64,000 bases of DNA from Schizochytrium sp. TIO01 (lineage: Eukaryota > Sar > Bigyra > Thraustochytrida > Thraustochytriidae), in the NCBI GenBank assembly GCA_004764695.1, contig SMSO01000005.1:99501-163500 (forward strand), written 5' to 3'. Numbering within the stretch: the first letter of the stretch is position 1; every line of letters begins with the position of its first letter. Below, piece after piece: positions 1 through 64,000 of the stretch. A program made the translations under genes and the position numbers. The notes beneath the pieces are model-generated. The model was given only the letters and a program-made list of their open reading frames with translations, was not told the DNA's origin and ran no database searches.

Positions 1-110
1 CCCGACTCTCCAAAGGAACTGTATCAGGCACGAACTTGGAGGACTTCCTCGACGACTACAATAAATTCTCCAAAGTCTACCTAGCCACCTTGAGAACCAT
101 CTGTCTGTAA
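1..110 (+). CDS. 3' end of an upstream gene (partial)
   Basis: The third forward frame is open from the window edge to a TAA at 108-110 and encodes about 35 residues ending in FSKVYLATLRTICL. The other two forward frames stop earlier, at 82-84 and 59-64. The peptide has ordinary amphipathic composition, which suits a C-terminal exon, but it is too short to assign a family and no start or splice site is visible. It lies 300 bases upstream of the next start codon on the same strand. It could be a chance open frame. Confidence 0.35.
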   Translation, partial: RLSKGTVSGTNLEDFLDDYNKFSKVYLATLRTICL

Positions 111-409
111 TTAGCAGGTCTTGCTGTGTTCTGCTTGTTCCCTTTGTTCTACGTGTTCCACCCTCTGTTTCTGGACGTCCTAATATGGTGAATAATGCCG
201 TGCAATGAAGGTTTCACTGTGAAGGGAATGTTCTACTGTATATAATCCGAATAGCTCACTATATTGGCCTCGAATAGTGTACTGTAGTTGTGCTTTTGTT
301 TTACTGTGTTGCAGAGGCCAAGAGAGGCCACGAGAGAGGCGTGGAGCAGCGGGCACTGCAGACTTCATCCACGCCGCCTTACCGCCGCGTCTCCGCTGCC
401 TTTGGCACC

Positions 410-1387
410 ATGCTCTCGGCCTCCCGGCTGCTCTTTACACCTCGGGTGCTCTCCCGAGGCTCCTCCGTGTGCTCCTCTGTCTCCTCGCCGAGCGTCTCGA
501 GGTTCGCCACGCCGCAATTGGCTTCATGGACCTCATCCTCCGCCTTCGCCTCGCTGGTCGCCGCGCCGGCACAGCAGCAGCAGCGCGGTATGGCGTACCT
601 CGCGCTTAACAACCTTCGCGACAACGATGGCGCCCGCAAGGAGGCTAAGCGTCTCGGTCGTGGTGCTGGATCAGGCTTGGGTAAGACAGCAGGTCGCGGT
701 ATCAAGGGTCAGAAGGCTCGCACGGGTAACAAGGGTGTCCGTGGCGGCTTTGAGGGTGGTCAGACCCCTCTCCACAGACGTATGCCGAAGTGGGGTTTTA
801 CCAACGCCCGCAACAAGAAGGACATCTCTGTGGTGAACTTGGGCTCTCTGCAAAAGTACATTGATTCTGGCCGTATCGACCCGTCAAAGGTGATTACGCT
901 CAAGCAATTGCAGGACTCGAACATCTGCGGCAAGATTAAGGATGGCGCCAAGCTCGTAGGTGATGGCAAGGAGACCTTTAAGACACCTATCTTCATCGAG
1001 GTTACTCGGGCTTCCAAGTCTGCCATTGAGGCCGTCGAGGCCGCTGGCGGTGTCGTGGTTACTGCTTGGTACAACAGGCTGAACCTCAAGGTTTTGCTGA
1101 AGCCTCACCAGTTCCACCCGAACAGAGTGCCCCGGCGCGCACGCCCTCCTGACCAAAAGGAGATGCAGTACTACTTGGACTACGAAAACCGCGGTTACCT
1201 CTCGCCGGAGATGCAGCTCAAGCTCAGGGATCTCAAGGTGAACCTTCTTCACATCCCGTACCCGTTCAAGTCGGTAGAGGAGTATGAGACGTACGTGGAC
1301 CACCTCGAGAACTCCAAAAAGATTCCCTCTGTGCCCAGGCCACCTGTGCTCGAGAGCCCCTTCGAGAACCCCGTGGCGGCCAAGTAA
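410..1387 (+). CDS. MRPL15: Mitochondrial large ribosomal subunit protein uL15m
   Basis: A 325-residue member of the uL15 family, a protein of the mitochondrial large ribosomal subunit. Residues 1 to about 60 form a Ser/Arg/Ala-rich, acid-poor presequence typical of mitochondrial import. The uL15 core starts at LALNNLRDNDGARKEAKR and shows the Gly/Lys/Arg-rich rRNA-binding stretch GRGAGSGLGKTAGRGIKG followed by GGQTPLHRRMPKWGF, both characteristic of the family. A C-terminal extension of about 110 residues follows the core, as is usual for mitochondrial uL15. I chose the ATG at 410 (context gcaccATGc). The frame stays open upstream to a GTG at 290, but that stretch includes a pyrimidine-rich tract ending in ttgcag near 315, perhaps a 5'-UTR intron acceptor. 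Codons are GC3-rich compared with most genes here, which suggests strong expression. Confidence 0.92.
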   Translation: MLSASRLLFTPRVLSRGSSVCSSVSSPSVSRFATPQLASWTSSSAFASLVAAPAQQQQRGMAYLALNNLRDNDGARKEAKRLGRGAGSGLGKTAGRGIKGQKARTGNKGVRGGFEGGQTPLHRRMPKWGFTNARNKKDISVVNLGSLQKYIDSGRIDPSKVITLKQLQDSNICGKIKDGAKLVGDGKETFKTPIFIEVTRASKSAIEAVEAAGGVVVTAWYNRLNLKVLLKPHQFHPNRVPRRARPPDQKEMQYYLDYENRGYLSPEMQLKLRDLKVNLLHIPYPFKSVEEYETYVDHLENSKKIPSVPRPPVLESPFENPVAAK

Positions 1388-3485
1388 GTAATATTGCAAG
1401 CAGAACCATTTCCACCTGCCCGTTTACTTCCTTCAGGGAAGGAGGACAGGACACCACAACCCATTTATCCGAAAAATAACTAAAAAAGATTATTACACAC
1501 ACATACACAATTGCAAAAAATAGATTGTTCACCGATCTTATATCCCATCTATGTATATATAGAACTGCAAATCTTGCCCAAGTTTCGTATTTATGCGCAA
1601 TCGCAACAATCAAACTCTTGCATTCTCCTTCGCCTCATACCTTTAGGAAGCACAAAATAGATTATGCTGGCTTACTTCTCACTGGTAGTTATATTCGCAG
1701 TAACAATAATCACATGCCATGAACTATTGAAAAACTACTATCAATTTGGTGGTTTAGGTCATCCTTGTGATTCCGCCATTGAGGCTGAATGAGCTCCTTA
1801 CGACTGGTTCTTCATTTCCTAATTTTTCTTGCGTAATATTTTATGTCAAGTAGGAATATGCGTTCTGAAGCAATATTCTTCTTACGTTCGTACATAAAAA
1901 TCCATCAGTGACCAATGATATACATTTTCTTTTCTTTGTAGTCCCGCATATGTATTCAGATTATCAAACTCCGAGTCAAAGAGATGAAACAACTAAACCC
2001 AGCGTCTGTAGCTTCCCAATTCACGTTTTGATGGGGCCCTCTTGCCCCTTTTAGTAAACATAATAATTTGTTCAATCATTTCTTTCATATAAAAGACATT
2101 GGACAAACCTTTCTCCTACTGTACACTAAGATAAAATATGACTATTCTGGTTGGTATCTTACTTATAAACTAAAGCTCAGCACAGTAAATGTTTTGTTTG
2201 CTGAAAACCCTGCAGGACCATTATTTACAGAAGATGCATTGCCTTTTATAAGAATAGCAGAATAAAATGGTTCAAAAATCTAAGGTCCAGTCAATTACTT
2301 GCCTTCCGTTCTCTTTTGTACTTCTTTAACTAGATGGCCACCGCCAACCGAAAAAGCAGTGCATATTTGAAGTCCATTTGGGGTAAGTGTGCAGACAGCA
2401 TGCTGTGTATGCTCTAATGTGGCAGCAATATGCACCGTTACTATGAGTGATGCTTCTGAGCGTCTTGTATCTGCATCCCAAGAGCCTTGTTCGGTTTCTT
2501 TCAAAGGTATATTTGCAATACTATATGCTATGACGTTTCTAGGAAACCTTGGCACTTAAGATCTATGTTGTTTTCATAATTCTTGCCATGTATTCAAGGT
2601 TTTATTTAGGATTCTCACCCCTACATCTATCGAACTGGAAGATTATAGCTTCATGCCAGTACGCACTCAAGGAAGTTGACTATTATTGTGATACAGTTAT
2701 TGTAGAAACCTAATTAAGATATGACGCGCTCTGAGACAATCAGAAACGCCATCCCATGTTTTTCTTTTGACAAAGCTCGCGAATCTCTCTGCGTAAATAA
2801 TTTGGAGAAGGAAGGTCAGAAATCTACAAAGAGCCTCTACATAGTGGAGCTCGGCAAATCCCTCTAGATGCCAGCCTTCTTTCTCTTCGCCATTTTACAG
2901 ATTTCTACTAGCCATCCTAATCGAACATGTAATGGAGAGCCGGAACTTCGTTAATATATTGAAATCACTATTTCACGAGCTCACCATCATATCCGGTCTA
3001 CAAACAAAAAAACCTAATCGTGCTCTGGTCAGCTGTTCATGTCACTTTTGTTGGATTACTCTTTCTACGATGTATTATCGTCAACGAAATATTTATTCAG
3101 GGCAAAATACGTTCAATTGATGCGTGAAGGAGGTACCCAGCCCATCGGAGTAATCAATCGTTGTTCTTTTGATTTAAATACTTTCGAGTTCTCCTTCCGC
3201 TAGTAATTTGTGATTTTAAAAAAGAGAAGTACCTTAGAAAAAGGAAAAATACAGAACTCAACCTTCGGGTAGGTCCTTAGAAACTCAACTAAACAAAAGA
3301 ACTATTTCAATTTGATTTATAATATTAATTTCAGTATGTCAAATTAAGATACAGTTAAAGCATTTCAACTGATGCGAGGTGCTTCATCTAGGCAGGAAAT
3401 GTATGCACCTCACAGAAACTAGATTGTTTCTAACTCAGCAGTTCTGAATAATAGTTTTAAAGTGAGTGGACTTTGGCCACCCATG
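1388..3485. other. Intergenic, AT-rich, no supported gene
   Basis: About 2.1 kb between uL15m and the convergent sulfatase gene, holding both 3' flanks. Short frames occur (up to 86 codons at 2295-2555 minus), but none shows a recognisable motif or coding-like composition. No RNA gene or long repeat is visible. Confidence 0.6.
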
Positions 3486-6400
3486 TTACTCCATCACGCT
3501 TGACACCTGTGTACCAAGCACAGTGATAGCTGAAGGCGGTTTAATCTTCCACCATGCTTTTTTAGTTGCCTTACAATTTTCATCCATGAAAAATCCCGAG
3601 GCAGTTAAGTCAGCTCGAGCTTGGGCCTTGACGTAGGACTTGGTGGGAAATTTTGAAGTATCATAAGCACTGGATGTGGTATAAGCCCTTAATCCAGCAT
3701 ACAACTCCTCAGCAATTTCTTGAATAGTTTGGTTGCCAGGCTGTGTCCACAGCAAGTTGGTCGATTCCAAAGGGTCTTCAGCAAGATTGTAAAGCTCTAC
3801 ACGATAAGCATTCATTTTCGCAGGTGGCTTTCGAACAGTCACCTTTTTAGGCTCCCAGAGAAGCTTATAAACTCCGTTTCGAACTGCGAAGCGAGGGGAA
3901 AAGCCCAGACAATCTCCCATAAAATTGTCACGGAACTCAAATATTAGAGGTTCAGTTTGAGCAACCACAATAGGATCACAAGTACGAAGTAAGCCACATG
4001 ACAAGTCACGCCCTTGGATACGGTTTGCATCTGGTAGAGAAGAAAACTCCTCTGCATAGCCTGCCAAGCTTGCCAGAGTGGGGAAGAGGTCTACCCCGGA
4101 AGCGACTTCGCCGAAAGTTGAGGCGGATGGAATATGATTAGCCCATCTCATAAACATGGGCATGCGCACTCCTGCCTCGTACAGTGACCGCTTTCCGCCT
4201 CGAAAAGGCGAAATGCTGCCTGCAAGGGTGAAGTACATTGCGCGTGTCTCGGGACCATTATCAGAAGTATGAATAATGAGAGTTTTATCATCCAAACTTA
4301 GATCGCCAAGCCGCTCAACAAGACGCCCAACAGCCTCCTCGTGGTCACGTAATAATGTTTGATAGATTTGCTGCGGGACGTATTCCTCAATAAAATCATA
4401 TGGCATGGTCCGGTTTCCGCGATTCGGCCATGGGTTGCTCGTATTACTAGGAAATCCATACTTTGCGGCTTGGTCGTAGGACTCTGCCAAAACCAATGGT
4501 GCATGCGGGTTCTGCAACCAGACTTGAACGAAAAACTTTCGTTCATCCATGGCACGGTCCTCAAGAAATGAAATCGTTCTGTTTACGAGTAAGTCTTGAG
4601 CATAAGATGTAAAGAAAGGATCATTGTTGTTCAAAACTGTGCTATGAGACTGAGAAGCTGTCTCAAAAAGGACTTCTCCTTTATCAAGCCGTGAGCTGCT
4701 TCCATAAAGCTGATACTCGTCCAAACCGTACAAAGGACCATCGGCATCCAATGAGGCGGGGGCGCTGTATCCAAGATGCCACTTGCCAAAATGCGCAGTA
4801 ACGAAGCCTTGGTCATGAAAAAAGCGAGGCATCAAGGTGAAATCATCCACGTCTTGGCCTTCACCAAGGTACGAGACAACTCCCGAGTTGCGGTTTGATT
4901 TGGAAGTTTTATCGAGTGCATTATGAACTCGAACATCAACATGAGAGGGGTAGCGCCCTGAAACAATTGCAGCACGACTTGGTGAGCATACACAGCCATT
5001 TGCGTAATATTGAGTAAAATGAACGCCTTCAGACATGAGCTTGTCAAAAGTTGGCGTACTAGGGCGATATGCAAATTGATCAATTCCTGCGCGGTTTGAG
5101 TTCAAGTTCCCCGAGACATCTCCATAGGCCATATCATCAGCCAGAATGAAAATAATTCCTCTAAGTTCCTCACGGAGCTCTGCTTGGGTCCAATTCTGAA
5201 CAGGTGATGACTCTGAGTTTGTCATGCTCGCCGCAGGACCGCCATAGCACCCGACATGAGGAACTGCGGTGGGCTCGCTGGGAAGGCTACTAATCCAGAA
5301 CTGGAGCTCGAGCATGAGCTGGTTCTTAATCTTTTCAAGCCGACTCTCATCTGCACTACTCTTAGGAACGCTGTTCCACAAGTTCGTCAATTCGAACTCG
5401 CCTCGTGACAAATCGTACAATTCATATCGCTCCTCCACACCAGCAGATTCAGACGCTGGCTCATGGAGTAGCTTGAATGTGCCTTTTAGAATACTGTATC
5501 GCGGAGATTCATGCATGCAGTGACCCGGAGTGCCGAATCTCCATTCCCAGACAAGGGACTGAGTACGAGAAAGCAAGCTGCAATGCGACGAAAGGCAAGA
5601 GGAGGCATCAACACCGGGCAACCCGCTTGGTACGTCAATCTCCGCCCATCCAGCTAGCGTAGGAAGCAAATCGATACCTGTGATGTCAGCGGTCATCGTC
5701 CCAGATCCCATATTGTGACGAAAAAGCCCTTTGAGACCACCATCATAAAGTGAGCGACGGACACCTCGCGCAGAGAGTCGAGGCCTGGAAAATGAATCTG
5801 CTTCTTCAGTCTCGCCTCCAGTCGAAGAATACATCAATGTCAAGGATGAACTGTCATTGACTAAAGTCAAAAGGTCTAATAACTTGTTCATTTCATGAAT
5901 TCTATTCGCCCTGTAAACCTGCTTGGGGCAAGTTTTGTAGCGTGGAATATAAGCGCCACCGCGCGTAAGATCAGGGCAAACTGACCAGCGCGTCTCCGCA
6001 GGACCCTCGACCCCATTGCTCCAGTTGTCTTCATTGACGTTGTCGATACCATGGCCAAAGGCAGCGTCGAGCCTAGGTAGCATCAAGACAACTAAATAAT
6101 CCTCCTCGTTGTTCACCTGCTCGCTGACAAATGCAATCGCGGCATCAATAACATTACTAAAATGGTCACTTATAAAGCGACTGTCTGTGCTCTCTGTGAT
6201 CGCATCGACCGCAAACGGCCATTGCCCAAAATGGCCAACCTTGAAGCCTGCATCACGAAAGGTTGTATAGAGCACAGGGTCAACCTCTGTGGCTTCATTT
6301 TCAGCTGCGTTATCTCGGTGTACACCTATAAGTGCCGGGAAATCCCCTGCAACGACAGCTGCTTCTGAGGGAGCAAGGTCAGGACTTGCAGAGCGATAGT

Positions 6401-6584
6401 TGCTTGCTGCACCCGGTAGGACATTGCCAATCTTCTTCACAAGGTTCGAGGGCAGCGCTTCGAGGTCACCTTGCGTGAATTCCTGCAGCTGCACGAGACA
6501 TGCACCTCTGCCCTCCACGCCGCTGTTCACTAGAGCCAAGCTCATCCACGCCAATACGGCGCGCCACATGTTGCCGTGGGCCAT
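3486..6584 (-). CDS. Secreted two-lobed sulfatase: N-terminal pseudo-sulfatase plus active-type C-terminal domain
   Basis: A 1032-residue protein with an N-terminal signal peptide (hydrophobic core about residues 7-21) and two sulfatase-like halves in tandem. The C-terminal half (from about residue 475) is a complete arylsulfatase B/I/J-like type I sulfatase. It has the metal-binding pair D483-D484 in FILADDMAYGD, the formylglycine motif C533-S-P-S-R537, K601 and H603 in HFGKWHLG, H694 in QNPHAP, D775-N776 in HTSDNGPET and K798 in RGGKRSLYEAG. The family removes sulfate esters from glycans after Cys-to-formylglycine conversion in the ER. The N-terminal half (about 60-440) aligns by its landmarks, but the catalytic residues are replaced: LAPSE at 70-74 for CSPSR, FGQWP at 119-123 for FGKWH, STGGET at 254-259 for SDNGPET and R276 for the lysine. 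It also lacks the start of the fold with the DD pair. The start ATG at 6584 (aagATGgcc) fits the signal peptide. Single exon; substrate unknown. Confidence 0.9.
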   Translation of the reverse strand: MAHGNMWRAVLAWMSLALVNSGVEGRGACLVQLQEFTQGDLEALPSNLVKKIGNVLPGAASNYRSASPDLAPSEAAVVAGDFPALIGVHRDNAAENEATEVDPVLYTTFRDAGFKVGHFGQWPFAVDAITESTDSRFISDHFSNVIDAAIAFVSEQVNNEEDYLVVLMLPRLDAAFGHGIDNVNEDNWSNGVEGPAETRWSVCPDLTRGGAYIPRYKTCPKQVYRANRIHEMNKLLDLLTLVNDSSSLTLMYSSTGGETEEADSFSRPRLSARGVRRSLYDGGLKGLFRHNMGSGTMTADITGIDLLPTLAGWAEIDVPSGLPGVDASSCLSSHCSLLSRTQSLVWEWRFGTPGHCMHESPRYSILKGTFKLLHEPASESAGVEERYELYDLSRGEFELTNLWNSVPKSSADESRLEKIKNQLMLELQFWISSLPSEPTAVPHVGCYGGPAASMTNSESSPVQNWTQAELREELRGIIFILADDMAYGDVSGNLNSNRAGIDQFAYRPSTPTFDKLMSEGVHFTQYYANGCVCSPSRAAIVSGRYPSHVDVRVHNALDKTSKSNRNSGVVSYLGEGQDVDDFTLMPRFFHDQGFVTAHFGKWHLGYSAPASLDADGPLYGLDEYQLYGSSSRLDKGEVLFETASQSHSTVLNNNDPFFTSYAQDLLVNRTISFLEDRAMDERKFFVQVWLQNPHAPLVLAESYDQAAKYGFPSNTSNPWPNRGNRTMPYDFIEEYVPQQIYQTLLRDHEEAVGRLVERLGDLSLDDKTLIIHTSDNGPETRAMYFTLAGSISPFRGGKRSLYEAGVRMPMFMRWANHIPSASTFGEVASGVDLFPTLASLAGYAEEFSSLPDANRIQGRDLSCGLLRTCDPIVVAQTEPLIFEFRDNFMGDCLGFSPRFAVRNGVYKLLWEPKKVTVRKPPAKMNAYRVELYNLAEDPLESTNLLWTQPGNQTIQEIAEELYAGLRAYTTSSAYDTSKFPTKSYVKAQARADLTASGFFMDENCKATKKAWWKIKPPSAITVLGTQVSSVME

Positions 6585-6875
6585 CTTCCACGCAGGTGCC
6601 TGCCTCTGCGGCAGCTGGCGATCAGAAACTTATTACGGTTCTGCCAGAAGCCGTGATCTGCCCAAGTCTCCAGCACACCGTTCTTTACGAGAACGACGAA
6701 TTCCTAACCTGTAGGTAGCCAGGCCCCAACTACCTGGCAGCTGCTGGTTGATGCACAAGTTCACTTGACGCGATGCTTCGCCACCACGGAACACCGACTG
6801 CCGCCTCAGTCTACCTACCTACTTACTTCTTTTCTTCCCGTCTGGCAGGAATTCCTCGTCCTCGCCATTCACCAC

Positions 6876-6879
6876 GCCG

Positions 6880-6929
<50 letters not shown>

Positions 6930-6930
6930 T
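6876..6930. repeat. (GTC)n trinucleotide microsatellite
   Basis: About 18 near-perfect GTC units with two early GTT variants. It lies in the 5' flank of the sulfatase gene and gives spurious poly-Val or poly-Arg frames. Confidence 0.95.
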
Positions 6931-7066
6931 TCAAAGGCGCTCTGGAGGCACACATTCGGGTTCTGAAGATTCTCCGCACTCAGTCAGTTCTGCCGTTGGA
7001 TCTCAAACTCTTAGGCAGCGGTTCTTGATCGCCAGAGCCAACGAATGAACGAAATGAGGGTATCTC

Positions 7067-7128
7067 TCATTCATTCATTCAATCATTCGTTCATTCATGC
7101 ATTCATGCATTCATTCACGCATTCATTT
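7067..7128. repeat. Imperfect (ATTC)n microsatellite
   Basis: About 15 tetranucleotide units of the type ATTC with ATGC and ACGC variants. Confidence 0.9.
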
Positions 7129-7232
7129 GCCACTCAAGCTGGGCCCGTGACTGAGGTCGGTCTCAAAGACATCCATCAGCGCGCGCCATGAACTCGACGA
7201 CGATGGCTTCAAAGTCGCGCGTGAGATCGATA

Positions 7233-7299
7233 GAGTGAGTGAGTGAATAAATGAGTGAATAAACGAGTGAATAAATGAGTAAATGAATGAGTGAATGAG
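7233..7299. repeat. Imperfect (GAGT/GAAT)n microsatellite
   Basis: A run of 4-base units GAGT, GAAT and AAAT, close to the reverse complement of the array at 7067-7128. Together the two arrays form an imperfect inverted pair about 100 bases apart. Confidence 0.85.
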
Positions 7300-7472
7300 A
7301 TGTCGATGGAAAGGAATTCCGCACATTACAATGGGAATTTCAGGAAGGAAAAAAGAGGGAAAAAATACGGAAGGCCCACCCCGCGCGTCCACATGGGCTC
7401 ACCGTCGCACGAACACCGCGTGCTTCGTTTTAGCACACACCCTTTTTCTTTTCTTTTCTTTTATTTTCAGGC

Positions 7473-7512
<40 letters not shown>
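7473..7512. repeat. (GCAA)10 microsatellite
   Basis: Ten perfect GCAA units directly after a CT-rich tract and a CAG. Shorter copies of the same unit recur near 14200. Confidence 0.95.
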
Positions 7513-7582
7513 TGTATTTGGAGAATCAAACCTCGAGCACCGGCGGCGAGGAGCGCGAAGCTCGCCAGTGCAGAACTGCGGT

Positions 7583-7900
7583 TCATTGCCTGCAGGCTGG
7601 ACAGATTGACCGGAAGATGGCCGAGGTCTTGGCAGCAGCAGCCTTGGGCAGTCGCAGCACAGACGGGCCGTTGCCCATGCAGAGTGGTGTAGCTGGCTGT
7701 CCCAACTGCGCGACCTTCAGGTCTGCGGTCTGGCCAACCAAGGAAGGTTAAGCACCCTCTGCGGACATCTTGAGCAGCACTGCGAAAGCCTTTGCTTCAG
7801 CAAGTGCCGCGGCGAGATTTGAGAGCGCCACCTGGCCTCGCTCAGCTCCAAGATGCAGCGGACCTTGAGATCGAACGAAGCCAGTCACTCTCGTGCATAC
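7583..7900 (-). pseudogene. Interrupted coding-like frame (possible gene remnant or exon)
   Basis: On the minus strand one frame runs from about 7900 to a TGA at 7583-7585, broken only by a TAA at 7749-7751. Before the TAA it reads SNLAAALAEAKAFAVLLKMS, and after it VGQTADLKVAQLGQPATPL. Both parts have Ala/Leu/Lys-rich, protein-like composition and higher GC than the flanks. The TAA sits inside a GT...AG stretch (about 26 nt, ending ggttggccag) whose removal would not keep frame. It may be a decayed gene, an exon pair with a mis-seen splice site, or chance. I do not recognise a family. Confidence 0.25.
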
Positions 7901-9036
7901 ATATGAGCAGCTTCAGCAGCAGCCGAAAGTTCTCGCAAGGGCGTCCAATCGAACGATCCGCTCGCTTCAACTCGACTTCCGGAGTGCCAATGTGCTGATA
8001 TGGAGGCGGACCACGCGGCTTATTGGCCAACACACAGAAGAAAGACTGGTATTCATTTACCATGGCTTAGCCTATTGGCCAAATAAGTAAGTTCTCAATG
8101 TAGGTAGTACCTAGCTAGGTGCCAGTAGTCCGAACGATGAAAACCATCCAAATGATCCAGGCGTTCTTCATGTTCTGATGGCGAAGTGGACGTTCCACAT
8201 GTTCTGTTTTGGTTGATGTTCCCAATGTTCGTGTACAATGTTCCCAGAGTTCGAGCCTTGCTTTGTCAATTGGGTTTTACTTGAATCGAAATGTACACAT
8301 GATTACTTACCTGATTGTGAGAGCTTCTTCAGGTTGCGGCCTGACGAGGAAGAGCAGACATCATGGGCGAGGTCGACGTTATCTTTTGGGAGGGCAGCAC
8401 ATGCTGGTTGCTATCAAGGCGCTTGTACCTCATAATTAGGGGCAGGTGCATTTAGGTTTTCGACTGATTGCGAAGGGAATAGCTGTGGCCTCTTTTGTGT
8501 GCGAACGTATGAGCAGTACTTACGAGGTACCTACTTTCACTTTCGCGAGAGACCTTGGGTTGCGATGGCTTGCGTATCTTGGGTAAACTGTATGGAGACA
8601 TACTTCACAAAGCCATGGGCTCTGGCATGCCGAGTGAGGGCCTGCACGGAGTAGATACATACCTGTCATTGTTGCGAAGGTTTTCTGTTGTGAACCTATG
8701 TAGTGTCCAAGTTTACAGCTCGTACCAACATAGAAGTGTCTACGGCTTAATCCTAAGACATCGACTTTGAACGAAAGCGAATAGAAAAAGAGATGAAGCA
8801 GAAGGATGCTGTTTGCTGCCCATGGTTCCTGCGTCTTAAAGAGTGCGGAACCAGCCAGCAAACAAGCAACGCGAGTCACTCTCGCCTCCAACGTGTGGCT
8901 CCATCAAGCTTTACTTTACAGGGTCTCCCGCGAGGTTTTCCTGGCACAACACCAAGGCTCTCCGCCTGCTCAGGCGTTCAAGAAATACCTGTGCCGAGGA
9001 TTAATCCTTAAACTTGACTGACCCTAGTCAACGGAG

Positions 9037-10932
9037 ATGAACATGGACTCGAACAGACTGCTCAAGGCAGGAGCTGCTGCTGGAGCCGCTTATGCGAGCT
9101 GGAAGTGGCTTGATGATAGGCATGGCATAACTCATGACATTGAAATGGCGCGCCGACTCTTGCCGCTTCGCAAGGAGATTAACGAGCTCAATAAGAACGG
9201 CTTTAACGTGACCGAGCTTTGGCGCAAAGTACTTAGCAAGAACCCGAACAAACCTGCTCTGCTTTATTTAGACGAGGTTGTGACGTATCAGCAGGTGGAA
9301 GACCGCTCGAACCAGGTTTCCAACTGGCTGCTGAGCAAGGGCCTCAAGAGAGGCGATACAGTGGCCTTACTCATGGAGAATCGCCCAGAGTTTGTGATTT
9401 CTTGGCTAGGAATGACTAAAATCGGCGTGAAGGTAGCGCTCATCAACACTATGATCAAGCAAAAACCACTGTACCATTGCATCAAGATTTCCAGCTGCAA
9501 GATGTTGTTTTTCGGCGCTGAGCTCGCAGACCAGGTAAACGACATCAAAGAAGACCTTGTAGAACTTGGCGTAATGCTCTTTGCTACAAGCAAGGTGGAA
9601 AATGTTGACTGGTGCCCCATGGTGACCGCTGAAATTGACGCCTCTCCAACAACTGCAACAAGCCCTAAATTCCGCCAAGGAATTGGAATGCAAGATGTGT
9701 TTGGGTACATCTATACATCAGGAACCACAGGTCTGCCCAAGGCAGCGGTGATCTTACATCAGAAAATGTTTGCTTTTGGTGCGTTAATGACTCGTTCGTT
9801 CAAGGTCAGAGAAACCGATGTAGTCTATACCTGCCTTCCGCTCTTTCACAGTGCTGGTGGTGGTCTTGGCATTGGCATAATGCTGTATACAGGTGCAACT
9901 GTTGTGATCAAGCGCAAGTTTAGCGCGAGTGACTTTTGGACTGACTGCATCAAATACAAATGTACTGTTGTGCAATACATTGGTGAGTTGTGCAGATACC
10001 TCACTCTCTGCGATGAGCGCCCTGAGGAAACCAAGCACTGTGTACGTTTGGCTATCGGGAATGGTCTCCGTCCAGAAATTTGGGGTACCTTTCAAGAGCG
10101 CTTTAACATTCCGGAAATTGGCGAGTTTTATGGAGCTACAGAAGGGAATGGCGCGCTAGTCCAGCACTGTACAAAGCCTGCGGATCGAGGCTCAGTTGGC
10201 CGGGTAGGTAGTCTTATGAAAAAAATCACTGGAATCAAGTTTGCCAAATTCGATGTTGTCGAGGAAAAACCAATTCGTGGGCCCGATGGATTCTGTATCG
10301 AATGTGCAGCAGACGAGCCTGGCGAACTTCTCTTTCTTATCCGTGATGATGACCCAAGCTCCCAATTTGCAGGCTATAATGACCCCAAGGCTACTGCCAA
10401 GAAAATCATTACTGATGCTTTTGTGAAAGGTGATAAATACTTTCGCACGGGAGATCTCCTTAGCCGCGATGCCACTGGTAGGGTCTACTTCCGAGACCGA
10501 ATTGGGGATACGTTTCGATGCAAAGGTGAAAACGTGTCCACAAGTGAGGTAGCAGAGGTTCTTTCCACTTTTCCTGGTGTCGAAGAGCTTAATATATATG
10601 GTGTACAAATTCCAAACCAATTGGATGGGCGCTTTCCGGCTGCGGCTATCACGCCAAAAGATGGAAACATTGCTAATTTAGATATGGAGAAGCTTCTTGC
10701 ACATGCAAAGAAAAATCTTCCTGCCTACGCAATTCCCATGTTTCTTCGAATCCAGACAGAAATTGCAGTCACAGCAACCCTTAAATTACAAAAGGTACAG
10801 CTACGTAAGGAAGGCATGGACATTAACATTATCCAAGATCCCATGTATTGGTTACACGACGAGAAACAAGAATATGTCCCTCTTACACAGGACGACTATG
10901 CACGTATCATTGGTCAACGCGCTCGTCTTTAG
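9037..10932 (+). CDS. FATP/very-long-chain acyl-CoA synthetase (SLC27-like, AMP-binding family)
   Basis: A 631-residue acyl-activating enzyme of the fatty acid transport protein/VLACS group. It ligates CoA to long or very long fatty acids through an acyl-AMP intermediate, in vertebrates and yeast at ER, peroxisome or plasma membrane. A short hydrophobic N-terminal segment (about residues 8-22, AGAAAGAAYASWKW) fits the membrane anchor typical of FATPs. The P-loop-like AMP motif YIYTSGTTGLPKAA starts at residue 224. EFYGATEGN, FRTGDLL (from 469) and the FATP/VLACS signature FRDRIGDTFRCKGENVSTSEV follow in the expected order. Length matches the family (about 620-650). The ATG at 9037 is followed by a second at 9043; either is possible. 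The gene diverges from the sulfatase and converges on the GH114 gene. An organism rich in long polyunsaturated fatty acids would use such an enzyme for uptake or remodelling, which is inference. Confidence 0.9.
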   Translation: MNMDSNRLLKAGAAAGAAYASWKWLDDRHGITHDIEMARRLLPLRKEINELNKNGFNVTELWRKVLSKNPNKPALLYLDEVVTYQQVEDRSNQVSNWLLSKGLKRGDTVALLMENRPEFVISWLGMTKIGVKVALINTMIKQKPLYHCIKISSCKMLFFGAELADQVNDIKEDLVELGVMLFATSKVENVDWCPMVTAEIDASPTTATSPKFRQGIGMQDVFGYIYTSGTTGLPKAAVILHQKMFAFGALMTRSFKVRETDVVYTCLPLFHSAGGGLGIGIMLYTGATVVIKRKFSASDFWTDCIKYKCTVVQYIGELCRYLTLCDERPEETKHCVRLAIGNGLRPEIWGTFQERFNIPEIGEFYGATEGNGALVQHCTKPADRGSVGRVGSLMKKITGIKFAKFDVVEEKPIRGPDGFCIECAADEPGELLFLIRDDDPSSQFAGYNDPKATAKKIITDAFVKGDKYFRTGDLLSRDATGRVYFRDRIGDTFRCKGENVSTSEVAEVLSTFPGVEELNIYGVQIPNQLDGRFPAAAITPKDGNIANLDMEKLLAHAKKNLPAYAIPMFLRIQTEIAVTATLKLQKVQLRKEGMDINIIQDPMYWLHDEKQEYVPLTQDDYARIIGQRARL

Positions 10933-11329
10933 ACCTTTAAATTTCAAAGTTTTGAGAAAGTATACCCACTCGCGTCCTAAATTTAAAAGTTAACAAATAT
11001 AAATTTGTTTGTTTCTCATAATAAATGCATCGGCATATAACCTAAGGGAAGAGTGCTTCCGCTCCAACGCATTTGCGCATACACTTTTTTTAAAAAGTGG
11101 CTTGAGCTATAGATTAATATCATCAATTCTTGAAAGGTAGAATATTACATCTTGTAAATGATTTGTGAAAGACAAAGAACGAATTGTGTGTTGTAGAATA
11201 CGATTTTATAATTTTAATAGTCAAAAAGCAATGGTATAATTGGTCAAAGCCTCACGTAGGGCGTCTGAATTGTCAAAGCCAAGCGCAACCGATGACTGAA
11301 CAAGGTTCAGTTAATCAGCAATACAATAT
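10933..11329. other. Convergent 3' intergenic region
   Basis: About 400 AT-rich bases between the FATP stop and the convergent GH114 stop. It holds the 3' UTRs of both genes. No further element seen. Confidence 0.6.
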
Positions 11330-13411
11330 TTAATGGGGCGGGCCGCGAGGGTTAGCCGACCATCTCTCGCGACCGCGAACAATATCCAGACCCTGGTCTG
11401 ACTGAGGACCAGGGGCAGCGAGTGCAGATTGCGGGTATCCGCTTGATGTGGAGCGGCTCCGAAGGATTGTCTCTGGGCTTGTTGCAGATCCCCTCTGCCG
11501 TCTTCGAATGAAGAAAACAGTCGCTGCAGCTAAAAGCGTAGCAGGAACGGCAACACTAATGACGATGTAAATTAAAGACATCGAGTAAGTATTGGACTTT
11601 GGTTCGGTTGTCGGAGCGCTTGTCGGCCACATTGTAATAGTTGCGGCCTTGAAACAGTTTTGGAAAGAACTTGAGCTTGAACATAAACGCGTAGATTGCG
11701 TTCCATCACACATTTTAATTGCAATGGAAGAGTTTGCATTGTCTGTGCATGTGGATGAGTCAACAGTGTACTCCAATGTCATTACTGCTTTGTCAGTGCT
11801 GATGAAAGAATCATATTTGTCACAGTTTCCGCGATTCACGCAGGCTTCCGCCAAGGCAAAGTCGTAATACGAAACTAAATCATCAGCAATGGTGCGTGCA
11901 GAATGCAAACCAACCAATAATCCTTGCTCAGATGCGTATGTCGCCAGGTATGAGTTGTAGGCTATCTGGGCATCTTCAGCAGACGCACGAGTGGTAATGC
12001 TTGATACACCAAGATTTGATCGACATGTGCTATACTCAAGACAGTCCGTATCCATAGGGAAAACACCATGGCATCCAATTTCCGCTGCCGCATCAATTCT
12101 TGTAGCCATAAGGGCACGAAGACCTGTGTCTGTCATGTTCAACCACAAGTCTCCACGAGGGGTTTCTGCGTTATTCTCGATTAGATAGGCTTCCCAAGCA
12201 GCCTTGTTTGAAAGATAGTCCGGGCGCCATGTTTCTAGTGCACCGGCACTAAATGTGCACAGAACGTGGTGACCTTGACCCACAAGGTAATCCACAAGGT
12301 CTGAGTTGAGCCCATCATTGTCATGAAGACTCACAAACACCGCTTGGGTAATCGATACGTTATCCATAAGAAGGCGCTCGTTAGATGAGCGTAGGACTCT
12401 TCGGGAAGTGATCGCATCTGTCTGCTCCTGAACAATTTCAGACATGTTCGCAAAGCCAAACGCTAGATTCGACCATGATACTGGTGATTCGGGCAGTGCA
12501 TACTTGTCCGGGGTTGGCGCAACAGAAGGGCGTACGGTAGGACGAGGAGTTGGTGTTGAAGCTGGAGAGGGTGTGCTGCCGTCATCCCAACAGTTGATCC
12601 ATTCTCCAGAAGTACACAAGTTGCCATTGCCACTACAATATTTCGTAGAAAGCGAATAAGTGTCCGCAGTAGTGCAAGCACCACTGATAAGCGTGTACTC
12701 CGCGTTTAATATTGCTTTGCCGTCTGAAACAAAGGGAGACAACATATCGCACTCGCTGTATCGCTGGCAAGCTTCATTGATGGCAAAGTCGTAATCACTG
12801 TGCATTGTACTTACAAGGTCAAGGGAGTTTTTAAGAGCAATCGCTAACCCTAAGTTATGCGCTGTGGTAATTTGCCATTGATTGTATGCAATTTGAGCAG
12901 TGAGCGCAGCACTCTTACTCCCACTGGTGGATTCAATCTTACCATAACAGTCTGAATTGTCGTAGCAATCGGTGTTGTCAGGTTCGATACCATCGCAGCC
13001 ATATTGCACAGCGCGTTCAAAGCGCGGGGTCATAAGATCCGCCAAGGCATCCAGTTGGGTAATGTCGAGCCATTCTTCGTCCCAGTCAGCCATGTCCCCA
13101 ACCGCAACAGCCATCCAGGCAGTTTCATTAGCGATGCAGTCTGCGCGGAAAGGTTCCAGTGTGCCGACTGAAACATAGCAAATGACAGTTTGCCCAGCTG
13201 CTTTGTAAGTGCTAATGAGATCTGTATCGTCAAGGTCGACAATAACGAGGTCTACACCCGTGGCATCATCTTCTCCGCCGCCGCTCCAGCCCCACGCCAA
13301 GTTTGCATATGTGATGCCGTTTGGCACACTCACAACGCCACTTGCAGGTTCTGCCGTATACAGACAAAACAACACTGCTGTGAGTAATGCATACATTCTG
13401 CTCTGCATCAT
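11330..13411 (-). CDS. Membrane-anchored protein with two GH114-like domains (second lacks EPDN)
   Basis: A 693-residue protein: signal peptide (1 to about 25), GH114 domain 1 (about 30-275), a Pro/Thr/Ser linker (about 278-302), GH114-like domain 2 (about 305-600), one transmembrane helix (about 617-640) and a short basic/Ser-rich tail. GH114 enzymes are endo-alpha-1,4-polygalactosaminidases. Domain 1 has the family landmarks VICYVSVGTLEPFR, WLDITQLD, GCDGIEPDNTDCY (143-146 EPDN), LKNSLDLV, DFAINEAC and ILNAEYTL (E238). In domain 2 the EPDN position reads FPMD (451-454), while the later acidic residue survives in MTLEYTV. Domain 2 is therefore probably inactive or altered. The topology predicts the catalytic domains outside the cell or in the lumen. 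Two ATGs start the frame (13411 and 13408). A three-domain paralogue follows upstream on the same strand. Confidence 0.85.
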   Translation of the reverse strand: MMQSRMYALLTAVLFCLYTAEPASGVVSVPNGITYANLAWGWSGGGEDDATGVDLVIVDLDDTDLISTYKAAGQTVICYVSVGTLEPFRADCIANETAWMAVAVGDMADWDEEWLDITQLDALADLMTPRFERAVQYGCDGIEPDNTDCYDNSDCYGKIESTSGSKSAALTAQIAYNQWQITTAHNLGLAIALKNSLDLVSTMHSDYDFAINEACQRYSECDMLSPFVSDGKAILNAEYTLISGACTTADTYSLSTKYCSGNGNLCTSGEWINCWDDGSTPSPASTPTPRPTVRPSVAPTPDKYALPESPVSWSNLAFGFANMSEIVQEQTDAITSRRVLRSSNERLLMDNVSITQAVFVSLHDNDGLNSDLVDYLVGQGHHVLCTFSAGALETWRPDYLSNKAAWEAYLIENNAETPRGDLWLNMTDTGLRALMATRIDAAAEIGCHGVFPMDTDCLEYSTCRSNLGVSSITTRASAEDAQIAYNSYLATYASEQGLLVGLHSARTIADDLVSYYDFALAEACVNRGNCDKYDSFISTDKAVMTLEYTVDSSTCTDNANSSIAIKMCDGTQSTRLCSSSSSFQNCFKAATITMWPTSAPTTEPKSNTYSMSLIYIVISVAVPATLLAAATVFFIRRRQRGSATSPETILRSRSTSSGYPQSALAAPGPQSDQGLDIVRGRERWSANPRGPPH

Positions 13412-13719
13412 CCTCTATCACAAGACCTTGCGTCTGCGAGCAGGCCCCAGCCGTGCCGCACAATAGAGTTTTGGTTGCTGTCTGCACAGCTCTTTGGATT
13501 CGCAGTGCGCGCTCTTGTTAAATCCTCTTTGTAGTCCTTGTAATATTTTGTATTGAAAGAGAAAAACGGAATCACACCTTAGCGCTGTAAGACACCCAGA
13601 ACTAAGAACCAAGACTATGCCTCCAGCTGGCCCGGAGCCTTAAAACCGTGTCGCCGTCTCCACAGGGCTCCAAGAGCATCTCCGAGTTCAAGTATTGCAT
13701 TTCCCTTCGTACAGCCACG

Positions 13720-13784
13720 CTCGCTCGCTCGCTCGCTCTCTCGCTCGCTCCCACGCACACACGCACAGTCAGTCAGTCAGTCAG
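13720..13784. repeat. (CTCG)n followed by (CAGT)n microsatellites
   Basis: Seven CTCG-type units with a TCTC interruption, then a CA-rich spacer and four to five CAGT units. Confidence 0.9.
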
Positions 13785-14190
13785 CCTAGCCAGCGTTAAG
13801 AAGCATGACTTCTTGTCCTCGCAATGACCACTGTCCAATTGTATAGTTACTTTAATACACAGGGGATGAGAGCACGTGCAAATTGTGTAAGCAAGGGAGC
13901 ACTCCTGTGGTTCCGAAAGTGGGACGCCTGTCACTCGTCTCCACTGCAGACCCGCTGTCTCTGCGGAGGAGGCCTTTGGTGTCGGCCTCGTCGGAGCTGC
14001 TCGAATGCGCTGCTGATGCTGCAGGTGTTGTGCACGTGAGCGGTAATGCACTCTTAGAGAAGAATTTCTCCCAGCAAAGAGCAGCAAGTCCAAAGGGGCT
14101 TTCTGGAGTTGTGCCGACCGCTCAGCGTTGTCTTGATCTTGTTTCTAGCCTGAGAATCAGCAGGCAGGCACCTAGGAGCAGAGAAGGGAG

Positions 14191-14221
14191 TGAGTAAGTA
14201 AGCAAGCAAGCAAGCAAGCAG
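14191..14221. repeat. (AAGC)n microsatellite
   Basis: Tandem AAGC units preceded by GAGT/AAGT variants. It uses the same unit as the array at 7473-7512. Confidence 0.9.
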
Positions 14222-14520
14222 GTCCTGCCTATATGCTGATGTGGTTTGTGCTTTACTCTATGCTGTCTATGGACTTGAGGCTGTTTTAAGAAATCAGGAG
14301 CCTAGTCCAGTCGCATCTAGCCGCTGGAAATGCGAACCAACGAGCTTTCGGTCACCCTCCTTGGCAAATTGGGTGTAGCACCAGCGTACGGTACGAAGCG
14401 CACGATCTTGAAGGTTGGTATTTGGAATGCATGTAGCAGCTTTCAAAGTTATCAGCATTACTATTAAATTGAGCCAGGACGAGTGTTTTTTTAATTTTTT
14501 TATAAACCCTTTCGTAGAAT

Positions 14521-14541
14521 GTGCATGCATGCATGCATGCA
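14521..14541. repeat. (GCAT)n self-complementary repeat
   Basis: Five GCAT units. The sequence is its own reverse complement and could extrude as a hairpin. Confidence 0.9.
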
Positions 14542-16385
14542 GAATATCATCGATGGGACATCCGACCGACCACCCATGCTCATGACTTCATGAACTTGAA
14601 CGAGCAGGGAGATATCTGGATATAAGCTAACGCTCAAGCTTTTTGGCCTGCGTTCAATCACATAGACTACCACCGACAGCTTCGCACCACAGTTTTTTTT
14701 CTAGCAAACAAGATTAGAAGAGGAAGATTGCCAGCGAGGGAGCTGGAGCTTCACTGCAAACAGTTTAGTACTTAGTAGCAGCAGATACTTGGTGCGCTGC
14801 TTCTGCACAATTAAGTCTTGAAGAATAAATTTTTGCTTATCATTTACTCCCTCGCTCAAGCTTCGAGAGACAGCGCCTACAACATTCAGTTTGTGCATGC
14901 GCTGGGTGCAAAGTACATTTCTACACCCACGGCAGAAAACCAAGCCATGACTGTGGCCATCTTCTGAGGAAGATAGTAAGTAGCGCCAGTATTTGTGCTT
15001 GCTTGCAAGAGTAGCAGTAACTCGGAAAGTCGTCAGAGCCGCAGAGCATGACAATGAATTGCCGGACCATCTGCCACCGCGCATGTGTCGCGCTACCGAA
15101 TCAGCGTGCTTGCTCACCACTGGAGCTTCCAAACAACCCAAGAAACAGTGTGTGCAGTAGCAATTTTGTAGTAGACACGACAATTGACGATTATGATGCT
15201 TGCAATTACTGTGAATCTTCAAGTTGAGTAGTATTGAAACGTGCAATGCGGATGCCCACGATGCTCATCATGAGCACGGCGGTGTAACAGTAGACCATCT
15301 TGACGATGTTTTGATATCAATGACCTTCATTGCGGCTTTCCTTCTTTTCTCTAAATGGGATTGTTGGTAGAAACAGGTCGAGGTAGGAGTAGGTAGGTAT
15401 CACCTATGCTACTATATACTTTTACCTCAGCTGGCTGCACACCAGGTGCACGTGTACACCCGCCATCACTCCTACTCCTACTACTTTGAGGCAAGCTCTC
15501 ATGGTGATGACAGCAAAATTTTGATGATCACTGAAGTTTGAAAACTCAATGTTGATGATGATAACCAAATTCCTTTTTGATCATGAGCAGTAGATCCCTC
15601 GTAGAAAAGTGTGCAATACTACTGGAAACCTCTAGAATATTATTTTTGTATTTAGCGGAAGAGAATGAGGAAAACGAAGTGATGCCTGTTCTTCGAGATA
15701 TCCTGAAATTGGTGGCGGCTAGATAATATCTCACTCGCTCAGATTAAAATAGATTCTCACGAGGGAGGGTGAAAATTTCGGAAATGGCTCGCTTTCTAAA
15801 TAGTGTTTTATGGCTTATAAGGGAGCGTGAATCAATCTCTTGGTGAGAGATGGACTTGTGTCAAAAACCTGATTTCCAAAAAACGATGAGCGAGGGATTT
15901 AAACTATCCACCCTTTAATAGTTTTAAAAGTCATGCGTGCAGTGTATATGCAGCTGCCCTAGGCTTGCGATATTATTCGGGGGAGTAGGCCCTATCAAGA
16001 GATTTGGCGGACACACTCTTTCATCGAAGAATAAATAATTTTTTTGGCAGATCTAATAATCTTGTCTCGCAAAAATCGCAACACTTTGGGTAGTAGGTAT
16101 AATAAAGTAGGTAGGTACTACTATTATCCGGTTAGATATTAATTGGGACAGTTTCGAACCGAAGCTACTAAGAGCTCTATTGAAGTTGAGGATTTCATCT
16201 CTATGTGCTACGAGTAGAATCCAGCTTTTCATTGTTAGCTAGGTATTGGATCAACGAGCCGCGGCCAACCTGCATAGTAATTATTTTTTTAATTTCTAAA
16301 AGTAAGAAGAAGAAAACTACGGTATAAAGAAAGAAAAATTACATTTTAAGAATCAGTCTATGCAATACAAGACAAATGCCGCTAA

Positions 16386-19300
16386 CTAATCACGAAAATT
16401 CTCGTGACGAGAGTTATGCGAAAAAACGGTGACTGTTCCATCTACTGAAGAATTTCTACGGCGTCTTGACGATCGCCGGCGACGGTAACTCAGATAAATT
16501 AAGATCAGCACGCACCCTACAGTGGCACCAATTGCACCCGTTACAACTGGGGAAAGTTTAAGTGAATGGCTGTCGCTCTCCTCTTCCACAGCATCTGAGC
16601 TAGACTCATTAGTACCACGAGTTCCTACCGAGCCAAAACAATTCACTTGGGTCGTGTTGTTCGAGCACTCCTGTGAGCTGGCATCTCCACTACACATTTT
16701 TGTAGATACGCCCCATTGCTCAGAGGCATCACAGAGAGAAGTGGTCACACTATATTCACGGTTGAACACAGGCTTGCTGGTGTTCAAAAATTTCATGTAT
16801 GCAGCACACTCACCGCGCGAAATGCAACCCTCAGCCATTGCAAAATCATACTGTGATACCATAAGATCAGCGAGCTTTGAGTTTGCATGCAAACCGATCT
16901 TGAGACTTTGGGAAGAGGCCATAGAAGCAAGCCAATCATTATACGCATACTGTGCAATATCTGCTTCTTCGCGCGAGAAACCAAAGGCACGACGGCATGA
17001 AGCATAACTATTGCAATTTACGTCTAAGGGAAGAATACCTGAGCAACCAATATTTGCTGCGGAGACGATCCGCTTACCCATCAAAATGCGAAGATCAATG
17101 GAGCTGATGTTAAGCCAGTCCCGCGTGTTGGTGAACGCTGTTAGGTTGTTCCATAAAGTGGCATTCTCCTCGTAGTCTGGTCTCCAAGTTTCAAGAACGC
17201 CTGCACTGAATGTGCACATCACAGCTCGAGTGTTGCTGTACAGACTCTGTACAAGCTTAGAGTTCAGTTGGCCATCTTGAGTGTGCAGGTCAACCAAGAC
17301 CACCTCTGCTCCGGTTACATTATCCAAGTCTGCAATACTTGTATCACCAGTGACCGCTTCGATGGTGTCCAGTGCGCGCAAGTGTGGAGAATGAGAATAC
17401 CGTGTGTCGACCAAACGACGCAGGGAATTGGTTGTATCCGAAGCACTTTCACTTGTTGTTGCATTAGCCGCAGTTGTAGTGTTGGTCTCACTGACAGTAG
17501 TGGGAGAATCAGTAGAAGACGCTGTCGAGGTATCGGCAGTATCGATAGGAATACCCACCACGAGGTTCGCCCAGGGAACAAGGTCGCGTGCTTCATAGTT
17601 TATGGGGGGTGCCACAAGCTCGCCTGCTTGCAATGAGTTGAAGCAATTGTGCCAGGTTCCGTCCTGGCACATAAAGTTCACAGTGTTGTTGCCACCATCA
17701 CAGAATTTAAGTTGGATATGCAAACTCTGAGCTTCAGTGCACAGGCTTGTCTGGTTATCCAGATTGTAATGATGAACCCAAATTGATTTGTTGCGTGTAT
17801 AAAACGGGTCATATAAGCTACACTCGTCATAAGAAAGGCAGTTTGAATTGATTGCCCAGTCAAAGTCATCAGCAAGATACTGGACAAGCCCTGGCGCATT
17901 TTGTAAGGCTATCAACATGCCACGCTCGTGTGCTGCACTGGCAAGCCAACGATTGAAAACAAGTTGATCTTGAAGAGCTTGCGTGGCGTTTGGCAGAAAA
18001 GCTGTGCAAGTATCCTGCAAAGCACAGTCCATGAAATCTGGCGCAATTGCACTGCAGTTATGCGCAACTGCCCGATCCAATCTTGGAATCAAGAGCTCTT
18101 GCATAGCTGTCAAGTTGCTAATATTCAGCCAGGCGTTTGATGTTTCCAAGGTAGCATTGAGTGTTGCTGCTTGCCAGGCCGCAGGGTCTGCAAGAACATC
18201 CTCACGGTACAATTCACGCGTACCTGCACTGAAATAGCAGACAACCAGCTTATGTTCTTCATCCCACATGTTGATTTGCTCAGAACTAGTAGTATCCAGG
18301 TCTACCATCACAGCATCCATACCTGTAGCGTTATCTTTTCCTCCATCTGCCCAGCCCCACGCCATGTTTGCAAAGGTGGTATTTGGATTGACTGTCCGCA
18401 TGCCAGTAGGAATTGACATAACAAGGCTTCCAGATGGGTCAATAGCATCAGTAGTCACCATGATTGTTGGGTATGGTGTGGGTGAAGATGTTGTAGGGAC
18501 TATGACTAAGGTCGGATAAGTCGTAGGCTGTAGTGTTGGTTTCTTTGTTGTCGGCTGCAGCGTTGGTTGAGGAGTGGGCTGCAGCGTCGGTTGAGGAGTG
18601 GGCTGCAGCGTCGGTTGAGGAGTGGGCTGCAGCGTCGGTTGAGGAGTGGGCTGCAGCGTCGGTTGAGGAGTGGGCTGCAATGTAGGTTGAGGAGTGGGCT
18701 GCAGCGTCGGTTGAGGAGTGGTCTGCAACGTCGGTTGAGGAGTGGGCTGCAATGTAGGTTGAGGAGTGGGCTCTAAAGTAGGGGGCGATGTGGGACTGGG
18801 TGTGGTGCAGTCTGACCAAGTGCCGTTTACGCACATGCCATCAGCTCCAGCGCACATTTTGGAGGACATACTGTGTGCTGATGCCCTTGAGCAAGTGTTG
18901 CTCTCGAGTTTATACTCAACGTTGAAGACTGCCTTGTTGCTTCCCGTAAAATAAACCATTCTTCCACACTCACTTTCTGAAAGGCATTGTTCGTTAACTG
19001 CGAAATCATAACTGCTGGCCATACTTGTGACGAGCTCCAACGAGTTTTTCAAGCCAATTGAAAGGTTCAAACTATGCGCATATGTGATTTGCCATGCGTT
19101 GTACTCCTTTTGATAGGCAATAGCTTTAGCTCTACTTCCTCCGATTGCCGTGATGTTCATATAACATTCTGTATTGGCGTAGCAATCAGTGTTATCCGGC
19201 TCAATACCATCGCAGCCAGCGGCCGCAGCACGCTCGAAGCGTGGGCCCATGAGTTCTTGAAGAGTATCCAGCTGGGTGATATCAAGCCACTGTTCATCCC

Positions 19301-19673
19301 ACGTCTTCATTTGGCCCACGACTACTGACGCCCATCCTGTTGCATTTGCAAGAACATCATTTCTAAAGGGCTCTTTCGTGCCCACAGAAATGTAGCAAAT
19401 CACTGTCTTGTTGGCGCTCTTAAGCGATGGAACGAGAGATGCCTGCGAGGACACATCGATATCAATGAAAACGACGTCCTGGTTTGCGACCTCGTCTTTG
19501 CCGCCTCCAGACCAGCCCCAGGCCAGCAGTGCCCATGTCGATCCCACGGGCACCTCTCGCCATGTAGTGCTTGCGTCTACGTTCTGCACCAGCGCCACTA
19601 GCGCCACCATCACGAAGGCCACCAGCATCGAGGCTGTGCTCGCCAGCGATACGCTGGCCCGCACGTGCCTCAT
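16386..19673 (-). CDS. Membrane-anchored protein with three GH114-like domains and a Pro/Thr repeat linker
   Basis: A 1095-residue paralogue of the 11330-13411 product. Order: signal peptide (1 to about 36), GH114 domain 1 (about 40-290), a Pro/Thr/Gln repeat linker (about 295-400), domain 2 (about 430-670), a Ser/Thr-rich insert, domain 3 (about 690-1000), one transmembrane helix near the C-terminus (TGAIGATVGCVLILIYLSYR) and a basic tail. Domain 1 keeps GIEPDN (157-161) and FNVEYKL (E253). Domain 2 has IAPDFMD instead and WVHHYNL where the later acid should be, so both acids are affected. Domain 3 has ILPLDVN and keeps FNREYSV. Only domain 1 looks catalytically complete; the others may bind glycan. 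Many N-X-S/T sequons fit a secreted or surface protein. I start at the ATG at 19673; the frame extends two codons further only to a TTG. Single exon. Confidence 0.85.
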   Translation of the reverse strand: MRHVRASVSLASTASMLVAFVMVALVALVQNVDASTTWREVPVGSTWALLAWGWSGGGKDEVANQDVVFIDIDVSSQASLVPSLKSANKTVICYISVGTKEPFRNDVLANATGWASVVVGQMKTWDEQWLDITQLDTLQELMGPRFERAAAAGCDGIEPDNTDCYANTECYMNITAIGGSRAKAIAYQKEYNAWQITYAHSLNLSIGLKNSLELVTSMASSYDFAVNEQCLSESECGRMVYFTGSNKAVFNVEYKLESNTCSRASAHSMSSKMCAGADGMCVNGTWSDCTTPSPTSPPTLEPTPQPTLQPTPQPTLQTTPQPTLQPTPQPTLQPTPQPTLQPTPQPTLQPTPQPTLQPTPQPTLQPTPQPTLQPTTKKPTLQPTTYPTLVIVPTTSSPTPYPTIMVTTDAIDPSGSLVMSIPTGMRTVNPNTTFANMAWGWADGGKDNATGMDAVMVDLDTTSSEQINMWDEEHKLVVCYFSAGTRELYREDVLADPAAWQAATLNATLETSNAWLNISNLTAMQELLIPRLDRAVAHNCSAIAPDFMDCALQDTCTAFLPNATQALQDQLVFNRWLASAAHERGMLIALQNAPGLVQYLADDFDWAINSNCLSYDECSLYDPFYTRNKSIWVHHYNLDNQTSLCTEAQSLHIQLKFCDGGNNTVNFMCQDGTWHNCFNSLQAGELVAPPINYEARDLVPWANLVVGIPIDTADTSTASSTDSPTTVSETNTTTAANATTSESASDTTNSLRRLVDTRYSHSPHLRALDTIEAVTGDTSIADLDNVTGAEVVLVDLHTQDGQLNSKLVQSLYSNTRAVMCTFSAGVLETWRPDYEENATLWNNLTAFTNTRDWLNISSIDLRILMGKRIVSAANIGCSGILPLDVNCNSYASCRRAFGFSREEADIAQYAYNDWLASMASSQSLKIGLHANSKLADLMVSQYDFAMAEGCISRGECAAYMKFLNTSKPVFNREYSVTTSLCDASEQWGVSTKMCSGDASSQECSNNTTQVNCFGSVGTRGTNESSSDAVEEESDSHSLKLSPVVTGAIGATVGCVLILIYLSYRRRRSSRRRRNSSVDGTVTVFSHNSRHENFRD
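18565..18780 (-). repeat. In-frame coding minisatellite, nine 24-bp units
   Basis: Nine tandem 24-base units in the linker of the three-domain GH114 protein. They encode PTPQPTLQ, with one TTPQPTLQ variant and silent changes (cagcgtc/caatgta). The first coding unit abuts PTLE, and a degenerate PTTKKPTLQPTTYPTL follows the last. The unit is a multiple of three, so copy number can change without breaking the frame. The peptide resembles extended, possibly O-glycosylated Pro/Thr stalks between carbohydrate-active domains. Confidence 0.95.
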
Positions 19674-22600
19674 TTTCAAGGAATTTCAGGTTTGCTGCTC
19701 CTTAAATTTTATTCGACCACAGGTTCAAATAGCTTATCGTGGTCCATCACTTTTTTAAGAACTTGAATTGGTTATTAATTTATGGAGCTTGAAAATAGCG
19801 ACATGACAGGATTGGTAGGTGGAGAGAGTTAAAGAGAACTACTAATACTATCGCTCTTCTGCTCTTTGCTACTTTTTTCACGCGCGCTCCCTCGGCCCTT
19901 AGATGGTCAATACCCACAGCAATAGGAGTCTGTTCTACTTCCTGAAGACGAGAAGAGAAACTTTCTCTTTGGTTTCGCTTTTTCTTTTATTGTTCCTTTT
20001 CAGGAGCCAAGTAGGACCTACCTAATGGTTCGAAAGGTCTATTAACCTGTCTGTCTGAGATACTGAAATGAATGCATGTGGGTGAGTATGTCGATCAAGA
20101 CGATAGTCCAAAGCATCATGAAGCTCGCTCTACGCACGGCGCACGCCAGAATTTTAATGAGCCTATGACAGGCGCTGTGCAGTCTGTGGAAGCATTGGAT
20201 GTTCGTAGGATTGGTGGCTCAGTGCAGGTCCTCGGGTGTTTTGGTTTATTTGAACCTTCTGTGTGGCGAGATACTCTTTTATAACTCGACTTGCCTTCTA
20301 TCACTTCTTTTTCATTTCTCATTTCAGTGACATGCGCAATGTTCCTCTATCTGAAGCCTTGTTCGCTCCATACCACTGCGCTTTTATCACCACTCCGATG
20401 TCAGGCTAAGTAGCTGGAGCCTCTGAAACACAAAGCTGTATAGCACCATTCACTCTTGTGATTATGCTCTTGTTTTCGAAGAAGGTCACGGTGTTGTCTT
20501 TTTCTTTTTTCTTTTTCTTTTTTTTCTTTCTTTCTTTAATAAAAAATAACACTTCCATTTAATTCCCTATTTCGAATACGTGATTCTCATGCTAATTATA
20601 ATTTTGATTATGATTTTGTCATGGAAAAGAGAGAGAGAAAGAAAGAAAACCATGACTGATCACACCCTATCAAACACTTGGAGCGCTGCCTGAAGGAATG
20701 TTTTCGCACGGACACGCCTAAGCCTGGATGACCTGACTGCGAGGATGGTACATCAGCCACGATCAAAAACTGAAGAGCGAATGGTATGCATACAGGCAGG
20801 GCGCCACCTCTAACCCGAACGAATTGTATGTGATGCCTAAATGAAATGCAAACTTAAACCTCTGTACGCTCAACTTGTAGAGTGTGCTCCTTTCATCACG
20901 TGAGAATGTTAAACATCAAACTCTGCATTTCGAACAAAGGACAATTTTAAGTAGTGTTCAAGCTTATTTACATCTACATACGAAGACGCACCTCACCTGT
21001 ATGGCAGTACTGTTAACCTACACAGGCGCGCGCCAATATTAAAACTGTAATTCACGTGCCGCCAGCTTTAGCAGCGACAAGTCTCTTATGATGCAGTAGG
21101 GTAGTACTCGTGCTTGTCTGGCTGAGTATGATGATTGAATGCAGCATATCAGCACACAGCTGCTCAAATTTATATTGTACAGAAGGGGTGTAGGACTTGG
21201 GGATCAAGACGATAAAATCGTATTTGGCTTTCGAAGTAACAGCTGTATCATGCTACCTATAGCTGATGAAAGAGATGATCTCCCAAGCATTATCATTAGG
21301 TAGTACAAAAAAAAGACAGAGCAGAGGCAAATACTACGAGCAGACATTTCCAGCACTGGACCAGAAAAGGTTTTCAAAGAACTGCTATCGCTGAAGTACT
21401 TAATTACTAAGTAGCCTAGCGCGCGGCCAAGGCTAAGTTCTTAGTCATCTACAGCAATAAGGAGATTCATTACGATACATTATCTACGACGCACTGCCTT
21501 TGGTTTGGTTACTTGGCTGTTTGGCTTTTGGCTTGCAGTGGGCTAGCCACTGGCCGGGATCATGGGATTGCGTGTTGTTTTGGCCAATGGAGCGTCCTTT
21601 TCTGCAATTCTCTTTGCTTTTGCATTTTCCTAAAAGCTCGTGATTCACGCTATTTCTCTTCCAAGGCTTTAAATTATTTGTTTTGTTTTACTCATAACTT
21701 TTAAACATTAAAAAATAAGTCTTTTAAAATATATAAATAAAGAGGAAAAGGGATGGCATTGACAAGGCGGTGGACTAAAAGTAGGGGAGCATGCCACAGT
21801 ATGTTAATCACAAGCCAGGGATTGAGATTGGTGTCTAAGAACATAAACTTCATGATATATTGGAAAATCTTGCCTTGCGTTTCTATCTAAAAGTTCAGTT
21901 TTTAATATTTTTTGTCCTGTGCATTCATTGGGCCCACACTTAACAGAGGTCTCCATTTACTTTTCGACGCACGTGCAGCACACACTTAAGGTGGATTAAG
22001 TCTGCACGTGAATATAGCCTACCAGGAAAGAGCTATAAAGCAAGTATATTCTTTAATAGAGGCAAACACCTTAAGCGGACGTGCGTCTTGAATCTGTGGG
22101 ACCGTGAGGTTCCCCCGCGGGAAGTCGCTGTTCCTATGTAGTTACTGCAGTTTTAAGCATCCCAGTTGAAACAATACAAGCTTCTGCGGACGTTAGAATA
22201 GCAAAACAAGATTCGGCTAGGACAATAAATCAAGTGTCCTGGCTCGAAGTTACATCCTGAAGCCAGAAAGTAATACCTATTAGTGGTGCTACTCCCTTGA
22301 TGAATAACTAAAACTACGAGGATGTCTGCGCCCACCCATCTTGAAGACAGTAAGAGCGGGAAAAAAAATAGAACGTATCTGCCAAGAGCTACTTGCTCTT
22401 TTCTGGTGTCTTCAACTCAAGCTGCTCATTTATTCTTCAGCTCCTCCTCAATATCTCTTATGCTACTCGCTTTCGATGCTTGAAGAATAGTATATCGCTA
22501 TTTCACTCACTGGAGCTCGTTCCTATTTTCAGGTTTTCTTTTGTACCAATGGGCATGGTACGAGAATGATTAATTTTTTAACATTATAATACTACGAAAT

Positions 22601-24596
22601 ATATCTTCATAAATAAAATTAAATTTTAGAAAAACAAAAAACAAAAAAAAACTTAAAAAAACTACCAACTTGAAGCAAGTTTAAACTTGAAGGGTCACTC
22701 GCTCGGACAGATGGTACCTTGAAAGCATTGGTAGAAGCCAGATCAAAGTTGCTTTCGATTTTGACCGGACGCGGAGGGATTATTCTCAGTGTACCGCGCG
22801 TTTTTGCGCGTCGTTGGCACAAACTACCCGTATAATTGGGTGCAACCTTCTGAAACCTGAGAGGAGCAATATTTCCGCCACTTCATCACGCTACTCTTAG
22901 GTACCACTCCTTCCTACTAAAGTCTGCTCGACTTGTTCTTGTAATTTGGCTAAGGGAATATTACTGCCACAACAGTGGACCAATCAACTTAAACCTAGTA
23001 AGCTATCTAGGTACCTCTAATAGAATATGAGAACGACACACTCTGTCTGACGCAAATTCAAAAGTTGGCAAGTCATACTCGCTAAATGGTGAGACTTGAA
23101 AGATGTGGTCTTGCCACCTTAGATACATATATAAATTCGTAGCTGGAATACGGTCGCTGCCCGGGTCTGCAAGTAGTTAACTTAAGCTTTTTTCTACTAC
23201 TTGTTTAATGTTCGTTTAAGCTCAATTTCACTTTAGTATTTTATTTGCTGAATAGAATACAAAGAAACTGCTTGGTTTTGAATATGTGTACTGTAAATGA
23301 AATATGTGCATCACTAGTTTTATTAATGACAATGTTAAGAATTCCTATTCGGCTAATGGTGGGATTTAGCCCAAATAATTGCAAGAGGCGTCCTAGAATG
23401 TAAGCAAGTATCTCTTGGCTCTTGCTGACAAAAATTTTGAGTAAAAAGAGCTCTTCTGACTCTATATAGTAATAACAATTTTGTAAACACTGCTAGAATG
23501 TGCAACAAAGATACAAGCGATGCTAACATAAGCGCAGTTTTCTACTTTGCTAATTCCAAAAAGTAATGCCTTCTTTAGCAAGACATTAATGTGAAGACGA
23601 GGTTTGTGCACAACTCCAAGAATTTCGAACTCGTTAGGAATTAGAAGGAAAACATGGTTTTCCAGACGTGGTGCAGATATGTTCCCCTTGGATGTTTTGA
23701 GAAAGATGACCTGCCATAAAATTTGTCTTTGATTTTCTTCTTGGACCTCCAGTCAACTAAAAGGATTGCTAGCAAAGTACTCTAGCGGGCGATCAGCACA
23801 AACTAATGGCAGGTACAAGAAGCTCTTTGAATGAAAACAGAAAAACCTACCTTAGACACTTGCAATTAAATTAGGCATGCTTAAACTTGATGAAGAAAGA
23901 AGTGGAAACTACATTAGGGTATCAAATATCGATCTTTCTAACGCAATGACACATCACTCAAGCTCCGACACGCACTATCTCTTTGCATAACATACTTTCA
24001 TTTACTTAAATTGTGCATACGATTAGTATCACTCACAATGTACTGTTTTTTGTTTGTTTTTCAACCATTTGTTTATGATTAGAAGAGAAAGTGCAGCTCG
24101 AACGTGACTTATGTAACGTATTTTGTACTGTCTAAAGCAGATCAAGGCATCGACCATCTTTGTCTTTTCAAAGTGAATTTTTTGTTGCCTTCTTTGTTTT
24201 AGAGAAGAAAAAAAAAAGTTGTCATAGCATGAAATATAAAATTCCAAGGAAACTATTAAAATATGCCGGAGTTGTTCGTCTGTTTTCCTAAAAGAAAGGT
24301 CCGTATTATAAGTCAATGGTTGGTGACATGAAGGAAATCATATTTAAGCGTTGATGATCTATTCTTATTAGGTGTAACGGAAACAAGCAAGTCAGCAAGC
24401 GAATTGGGTCGTGGATGGGGATAACTTTGCAGAATGTTAAAATCTTAAGCAATTCTTGCGCTACTTGCTCGATTTTTTCTCTCTAGGTAGGATACACGCC
24501 GTTCAATGAGTTCGAGGTGAGAGGCCATGCGCAGAAGGGACATAACTCTCCTTGCAGCCGCCCCAGCATCTCTAATACATTTGTTTCCTTTGCTGT
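19674..24596. other. 4.9-kb AT-rich region without a supported gene
   Basis: The longest quiet stretch. The longest open frames are under 100 codons, lack motifs and are AT-driven. CT/GA-rich tracts lie at about 20505-20545 and 20630-20650. It includes the 5' flank of the three-domain GH114 gene and the 3' flank of the UPF0489 gene. A non-coding RNA or an intron-rich gene cannot be excluded by eye. Confidence 0.55.
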
Positions 24597-26363
24597 TTAA
24601 TCTTCGTCGAGATCAACAATACCACTGCTATCAGCAAAACCGCGCAGCAACGCTACGTCGGCGGCATCGACTGGTCGTGGTGGGCCAGTTTTCTCATCTT
24701 CATTAGTAGCTGCCATTGTAAAATCACTATGGTATACAATATTCCGCTCTGGGAAAAGGCGTGCAACCATGCTCATAACCAAGTCCTCAATGAGCCCGCT
24801 CAGCATTGTTGGTAAGTAATGATCATAGACCTGTGATTTTGACAATGTTACACAAATTGGAGGGCCGCGGGCTTCGATTTCGGCTTGAATCCAAGTCTCG
24901 AGGCGTGCTACTTCAGCACGGATTTCGCGTGGTGCCGGCTTACCAATAGGGCCCAGATGCGGCGAGCGATCAAGAATAGACACAATAAAATCCCCAGACC
25001 ACTCAAGCACGTCCCTCTTAAAAATAGAATTCCAAGCATGGCGTTGCTCGCTGGTAAAACGATCGATTGCGCTTAAAAGACGATTCATGATTTCTGGGGA
25101 GGCAACATGACAATTGGTCTTCGCATCTCGCAGAGCCGACTCAACGCTTGTAAGAGAGGTCAGTCCCCGGCGTTCAGCAAGGTGAATAAACAGTCGCCGC
25201 ACAGACAGCACTTCAGCATCCTCCCGGTCGCCTGGACACGCAATGGCCCCCATAACGTGTTCCTGCACCCACTGTAGGTCGAAGCCATTTTCTTCAAAGA
25301 GCTCGATGCATGGGTCGTTTGTGGCAAGAAAATCAAAGTCAATGTCTAGAATCCAAGGCGCACCAAGTTTTCTATCATGGTGCACTTGTGCGTCCAGAGT
25401 CGAGACAATGACCTCCACGGGAGCTTGGTGCAATGTGATATCCTCTATTTTACATGACGCGAATTCTTCTGTGTCCTCATTCCGTGCCTGTGCTATTTGT
25501 TCATCCTCTTCCATATCTTCTGCTATGCTATCTCCATTGTTCTTCTCGGTAGTCCCCTTTACGTCAATATTCTCACCGGTGCGGTGGACTGGAGTGAGTT
25601 CTGCAAAGCACGCAAGCTCATCCTCGGGGTCGATTCCTGCTACTGCCGTGTACCATCCCACACCAGGTCCATTGTATGTGCCAACATCAAAGTCTGATCT
25701 CAGCCAGTGTACGGAATCTACAATTCCGGCAAGCACAGCGCGCGTGATGAAGTCTCCAATGGCGGCATCTTTGAGCACCCGCTTAAACATGCGCTCCACT
25801 GTAGAACCTCTCCCTGCTGGCAAGCCTTCGCTATCGACATCCATCATATCACTGTGAGAGTCCACGTGAACCACAGATACCCCCGTGCGTCCGCGCAGTT
25901 CTTGAACCCAGAAATCAAGAACATTACCATGCTGCTCGACGACGAGAATCGGCATTGAGTTCCATCCGAAGAGACTCGAAGCTGTTAAACCTACGCTGGT
26001 TTGGTGGTTGCCAGTTGAGAAGTGAACAAAGATGAGCGTGGCCAGCAATGCAGTGAAGATGACGACTGTGAGCCTACAAGGCTTAATCGTGAATGGCACC
26101 GTCGAATATATAGTGTTGGTGAATTTAGCGATTTTCATGGATTTCACGAACTTAGCGAGACTGGAGGCCGTTTGAGCCACTTTTGAGGAGAACTCGCGAC
26201 GAAGTTTCGAGGGATTAGAACGACCTCCATGAAGAGTACGATGGGTTGGCAGCGAAGAGGTAGATGGCGAAGAGGACGCGGTGGAGGCGGTGTCGCGTGG
26301 GCTCCATGGTGTCGCGCCGTTTTGGCCGTGGCCGTGACGTCTCGATTCCGACGCGCGGATCAT
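24597..26363 (-). CDS. UPF0489 (C5orf22-like) protein with a type II membrane anchor
   Basis: A 588-residue protein with the UPF0489 domain, a poorly characterised family that includes human C5orf22. Family landmarks are MPILVVEQHGNVLDFW (from 137), VHVDSHSDM (165-173) and WILDIDFDFLATNDP (337-351). The paired H/D motifs resemble the metal-binding loops of the arginase/deacetylase fold, so a metal-dependent hydrolase is plausible but unproven. Residues 1-90 are basic and Ser/Thr-rich, followed by one hydrophobic helix at about 97-115, so the domain is probably lumenal or extracellular. An acidic insert (about 280-302, AEDMEEDEQ) lies between the two motif blocks. I start at the ATG at 26363; upstream in frame there is only a TTG at 26378. 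Confidence 0.8.
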   Translation of the reverse strand: MIRASESRRHGHGQNGATPWSPRDTASTASSSPSTSSLPTHRTLHGGRSNPSKLRREFSSKVAQTASSLAKFVKSMKIAKFTNTIYSTVPFTIKPCRLTVVIFTALLATLIFVHFSTGNHQTSVGLTASSLFGWNSMPILVVEQHGNVLDFWVQELRGRTGVSVVHVDSHSDMMDVDSEGLPAGRGSTVERMFKRVLKDAAIGDFITRAVLAGIVDSVHWLRSDFDVGTYNGPGVGWYTAVAGIDPEDELACFAELTPVHRTGENIDVKGTTEKNNGDSIAEDMEEDEQIAQARNEDTEEFASCKIEDITLHQAPVEVIVSTLDAQVHHDRKLGAPWILDIDFDFLATNDPCIELFEENGFDLQWVQEHVMGAIACPGDREDAEVLSVRRLFIHLAERRGLTSLTSVESALRDAKTNCHVASPEIMNRLLSAIDRFTSEQRHAWNSIFKRDVLEWSGDFIVSILDRSPHLGPIGKPAPREIRAEVARLETWIQAEIEARGPPICVTLSKSQVYDHYLPTMLSGLIEDLVMSMVARLFPERNIVYHSDFTMAATNEDEKTGPPRPVDAADVALLRGFADSSGIVDLDED

Positions 26364-26595
26364 GCCACAAAGCCCCAAGGAGCCGGCGCAGCGAGCAACG
26401 TATAAACAGAGAAGCCAGGAATGTGAGACAAAGGAGGTGACCCGCTTAGTTTGGTCTTTGCGTGGCCAATAGATGAAACTAAGTAACCGGCCACGGGACG
26501 AAAGAGCCTACGAGTTGAGTTTGCATTTTATTTTTCGTTTCTTTTCTTTCAATTTTGCAAAAGAATTTACAATTTGATTTCTTCAAAAATTGACG

Positions 26596-26901
26596 TTAGT
26601 CATCTCTGCCGCATAGAATTATGGACGCAGACGCATATGCCATTGCGATGCCCAACTCGCGCGCAGTGCTACAGCAGAATACGGACCTCCCATCTTCACT
26701 GTAAGAATCAGACACGTAAGAGTCCCGGACTTGAAGATAGACAATACCTACGAGAAATAAGCTTAACTTCATGCTTTTGCTCATCAAAATTTCTTTGAAC
26801 GTTCCTGTCAATTCCACTCTTGTTTCGGTTTCCTCAGGCATGCATGGTCTAGCGCGAACGACTGGTGCTTGCACGTTTACCTTCGGTTTCAACTCGATCA
26901 T
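26596..26901 (-). CDS. Small hypothetical protein or exon
   Basis: A 101-residue frame from the ATG at 26901 (gtgATGatc), or up to 136 residues if opened at an upstream TTG. Composition is protein-like: a polar, charged N-terminal part (VNVQAPVVRARPCMPEETE), then a hydrophobic stretch (MKLSLFLVGIVYLQV) and a Cys/Ala-rich end. It lies 230 bases upstream of the UPF0489 start on the same strand. I do not recognise a family; it could be an exon or chance. Confidence 0.35.
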   Translation of the reverse strand: MIELKPKVNVQAPVVRARPCMPEETETRVELTGTFKEILMSKSMKLSLFLVGIVYLQVRDSYVSDSYSEDGRSVFCCSTARELGIAMAYASASIILCGRDD

Positions 26902-29301
26902 CACTGTTTGACTTTTAACAAAGTCATTGTTAGTTGTTAAAAGGAAAAAAACTCCATGGACGGAGAGACGACGATGGTGGCCGTCCGAAATTAGAATTTG
27001 GGACAACGGTGTGTCCTAAAATCACCCTATTGTGGAAATGGACTTGCGAGGAAGAGCCCTCCGTGAGCAAGATGAGTTAGGTGGATGCCCTGGCTTCGTG
27101 AGTGTTCTTGCTCTATGCTGGCACCAATGGACTAACTAAATATGACCAACTCGACAAAGGGTGATGTCGGAATTTTGGACGAGATCTGCAATTGGTTCGG
27201 TGGCTAGATAGTACAAACAACTAGAGATACCTACTCGATGCTGCTCAGACCTGAGTTATTGCCTATGCTTTTGCATGAGTTTCTTTCATTGTATGATAAT
27301 GCAACTCCAAGTTCGTCCGCATTTCCTAGCAACGCTTAAAAGGAAATGCAGTTATTTTGGTGCAGCGGACACGGACATTTTCAGTTGGCACCATCCACTC
27401 TCTACGTTTTAATTTAGAATACTTGGTTCAGGCAAACGTGTCAACAAAAATGGTGACGAGGAGTGAATTACGATCAACACTATCTATGTCATAGCACGAA
27501 CTTACACGCAGGGTTGGGAATGCTACGGTGCCATAGTTACAACATCCAGTCAAGATTCGTGCCAAGAGATACCGTCATGGGTACAGGGGATTCTGAGGGA
27601 GGTCGAGATCACGATGGGGATCTTCGAGTCAGGTCACATGCTTCAGTTGTCAGGTACGCCGAATCGACTCACTTCCCCCCTCAAGCCATACTTTGACATG
27701 GCCACTCTCAAAAGCATAGATAGCATCAGATCATATACTTACTACCTTGCTTCAAATTTGATGCCAATAGCCGAATTGAGCAAGGAGAATGAGACCGACG
27801 TCACGGTGCTGTACCCTAATACAGGAAAGTAGGTAGGTTGGTACCATCGTGATGGCCTTTGGCTCATACTCCGCGTCAGGTACACTCTAAGACTTCATAA
27901 ATCCTTGCGCTGAGTCCAGCACCATTGCGGCGCTTCAGTATCCGTCATCATGATGGTCAGAAAGGTGTGCACTTAGCCAGCTCGCACCTAGCTAGCTAGA
28001 GATACTAGCACTCAACCTGCTGTGATCTCTTGTACAACTTGAAGCTCCTCGACTTCAACTTTCAAGACTGGCAGAGACTGCAGCAACATGGGTGCTGGAT
28101 ACCTGCTTAGTCTCAGTGGTGTAGCAACTTGTTTGGCAAAAAACTCGAGCTGGCATGGTCTGTGGTACCTGCTGCATTCGAGCTGGTAACCAGAAAGTTT
28201 CATGCCTCTCCCCCAGAGGGGGAAAGTACTCTGGTGTGCGCAAGCATAAGTTTGCTGACTCCGTAGCGGCTGTCGGATGTCAAACCGAAGAGCATCATAA
28301 ATACAGTAGTGGCGACTCGGCATCACAAAACTCTGAACGAGGAGGAATATGGATATGATTTTACTAGGTGGTAGGTACTTCCCAACAGCTTGAGGGCGGC
28401 GGCTCTTTCGCAAAAGTAAAGCACTGCTATCATCTTTTTTGGGCAGAAATGCAGCCAGTACATTCTACATTGCGCTGCAGGCAGGTAGGTAGAGAATAAT
28501 TATGCCATGCTTGATCAGCTTTAACGTCACGAGGAGAACAGCGTTGGGCTTGCACACCTTGTGCAGTTGCCACTTTTGAGATCTTTAACCTCCAACCTTG
28601 TCGCACGGCACGTGAGGGACTCAGGAGACTCGTTTAGCAGAATGATGAGATAAGTACGTGCATCATTGTACTTCAAGCTGTACTTTTTCACTCTACTCTG
28701 TTCTGATCATGATGTGCAGGAAGACCCCAGCCATTCCGTCTAAACTGGAGCGTGTGCCCCGTATTAAAGTGCGATTATTAAGCTCTTTTAGAAGTAATCT
28801 TCCTTGAGAAACACCAAGAAACAACTGCTTTCGATCTCGAACTCCAGCACACTCGTTATAATCAAGCGATCAGCAACTTGAACATTGGCCGACAAAGCGA
28901 GCTGGATAGATCCCTCGCACGCTTTTCGCAGTCCAAAGAACTTATTGTAGCAGCGTGACCACCTTAACATCGACAATCGATTCCTCACTGTTTGCCCAAA
29001 ATCAACTCGGAAGAACGTAATATTATTACCAAACGAGGAGGAGTGAGCACTCGGCAAGGCGCACGCGTGAATAGGGGGGTTATTATAAACCTATTCTTCT
29101 GTTTTTCGCTCAACTTTATCTAATAAAAGCCATGTAAGCCATTCCTAAGAGGGATTAAACACTTATAATACCCCTATTAGCGCACACCTGCCACTCGCAA
29201 TCAGCACGTGCAAAGAAAGGGAAATAATATGAGCGACGAATGTTAAGTATTAGGGCCTAAATAGTGTTTTTTTGTTTTGTTTGTTCTGAAGTAACGAATG
29301 T
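26902..29301. other. Intergenic region, no supported gene
   Basis: About 2.4 kb with frames up to 133 codons (28012-28413 minus) that lack motifs and read as low-quality translation. Several GTAGGTA-type motifs occur (27829, 28369, 28480). The last few hundred bases are the 5' flank of the BAR gene. Confidence 0.55.
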
Positions 29302-29454
29302 ATGATGGAGACCAAGAGTGGAATGCAAGTTGAAGTGGGCTCCATACCTGCAAAACCTATCTGGCACGTGGTGCTCTCGGCCGCGGACAGTCTTGACGAG
29401 AAGCTGGCAGAAAGGGTCCGCGCAGGCAGCTCTGTCTGCGGTGTCCTGGGTTGA
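29302..29454 (+). CDS. 51-codon frame in phase with, and just upstream of, the BAR gene (uORF or first exon)
   Basis: A frame of two Met codons plus 48 residues (ending in DSLDEKLAERVRAGSSVCGVLG) and a TGA at 29452-29454. It is in the same frame as the BAR-domain gene: after the TGA the frame is open straight into the ATG at 29500. Its composition is protein-like. A 24-nt GT...AG segment (29441-29464) spans the TGA and could be removed without a frame change, although such an intron would be exceptionally short. The alternative is an ordinary uORF. Confidence 0.35.
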   Translation: MMETKSGMQVEVGSIPAKPIWHVVLSAADSLDEKLAERVRAGSSVCGVLG

Positions 29455-29499
29455 AGATCAGCAGGCACCATTACAGTCGTTCAATACCTCGAAGGCAGT

Positions 29500-30507
29500 A
29501 TGCCACTCTCGCTCGGTAGGCCCGTGAAACTCCGCATGCGTGACCGCATAATCATCTACAGGGAGAAAATCTTTCACTCAGGAGGCAGCAATGAACCCGA
29601 AGAGTTTCTGGAGGCGTACGCTAAGCTGCAGCGGCTGCGCAAGCAGCTTCGAGTTGTGCTCAAAGGAGTGAAAATGTGGCTTAATAGCAGCAAATCATTG
29701 GCAAAGTCCGCAAGATTCCTGGCACAAGCTGTAGAAACAGAACGCGAGACTTTTTTTCAGCTCACCGCAGACCTTGACCAGGAGCTTGAAAACCAGACTA
29801 CACTCGATGCCATTGCCAAAAAAATTATTATGCTAGATGAGTTGGCAAAAGATCGAAAGACCCTGGTTGGACTACGCCACCTTCGCAACTACTACGAGCG
29901 CAGAGCAAATGTAGTTTCAGGAAAGGATATGGATGAAGAAACAAAAATTGAATATCGTGAAAAAGCAAACACCGCCAAGATCCGCTATGATGAACACTAT
30001 GCCCAGCTTCTTGTTGCATTACATTTTGTTGTTGATGAAGCAGACCAGAACGGTCATTGCAGTTTAATTTCACCTGAGCTTAGCGCCTTCAAGTTATCCC
30101 AATTTCAATTCTTTTTGAATGCACAAAAGATAATTCAAGGCTCGCAGATGGAGGACGCGAGTGATCTTAACGATGAGTGGAACAAATTTGCAGGGGGGCT
30201 TACCAACCAACGTCAGAGAGCAAGATCCCATGCTAGGCGACAAAATAATGTTATGAACACAAGCACGCGAGGGGGAAATAAAGGCTCCATTACAACAAGC
30301 CGCAGTCAAATTGCGATTCAGACAGATCTTGAAGAAGATCATGATGATGATCATGACGCCGATAGCAAGGATACAAAAACAAAGGAGCGGACAACCTCCA
30401 ACGCTGATTCAGATTCAGACGATGACGAAACACCAAGCTCGAGTGAAGGTGTTCCCACGCCAGAAGAGCTTGGGCACATGTCCCCAACTCATATTCACGC
30501 TTTGTAA
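29500..30507 (+). CDS. BAR-domain protein with acidic/Ser-rich C-terminal tail
   Basis: A 335-residue protein. Residues from about 10 to 230 are a long helical BAR-type module: Lys/Arg-rich amphipathic helices (LRKQLRVVLKGVKMWLNSSK), a central helix (RYDEHYAQLLVALHFVVDEA) and the typical end SPELSAFKLSQFQFFLNAQK. BAR dimers sense or make membrane curvature in endocytosis and trafficking. Residues about 235-335 are disordered, first Arg/Asn/Gly-rich, then strongly acidic (EEDHDDDHDADSKD, DSDSDDDETPSSSEG), with no SH3 domain. The ATG at 29500 sits just before the first basic helix, but coding may start upstream (see 29302-29454). Confidence 0.75.
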   Translation: MPLSLGRPVKLRMRDRIIIYREKIFHSGGSNEPEEFLEAYAKLQRLRKQLRVVLKGVKMWLNSSKSLAKSARFLAQAVETERETFFQLTADLDQELENQTTLDAIAKKIIMLDELAKDRKTLVGLRHLRNYYERRANVVSGKDMDEETKIEYREKANTAKIRYDEHYAQLLVALHFVVDEADQNGHCSLISPELSAFKLSQFQFFLNAQKIIQGSQMEDASDLNDEWNKFAGGLTNQRQRARSHARRQNNVMNTSTRGGNKGSITTSRSQIAIQTDLEEDHDDDHDADSKDTKTKERTTSNADSDSDDDETPSSSEGVPTPEELGHMSPTHIHAL

Positions 30508-31510
30508 AATCTTATTCTCTCTTTAAGAGAGCTTGGGCTTCCTGTGGTTTTTCCAGCAACAAGAAATTAAATTTTCGGATGCAGTGAGGCCTGCGAATTT
30601 ACGATCTTGGCTTGATTGCCAAAGAAGGTTGGACTTTGGTCATTTATGGAATGAACCACGATTTCTAAGAAATTTTGTGTATTCCATCGCATTTCCCATA
30701 TCCAACTGCTAGATTTTTCTCCTTATTTTGTTTCATACATTGATCCTGATTCTTTCATACGGATTCACGTCTCCGGTCAGGTTTGCAGCATGATCTGAGA
30801 CCGACTCGGTGAACAGATTTGATAATTCCTTTTTAGTGCTTTACAGTTAAATTTCTTTTTGTCTGCGAGATGGTGCGTCAGTAATTTATTTCCCATTCTT
30901 GTGCTTTTGCTTATTGTTGAAACATGGCAAACAGTCTTGTTTTGAACTGTAACCGATCAAACCCCGGATACCTGAAGCTGTAACCTATCAACGTCCATTG
31001 CAACGGGATCAAGTTTAAAATGGCAATTCACATACGATAAGGGTCACAGATCTAAATTGACGCAAATTCATGGCAAAAATAAAAATAAATACTACTTACT
31101 TCGCACCTTGCTAAATGTCAGAGTAAGAACGTTCGTATGTTTTAAGTTCAAGATATATTTTCCGAAAAAGAAATCATGAGGCTAATAAACCTGGTCACAG
31201 GCGAGGTACGGCATATTCAGTTTGACCCACAGCGCGCTAACATGAAACTGAATGAACTGCGTTCATTAAATCGTTCTGGCGTCATATGCCGTGATCTTAA
31301 GAAGATTATCCATTGTGTAATACACCCTCTTTCAATAACGATATGCTATGGCATTCTATCTCAATATCAAGCCCAGGTTATCGTAATCGTTATCACTGCC
31401 TAAGGTATCTTCTTTCTAGACAAATAAAAAGTGCAGCGAGTGAACGAGAAGCTCAGAATGTAGCCGAGGAACGCGTATTTTTACTTTCCTGGATGCGCTG
31501 CAAAGCGACC
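30508..31510. other. Convergent intergenic region
   Basis: About 1 kb of AT-rich DNA between the BAR gene and the convergent AAA+ gene. A 75-codon frame at 31176-31403 (plus) has an ATG but no motif. No other element recognised. Confidence 0.55.
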
Positions 31511-33700
31511 TCAAGATGGGCCTCGTGTTACAACCAATGATGTTCCGTGTTCCGGATGCATAGCTTCTCGCATCGCAGCAAGCACCGCTTCTGTATTAGC
31601 TGCCCTTACATCAGCACATGAGCAACCCTCCAGACGCTCGGCAACCTCATCTAAATCAACATCATCACTCCAAGGGGTTCGCATCGTTGCAAGTATAGCT
31701 CGTCGATCCTCAAACCGAGGCATATGGACGAGAACAGAGGTTCCCAAACGTCCAGGGCGCAGAAGGGCAGCATCCAGAGCGTCTTCTCGTGAGCAGGCAC
31801 CTACCACCAGCAACCCCTGTCGCGTGTCAATCCCATCTAGCTCATTTAAGAAAGTGGCTAGTACACGGTTGCTAGACGCACTAGTCTGCTGCTCACCACC
31901 TGACCCCAGGTCTCTACGTGTGGCAATACTATCAAGCTCGTCAAAGAATAAGATACAGGGTGCAGCATGGCGTGCGCGGGAAAACAGGTCACGGATAAGC
32001 CGTTCGCTTTCACCAACATATTTAGAAACCAAATCAGAGGATTTGATGCTAAGAAAATTACAAGCAGATGCTTGGCCCATTTTGTGTGCCAGAAATGTCT
32101 TTCCACAGCCTGACGGTCCATAAAGCAGAATCCCAGTCGGCGGTTGTGCACCAAGCCGCTGCGTGGCCTCTGGATGTAACCACTGCCATTGAATAAGCTG
32201 CGTGAGGCGCTCACGCACCTCAACGTAGCCAGCCATATCAGGCATCGCGGCCGCTGCCCTCTGTGCCTCCTGCACATCGCCAGCACTCACAAGAGCACGT
32301 GGTTTTGTGGCTGCAGCCCGCGCCACGATAGCTTGTTGTGACTCATTAGTGGGCTCCCAAGAATTACACAAGCGTGCAAGATCTCCAGCCACAAATCCTG
32401 CAGTTGTCTTTGCAATAACCTCCGCAACACTGGTATCTTTACCCTGATCGTAGAGCATTCCATGAACAAGTTTTGTGCGCTCTTCCAAGGAAGGTACGGT
32501 TAGTTGCATTCGCAAAGGAAATGCTGATGCATTAGTTCTTGAGACCAGACGCGCTGGCAACTCATTTACACGAGTATCAGCACATGTCGCGAGAACGAAA
32601 ACTGAGCTCAGGAGTGATTCACTAGAACCAGCATGCCTATTGAAATTTGTATTAAGATCAGAGTCGTTTTCAGGTCCTGTCAAAAGCCCGCAAATCCAAT
32701 CCGTAACTCTAGAGCGCTCCTGGCGTGCATCTTCATCTCGAAGTGAAACAAGCGCATCAAGGTCATCAATCAGCAACACGTGGACCTTGGCACCACGCGG
32801 GCCAACTCTGGGTGGCAGCGACGATCTTCCTGCTTCAAGAAGAAGGCTAGCACAATCCACAAGCGTAACCTCGACGTCATTACTTTCAGCATTCGAGTCT
32901 TCGCTCGCCTCCAGACGATACTGTAGAGCCTCTAGGCATAGGCTCTTACCAGAACCAAGCGGTCCGCACAACAGGGCTCCTGCAGGCGCTAAAGGGTGGC
33001 CTTTAACCTTTAACTTTACAAGGCTAGTAATCTCAGCGACTACTCGAGACATCTCCTCGCCATGCAAGATAGTCTCCATTTCACCACGCTGAGATTTCAT
33101 AGAGACCCTTGAGCTAGGTCCTAGAAATCCACTCGGGCATGTCTCCATTGCGCGGATCTTCACTACAACGCCAAGTACCTGACAAGCATACACCGCTCCC
33201 GGAACAATTAGCAAACCTCTAAGTCTCCTTCGAACTGCTGCTGCCAAATTAACATTTTCCAAACCTGTATGAGTTATCAAATCTTCTGCTAGCACAAACT
33301 TTGCTTCGCCAATTTCCGCCTCCGTCTTGCTAGACCTCCACTCCAGATGTACCCGTTGCGAGCTCGTGTTCAAGCTCCAGTCTACGCCCGAATTCAGGTT
33401 GGCAGCGTTATGACTAGCGATTTCAAGGCCTCGGAGAGCGTCTGCAAGTGTTGCATCAAGGACTACAGAGCCTTCTGGGACGTTCTCGTCAACTGCAAGT
33501 CTACAGGCTGTACAAACCTTACCAGCGACGGCAATGGTTGCTGCACCCAGGCCGTCAAAGTCACCCAAGTCATCTGCATCATCTCCAAGCCCTTTTCCTC
33601 CGTTGACAAGTCTCCGTAAAGCGTCAGGATGCACACGTGCTACGTGCACAAGTCTAGGTCCAGTGCCGTGAGGCCTCCACCGCTCTACCTCGGCCTCCAT
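31511..33700 (-). CDS. Type II (two-ring) AAA+ ATPase, AFG2/CDC48-like
   Basis: A 729-residue protein: N-domain (1 to about 205, ending in a CDC48-type double-psi-like segment), D1 (about 208-450) and D2 (about 485-715). D2 is complete: RLGAQPPTGILLYGPSGCGKT (Walker A 528-535), pore loop SKYVGESE, Walker B ILFFDELDS (583-591) and ALLRPGR with arginine fingers. The HPEATQRLG...PP.G.LLYGP.GC.KT pattern is that of AFG2/SPATA5-family unfoldases, which act on pre-60S ribosomes. D1 has Walker A CGPLGSGKS (245-253) but Walker B is LLIDDLDA (Asp for the catalytic Glu) and no arginine-finger motif is evident; PEX1 D1 also has an IDD/LDD-type Walker B. Length fits AFG2B/SPATA5L1 (about 750) better than PEX1. 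The ATG at 33700 has good context (gcaATGg). Confidence 0.8.
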   Translation of the reverse strand: MEAEVERWRPHGTGPRLVHVARVHPDALRRLVNGGKGLGDDADDLGDFDGLGAATIAVAGKVCTACRLAVDENVPEGSVVLDATLADALRGLEIASHNAANLNSGVDWSLNTSSQRVHLEWRSSKTEAEIGEAKFVLAEDLITHTGLENVNLAAAVRRRLRGLLIVPGAVYACQVLGVVVKIRAMETCPSGFLGPSSRVSMKSQRGEMETILHGEEMSRVVAEITSLVKLKVKGHPLAPAGALLCGPLGSGKSLCLEALQYRLEASEDSNAESNDVEVTLVDCASLLLEAGRSSLPPRVGPRGAKVHVLLIDDLDALVSLRDEDARQERSRVTDWICGLLTGPENDSDLNTNFNRHAGSSESLLSSVFVLATCADTRVNELPARLVSRTNASAFPLRMQLTVPSLEERTKLVHGMLYDQGKDTSVAEVIAKTTAGFVAGDLARLCNSWEPTNESQQAIVARAAATKPRALVSAGDVQEAQRAAAAMPDMAGYVEVRERLTQLIQWQWLHPEATQRLGAQPPTGILLYGPSGCGKTFLAHKMGQASACNFLSIKSSDLVSKYVGESERLIRDLFSRARHAAPCILFFDELDSIATRRDLGSGGEQQTSASSNRVLATFLNELDGIDTRQGLLVVGACSREDALDAALLRPGRLGTSVLVHMPRFEDRRAILATMRTPWSDDVDLDEVAERLEGCSCADVRAANTEAVLAAMREAMHPEHGTSLVVTRGPS

Positions 33701-34185
33701 TGCCGCCAGGTCAGGTTCTTTAGCTCTGCCGAGCGAGTTATCAAGCGAGATCGATCGTCAACCCATCGATCCTCGCAGAAGAAAGACCACCATTCATTGA
33801 GCGTGTCGTACTATAGAACAAACCAATCCGCACAGTTCAACAAACTGAGACCTATAATATAGCAAACCGCCTATAACCTAGTTTCTTAAGAAACCCCACG
33901 TATTAGACCAAACCCTGCAATGCCTGCAAAGCTTAGGGAAGTAAACAAAATGTCTTGCAGTTTGACATATACTATAGGCTATATTTTATAAAGAAGGTTA
34001 TGGGTTATAGTTCATAGTATGTCAGGACAGAAAGTGAAATTTCATGCAGCACCAGAGAAACGTGATGATGTTCTGAAAGAAAAGTAATGCAGAGACTGCA
34101 AAGCACAGCAAATCGAGTTGGTAATCTTGCGAATCGGAGGCTCGCAGAGAGGTCGCTTAGAGCTTACTACAGAGCATAAATCAAG
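33701..34185. other. Divergent promoter region between AAA+ and LYR genes
   Basis: About 485 bases separating two divergent starts. It contains the palindrome-like motif ccgcctataacctag at 33867-33881 and a second TATAGGCTATA/GGTTATAG cluster at about 33971-34012. The motif recurs near 38 kb and 49.9 kb (see findings). No gene. Confidence 0.5.
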
Positions 34186-34569
34186 ATGCAGGCGTCTGCT
34201 GTGGCTTTGCGTGGGTACCGTCGTCTTCTGCGGGCACGGAAGCAGCTCTTCCGCGGGGATGACTTTGCGCTGATGGAGAGTAAAGGAGCTCTGCGTGGCG
34301 CTTTCGAGGTCAACCGGTTCGAGCAGGACCCGGCGAAGATCAAGGAAATGCTCAAGGGAATCGATGAAGCTGAGGACATGATGTTGCACGGCCTTGTGCA
34401 GGCTCGTCTCAACGAGCGTGGCAATTTCGAGGTCCGCGACATCAAGCCTGTGGACCTCGGCCAAGGCGAGTTCGAGCCCATCGATGCCGATGCTCTCGAC
34501 AACCACGAAAAGGGTAACGCTGCTGCCAACATCATCACAAGTGCTCCCAAGGATGGAAAGAAGAACTAA
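34186..34569 (+). CDS. LYRM7: LYRM7/MZM1-like mitochondrial complex III assembly factor (LYR family)
   Basis: A 127-residue protein. The first 85 residues match the Complex1-LYR fold of LYRM7/MZM1: ALRGYRRLLRARKQLFRGDD (LYR-type tripeptide varied to GYR), then FEVNRFEQDPAKIKEMLKGI and LLHGLVQARLNERGNFEV-like ending. MZM1/LYRM7 is a matrix chaperone that stabilises the Rieske iron-sulfur protein before insertion into complex III. The C-terminal 40 residues are acidic and family-atypical. The N-terminus (MQASAVALRGYRRLLRARKQ) is itself basic and amphipathic and may serve as the import signal. ATG at 34186, context caagATGc. Single exon; divergent from the AAA+ gene. Confidence 0.75.
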   Translation: MQASAVALRGYRRLLRARKQLFRGDDFALMESKGALRGAFEVNRFEQDPAKIKEMLKGIDEAEDMMLHGLVQARLNERGNFEVRDIKPVDLGQGEFEPIDADALDNHEKGNAAANIITSAPKDGKKN

Positions 34570-35595
34570 AAAAACTACTAAAAACGAAAAGCAGAACAGA
34601 TGAACCGTAGCGGGCGATGGCGGGAAAGACAATAGACTTTTTTTTGGTGAAGAAGATGCCTCTTTCTGCGGAATGCCTTTTTGTTTTCCTGCAGCTAAGC
34701 CTTCTGCATCTTTCCTTTCACAATGTTTATTTACTATGAAACTCGTCTTTGCTGCTAAATGGTTTGGGCATGATGATGAGAATCTGAGCTCTTTTGAAGA
34801 CTCAATCTCACTCACCATTTTTGGGGGGAGGGGGCAGGATTGACGATTGAAGTTTCATGCGTGCATGTATACATACATCCGGGGGTTTCAAGGACGGTTG
34901 GCTGACGATGATAGAAAAAGTAACGATTAAAATCCCATCGTGATCTTAGCTATCAATTCATTCAACAGGAGGCATACTGCATGGACGCGTGTGGCTTGAG
35001 GACAATGCAAAATGAACGATCAGCTCCTGTTCCAAAAGACATAGCATGAAAAGCTTCCTTCGGACGAACGAGCGCGATCCTGCTCTACTTGGCGAGCTAA
35101 TTTCGTGAGAATATGAGAACATATGATCACAAAGATACGATTAATAATAGCTAAAATGCTAAGAATACGAGTCATGTTTTCGACATCTCTCCTCCCATTC
35201 AATAATGGATAGGTAGGCATGTACTTTTTTTGTTTTCAGTTTTGGCATGTTTTTTTCCTTGCTTGTCTATTCAAAGAAATTTTTCTAAAATGAGAGATAC
35301 TTCATTTTGAACCATCATTATCGTCCTAACTTATGAATTCAGCCTAACTTTGCACCAAAAATTCTAGATCAATCTCACAAACTTGAAATCGCTCGAACTC
35401 CAGAAAGAAGCAGAACTTCCCTGGGCATTGGTGAAAGCTGCGTCTTAGGAAAACGAAGATGAAAGGAATTTATTGTGAAAAAGCTATATATCTTTTTTTG
35501 TATTTTCTATTCTCTCATACGTAGCAAGGGTAAAACGGGGTTTTATTATAGGTTGTTTTTGTTTGAGCAGGTGGGGGAGGAAGGGATAAGTCCAA
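34570..35595. other. Convergent intergenic region
   Basis: About 1 kb containing the 3' flanks of the LYR and PAN3 genes, AT-rich, with no supported gene, RNA or repeat. Confidence 0.55.
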
Positions 35596-37332
35596 TCAGT
35601 ACATTTGGTGATGTTGCTGGGGATGGCCATACGGGTTTCCGCTCGCAGCGTTCGCATAGAGGTTAGTGCCTACAGCAGCCTGATGCGCGTAGGAGAGATG
35701 GCCAGGATGCATCATTGGTGGTCTGCCAGGGACGCCCCCAGGGCCAGGCACAAAACCACCCTGAGGAGGCGCTGGCTTCGGAGGCCCGCCGGCCATCTTA
35801 AGCTGGAAGAACTGCGAGGAGCGGTGGCCATCGTGTAACTCCATAAAGGCCTCGTCGATGCACTTGCGCACATCCGCATAAGTTACCATTAGGATTGAGC
35901 GTCCATCTCTGCTGTTAAGGAGGATTTTTTCTGGCGATGCCACGTCAAGTTTCTGCAGACATGTCACAATGTGGCCAATATCGAGCCAAGGTTTCCCTTC
36001 GTCCGTGGTCTGATGAAAAACATAGTCTCGGAAGAGCTTGATAATGTAGCGGTCACCCGTCTCGGCCCAGGAAGCGGACTCTGATTTACCGTACTCAGGG
36101 CGCTCAGTGACAAGGTTAATTTTAATGAGCAAGCGGTTCAGACGGCTAGTCTCAAGCTGTTTGCACAAGTGGTCCTCCAAAGCATCCGCGTGGCTATACA
36201 GTTCGTCCATCTCCGTAAGCAATCCTCGTGAGCAAAGGCCCAGCATATCATACACGGTACACGTCTTGTGAAAGGGGAGCGCCACCATTGTGGTAAACTC
36301 CTTCGAGTACCGTGAGGCCACGAACTCAATGGCATCCTGCCAATTATCCTTGACCTGAGTGGACATGCATGCCAGCACCAGCATAAGTTGTGCCATGGCT
36401 TGCACGTCTTCAAATAGATGTTTCTCCTCTGGGTCCGAGAATGGTCCCTCCACAACATGCATTAGGCCAGCACACGCAATCCGAACGCGGTTGCGACCCG
36501 TGAGCAAGACTGTGTTGGGCGAAAGTCCTCCCCGAAAGCTGACCTTTTGTTCGTGCGCTGCCCGCAGCGCGCACAACAGTTGCACAGCGATAGACCACAG
36601 GATATTCTCTGGAAGAGCATTTGCCATGTTGCGCATGTCTACGTAACCCTGAAGGGTTTGAGCTCCTGGCCAATAATCGTGGACCAGAAACACGGCTCGC
36701 TGATGCACAAATGCTTGTCGCAGCGGCACAATATTGGCGTGCCTCACGCGCTTCCAGAGACCAATTGACATTTCGCAACACTGCTCGAGCGCCTGGACAT
36801 TTCGCATATTGTCAATTCTTCGCAATGCATAAACATGGCCGTCGCGCCGGTTCACGACCTTAAAGACGCTTGTAGGATAACCGCATGACCCGGCAGTTCC
36901 GCGAGTTTTGCCAGGATCGTCAAGAGGATTCACAAGATTGAACCACTTCGGAACCTCTTTGTTTCGCACGTCCGAGAGGGGAAGTCGTTTCATCGTCAGC
37001 TTAAGGCTGTGTGCGAAATACGATCTCAGCTCCGGGCTCATTTGCGTCGATGCAAATGTACGTCTCGGTGGAAGTGGTTCACAAGCCTTGCACTGCAGCC
37101 TTTCTGCTTCGATCATGTACTGGCTGCGTTCACGCTCGAGCTCAAGCTCCTGCTGGTTTTGAAGATTTTGATGTTGGTAATACATTTGCGAATCAGGCTC
37201 TGAATTTGCACCCGTAGACAACGACCGCGGCACAAATGAAGGTGAAGTAGACTGAGGAACGAATGCGGCAGATGTAGAGCGCGGCACAAATGATGCCGCA
37301 GAGGACTTGAGCGTGCCCGGGAGGTCCTCCAT
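35596..37332 (-). CDS. PAN3: PAN3, regulatory subunit of the PAN2-PAN3 deadenylase
   Basis: A 578-residue PAN3 homologue. PAN3 is a pseudokinase dimer that recruits PAN2 to poly(A)-binding protein and shortens mRNA tails in the cytoplasm. Visible parts: an N-terminal Ser/Thr/Pro segment with three FVP repeats (SFVPRSTSAAFVPQSTSPSF), PAM2-like; the pseudokinase (about 150-420) with YALRRIDNMRN, WKRVRHANIVPLRQAF and LLTGRNRVRIACAG (no catalytic DFG); a coiled coil; and the C-terminal knob with WAETGDRYIIKLFRDYVFHQ and GHIVTCLQKLDVASPEKILL, highly diagnostic. A Gly/Pro/His-rich tail (about 525-578) follows the knob. I see no N-terminal CCCH zinc finger, which many PAN3 proteins have. ATG at 37332. 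Confidence 0.92.
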   Translation of the reverse strand: MEDLPGTLKSSAASFVPRSTSAAFVPQSTSPSFVPRSLSTGANSEPDSQMYYQHQNLQNQQELELERERSQYMIEAERLQCKACEPLPPRRTFASTQMSPELRSYFAHSLKLTMKRLPLSDVRNKEVPKWFNLVNPLDDPGKTRGTAGSCGYPTSVFKVVNRRDGHVYALRRIDNMRNVQALEQCCEMSIGLWKRVRHANIVPLRQAFVHQRAVFLVHDYWPGAQTLQGYVDMRNMANALPENILWSIAVQLLCALRAAHEQKVSFRGGLSPNTVLLTGRNRVRIACAGLMHVVEGPFSDPEEKHLFEDVQAMAQLMLVLACMSTQVKDNWQDAIEFVASRYSKEFTTMVALPFHKTCTVYDMLGLCSRGLLTEMDELYSHADALEDHLCKQLETSRLNRLLIKINLVTERPEYGKSESASWAETGDRYIIKLFRDYVFHQTTDEGKPWLDIGHIVTCLQKLDVASPEKILLNSRDGRSILMVTYADVRKCIDEAFMELHDGHRSSQFFQLKMAGGPPKPAPPQGGFVPGPGGVPGRPPMMHPGHLSYAHQAAVGTNLYANAASGNPYGHPQQHHQMY

Positions 37333-37349
37333 CCTGCAATCTTTTGCTT

Positions 37350-37808
37350 TTATTGGTAAAATATAATTAGTGTCAACGCGCCCAAATCGCTCGGAAAATC
37401 CCTTCTACGAGCGTGCTCACCGCGCTTCTCTCCCACTCGCTTGAGAGGCGCTGGGAGGTTCGTCGGCACACGACCTGGTTGATGGCTAGGCAGTTGCCTG
37501 TGGCAGCGAGTGCCGGCTGGAGGTAGATGGGAGGATGCGGGAAGATGGCAATGATGGAGCCTCGCGATTTTTCCCTTGGGCTCGCGGCGCCGGATGCGCG
37601 GATATCGCGGGAAGAGTGGCCGGGAGGGCGCCCGGGACGCTCCAGACGCCTCGCAGGCGCTCCCTAGCGAGTCTTTACCGCTGCCGAGCCGCGCAGTCGC
37701 AGCACGCGCAGCCTCCGTCCTCTCGCGAAGCGGCTTTGATCGCAGAGCATTCTTCTCTTTCTTCTCTTTCAAAAGTCTTTCTTCATTCTTCATCCCGCCT
37801 CGAATCAT
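37350..37808 (-). other. 152-codon upstream ORF in the PAN3 5' flank
   Basis: A frame from an ATG at 37808 to a stop at 37350, ending 17 bases before the PAN3 ATG and out of frame with it. The encoded peptide is Arg/Pro/Ala-rich with no motif, and the DNA is unusually GC-rich. If the PAN3 transcript begins above 37808, this would be a long uORF that should strongly reduce PAN3 translation. It may simply be GC-rich leader or promoter DNA. Confidence 0.35.
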
Positions 37809-40513
37809 GAACTATACAGCCTATAGCCTACTTGCAACACCCGCCCACTATAGCTTATACCAAGGTCTACTATAGAGTATAGACCCAGCACACTGTCAAC
37901 TCATGTACCATATGTATCATGAGGCGTTCTTTTGCTTTCTCTCTTTCCTCCTTTTGATTTGAACTGATTGATTGCATCAAGGATACAGACACGCACAGAA
38001 ACCCACCCCACCTTTACGAACGCATATACAGAGCATTATCCGCTATAACCTACTTGCGGGGCGATATACTTCACTTGTGTGCAGGATACTCCATTTGCGC
38101 GGCGGCAAGAGGGATATGCTGATGATAAGTCTATGGTGAGCTCAGTTTGCTCTACTTTATGGACCACTTATAAGCCATTGTGAGGCCGCTTATAGCCTAC
38201 TTGCGGGTAGCGAGTTTCCATTGCTCTCACAATCGGCGCTACTAGTAGGTGGTGGACAATGGCAGGTCTTGGAGGCCAAAGCGCCGGGACCAACCACCAA
38301 CCTGAGTTGTAATAAGCTATAAAAGAACTGCCGAAGCCGGACCACACCTCCAAATAAGCTCTGAAGAGTCGCTCTTTATCATAAGCGACAAGACCATACC
38401 GTGATAGCCTATGATTGAAGAAGGTTTTTTTCCAAGCCCCTGTTTTGAAGGGGGAAAATCCCACTAGGGCCAGCTAAGACATGTACTAGGGCATCTGGCT
38501 ACTTGGACTGCTAGTAGTACATAGGTAGTAGCAGCAGCGCTACGATTGATAATGAGCGGCGCTTAGCGCATTGCTATTTGGGTCTAGCTAGTGCCTAGGG
38601 GATTGATTGAATTACGTCATGGATGAAAATGACAATGCTTCTTGTGAAATTCGTGTGAACAAACGCTTCAGAAATCGTGGATCAAGTGATCTATTTTTGC
38701 TGGCATTTATCTAGGCGTTGGGGTGCGTGCGTTGCGTTAACTGGTTTAGGTATGCAAGGATAAGTTGTTTTATTATTTGGATTTGGAATAGCTTAGAGTG
38801 GGTGCTAGTACTTGGCCTTGTACTAATTACCAAAGCACAGTCCTTAAGCAATCGTCACGGTTTAGTTCTTTTGGTTCACCCCGCGTTTTTCAACAATAAT
38901 TAAGACCTTTGCTTATTCGGATTGCCTTCAACCTTTTTGCAAGGTAAGATTTTCACGTTGCTCTTTTAAATGTAAAGACTAATAATTTAAAAAATGCCGT
39001 AGGGTTCTCCTATTTCATCTTTTGATATTCATGGAAAGTTTCTCGATAGATCACTCTCAAGAGGTAAACTCAGTACTTTTGCTCACGCGCTAAAATCTGA
39101 GAAAGAGGCCTATTTCAGCATCCCAAGAGGCCTAACGCTATCGTTCTGTGGGCTGACGCAATAAAATAGAACACCTTAAAACCAACGTACGTAGTGCTTA
39201 AAACCTCTATTTAAGGTGGACCTGCTTGTCAAGTTCTCAAAAACAAAAACAAAGCAAAAGAGAGAAAAAAGACTGCTGAGCGGGATTAATTAGTATGGGT
39301 CGCGGAAACATCGTCGTGCAAGTCCTCATCCTTCTTCGCTAGCTCGCATCAGACATGATTATCTTCGTTGCTCATGCAAGCATAGTCAGCGCTGATAAGC
39401 ATCGACAAGAGCGAGGGTTTCTGCGAAGGCGGACCTGGTCCACTGAACGCTTTGTTTTCTCTGTTTTGGGAAAATGCTCGGAGAATAAAATACGTACCTA
39501 TCTAAAGACACAAAACTCTTCTTGTGAATAAAAACAAACTAAAACCGTTTCTCTCGCTATCCAAACTTGAGGGCGCCTTCAACACACACGGCGATAAGTT
39601 CTTCAACGAAACATCATCGGCAAAGCTTGTTTCGTTGATCTACGTATCATTCTTGCAAACCAGTTTTCTTTGCTTGCTTGTTTTGTTTTGTTTTGTTTAA
39701 CTATTACTATTTTCTGTACTATCTGTTTTTACATTGTATAGTATCCGTCGTTTCATTCGTCTTCTTCATCAGATGCTCCTTTCTAAAGTCAGCGTTAATG
39801 CCGGATAACTCTCTTAGCATTTCGTTGGCCACGTAGTCCCGATACATATTGACCAACCCAGAACTGTTTTCTGTTTTCTGATAAAGCACCTCCATAAAAC
39901 TTTCTAAAAGCGCACTATCATCACTTTCTTCTCCGCATGCCGTGTCACCTTTATTGCAGTAAAGATGTTCGAGCCCTGCTTCTTACTCAGTGTTCCTGCG
40001 AAACACCAAGAATACCGGGAGGTTTTCGATACCGCAGACCTGTTTTAGACGGAGGCAAATCGCGAAGTCTGTACTTGAAGACTTTTGAACGCTCTGCTCA
40101 TTTATTTACTCCCTTCTGCATAATCATTCGCAGCTTCGCTCACTTTCTCACTCGCGTTTAAACAATCTTACAGTACAGAAACAATCTTACAGTACAGAAA
40201 CAAACCCATTTCGAGATCTCCTCGAAAAGCGTCAGATTGCGACTCTGGAGACAAGTACGGTGCAAGAGCAAAGCCGCAACGCTCGAGCCGCCGAGGGCCA
40301 GAGAAGCTGCAGCAGAAGCGACGTTGGCCTTCTTGAGCACTGGCGGAAAGAACCAGGTAGTGGAGTTCTGTGCATAAAGGCCAAAACGCCGGTTTGGGAA
40401 AAGGAACCGTTTGCACAAGGTAGACCAAATCTTAAACATCAAGCGCAGGTCCTTCGGAGGGCGTTGTGAGCCCGAGTTACGCAAGGATTGCTTGGCACGT
40501 TGCTTTGAAATTG
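37809..40513. other. Intergenic region with short dispersed TATAGCCTACTTGC-type motifs
   Basis: About 2.7 kb between PAN3 and the polyprenyl synthase. At 37819, 38041 and 38188 it carries three copies of a motif close to CTATARCCTACTTGCGGG. From 38.5 kb on it is AT-rich and quiet. Frames reach 98 codons and show no motif. The final 350 bases are richer in GC and lead into the next gene. Confidence 0.5.
40162..40199. repeat. Tandem duplication of a 19-bp unit
   Basis: Two exact copies of acaatcttacagtacagaa lie head to tail, about 315 bases upstream of the polyprenyl synthase start. Confidence 0.95.
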
Positions 40514-41963
40514 ATGCTAGAAAAACGGAGAATGTTGGCCAAGCTTGGCTCAGTTCATGGAGCACTGCGAGCATCGTCGAGGTCGAAGAGGAACCTGCAA
40601 AGGATCCTTCCGGCTTGCCGGGCAGCCTCTGGGTATGCCAAAAGCCCTGCCGATAACTCTGCGGATGATGGCAGAACCGTGGCGCGGGTTTCCCTGAACA
40701 ACGAGGCGCTGGAGGCGTGGGAGCAGAAACTTGAACCTGGGCTCGCCGACATTAACGACCGCGTGGAGTCTGCTCTACAGGAACTGGAATTCATGCGCCC
40801 TGACGTACCTACATGGGGCCAAGCCATCCAGGCTGTGCAGAACATCGCACTGTCTAAGCGCAAGCATCTCTTCCGCCCACAATTGGTGCTTCTCGGCGTC
40901 GCTGTTGGAAGTCGCGAGCAGAGTTGGAACTTTGTGCATGACCTCTCTCCTGGTATCACCGCGTTTGCGGCAGGAGTGGAATTGCAACATCTCTTCATGT
41001 TCGTGCACGACGATATGATGGATAAAGCCATGACACGTCGTGGACATGATACCGTCCAGGTGGCCATTGCTCGCAGCGACCGCGAGTGGGTGGCCACTCA
41101 GCCAGAGCGTCCAACGCCCATGTCACCGGAGACCGTGCAATACTTGACCACGCTTGTTGGAGATGTGCTTCAAGCTAAATCAGCAGCGCTCTTAGCGCAA
41201 GGCGAGCGCATGACCTGTCTTAAGGAGGGTAGTCACACACTGCCCAGTGCCACAGAAGTTGTCTTTGCAGGGGCTTTGCGTGCTGGCGCAGCGCAATTTG
41301 ACGATATTCTTGGCTGGACCGGAGTCGAACGCTCCCTCAAGCAGGGTCACTGTGGCACAGGGGGGCTCCACTTCTTCAACCAAGCCCACCAGTGCATCCA
41401 TCATGACTCGCCTTCTCGCTGACAAGGCCTCATTCCATAGTTTTGCAGCCCCCCTTATTGCCGGGCTTCGCCTTGGAGCTCAAAGACGTGGTGTACGCGT
41501 TGATTCGAGTCTTGAGAGTATTTGCACTGACTGGGCTATCCATGCAGGTGCAGCATTCCAAGGCCTTGATGACGTCATGGATCTCGTCCTGGACCCACAA
41601 GTTTCTGGCAAAGACCGTTTGCAAGATTTTCAGGAAGGAAGGCTTTCACTTCCATTGTATATTCTTCGCCAACGTGCTTCTAAGAAGGAATGGGCAGACA
41701 TCATGCGAATCTTCAGTTCCGAGGCTGTAATGACTCCTTCAGAGCGCCATGCACTCCTTAAGCTTGCCTCCAGGTATGAACTTACCCAAGGCGCCCTGGA
41801 CTTTGTAGATCAAGAGATTGCTCAAGCCAAGGATGCACTTCGCTTCTCGGAAAACAATTTTGCTCAAGAAAACGGAATGGATATTCTTCATGAAGGCCTT
41901 GATGTCTTCCTTCAAGGTCTTATCAGCCTCTCCACGTCTTTACGTGATAACAAGTCCCTTTAA
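40514..41963 (+). CDS. Class I trans-polyprenyl diphosphate synthase, frame broken at a G6 run
   Basis: The two halves of a chain-elongating isoprenyl diphosphate synthase lie in adjacent frames. The 5' frame (to about 41360) holds an Arg/Ser/Lys-rich presequence, then KRKHLFRPQLVLLGVAVG (substrate-binding K..R region) and the first Asp-rich motif HDDMMD at residues 165-170. The 3' frame holds MTRLLADKASFHSFAAPLIA, the second Asp-rich motif GLDDVMDLV (41565-41591) and FQEGRLSLPLYIL. These enzymes make long prenyl chains, for example the quinone side chain. The shift corresponds to one extra base; removing one G from the G6 run at 41360-41365 gives a continuous 482-residue protein of normal size. 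A 37-nt GT-AG segment (41324-41360) would also restore frame. The first ATG is at 40514, with another at 40532; the open frame before it begins only with GTG. Quality uncertain: indel error, short intron or real frameshift. Confidence 0.8.
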
Positions 41964-43146
41964 ATGAATTCCAACGCAACATTCAAAAGCATAAATTATC
42001 CATCTTATTTACTCTAAAAATGGTGTTGTTGGTCTGACGCTGTTTTTATAGCAAGGCTTGGTATTCTTGTTTATCCATGGCAATGTGTGCACTTCACAAA
42101 TTTATCTTACCTACTAAAGCTGGGTAGATCAATGGTCTCAAGTATCCCAACTTTTCTTTGTCTTTATGTTTCTTTTATCAATATTTTTTAATTAAAAATT
42201 AAGAAATAAATTAACTTAAACTGTGTATAACAAAAAATACTGAATGTCCATTCCATGACCTTGCATGAGAGCATTCAATCGAAGCAGCCCTATCACAACA
42301 GCCCTAACTTTGAGAGAGTGGGTAGGGACAGAGGGTTACAGAATTTGGTTTGTCAAACTACAGACTAACTAATCTTCGTTTTCAAGACAATACCATAATT
42401 TGTCGAAAAACTTTTAAGCGACTCGTTCTTTTAAGGTGATTTCCCGTTTGTGATTTTATTAAGGCCCAGGTTGGGGAGTAGAAGTAGGTATCACGACGTA
42501 TGTAAAAGGAAATGATAAGCTCTCAAGAGTATCACTCTAATATCGGCTGACTGACAACTAGCTAAAGTGCTTCAGTTATTGATATTACAACAAAAATAAA
42601 GGTCTATAACTCTTCTAGAGATCCGTTAGACCTCTAAATTGATATCGATAACCCACCATACCAAAGGTATCGCTCATTTGCAGCATCCTTACTAAACGTT
42701 CCAATCTGACCCGTTAGAGAAATTTGCAACACCACCGGTCATATTTACCTCTCTTTCTCCTCATTTAAACTAAGTTTAGAGAGACACAGTTTGGCGTTTC
42801 GAAATCACAAAATACGAGTTTTGGGCACTTTATGTTGAAAGTGTGTGCAGTGACACAAGTTGAAAAGAGCTTTTATATGAGGCGGATGTCCCTCCCTCAA
42901 CGCAACTCGAGTTCGTTAGTATAGAGTTACCGTGCGACCAAGTCCAGCAAAATTGCAAGGTCAAGGTCACAGTGGGGTGACCGAAGGCCTCCAGCTCGCG
43001 CACACGCGAGTGGAGTTCAAGCCCCAAGGTGGTACGAGGTGCTTGCGAAGATTACGTTCTTGCTACAGAGTAGCATCAAAGTGTATTCAATAACGAGATA
43101 GCCAAAAGATCGTGGATTACGATAGTAAATATCAGGGTCCGGCATC
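41964..43146. other. Intergenic region, no supported gene
   Basis: About 1.2 kb of AT-rich DNA holding the 3' flank of the polyprenyl synthase and the promoter of the SLC44 gene. No motif-bearing frame. Confidence 0.55.
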
Positions 43147-45720
43147 ATGGGTTGCATCAACTCGAAAGTCAACGATGTTGGTGAGAAATCCAAGCCTGCG
43201 ATGGTACCAAACAAAGAGCGCAAATGCCGTGATGTATTTTGGTTGCTTCTGTTCATTGCTTACTGGGTGGGCATGGTGATCGTTGCAATCTCTGCTGTGC
43301 AGTATGGTGATGCTGCACGTCTTCTTTATGCCGTCGATGCACATGGTAATCAGTGTGGAGGCGTGGATAGCGTGTGCGTGAACAATGATACATGTGGAAA
43401 ATACATTGTTTACCCTCGTATCGACAAAGATCTTTTAGCCGCTATGGAAAGCGGGGTTGATATCACGGATCCAACAGAGGTTCTTACAGTTCCGTTCACA
43501 GGTTACTGTGTATCATCCTGCCCTGATGGTCTCACAGATGTAAACGAAGACGGCTACATCCACGACTGGGTTTGTGATTATGACGCCATGGACCTTCTTC
43601 TTCAAACCTATGACGCAGCCGATGGTGCGCCAGATGATATTCCGTCTGGAGAAGGCCGAGAAGTTCTGCAGGGTTGCTTTGAGCTTAAAGGCAGCTATCC
43701 TTTTGCAGAACTTACACTGACTGACTCAGAGGATAATGTTGCTGGTTACAATGATGTTGCTTGTAAGACATACATGTCTAGCTGCTATAAAATGTATGTG
43801 CAACAAAGTGACCTCTTCTTTCGATGCATCCCGCAAACTGAAACAAACTCTACATGCCTTGAATCTCCTTATCTGACTTACTATAATGAATCTGTGACGA
43901 CCATGGTAAATTCCGACGGCGAAACTGTTGCGCGCCCCTCGACAAATGAGTTTTGTGGCAAGTGCATTGACCCTGAGTTTCAATCCGATGGTACACCAAC
44001 CGACCCTTCGAGTGAGTTATGCAAAGCGAAGCGAACCAGTGCTCAGACCTACGAACTCGAGGAATCTTCCAACCCTGTCTTTGATCAGATCAACTCCTGG
44101 ACATCTTTGTTCACCAGATGGCTCGGAGATGTCACCCTCTGCAAAATTCCGATTGTCGTGTCTGGAGGCGCAATTGCAATCGTTCTTGGATGTATCTGGC
44201 TCGTTCTTTTACGATTCTTTGCCGGAACGTTCGTATGGCTTTCTATTTGGGGGCTTCTTGCGTGCTTCGCTTTTCTTACTATACAATTCCTTATTCAAGG
44301 TAATGTCATCAGCGTTACTGCTGTATCTGACATTCTCGCATCTATCACGGGTTCTACAGATAGTGAAGAGACTGCAGCAACGGTTGTATCGTCTCTCCAA
44401 GTATTTGCAGATCAAGATGCTAGCCAAGAGAAACTTTATCGCATTCTTGGCTACGTCATGCTTGGTATTACTGTCGTCTTTCTCTTACTGATTCTCACTA
44501 TGGTGCGCAAGATCCGCCTTGCAATTGGCGTACTTAAAGAAGCCACCAAGGTGGTTGCCGCCATGCCCACCATCATGCTTTTCCCCATCCTCTCTGTCTC
44601 TGCTTCATTAGCTGTCTCTGCCTATGCATTATATATCTCAATGCTCATCTACTCTTCAGGTGAAATTACGATTACCGAGGTTGCTGGCTTCAATCTTACA
44701 ACATCTTCCTCGCGTCGTCTAGACTCTGTTTCAGATGCCTTCTCGAGCATCGCTAACACGACTGTTGCTGAATTCACAAGCAGCAATACAAACACCTGGC
44801 TTTTCGTGTATAACTTTTTTGGCTATCTTTGGACAAGCCAACTAATCATCGCCATTAGTGCTACAACTGTTGCTGGCGCTGTGAGCTCCTGGTATTGGGC
44901 ATCTGAGTTTGAAAAAGAAAAGAAAAAGAAGATGCCTAAAAGACCTGTCCTTGCTGCTCTTCGCCGCACATTCCGGTTCCATTTGGGATCTCTGGCGTTC
45001 GGTGCATTTATCATTGCTGTTGTACAGTTAATTCGCGCTGCCTTGGCGTACATTGACAAACAAACGCAGACACTGCAGAAAAAAAACAAAATGATTAAGT
45101 ACATTATGATGGCTGTTCAGTGCTGCTTGTGGTGTTTCGAAAAGATTCTCAAGTTCATCACAAAGAATGCTTACATCATCATAGCTCTGAAAGGGTCGAG
45201 CTTTTGCACAGCTACTCGCGATGGTTTCGTCATTCTCATTACTAATTTTGCAAAAATTGGTGTTGCTACATCAATTAACAACTTGATGTTACTCATTGCA
45301 AAGCTTGTCATTACTGCCGGGTCGGGCACTGCGTGTTATGTCTATGTTTCCATGGTGCTAACGGGTGAAGACGCACCGTCTTCAGCAATTGTGCCAACAG
45401 TTGTGACAGGAATTCTTGCCTGGTTTGTGGCGTCTTCGTTCATGTCAGTTTACGCCCTCGCTGTGGACACCATCATGATTTGCTTCTGTGAGGACGAAAA
45501 GCGGAACGATGGTAGCCCGAACAGACCATACTACATGTCAAACTCATTGCTAAAGATTACTCGCAAGAGTAACAAGATCTATGATAAAGAACAGGCCGTG
45601 CGAAGGCATGCTGGCGATGGTGATGATGGCGATGATGATAACGGTGACGGCAATGTGGCAAAACAACCTAGCGAGCCGACTCTCCAACCAAAGTCCCCCA
45701 GCAAAGCTCCCATGCTTTAA
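43147..45720 (+). CDS. SLC44/choline transporter-like (CTL) protein with N-terminal acylation motif
   Basis: An 857-residue multi-pass protein of the CTL/SLC44 family (choline and ethanolamine transport; plasma membrane, mitochondria or Golgi in other eukaryotes). Transmembrane segment 1 is at about 30-52, followed by a large Cys-rich extracellular loop (about 55-325) and then a series of about nine further helices. The diagnostic CTL stretch near the end is present: FITKNAYIIIALKGSSFCTA followed by TRDGFVILITNFAKIG, and then LLIAKLVITAGSGTACY. The tail is acidic (GDGDDGDDDNGDGN). The protein starts MGCINSK, matching the N-myristoylation rule (Gly2, small residue at 6) with Cys3 for palmitoylation. 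ATG at 43147 (catcATGg). Single exon. Choline or ethanolamine transport would supply phospholipid synthesis. Confidence 0.88.
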   Translation: MGCINSKVNDVGEKSKPAMVPNKERKCRDVFWLLLFIAYWVGMVIVAISAVQYGDAARLLYAVDAHGNQCGGVDSVCVNNDTCGKYIVYPRIDKDLLAAMESGVDITDPTEVLTVPFTGYCVSSCPDGLTDVNEDGYIHDWVCDYDAMDLLLQTYDAADGAPDDIPSGEGREVLQGCFELKGSYPFAELTLTDSEDNVAGYNDVACKTYMSSCYKMYVQQSDLFFRCIPQTETNSTCLESPYLTYYNESVTTMVNSDGETVARPSTNEFCGKCIDPEFQSDGTPTDPSSELCKAKRTSAQTYELEESSNPVFDQINSWTSLFTRWLGDVTLCKIPIVVSGGAIAIVLGCIWLVLLRFFAGTFVWLSIWGLLACFAFLTIQFLIQGNVISVTAVSDILASITGSTDSEETAATVVSSLQVFADQDASQEKLYRILGYVMLGITVVFLLLILTMVRKIRLAIGVLKEATKVVAAMPTIMLFPILSVSASLAVSAYALYISMLIYSSGEITITEVAGFNLTTSSSRRLDSVSDAFSSIANTTVAEFTSSNTNTWLFVYNFFGYLWTSQLIIAISATTVAGAVSSWYWASEFEKEKKKKMPKRPVLAALRRTFRFHLGSLAFGAFIIAVVQLIRAALAYIDKQTQTLQKKNKMIKYIMMAVQCCLWCFEKILKFITKNAYIIIALKGSSFCTATRDGFVILITNFAKIGVATSINNLMLLIAKLVITAGSGTACYVYVSMVLTGEDAPSSAIVPTVVTGILAWFVASSFMSVYALAVDTIMICFCEDEKRNDGSPNRPYYMSNSLLKITRKSNKIYDKEQAVRRHAGDGDDGDDDNGDGNVAKQPSEPTLQPKSPSKAPML

Positions 45721-46635
45721 ATTTCTTGAGATGTTTGTACCTAAACACTTTCTCCTAAATATTGTACGCCTCTAATCCAATTCAATATCAGCCTCATCAA
45801 AAGACATCGTCTCGAAAAGCTATCTGCATTTGTATCAATTAGATTGAAGTGTGGCTTTAAGTAGTGACCTGCAACATCGTGGCAAGTCGTGTTAATTCCA
45901 AAATAGAAAAAAGTACGCATTGCACCTAGCTGAAGTGTTCAGATTATATGAAATTACTTTGCACCTGGTGCTGTACTTTATTCAGGTTTTTGATTTTCCC
46001 ATATGCATCAATAGAGCTTAAACGTTATTCATAAAATATAAAATAAATCGCCGTTGCCGTCCCTGATGAAGGTCTTCAACCTTTTTGTTTCGACATCCTG
46101 TGAAGTCTTTAACCTACAAATAATCATCAGTATAGTAGGCAATGACGCGGTAGTTTATTTCCTGGAAGTTTAACAACAGACAGACAAACTTGAAGATGAT
46201 TGTACCATTTGGATGCGTCTAACAACAAGTATAGCGAGGAAAATCTGACACACGAAGGCTCAGGTCAAATCAAATCATAGCCGAAAGACCTCAGTTTAGT
46301 CAAACCTTTAATCATTCAGCTATGATATCCTAGTAGGTACTTGCTGACTTCATATACGCAGTGTATCACCTTCTTTCCTCTGTCTTAGTAGATTATTAAT
46401 CAAATAGTAATGGTCTCTAGTGACTGGGTGGTAGCACAATCGTAACGGCCACAAGCGTGTGCACTGGCGAGTCCTGAAACAGAATGCTGCACGCACAGCG
46501 AGTGTGGAGAGGTTCTAGCAGAAGCCTTTCGAGACGAAGTTCACTTTCTCGCTAGGTTGACACGGCACGCTTCGACTACGCTTCTTCGGAGCAGGTTTGT
46601 GACTGCCGTAGCGGAGTGAGAGAAGTGAAACTACT
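45721..46635. other. Intergenic region, no supported gene
   Basis: About 0.9 kb between two plus-strand genes. One GTAGGTA-type motif at about 46333; no coding frame of note. Confidence 0.55.
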
Positions 46636-47232
46636 ATGGAGAGTAAATTGAGTAGCCCGAAAGCTGCGGTGCCGAGGCGTGGAAGCTCGAAGACACTAGA
46701 GACGCTAGGAAACTTGTCTAACAGGAGCGTTGGGGAGGAGATGCGACGCAGTCTTCAGCTAAACATTGAAGAGTGCGGGCACAGAGGGGAAGTCAAAGCA
46801 CGCCATGTCGCATCGCCAGAAGATAGCTCTCGTGGAGATTTGCCAACAGAACAGGAAACTCAAGTTGTCTTTGAGTTTCCTGATGGCAGTATTACTGAAG
46901 GAACTTTTAAAATGGGTCAGACTGTGGAAGTCTTGAAGGCATTTCTTTCGTCTGAGTTTGATTTTGAGATGCAAAATATTGTAAGTTATTCGTATATAGA
47001 CAACCATCTGATTGCTCGGCAAAGAGGTTTACTAATGACAGTCTTGAATTGTCTTGCCTTATTGTTTCTTTTATGAATATTATCACAGGAGCTTCGCTAC
47101 GATGGACAAGTTATGCTTGATCCTCTTTCTTTAAGCGACTTCGAGCATGAAAGCCGCAGAGGCTTGTACGTCCAAGTTGACCTTGGTGACGATGATGCCT
47201 GGCTTTCTGAGTGCAAAAGCTCGAAGAAATAA
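46636..47232 (+). CDS. Ubiquitin-like-domain protein, two coding exons
   Basis: Exons 46636-46980 and 47089-47232 give a 162-residue protein. Reading through the intron would instead stop at 47076 with a hydrophobic nonsense end. Residues 1 to about 75 are Ser/Arg/Glu-rich and likely disordered. Residues about 76-150 look like a beta-grasp UBL/UBX-like domain: VVFEFPDGSITEGTFKMGQT, VEVLKAFLSSEFDFEMQNI, then across the splice ELRYDGQVMLDPLSLSDF and GLYVQVDLGDDDAW. Hydrophobic spacing and the DG turn fit ubiquitin-like strands 1-2, the helix and strands 3-5. There is no C-terminal GG, so it is probably not conjugated. ATG context ctactATGg. Specific family unknown. Confidence 0.75.
46981..47088 (+). 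other. Spliceosomal intron, 108 nt
   Basis: Donor GTAAGT at 46981 and acceptor tatcacAG at 47088, phase 0, AT- and T-rich interior. Removing it joins two halves of one ubiquitin-like fold. It shows that consensus GT-AG introns are used in this genome. Confidence 0.85.
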
Positions 47233-47617
47233 TCCATGACAATTTGTAACCATGCCTGCTCTCAAGGCACTTCAACTTTTATGCATTTTCCTCGCAACTA
47301 TCTGGAACATAGGCCCTGATATCAGCGCGCAGTTTATGAGCGCTCTATTTTCTTTTCTTTTTTAACCTTATAAGGACAAACTGAATTTTCATGAACCTGA
47401 ATTAGAGAACCATTACATATTCCATCCTTCATTAAACTTCCACGTTTCAGTGATGAATCAAGAATTTCAAATTTTGCGCGAATACAAATGATCCTCGATA
47501 CACCATGTGTAAAGAAGAATAGAGCTTATTAACGCGATAGTTATCATTATCTTTTTTAAATCTTAATTTAGAACATTATCGTATACCAGAAGAACAAGAT
47601 CCTTTGGACCAGGACAT
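47233..47617. other. Convergent 3' intergenic region
   Basis: About 385 AT-rich bases between the UBL gene and the convergent WDR34 gene. Nothing else seen. Confidence 0.6.
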
Positions 47618-49393
47618 TCAGTGTTTTTTCGTGCCCTGATACATGGTCAAATCCAGGGCGCTCTTGTCTACAGGCTGACGATTTGCAAGTCGCCAAGACA
47701 ATTTCAGAATACGAATGCAGCCTGAGGCGTCACCTGTTGCTACAAAACCACGCGTGCGCTTGTTGAATGATAGGCTGTGCAATGCCGTCTCCTTTTCCTT
47801 GGATCCTTGGAGCACTGTGACTGGTGCATCGGTAGATTGACTCAAGTCATAGACATACACATGTCCAGAACTCGAGCAGGCAGCAAATACAGCAGGACGG
47901 TGAGGCGACCACGCCGCACTAAAGAGGGCGTGTGTAGCAGACATTTGTGGTTCAAAATCAAGCACAGGTGCGCGCTCTAACAATGAATAAATACGCAAGT
48001 GCCCATCAGCACCACAAGAGAGAAATGCATTTCGATGAAACGGAGAACAAGCTACTGCATGTACAGGCCCGACGTGGGGTGTGTACTTAAAACGAATACC
48101 GCTTTTGAACATGAAGTTTTCTGAGCCCGAGGCCTCATACACGGTTGGTGTGTCAATCTGTGATAAACCTTCAACCTCTGCATAACGTTCAGCATTCGAA
48201 CGCAAAACTGCCCGGTCCTTCACCTCAGCAGCCAAAAGTATGTCTTGAGCATCTGTAGTCCACTTGTTACTGCGAACACCAAGGCTCGCCCTTGCTTTGG
48301 ACCCTGCAGCTAGATCTGGCATATTTCGCATTGTGCAACGACATAATCCACCAGCTTCTGTACCAGCAATAAACCCAGCAGTTAACCCAGTAGCACTAGA
48401 GGTTTGCTGGCATATGTCGAAAGCTATTCCGCCAAGTGTTCGAGCAGCACGACTTTCTGAAGCTAAGAGTACACCTTGCAATGGTCCTAGCATATCACCT
48501 TCAGGAGACCAAAACAATACTCGACCTTCAGCACTAATAGATGCTAGCATATGATCACTCTCACCTGCTCTATGCGGAATCCATCGCAACATCATGACGG
48601 GTTCACGATGGCAATATGCTTCGATACGCGAGCAAGCTACCAAAGGGTCTTCTTGATTAAAATCAAGAATTAGAATCTCGCCGTTGAAGGTACCAGCGGC
48701 GACCACGGATGGCCTGGTAGGGTGGCCCTGTACGCACATAACGCCACATTCTACCGTGAACCGAAAGTCAGGGTCTGAGGTTTCCAACTCCTCAGGCTCT
48801 TTATGGAAAACATTCCACAAACAAACTGAGCCTCGGTGTGCGCACCATCCAAAGCTGTCAAAGCGTCCAAAAGAAGCAATAACCTGTGAGCCTGTAGCGT
48901 TCCAGGATACACTAGTGCAAGCAAGCTCATCAGCGTCTTCAACTGAACCTGAAGGGCGCGTGATGGTGCAGAATACATGCCCAGCCTCCACACTTGGCGC
49001 TGGTTCTGCGCTGGGTACAGCGGCAGACATGTTTGCGTGGTCATTCCTTCGTAATTCATTTTCCATTTGCCGTCTTGCCGAGCTCAGCCACTTAGAGAGA
49101 AGCTTTGCATCTTCATTGAGATCTCTGTCAAAATTCTCTGCGTTATTATTGTTTTCGTCATAATTATCCTTCGTTTCGTCAAGCTCTTCATTGTGTTTGC
49201 CCTCAGTTTCGCTCACCGTTAGGTCTTGCGTTTGCACATCTGCCTCTGCATATGTCACGCTTTGCACTGCAACTTCATGCGTCTCCACAGGCCCAGCTTG
49301 AACCCTTCGATTCACTTGGCGCTCCCGCAAGCTTCGCTTCCACACACTCGAGATGTTCGCGCTTTCGCCATCAACGTCTTCAAAACGCAACAT
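47618..49393 (-). CDS. DYNC2I2: Dynein-2 intermediate chain 2 (WDR34/DYNC2I2-like), WD40 protein
   Basis: A 591-residue protein. The N-terminal third is charged and disordered (VTYAEADVQTQDLTVSETEG resembles the light-chain-binding region of dynein intermediate chains), and the C-terminal two thirds form a WD40 propeller. The stretch GPVHAVACSPFHRNAFLSCG with ADGHLRIYSLLERAP, then AAWSPHRPAVFAACSSSGHV and ATGDASGCIRILKLSW, closely follows the pattern I know from WDR34. Dynein-2 drives retrograde intraflagellar transport, so its presence implies a flagellated stage. Length is close to animal homologues (about 536). ATG at 49393. Confidence 0.83.
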   Translation of the reverse strand: MLRFEDVDGESANISSVWKRSLRERQVNRRVQAGPVETHEVAVQSVTYAEADVQTQDLTVSETEGKHNEELDETKDNYDENNNNAENFDRDLNEDAKLLSKWLSSARRQMENELRRNDHANMSAAVPSAEPAPSVEAGHVFCTITRPSGSVEDADELACTSVSWNATGSQVIASFGRFDSFGWCAHRGSVCLWNVFHKEPEELETSDPDFRFTVECGVMCVQGHPTRPSVVAAGTFNGEILILDFNQEDPLVACSRIEAYCHREPVMMLRWIPHRAGESDHMLASISAEGRVLFWSPEGDMLGPLQGVLLASESRAARTLGGIAFDICQQTSSATGLTAGFIAGTEAGGLCRCTMRNMPDLAAGSKARASLGVRSNKWTTDAQDILLAAEVKDRAVLRSNAERYAEVEGLSQIDTPTVYEASGSENFMFKSGIRFKYTPHVGPVHAVACSPFHRNAFLSCGADGHLRIYSLLERAPVLDFEPQMSATHALFSAAWSPHRPAVFAACSSSGHVYVYDLSQSTDAPVTVLQGSKEKETALHSLSFNKRTRGFVATGDASGCIRILKLSWRLANRQPVDKSALDLTMYQGTKKH

Positions 49394-50084
49394 CCTCCTC
49401 GCCTATCCCCGTGTGCAGTTTCAACTTCAACTTCAACTTCTCTAGGTCTGTGCCAATCGTATATCCTCCTCTGTCCAAGCTAAGCCATGCACGTGACCTT
49501 TGACCCTTGGCAATCACTCTTCCTCAAGTTTTCTTCGTTTGGTCTCCTTCGTTTTCACCACATTGATTTCTTTGCTTGTTCTATTGAAAAACAGCCTTTC
49601 TCGTGAACGGTCAACTCGGGTCACCTTAATTGTGTCCCTTTCCCCTACAACTTTATTAACTGTTTCTAACTTCGTTTTGCATGCAATGGGTCTGAGGCCT
49701 ACCTATCCTCTACTTTCAGGGAAACCTAAGTTAACGATGGCTCAGCCGTTCTGCACGAGAGATTCCACTCAGCTGTCAGCTTCGTCATAGCGCCGTGCGG
49801 GAGTTGTCTCGCTCTCTACATTTCATTCTGCACAATACCAGGTGCAAGTGAGTTATAGATCTCATGAAACTAGGTTATAGCGTCCCCCACAAGTACGCTA
49901 TAAGTGATATAAAGGGCATTGCAGACCTAAACCCCACTTTCCCATCGTACGTATCCCTCTTTCACCTTGCTCTGCTTCTCAGCATTGTACCCCTCTATAT
50001 CAATATGTATCCTCTTACGGTGACTCTGTGGGAGGTCATTGTGGAATAATTTGGTTTCCGAAATAGGCCCTGCATTTCACTACC
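49394..50084. other. Divergent promoter region of the WDR34 gene
   Basis: About 690 bases. It contains imperfect CTTCAA repeats at 49426-49443 and a further copy of the dispersed TAGGTTATAGCG...TACGCTATAAG motif at 49870-49903. No supported gene. Confidence 0.5.
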
Positions 50085-50318
50085 ATGGAAGAGCTGATCA
50101 AAGAAAAGAGAGTGACGAACTCCGGCCTGCTCGCAATCCCCCTCCGCCTCTTCGCGAGGCCACTCTGCCTTGGGCCCACCTGCCAAAGTGCAACCAGTGC
50201 TGACCTGAACGAGGCTGCGGAATCTCTGGTCACCGCCTTGAGCGCCCTCAAGCTGACAAAGCGTCGCCCGGAGATCGGCCGGATTCAGCTTTCTCCGTCG
50301 ACTCGAGGCTCTCTCTGA
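50085..50318 (+). CDS. Small hypothetical protein
   Basis: A 77-residue frame with strong start context (ctaccATGg), GC-richer than both flanks. A polar start (MEELIKEKRV) is followed by a hydrophobic/basic stretch (LLAIPLRLFARPLCLG) and an Ala/Leu-rich helix (DLNEAAESLVTALSALKL). It sits alone between the WDR34 promoter and the PA-domain gene on the same strand as the latter. No family recognised. It could be a small mitochondrial protein, a first exon or chance. Confidence 0.4.
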   Translation: MEELIKEKRVTNSGLLAIPLRLFARPLCLGPTCQSATSADLNEAAESLVTALSALKLTKRRPEIGRIQLSPSTRGSL

Positions 50319-50557
50319 CCATTATTATTGATATTATATTGTAACTCCCAAAGTCACAGAGCACCGAAGATTCCACGCTGGCACGAGCGCTAGACTAGCG
50401 TATTCCTGTGTGTTTGTGAACATTTCTTGAACCAGATCACGAAGCAAAATTTATCGTATCACAGGCAGCAGGTCGGAACTGAAGAAGTGAGTTCCGGAAG
50501 ACCTTTCCTATACACATAACGATTTGGCGTGGAATTAGGCTCGCTCCACTACTATTC

Positions 50558-51139
50558 ATGATGCCGCGGCCTTGTCAAGGGCGCGCGGCGAAATCACCAA
50601 GTGCAGCGTGGCTGTTGGCACTTTTTCTAGCAACTTTAGCATCGGTGACCTCGATATCAGATGCCATGATCCTTACCGACCCGTGCTGCTACAGCTTCAA
50701 ACACATGCCCGCCGCTTTTGGACCTCGGTATGCAGGTCATGCTGGTGTTGGAGGCAAACTTTATGATACAAGCGTAGACGATGACAGATTTATGTGCGAC
50801 ACCAGCTCTCAGAACGCAAATGTGCTCGACAAGGTTGCCTTCATTCCTCGCGGAAGGTGCAGGTTCGTGGATAAGGTTCTTAAAGCCCAGGAGAGCGGCG
50901 CAAAGGCCGCTGTTATATACAACACTGAGCCTCCTCTAGATGGCTACACTCTTGTGCACATGTCTGTGGATGATCCCTCTGAGGCGACCTCTGTATCAAT
51001 TCCTGCTGTCTTTGTGTCGTTTCTCAGCGCGGAGACTCTCTTTGAGCTCCTCGACGAGAACAACGAAGTGCTCGACGTCTTCATCAACGGTACAGATGAG
51101 TATGATCATCATTATACGACGAGACTCCTGCGTTCATGA
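50558..51139 (+). CDS. PA-domain half of a PA-TM-RING ubiquitin ligase
   Basis: A 193-residue frame with a signal peptide (AAWLLALFLATLASVTSISD, about 17-36) and a protease-associated domain: KVAFIPRGRCRFVDKVLKAQ, then ESGAKAAVIYNTEPP and SIPAVFVSFLSAETLFELLD. This is the lumenal part of the PA-TM-RING E3 family (RNF13, RNF167, GRAIL), which sorts endosomal cargo. The TGA at 51137-51139 overlaps the ATG of the next frame (ATGA). The next frame supplies exactly the missing transmembrane helix and RING, so the two probably encode one protein. Two ATGs stand in tandem at the start. Confidence 0.8.
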   Translation: MMPRPCQGRAAKSPSAAWLLALFLATLASVTSISDAMILTDPCCYSFKHMPAAFGPRYAGHAGVGGKLYDTSVDDDRFMCDTSSQNANVLDKVAFIPRGRCRFVDKVLKAQESGAKAAVIYNTEPPLDGYTLVHMSVDDPSEATSVSIPAVFVSFLSAETLFELLDENNEVLDVFINGTDEYDHHYTTRLLRS

Positions 51140-51996
51140 GCTCCATTCTCTTTATGCTGCAACTTCTGATGATCGTTTGGTCGATCATTGCAATTTTCTA
51201 CCTTGTGAACTGGGTGCGTCTGCATCTCGCTCGGCGTCGCAGGCTCGAAGTTGTGCGTAAGCTGCCTACGCGTATATACCGTTCGGGCGAAGCTAATGAC
51301 AGCGTTTCCATCGATCTTGATCAGAATGCTAATGGAGACGTCGATAGTCCCGGAGCTGCAGGCGCTGCCTCTGCGAGGGTTGCTCCTTCTTATGAGATAG
51401 TGTCTAGTGCAGAAGATTTACAGCCTATCGGAGACCACCTCGAGCTTGTGGATATGGGTACGCCTGTGGTACCTTCGTCAGATGATGAACGCCACCCTCG
51501 CCACCCTGAGCACCATCGCGTTCCTGTGGATGAGGTCGAGGTAGACTTGACTACTGCAGGCGTGACACGCTCTGCAGCAGGCGCGGGCACTGCATCATTA
51601 GCGGTTGGTGCTGGATCCTCATCATCAACGGGCTCTGGCGCACAGCCAACATCTTCGCGCTTCACAGACTATTTTGCTTGCGAGAATTGCGTTATTTGTA
51701 TTTGCGACTTTGAGGATGGTGAAAAACTCACTGTGCTCCCCTGTGGCCATGGTTATCACAAGGAGTGTATTGAGCCTTGGCTTATTCATAAGTCTGCTCT
51801 TTGCCCGATCTGTAAGCAGAGTATTTTACCCTCTGGCGATTCACGTTCACTTGACGAAATTGCTGCCGCTGATGCTACAAATTCTAACGCCGAGGACTCA
51901 AGTGAAGCATCTCGCTCGGTTGCTATTATCCTCGCAGGTGTAGTAGCTATAGCGACTGGCTCGACATTACTATACTTCATGCAGGCTGATGCTTAA
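51136..51996 (+). CDS. TM-RING-H2 half of a PA-TM-RING ubiquitin ligase
   Basis: A 286-residue frame: transmembrane helix (about 3-26, SILFMLQLLMIVWSIIAIFY), basic stop-transfer, a long acidic/Ala/Gly-rich linker, then a RING-H2 finger (CVICICDFEDGEKLTVLPCG, HGYHKECIEPWL, CPICKQSI; ligands C-C-C-H-H-C-C-C). A second hydrophobic helix lies at the very C-terminus (VAIILAGVVAIATGSTLLYF), which is unusual for the family. It is shifted by -1 relative to the PA frame. A 41-nt GT-AG segment (51100-51140), one missing base in the assembly, or true stop-reinitiation at ATGA could each connect them. Confidence 0.85.
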   Translation: MSSILFMLQLLMIVWSIIAIFYLVNWVRLHLARRRRLEVVRKLPTRIYRSGEANDSVSIDLDQNANGDVDSPGAAGAASARVAPSYEIVSSAEDLQPIGDHLELVDMGTPVVPSSDDERHPRHPEHHRVPVDEVEVDLTTAGVTRSAAGAGTASLAVGAGSSSSTGSGAQPTSSRFTDYFACENCVICICDFEDGEKLTVLPCGHGYHKECIEPWLIHKSALCPICKQSILPSGDSRSLDEIAAADATNSNAEDSSEASRSVAIILAGVVAIATGSTLLYFMQADA

Positions 51997-53404
51997 ATTC
52001 AGAGTTTCATAAGGCTCCCCCCCCTCTCTTTCTCTCTCTCTCTCCAAAATTTGCGTATTAACGCTTGTAGCAGGCAGTTTCGATGTCTTGTCAGAAATCC
52101 CCATTGCACAAGCCGTCGAGGTTGTGCTTTTGTTCTCGTTACCGTGTGTTTTCTGCAGAAAGGCCCGATTCTTTGCCAACATGTCATTTACAGCATCATT
52201 CAAATATACCATCGTATTATGGTACATTGTTGTGTGGATCTTATGGCAGTGTGTAACATCATCATCTCTTCTCTTCATTTCCGTATCGCCAATTTCTTTG
52301 ATTTTCTATAGTTGTTTTCTAAGAAATGTTTTTAAAGTAAAAGAAAGGTAACCAACCCACCTCGCAGAGCTTTCTGTTTCCGTCTGAATAATGACAGAGC
52401 ATTGAAGGACCAAATACTTTTCGGTATCTTGCAGATCTCTTGATTGCCTTATATTTGCACGTTCTGTTTTTTTTTTAAGTTTTTTAATTTTAAAAAAGAG
52501 GTTCTAAAACCACCAAGTGCTATGTTATCAGTTTTGCTGTTTTCAAGGTCAACAGGTAAAAGAGTAGAGTGGGTAGGCATGCATGAATAGTCACGTTCGT
52601 TTAAAACTGTTTCCTTTAAAGTAGAACTCTCATTTCTGAGGTCGATAGATAAGACTGATCATACATTTGACTTAACCAATCAGTTTGTAATATGTGGGTG
52701 TTAGTAGAATGGACAGAACTTGTCATTCTGACAGAATAAAGCTGGCAAAAACCGCTGAAAGAGTTTATAAAGTACTGCAAAAAAAAAGTAAAAAAATTAA
52801 TGCGAGTTGGGATAAAGGGGTTGGTTGACTGGTTAAAAAGCTTTCTTATGCTTCTCAAAAATTGCATTGGCATGGTGTCAGGTATAATACTCTGACTTGT
52901 ACAATTCACTTCAATAACAATGGATTGAGAAAAACACGTGGCGGAAGGATCCACCAAGAAGAAATAGAGGCATCGACGTGAGGAAGGTATAACATTCCAA
53001 CAACAGTAGTGGCTTCTTTCGTTGCTTGGGTTTTTGATGCCATATGCAAATATAAATTCTCTGACGGCAAAATCCCAAAGCAAAAGGTGAAACTACACAA
53101 TAGAAATAAAGAAGAACGTTTTGCGTTCACGCATTGAATGAGCCATCATGCTCGTCTACCTATGTAGAAACGGTTTAGATCATCAACACATGGCGAGGAA
53201 AAGAAGGAGGGAAAGCCGGGTCCTAGCAAACAGAAGAAACAAGAAAATGGGAGAAGGGGGCCAGCAGCAGAGGAGATGTTTGTGACAATCAGCCGCGAGA
53301 TGAGAGATTAAGTAGTCCATTTTCTTCTTTTGTGGCTTTTAATGAAGAAAGGGAGCGAGAGAGCGAGTGCATCGTATGTGTGTATGCGTTTCGACAACAA
53401 AAAC
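51997..53404. other. Convergent intergenic region
   Basis: About 1.4 kb, AT-rich, with a CT tract at 52015-52045. A 155-codon minus-strand frame at 52616-53083 starts at TTG and has no motif. No supported gene. Confidence 0.55.
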
Positions 53405-54239
53405 TTATCTGCGCTTCTTGCCCTTCTTCTTCTTGGATTTACCTGAGGGTGCCGCCCCGGCACTCCCGGCTGCATTCTGGGCCGTGGCTCCAGTCTTAGA
53501 ATCCTTTGTTTCTTCTCCTTTGGCCTTTTTGTTGACACTTTCGCCTTCGTCCTGATCCATAATTTCAGTGCCAGCTCCGCTTTCCAATCGAGGCCGCTTG
53601 ACGCCAGTGCATGCCGAGAAGAACCATTCAGTGAGCTCAGAGAGAATGTAGATCTGTGCGCGCTCGTCAGTTTCGTGGGTGAGGCAGATCTGGTCGTCGG
53701 TCATCTTGGCAACCACGCGGCCAAGTCTGTTCACATATTTCAAGCTGTACCGGACGTTCTCGCCATTTTTCAATGCAAGTTCCTTGGCACGAAATACAAA
53801 CTCCTCGACTTCATCAATGTGCCTAAAATGATAGCATGAGTGATTTCGCCGGTCGGTTATAGATCGTCATCATTTTGAAAGCCACAGATGTATACAAATT
53901 TATCTCCAGTTCAAGATTTGGATTCCCATTCGAAAGATAAAACCAAAGTTAGTCTTCTGCTGTCTGTTCACCACCCTTGACATTACGATTTGGAGCGCAT
54001 GCTGCTGCTGTGCCTTGGCACCTTAATCTGCAGAACCTCCCTTCCGTCCATTGAGCCCAACCAAGATACTGGTTAAGAAAAAAGAAGCTCGTCCAAGCTC
54101 CAGCCAGCTAGCTTCGTCGCTCTGCATGCGGGCCTGCTAGGTCTGATTTCCCACTTCGGAGGACACAAGGTGTCTTCTGTCTTTAGGCCGATCAAGGATA
54201 CAGAGGAGCAGATGCTGCTTTCAAGCCTACTTACACCAT
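53405..54239 (-). CDS. SRP9: SRP9-like signal recognition particle subunit, two coding exons
   Basis: Exon 1 is only ATGGT (54239-54235), then a 412-nt intron, then exon 2 (53822-53405), giving 140 residues. The spliced start MVHIDEVEEFVFRAKELA leads into NVRYSLKYVNRLGRVVAKMT and DDQICLTHETDERAQIYILS, which follow SRP9: a helix, then VVLKYRH..G.L.VKVTDD.VCLVYKTD. SRP9 pairs with SRP14 on the Alu domain of SRP RNA and mediates elongation arrest. Donor GTAAGT follows ATGGT directly, and acceptor attttAG precedes GCACATTGAT; the join keeps frame. Without exon 1 the frame has only a TTG start. A Lys-rich tail (KSKKKKGKKRR), longer than in animals, ends the protein and suits RNA binding. Confidence 0.8.
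53823..54234 (-). other. Intron of the SRP9 gene, 412 nt
   Basis: Minus-strand donor GTAAGT (from 54234) and acceptor TTTTAG (ending 53823). It interrupts the second codon (GT|G, Val2), leaving a 5-nt first coding exon. Confidence 0.75.
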
Positions 54240-55183
54240 CTTGACCTCGCGTGACGCTTGCTCAGCGTCCGTAAACTTCGTCTGGAGCGTATTCGCGAGC
54301 ACCGTCGCTCGTCTATTTGTCTTTTTTTCTTCTTTTTTTTTTTCAGCGGGCGCCCTCCATACTATACTTGTATATACTTTCAAATGCTCCTCTTATGTGT
54401 TCATCATTTACTACAGACTTAATATGCAGAAAGAGGGTGCTCCGTCTGTTTCCATACAGGCTGTCCACGTTAATACTACGGAGCAGAGTCGTTCTCGAAG
54501 TTCTCCATTTTGATGTTCCTTTTGTTCCGTTCCACCCTAAATGGCTCAAAAAGAGGGCTTAAATAAGAGGCCCAAACCCTGTGGAATAGGCCTCTTCCTA
54601 CATCCACTCATTGTTCATCGCTGAGACGCGTTAAAATGGAGATTGTCGGGAGTTGCGGATCTTTTTCATTGCACTTAGGAGTTAGGAGTAGTTATTGGCT
54701 ACTAAGCTTTCGCAAGAGCAATTGCTCTTGAAGAGATGGCAGATTTCAATGTTGAAGGTACCCCAGATGTCGCGTGTTTGAGAGCTTAGTCACTTCGCAG
54801 ACTTTAGTTAAACCCATGCCTTTGGTATGCGCGACCACCTAGCGGCCCGAGATTTGCAGTTGCGCAGAGACTTTAAAGTTTTCGAGCTTTACATAAACAA
54901 GGTTTGGGCGAACCAGCAAAATGTAGGACATACAATTTCTCAAAGCAAAAAGAGTTTTAAAATAGTATTCTTTTACCATCATTTTTAACTGTTTTTATTT
55001 AATTTTTCAATTTAATTTTAAAAAAAATAGTAACTATAAACTCATATAGGTTTACTCCTACGAATTTGCATACATTCTATTATGATTAAAACTTTTAAAA
55101 AAGGGGGAGATGGGGGGGGAATTATTTTCATCGCTAAAACTATTACTTTAAGATAAAAATTAAGACAGGGCCAAACAAAAAGC

Positions 55184-55415
55184 ATGGCAACCTTCTTCAA
55201 GATTGCCGCCCTTCAAGATGGTCTTCTCCGCCGTCATCCGCTCTGCTCCTCTCCTGCCACCCCCCGTTGGTCTCCATGGTTTCTTCTGCCTGGTTGGTTC
55301 TCCCCTGCGCTACGCAAGTCTGGCGTCCATCTCTCCCAGGTTTGCGTGCTCACAGAAGCGCCTTCGCGGCCTTCGCTCACTCCAGAGTCGTCTCTCTCTC
55401 TCTCGGCCCGCATAA
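55184..55415 (+). other. Possible first exon of an unresolved gene
   Basis: A GC-rich island in which the ATG at 55184 opens a frame reaching a GTAAGT donor at about 55416. A second ATG at 55218 (caagATGg), in another frame, gives a presequence-like start (MVFSAVIRSAPLLPPP) that stops at the same place. A pyrimidine-rich acceptor (ctccctccacgcag) lies near 55820 ahead of another open stretch. Which frame, if any, is used is unclear. Confidence 0.2.
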
Positions 55416-56022
55416 GTAAGTTACTGACTCACTCATATTTACTTATTTTATATTTTATATTTGCTCAGATTTACTTACTCATCTCAATCGCTGCTGCCAA
55501 CGAGCGGAGAGCCGCAGGCCTCGAAGCCATCCTCGCATTCGTACACCCAGAGTCAGAGTCAGAGTCAGAGTCGCAGTCGGAGTCGCGGAGCATGGTTTCA
55601 AGCTCTGCTCTGACCTTTCTCTGTGAATGGAGGCGCCTTTCAAAGCGCAGCTGAGCTCACAGATACACAGACATACATACACACATACATACATATATAC
55701 ATTTATACATACACACACACTCGCTCAGTTAAACTCCCTTGAGCTCACTGGAGCTCGCTTGCTCGGTGCGGAGTTTTCACGGTGGCGTTATTGAGGGCCT
55801 TCCCCTGCTCCCTCCACGCAGACGGACGCCTGTGCGAGGCCGCCTTGAGCTGCTGCATCAGCCCACGCCCGCTGGCACTGGTTGAGTTCGCGCCTCTCGA
55901 ATTACACTCACTCACTCACTCACTGCCTTATTACGCGCCTCTCGAGTTTTATGTCCTATGTTTTCGAGCGCCATCTTTATCATCTTTACCTATCATGTTA
56001 TGCGCTGCGCCATAGGACATAC

Positions 56023-56075
56023 AATGAATGACACAATGACACAATGACACAATAACACAATAGCACAATAATACG
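56023..56075. repeat. Imperfect (ACACAAT)n array
   Basis: About seven units of ACACAATG/ACACAATA degenerating to ATAATACGATAAT. Confidence 0.85.
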
Positions 56076-56367
56076 ATAATATAGATAGATATATACATTC
56101 ATGCATACAGCATTCATCAATCCATATCCGTCGTGTATCCCGTACCTCCTGAATGCAGGACGTAGCTTTCGCCACTTTTTATCCGCGGCGGAGTCGCTCG
56201 CGGCCCATTTCACATTTCACGGAGCCTGCTCTGCTCTGCTGTGTCTGCTGTGCTGCTGCGGCGACCGACGTCACTGGCCTCACCATCGTCATCGCCTCTG
56301 CGCCGACATCACGAGCGGTCTCAGTGGGAGAGAGAGAGAGAGAAAGAGAGCACTTTGTAAGCTCCAT

Positions 56368-56423
56368 TTGTTTTGATTTGATTTGGTTTGATTTGATTTG
56401 ATTTGATTTGTTTTGATTTATTT
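56368..56423. repeat. (TTTGA)n microsatellite
   Basis: About eleven pentanucleotide units TTTGA with TTTGG and TTTTGA variants. Confidence 0.9.
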
Positions 56424-56471
56424 ACGGAATGGAAAGCACCAAAAGCACTAAATGGCATGACTGACTGACTC

Positions 56472-56475
<4 letters not shown>

Positions 56476-56506
<31 letters not shown>
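56476..56506. repeat. (GA)n microsatellite
   Basis: About fifteen uninterrupted GA units after a GACT tetranucleotide stretch. Confidence 0.95.
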
Positions 56507-56509
<3 letters not shown>

Positions 56510-56556
56510 AAAGAAAGCTTCATGGGCCTGGTAATGGCAGGAGACTGAATGGAGTC

Positions 56557-56652
56557 TCACGCGGTTTTGCTCGAGATTAACTGCGCCGTAGAAAGGTAAC
56601 CACCATCATCGGCGCCGTCGTTGACGTCATCCTCGCCTTCGGGCGTGTTACG
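56557..56652 (-). other. Possible terminal exon, minus strand
   Basis: A 32-codon frame ending at a TGA (56557-56559), reading NTPEGEDDVNDGADDGGYLS then TAQLISSKTA. It is acidic, Gly/Asp-rich and very unlike translated AT-rich spacer. A candidate upstream exon at about 56767-56850 ends in AATGGAAAC followed by GTAAGA. The joining acceptor is weak (aataag), so the gene model is speculative. Confidence 0.25.
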
Positions 56653-57492
56653 CTTATTGGGAATTTCCCTCCATTTGTTTTTTTAATTAAAAAGAAAATA
56701 AGTATTGTTGTTTTTATTTGTATTATTACTATTTCATCGAAGCAGAGGCATCAGATGAGTGGGTCTTACGTTTCCATTGGGAAGATGAAGAATGGAGGAC
56801 TTGTAGCACCGCAGATTGTCGGTAGCAAGCATCAACATCAAGCCGCTAGGTCAGTCCATGTAATCGATCGTTAATTTCAACAGTGCGCAGAGCTTCTGAA
56901 TTCTAAAATCTGCGGTGCTGGAAGTCGGTTTAGCCAGAAGTAGCATTCATTTCATTTTTTCACTAGCTATTGGCGAATAGTAAAGAAGAGGATGTTGTTT
57001 CCCTGATTTGGTAAACCGGCCCACATTCAACTACCTTGTTTGCACTTTTTAATGAAGCATTGTCGCAGCGTCCTTGCTCTCGGATCCATTTGGACATGAC
57101 GCTTAAGATACTGAGAATGTGGAGTTCGATATCACAAGCGTCGAGCTTTGGATATGTTCTCTTTCCTTGCTTAAGAGGTCTTCTACTTCACTACGATGAC
57201 GCAGCTTCTGCTTGTTTGTTCGTGATTCTTTTTTCTTCTCTTTTACTTTCCCTGAAAATAAAGTAAAAATTAAATGGATGTGTAGACAGACCTTGATTGC
57301 AAGTCAACTTTAAGAAAACATAGAAACTCGAAAATTAGTGCTTAATTCAATCATGACCCCATTCTCGACTTATCATGCTGTGTGAGCGGCTGGCTTCAGT
57401 TGATGCGGATACGAATTTCAATTTTTTTTTTTCAGGATCTCCTTTCAGGATCTTCTTTCAGGATTATGTAACCTACCCCCTGGTCAGATAGA

Positions 57493-57654
57493 TTAGTCAC
57501 GAGGAACTGATAGGAATCTCACGCCTTTAGGCGTGTAGAACCAAGGGTTTGGTTCTTTCATTTCTTCGAGGACTCTGTTTAATTCGTCGTCAGTCAGCCC
57601 GCACATGGATCGCGCGATCCACCATGAAAAATCTGTGAAAACCTTTGGTGACAT
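57493..57654 (-). CDS. Small uncharacterised ORF or last exon with strongly protein-like sequence
   Basis: A 53-residue frame from an ATG at 57654 to TAA at 57493; the frame is open further up to about 57705 (KRSSSPAYNPWKPP). The peptide contains VFTDFSWWIARSMCGLTDDE, LNRVLEEMKEPNPWFYTPKG and ends VRFLSVPRD. Trp, Phe, Tyr and charged residues alternate as in a folded domain, which is hard to get by chance from spacer DNA. I do not know the family. It may be a stand-alone small protein or the last exon of a minus-strand gene whose earlier exons lie in the GC-rich island at 57.9-58.6 kb. Confidence 0.45.
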   Translation of the reverse strand: MSPKVFTDFSWWIARSMCGLTDDELNRVLEEMKEPNPWFYTPKGVRFLSVPRD

Positions 57655-58705
57655 TGGCGGTTTCCACGGATTATAGGCCGGAGATGAAGATCTCTTTTTA
57701 TTGTGTTATATTTCTTGTTCTCCCCGCTATCGGGATCCTCAAGCGATGTTTAACGGGTTCGTTGAACAGTCCAAAAGATATTCACTGAATAGAACTCGTG
57801 AGACTGGTTGGTTCTAGCTAGTGTTTTATCAATCAACTTACTTGCCTGAGCACCAAGCCATGGAAAGCTTGCAGCCTGGCATTACGCACTAAACTTATCG
57901 AATCAGCACCGTCATCATGGCGCTAATTCGCTCCTCCGGGCTTCGTCGACCAGCTTCGACCAAGCATCCCTCAAGCCAGAGAATTACAAAATCACCAGCT
58001 CGTGCATTTTAACAGATGACGCCGTTCACGTGCTGCACGTTTAAGCTTTCGTCTTACCTTACATCTTTCTTGCAGTCTGCGATGATAACCCGCTTCTCTT
58101 GGCCAACAGGACCAGCTGGAGCCAGCGATGACTCGACTTGAGTTGAGTTGACTTGACTTGACTCGGCGCTTCGCGAGCTGTGGCTGCGAGTTTCGGAAAC
58201 AACCCGGGTCCATGGCAGGCTCTGGGTGGGTAAAGACGTTCCGGTACCGCACGGTTCTCCAACCCCATATCAAAACAGCAAGAACCGAGGCGTGCCAACG
58301 TCTTCGGCTTTTCGAACCCCGTGGCCTACGGCTTCTTTCCTCGAGGCATCTTTCTTCGACCGGTGACTCAAGTGGCTACGGGGTGTGCGTCCAACGTTAA
58401 CATTGGTCTTGAGCAGCCTCGCCGCAGAGGCTTTCGTGAGCGAGGATTGGGCAGGATAGCTTTCGATCTCGAGCGACATTCGTGTTGCAATAATAAATAG
58501 TAAATAATAAAAATAATACACAATGTGGCAAAATAACAAATCGGTGGGAAAATCAGAATTTGAGCGAACCATGTCTTCGCAAGCCGGCTGGTTCTTTCAT
58601 CGGCTGTATATGAGGTTGGGCTCGTCGGGCGGGGGTCGAGGCGAAAAGAAGCCGTCGCGGCCTCGGCATCCAACTTGGAATATCCAGCTGGCTCAATAAC
58701 GAGAG

Positions 58706-58728
58706 ATCATCATCATCATCATCATCAT
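58706..58728. repeat. (ATC)n microsatellite
   Basis: Seven tandem ATC/CAT units. Confidence 0.95.
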
Positions 58729-59471
58729 GGAGCGCATCGCGCCGAAGAGAAATAAGTACTCTGCGTCATGATTGCGTGACAAAAAAAATATAGAAAATAA
58801 ATAAAACCAGGGACCTCGGGACCTCTTGTCTTCAAAGCCAACTAGAAATGAAAACGCACTTGACTCGCAATCTGCATTTCGCACAGATTGCAAAGACCTG
58901 AGAAGCTGCCGTGCACAGAGAGCGGCAGCAGTATGGCTGAGTGTCGTGTCTTTTCAAGCTCGAACGGACTTTGGAGGGGTCACGGTTGGGCAATTTTGGT
59001 CGATCAATGATATGATCGCTCTTTTTATTTAAAGCTTGGTAAACAAGAAAAACTGTTCAATTACATCGTATTTTGTCAAAGCAAGTTTTGGTAATTTATA
59101 TGAATGTTGAGGAAGATTGGAAACGGCGACGGAAACTGATCCTTCCGGCATCGCGCAGGCAATCAGGGGCTCAGCCGGGGAGCTTTTGGAGATCGTAGCA
59201 CGTTCTTCTGCTGGTGCGCCGGCCACATATTGAATTTGGAGATGTCAGCCCAATTGCAAAGCTTATCATCGACTTCTTCGAATGCGGATGGTTTTCTGTG
59301 TTTTATTCTTTTTACATGAGTTTTTATTCCTCTTCTTCTATAAAGATTACGCTTTAAAAGTATTAAAAAAATCATTCTACCATGATTTTTTATTTTTTTT
59401 AAATCAGATTCCAATTTAATGTTAATTTTTATTTTAATCTTTAATTATAAACCTTTTAATTAATTAATTTA

Positions 59472-59474
<3 letters not shown>

Positions 59475-59512
<38 letters not shown>
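59475..59512. repeat. (TA)n microsatellite
   Basis: About nineteen perfect TA units in an A+T-only neighbourhood (59440-59520). Confidence 0.97.
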
Positions 59513-59515
<3 letters not shown>

Positions 59516-60349
59516 AAAAAAACTTGGAGCCGCTGGATGGTTGTGCAAACAATGAACAATATGCTGGTGAAAAGAGAGGACATGGACTTTCTCTGCAGAA
59601 ACGTCGTCACCACCGATTCCAACACGGGTCATTTGGATTCCGCCAGCGCCGGTGAAGAGGCCAAGCAAGGAACGTGCTGAAGGAGGTTCGCCAGCGGCGG
59701 TCCTGTGCATTTAAGTCGAGCCCCGACGAAGATTATGAATAAATACCCCGGCTAATCCCACGGCGCCTGAGGTGCTTTCGTTCGCAAGGATCGTCAACTC
59801 TATCTACCAAATCAAACATTCTGCCGCTGACCATGATAGGAAATAGCTCTGGGTTCCTGCGTGCCTTGGATAAAAGCATCGTCATCACCGCCCACAAAGG
59901 AATCAAAGATGGCCAGCGAACTTAAAGTGCAGAAAGTAGCACATTACATCAAAACATTACATAAGTGGTCCTGGAGGAGCAAGCACTGCTACACGTGAAC
60001 AGTTAGTTAGACAGTAAGTAGTACCGAGAGCTCTCTCTATTAGGATCGAAACAAAATGTAATGTAATGCCAAGAGTCCAAGGAATGGATAAATTAGTCGG
60101 CGTGCCACGAATCAGTCAAAGCACAATGATGGTGGTCTTCTGTCGCATGTTTCAGCCAACTTGCAAGGCGAAGGAGTTCCTCTTCCGCTGCTTTTCAACA
60201 GCCAAGAGCCAGGAAGAGCGAGAGAAGCAGCAGCGGAGATTGCGCTGGGCAATAGCGCCTCCTTCGGCCTCGAGGTTTGCTTCATTTCGTTTCACTTCTT
60301 CCATTCCGTGGTTGGTTCAAGACCATCCACAATCGATCAATCGGCCGAG

Positions 60350-60371
60350 AGCTAGCTAGCTAGCTAGCTAG
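60350..60371. repeat. (GCTA)n self-complementary repeat
   Basis: Five GCTA/TAGC units; the array is its own reverse complement. Confidence 0.93.
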
Positions 60372-60815
60372 TTATTTATTTAATCTTAGAGCGCCAAAGC
60401 TCTTCAAGATATCCCAATCCCGGAGAGATCTATCAACCTGTCTCTCGACGTGCGCGTTTGCAAGCCGCACATTGGCTTCTTTAGTGGGCAAGGAAACCGC
60501 TTTCACTCGAAATTGTTCGAGGTTCACGTTTTCTACTTCGACAACCATTTACTTTAGTCTTTACGATATATGCATATATATTTTTAATTCTTTTTATTTA
60601 ACTTTAAAAAGAGAGGAGGACCATAGATAAAACAACCAAACTCACGATGATTCTCGTTTCTTTCTATACACCACTATCTTCAATAGTACTTCTTTTTCTA
60701 CCAACTGACACAGCTCAATAAAAAGCGGAAGAAGAAGCGCTAAAGACAGCGGCAGAAAGCGACTCTTGCTCCACGTTCTTCTCCGGCCGCGCCCTGCCCT
60801 CCGTTGCCGCCCCTA

Positions 60816-60938
60816 GTCAATCAATCAAGCAATCAATCAATCAATCGGCACATGAGCTTGACTTGCAAGTTGAGCTTTGCTTTGATTGCTTTGCTTTGCT
60901 TTGATTGCTTTGCTTTGATTGCTTTGCTTTGATTTACT
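60816..60938. repeat. (TCAA)n followed by (CTTTG)/(ATTG) compound microsatellite
   Basis: Seven to eight TCAA units (60816-60846), then after 27 bases a compound array of GCTTT and GATT units (60874-60938). Confidence 0.9.
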
Positions 60939-61298
60939 TGCTAGTTCCTCTTTCGAACACAGGCTCGTCAGATTGCACCGGACCGGGAGTGCGTTAGGGG
61001 ATCACCAGCCGAAACTCTAGCACACCGGCAATGTCCTATCGCAGCCAGCTGGCAGATCCACCGACCCAGGAGTTACTTGGTTAGGCGGTAGTATGCGGGC
61101 ATCGTGCGGAGCTAGCTAGCTAACGTATTGTCGTTGCTGCCGATGGTTTTCTGCTGCTCGAGATTGGGAGTACGTCTATTCGTGGTTTAGGTGTTGGTCT
61201 GCGGGTTGAGTTCATGCCAAAGGTGGCCGCCTGCCTCCTCTGATCGTGAGGCCTAGAAGATGAGCGAGGGCGGCGAGCATAATTGCGATGGATGGCTT

Positions 61299-61316
61299 TC
61301 ATTCATTCATTCATTT
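61299..61316. repeat. (ATTC)n microsatellite
   Basis: Four ATTC units, the same unit as at 7067-7128. Confidence 0.9.
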
Positions 61317-61422
61317 CGGGTTGTTCATTTACAATTAACTTTTTTAATTCTCCAGAGGTAATGATGAATTTTAGCTCAACAATAAAAAGAGAATCTTTTT
61401 TCGTCGTCTCGAGAATAAGTTA

Positions 61423-61467
61423 TGAAAGAAAGAAAGAAAGAAAGCAAGGAGAGAGAGAAAGAAAGAA
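61423..61467. repeat. (GAAA)n microsatellite
   Basis: About ten GAAA-type units with GAGA interruptions. Confidence 0.9.
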
Positions 61468-61752
61468 GGAAAAATGAAAATGAAAATGAGCAACAATTAG
61501 TCCGGAGTAAGAAAGGGGGTTCAATCAGGGAGGACTATATTCCCGCGACCAACAATCTGTGAAAGAGAGGCACGGGTCCTTCCTGTAGTATTTTAAGCCG
61601 CAATCAGTCGAAGGTCGAGGACTTCGATCATTCCTTCATAGAAAGCATTCTGTCCATTTTGAGAAATTTTCCTCCAGAGAATTAAAAAAGAAGAAAAAGG
61701 AAAAAAGAGTAAATGGAAAAGTAAATGATAAAAGATATTCTGGCAGGTAGGT

Positions 61753-61786
61753 AAAGAAAGAAAGAAAGAAAGAAAGAAAGAAAAGA
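61753..61786. repeat. (GAAA)n microsatellite, second array
   Basis: Eight perfect GAAA units about 280 bases upstream of the SerC presequence region. Confidence 0.93.
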
Positions 61787-62061
61787 TATTTTTGCAGCTC
61801 CTAGTATTTGAACTAACCACACGATTGGGCGGGAGTTTTTTGTTTTTGTTTTTAATTAATCCAAAGTAAATTCTTTCCAAAGGAAAAAGTGAAAGAAAGC
61901 GAAACAAAGGAAAACAAAGCAAAGTAAACGAAATCAAGGTAATGCAAATCAGAGCACTAGCTATCTAGCCTAAACTGCGACCTGCAGCAGAGCAAAGCAA
62001 ACCCTTGCAGCAAACCCGAATTGGCTCAAAGTTAGCTAGCTCTACCCACCTCTTCTACACG

Positions 62062-63252
62062 ATGCTGTCCACCCTTAGCAAGGCCGGCCGGCCTCTGGCC
62101 TCCATGCACGTGCGTGCTCTTAGCAGCGCCGCCCCCTCTGTGAAGCCTGAGAACCCCATGTTCTCCAGCGGCCCCTGCTCCAAGCGCCCCGGTTGGACCC
62201 CGAGCGCCCTCGCCACCGAGTCCCTCGGCCGCTCCCACCGCTCCAAGATCGGCAAGGAGCGCCTTGCCAAGGCCATCGATGACTCGAAGCGTATCCTCGG
62301 CCTCCCCGAGGGCTACCACCTCGGTATCGTCCCGGGCTCTGACACTGGTGCCTTCGAGATGGCCATGTGGTCTCTCCTTGGACCCCGCCCCCTTGACGCC
62401 TTCGCCTTCGAGTCCTTCGGCTCTGGCTGGGTCAAGGATGCCCTCAACGAGCTTAAGCTCAAGGACCAGACCATCGTCCACGAATCTGACTACGGTGTTC
62501 TCCCGGACATGTCCAAGGCTCGCAAGGATGCCGATGTCATGTTCACCTACAACGGTACCACCAGTGGTGTCCGCGTGCCCAACCTTGACTTCATTGCTGA
62601 CGACCGTGAGGGTCTCACCCTCGTCGACGCCACCTCCGCTGTCTTCTCCATGAAGATTGACTGGAGCAAGGTCGATGTGCTCACCTACTCCTGGCAGAAG
62701 GTCCTCGGTGGTGAGGGCGCCCACGGTGTGCTCGTGCTCTCCCCTCGCGCTGTTGAGCGTCTCGAGAGCCACACCCCGACCTGGCCCATGCCCAAGGTCT
62801 TCCGTCTCACCAAGAAGGGCAAGTTGAACGGTGACATCTTCAAGGGATCCACCATCAACACCCCGTCCATGCTCTGCGTTGAGGACTGCATTGATGCTCT
62901 CCAGTGGGCTGACAGTGTTGGAGGCCTTGACGGTATGGTTGAGAAGTCCGAGCAGAACCTCCAGGTTATCCGCGAGTGGGTTGAGGCCACCCCCTGGGTG
63001 AACTTCCTTGCCAAGGACCCTGCCACCGTCTCCTGCACCTCCATCTGCCTCTCCCTCGACGGCATCTCCAAGGATGGCATCAAGAAGATGACCTCCCTCC
63101 TTGAGAAGGAGGCTGTCGCCTACGACATTGGCTCCTACCGTGACGCTCCCCCCGGTCTCCGCATCTGGGGTGGTGCCACCGTCGACGCCGCCGACCTCAA
63201 GAAGCTCACCCCGTGGCTCGAGTACACCTACGAGAAGTTCAAGGACCAGTAA
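62062..63252 (+). CDS. serC: Phosphoserine aminotransferase, alphaproteobacterial-type SerC, probably mitochondrial
   Basis: A 396-residue PLP enzyme converting 3-phosphohydroxypyruvate and glutamate to phosphoserine and 2-oxoglutarate, the second step of serine synthesis. After a 35-residue presequence ([20 protein letters not shown], Arg/Ser/Ala-rich, no acids), the mature part begins [18 protein letters not shown] and continues [48 protein letters not shown] and [13 protein letters not shown] (PLP lysine K213), ending [20 protein letters not shown]. This is the long form typical of alphaproteobacteria, not the form of animals, plants or E. coli. The presequence suggests import into mitochondria. 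The ATG at 62062 is the first; upstream in frame there is only TTG. Third codon positions are almost all C or G, the strongest bias in the window, pointing to high expression. Single exon. Confidence 0.92.
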
Positions 63253-64000
63253 GCGCTCGCGCCCTGGCCTGAGACAGCCTTCTCTTCTGTTTACCCATCA
63301 GCAGCATCACCATCCATATAACATACACACACACCGCTGTGAGCAGCAGCAGCAGCTACAGCTCCAAGCCTTGTGTGGATGTTAGATGGGCCGTTTTGCT
63401 TTCGGTTGGGTGCAATCTCCACACACAAGCTCTGTTGCCTTGCACTAGAACCTCTTTTGTTCACATCATTGAAGAGATGTTCTTAACGAACGCATGGTAC
63501 ACAGACAAACACCACACCATACTTGCATGCAATATACGTGCGTAGTTGTGCTACTAAAAACACTGCACCAAGTTTACACGACCAACCTCGCGCCCTTAAC
63601 GTCCACGATGTTGACCGCTATGGCGTTCTGATTGATTCATTGATTGATTAATCCATTTTATATGTTTGCTAGCTCTTCCTCGTGCCTTTTTTGCCTCTTC
63701 TTTATTTATCTCAAAAACCCTTGCGAATGGCGTTTTCCAAGTGACCACACAATCTTCATGCGGGTCGAGTTGTAGGATACATTTCCTGAAACGTGTATTT
63801 GAGTAGTACCTAACTCAATACTATCAGGTACAAAATCATAGGAAGTTTATTTCTTTCCCGTTCCCATAATCCCAGTCCGGATTTGTACTTTCGTTTTCTT
63901 CAAGGTTCCTAGTCCTCTCTCTCTGCAGTTGCAGAGCGATACTAAGATCAGACTTTAGAAAAGAAGATCGCTTGCGCGGATCTCAAAGTTCTCCATTAAT
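63253..64000. other. 3' flank of serC to window end
   Basis: About 750 bases with an (AGC)n stretch at 63340-63356 and otherwise AT-leaning sequence. Frames are short and without motifs. Confidence 0.55.

Follow-up and report, generated by a model that had tools for sequence, protein, structure and literature searches.

What role could be left for a glycosidase module that has lost catalytic residues and stands in the same chain as a complete copy? The question is raised by two genes on the minus strand of the 64,000-nucleotide stretch of DNA analysed here (the window). An open-frame check of the window returned both gene A (11330–13411) and gene B (16386–19673) as uninterrupted ORFs.

Two adjacent genes with five GH114 modules

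Hmmscan placed two GH114 (PF03537) stretches in protein A and three in protein B, with whole-protein E-values of 5e-84 and 2.4e-116 respectively, which bears out the five GH114-like domains of the original prediction. Scored alone against PF03537, for which the curated cut-off is 27 bits, the first modules A1 and B1 reach 168.3 and 171.1 bits, and the later modules A2, B2 and B3 reach 123.9, 129.9 and 108.2 bits. The assignment of the later modules to GH114 was thus upheld, and none of the three falls into another family. PF03537 is the sole enzyme family that Pfam detects in the two proteins, accompanied in protein B by a sub-threshold PT repeat.

Gene A encodes 693 residues, arranged as signal peptide, A1, a short PT linker, A2, a transmembrane segment and a short tail. 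The active site of A1 (12581–13339) is complete, with the nucleophile D145 (codon 12977–12979, motif EPDN), the acid/base E213 (codon 12773–12775, motif NEAC) and the lid tryptophan W110. Module A2 (11651–12508) is degenerate: the nucleophile has been replaced by M453, with D454 next to it (FPMD), the acid/base Glu522 is kept, and the lysine and the lid tryptophan are lost. The transmembrane segment spans residues 614–635 (11507–11572).

Gene B, with an ATG at 19673 and a stop at 16386, encodes 1095 residues counted from that ATG; the residue numbers given here for gene B count from a TTG at 19679. Its product consists of a signal peptide, B1, a long PT stalk, B2, B3, a transmembrane segment and a basic tail. 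B1 (18804–19568) is complete (D162, E230). It is followed by the Pro/Thr repeat stalk (18453–18803), which is PF04886-like but below cut-off and differs in length in a second copy of the gene on contig C20. In the degenerate module B2 (17640–18452), D548 is kept (APDF), the acid/base has become S612 (NSNC) and a third glutamate has become histidine (VHHY). B3 (16632–17600), also degenerate, carries a Ser/Thr-rich insert near its start; L885 replaces its nucleophile, with D886 next (LPLD), and the acid/base Glu950 is kept. The transmembrane segment of gene B comprises residues 1042–1065 (16485–16556), after which the basic tail follows.

Hydropathy analysis finds in both proteins a hydrophobic N-terminal signal and one TM-like C-terminal segment followed by a short tail, in line with the C-terminal membrane anchor that had been proposed. 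Both products are therefore predicted to be type I membrane proteins, a topology that we infer from these features.

A neighbouring gene on the minus strand of the window encodes a 1032-residue double sulfatase (3486–6584). Its C-terminal half has the formylglycine motif CSPSRA; the N-terminal half, a copy that has diverged to 24% identity (E 5e-23), reads LAPSEA in place of that motif. The sulfatase thus repeats the theme of an intact and a degenerate copy, here with the degenerate copy at the N-terminus.

Active sites and predicted fold of the later modules

In Ega3, the endo-α-1,4-galactosaminidase of Aspergillus fumigatus, Asp189 is the nucleophile, Glu247 the acid/base and Trp154 the lid residue (PMC12054363). 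In our alignment of chain 6oj1 all three fall at a constant offset of 41. Asp189 corresponds to the second acid of the D/EPDN motif, Glu247 to the glutamate of N-E-x-C and Trp154 to the tryptophan preceding E-x-W-L. Because the published residues map at this offset, the N-E-x-C glutamate is the acid/base, and the glutamate of NAEY is a separate conserved residue. Among 81 bacterial GH114 sequences, the nucleophile and the N-E-x-C glutamate are invariant (81/81 each) and the NxEY glutamate is present in 80. The residue losses of the later modules are hence not noise, since they fall in near-invariant columns.

On this mapping A1 (EPDN/NEAC) and B1 (EPDN/NEQC) have both the nucleophile and the acid/base and retain the equivalents of Asp189, Glu247 and Trp154, so that only the first domain of each gene is complete, as had been proposed. 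Both catalytic acids occur together in none of the later modules: A2 (FPMD/AEAC; D to M) and B3 (LPLD/AEGC; D to L) have the acid/base without the nucleophile, whereas B2 (APDF/NSNC; E to S) has kept the aspartate, lost the acid/base and acquired histidine for the third glutamate. The lid tryptophan and the lysine of L-K-N are absent from A2, B2 and B3 alike. The motifs quoted in the original prediction, EPDN/FPMD for gene A, EPDN/APDF/LPLD for gene B and the loss at VHHY, proved exact to the letter. Its second acid, of the NAEY/NVEY type, is indeed a conserved glutamate, but it is not the acid/base, and it is retained in A2 (TLEY) and B3 (NREY).

The reference set comprised 54 columns with at least 95% conservation across the 81 bacterial sequences. 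Intact modules keep 42–46 of these, A2 35, B3 36, B2 39 and C34g1_D2, the second module of a paralogue on contig C34, 25. Cysteines conserved at the same level in the bacterial set are present in all 10 protist modules. D, E, K-N and N persist in the intact modules, and the losses that recur in the later modules are E143, D145, N146, K194, N195 and N212/E213 (A1 numbering). Judged from these alignments, the losses are directed at the active site. A2, B3 and C34g1_D2 also share an N-to-D change that places an aspartate one position past the lost nucleophile (FPMD, LPLD, LFED), and their mutual identity is only 27–40%.

Structure prediction, one of the checks suggested at the outset, was run with AlphaFold2 for A2 (pLDDT 79, pTM 0.83) and B2 (pLDDT 87, pTM 0.87) and returned the GH114 fold. 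The best Foldseek match of both models is Ega3 (6oj1; E 3.8e-16 for A2 and 4.2e-16 for B2), followed by other galactosaminidases, and the A2 model superimposes on Ega3 with a Z of 25.3 and an rmsd of 2.4 over 231 residues. Both modules are thus predicted to keep the GH114 barrel; because the AlphaFold input alignments held GH114 relatives, the models provide consistency with the fold and no independent discovery of it.

Descent, paralogues and conservation

With A1 as the sole query, bacterial genomes yielded no relative; a six-module alignment yielded 454, of which 80 were kept, and none has two GH114 stretches in one ORF. A scan of viral contigs gave no match. The ten protist modules form one group apart from the sampled bacterial ones (100/99). 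In trees with and without bacterial sequences, A1 groups with B1 (98–99% bootstrap) and A2 with B3 (91–99%), and C34g1_D2 falls on the A2/B3 side with support of 88/84 and 97/78 (not starred). B2, B3 and C34g1_D2 are long branches. The domain phylogeny that had been called for thus resolved two pairs but gave B2 no supported partner; one clade of all four later modules is neither supported nor rejected (AU p 0.42).

As A1 pairs with B1 and A2 with B3, the degenerate C-terminal module is older than the A/B duplication, and the gene that underwent duplication therefore had an intact module followed by a degenerate one. The stepwise loss envisaged in the original prediction does not hold: A2 and B3 share one inherited degenerate module, and B2 has lost the acid/base instead of the nucleophile. 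This different loss suggests that B2 may have had a separate origin.

The genome (64 Mb, 37 contigs) contains GH114 genes on C4, the contig of the window, and on C20, C34, C30 and C3; no chlorophyll-binding proteins were detected in it. C20 (31.8 kb, L010) carries near-identical copies of both GH114 genes and of the acyl-CoA synthetase-like gene of the window. Its A2, B2 and B3 motifs are the same as those of the window, and hence the degenerate motifs are not sequencing errors. The C20 copy of gene B reaches the contig end, where its frame is disturbed, probably by the assembly edge. C34 has two GH114 genes, the first of which (C34g1; L009 1300–3504, plus strand) combines an intact module, a degenerate module lacking the nucleophile, the acid/base, the lysine and more (LFED/TVNC), and a hydrophobic C-terminal segment. 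C30 has a single-module gene, and the single-module paralogues on C30, C34 (C34g2) and C3 are without degenerate modules. In the C3 gene (L007 346–2343, minus strand), a vWA domain (PF00092, E 2.6e-7) is fused to a GH114 module that has kept both catalytic acids, an unusual pairing of enzyme and adhesion domains. Elsewhere on C4 (611495–614707), at least nine tandem ACP domains occur in one open frame, presumably the PUFA-synthase pattern known from thraustochytrids, and on this ground a thraustochytrid was preferred as the source. An oomycete was the first candidate; a search for elicitins gave no match, and neither did its control. The lack of detected chlorophyll-binding proteins speaks against a photosynthetic stramenopile.

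Over about 9.8 kb, 72 substitutions separate C4 from C20, with transitions favoured. Within A2, B2 and B3, 10 differences are synonymous and 5 non-synonymous, where 30% synonymous would be expected given the observed transition bias (P about 0.003); omitting the Ser/Thr insert of B3 gives 8:3 (P 0.004). This excess, from 15 differences, is an observation indicating purifying selection on the dead modules. C20 is either an allele or a recent duplicate, and the selection test holds either way. All degenerate modules compared here come from one genome.

Proposed role of the later modules and known systems

We consider it reasonably probable that these proteins combine a working first GH114 module with later, non-cutting GH114 modules that serve as accessories in glycan binding, spacing or both. 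Proteins A and B would then be cell-surface enzymes of the endo-α-1,4-galactosaminidase type, in which the membrane-distal first module probably cuts a polymer of the α-1,4-galactosamine type outside the cell. The membrane-proximal copies would be pseudoenzyme modules, kept although they have ceased to cut. The former substrate cleft of these later barrels may hold a related polymer of sugars or amino sugars, although with the cleft lysine, the lid tryptophan and other substrate-side residues lost they may bind the original ligand weakly or not at all. Alternatively or in addition, they could serve as rigid, N-glycosylated spacers on which the catalytic module stands clear of the cell coat. 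Tandem duplication of a gene with an intact module, a degenerate module and a transmembrane segment would have produced A and B, with an extra middle module in B.

The proteins could instead be receptors or adhesins: a protein or glycan partner would bind to the degenerate barrel, as FGFs bind to the GH1 domains of Klotho, for adhesion or surface recognition and not for digestion. A transmembrane segment with a basic tail, mucin-like stalks and the paralogue with a vWA domain would suit such a role. On the other hand, no partner is known and the first modules keep all catalytic residues, which makes digestion the simpler role; we give the receptor or adhesin reading a small but real chance.

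The chance is small, too, that the degenerate modules serve as intramolecular chaperones, or as processing domains, which the active module needs in order to fold and be transported. Such a role has been proposed for the pro-domains of lactase-phlorizin hydrolase (LPH), a membrane protein with a similar layout of tandem glycosidase modules. Of the four domains of pro-LPH, the catalytic ones are III and IV, and I and II are cut off during transport (PMC7658089). In pro-LPH the active modules are thus C-terminal, whereas in A and B the active module is N-terminal and the degenerate modules sit between it and the membrane. Because of this placement, cleavage between modules would free the enzyme. 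The single-module paralogues, moreover, exist without any such helper.

The aspartate that A2, B3 and C34g1_D2 share one position past the missing nucleophile makes changed catalysis conceivable. There is a slight chance, much as for the chaperone role, that this C-terminal lineage has been reshaped and is not dead, the shifted aspartate and, in A2 and B3, the kept glutamate forming a new active or tight-binding site; GH114 would then include an enzyme with a second, differently specific sugar site within one chain. That the shifted acid itself sustains an altered catalysis together with the old glutamate of A2 and B3 is improbable. Three modules as divergent as these share the change, but a residue one place along the strand would normally face elsewhere, the lid tryptophan, lysine and asparagine have gone as well, and C34g1_D2 has no glutamate at the acid/base position. 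Decay of the later modules into remnants without selected function, to which their long branches and several lost invariants might point, is very improbable, as the frames are open, all conserved cysteines are kept, the folds are confident and the synonymous excess between copies argues against it.

For the reading of a working module with non-cutting accessories, the closest known system is Ega3 (PDB 6oj1/6ojb), of the same family and predicted fold. Its solved construct is one hydrolase domain, whereas A and B have two or three modules, of which the first alone is complete, a PT linker or stalk and a C-terminal transmembrane segment. FsGH114 (9ep6), the GH191 enzymes and the hydrolase domain of PelA (GH166) share the barrel and a related active site and rank directly behind Ega3 among the structural matches of A2 and B2; their similarity is lower, and both catalytic acids are present in them. 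A glycosyltransferase-like frame on C31 (377040–380330, L093) has one partial match to DUF3492 (PelF-type; E 2.3e-10), too weak to claim that the organism makes its own galactosamine polymer. A search of the genome for Sph3 (Spherulin4) gave no match, and the control was without a match in the same search.

GH114 has been reported from secretomes predicted for more than three thraustochytrid genomes (PMC6050695), in passages that mention neither module number nor degenerate copies, and it also belongs to the 'osmoclusters' described for osmotrophic eukaryotes (PMC13345962). A multi-module GH114 protein with intact and degenerate copies was not found in the open-licence literature searched, and no paper combining GH114 with pseudoenzyme terms was among the matches listed. 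Single-module GH114, GH114 in thraustochytrids and GH1 tandems with degenerate modules are thus already known, and within that literature their combination in GH114 is new. The naturally inactive modules offer a test of whether a galactosaminidase cleft can evolve to bind galactosaminogalactan or polymers like Pel, and they prompt the question of which cationic polymer thraustochytrids encounter or produce on their cell surface.

In working, the likeness is to LPH and Klotho, which carry tandem modules of one glycosidase family on a single-pass membrane protein, as hydropathy suggests for A and B. Some of their GH1 modules are without catalytic residues. GH1 is an unrelated family to which proteins A and B (PF03537) do not belong, and the likeness is one of working with no homology claimed. 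GH114 would join those families in which a catalytic barrel, fused to a copy that still works, has apparently turned into an accessory module without catalysis.
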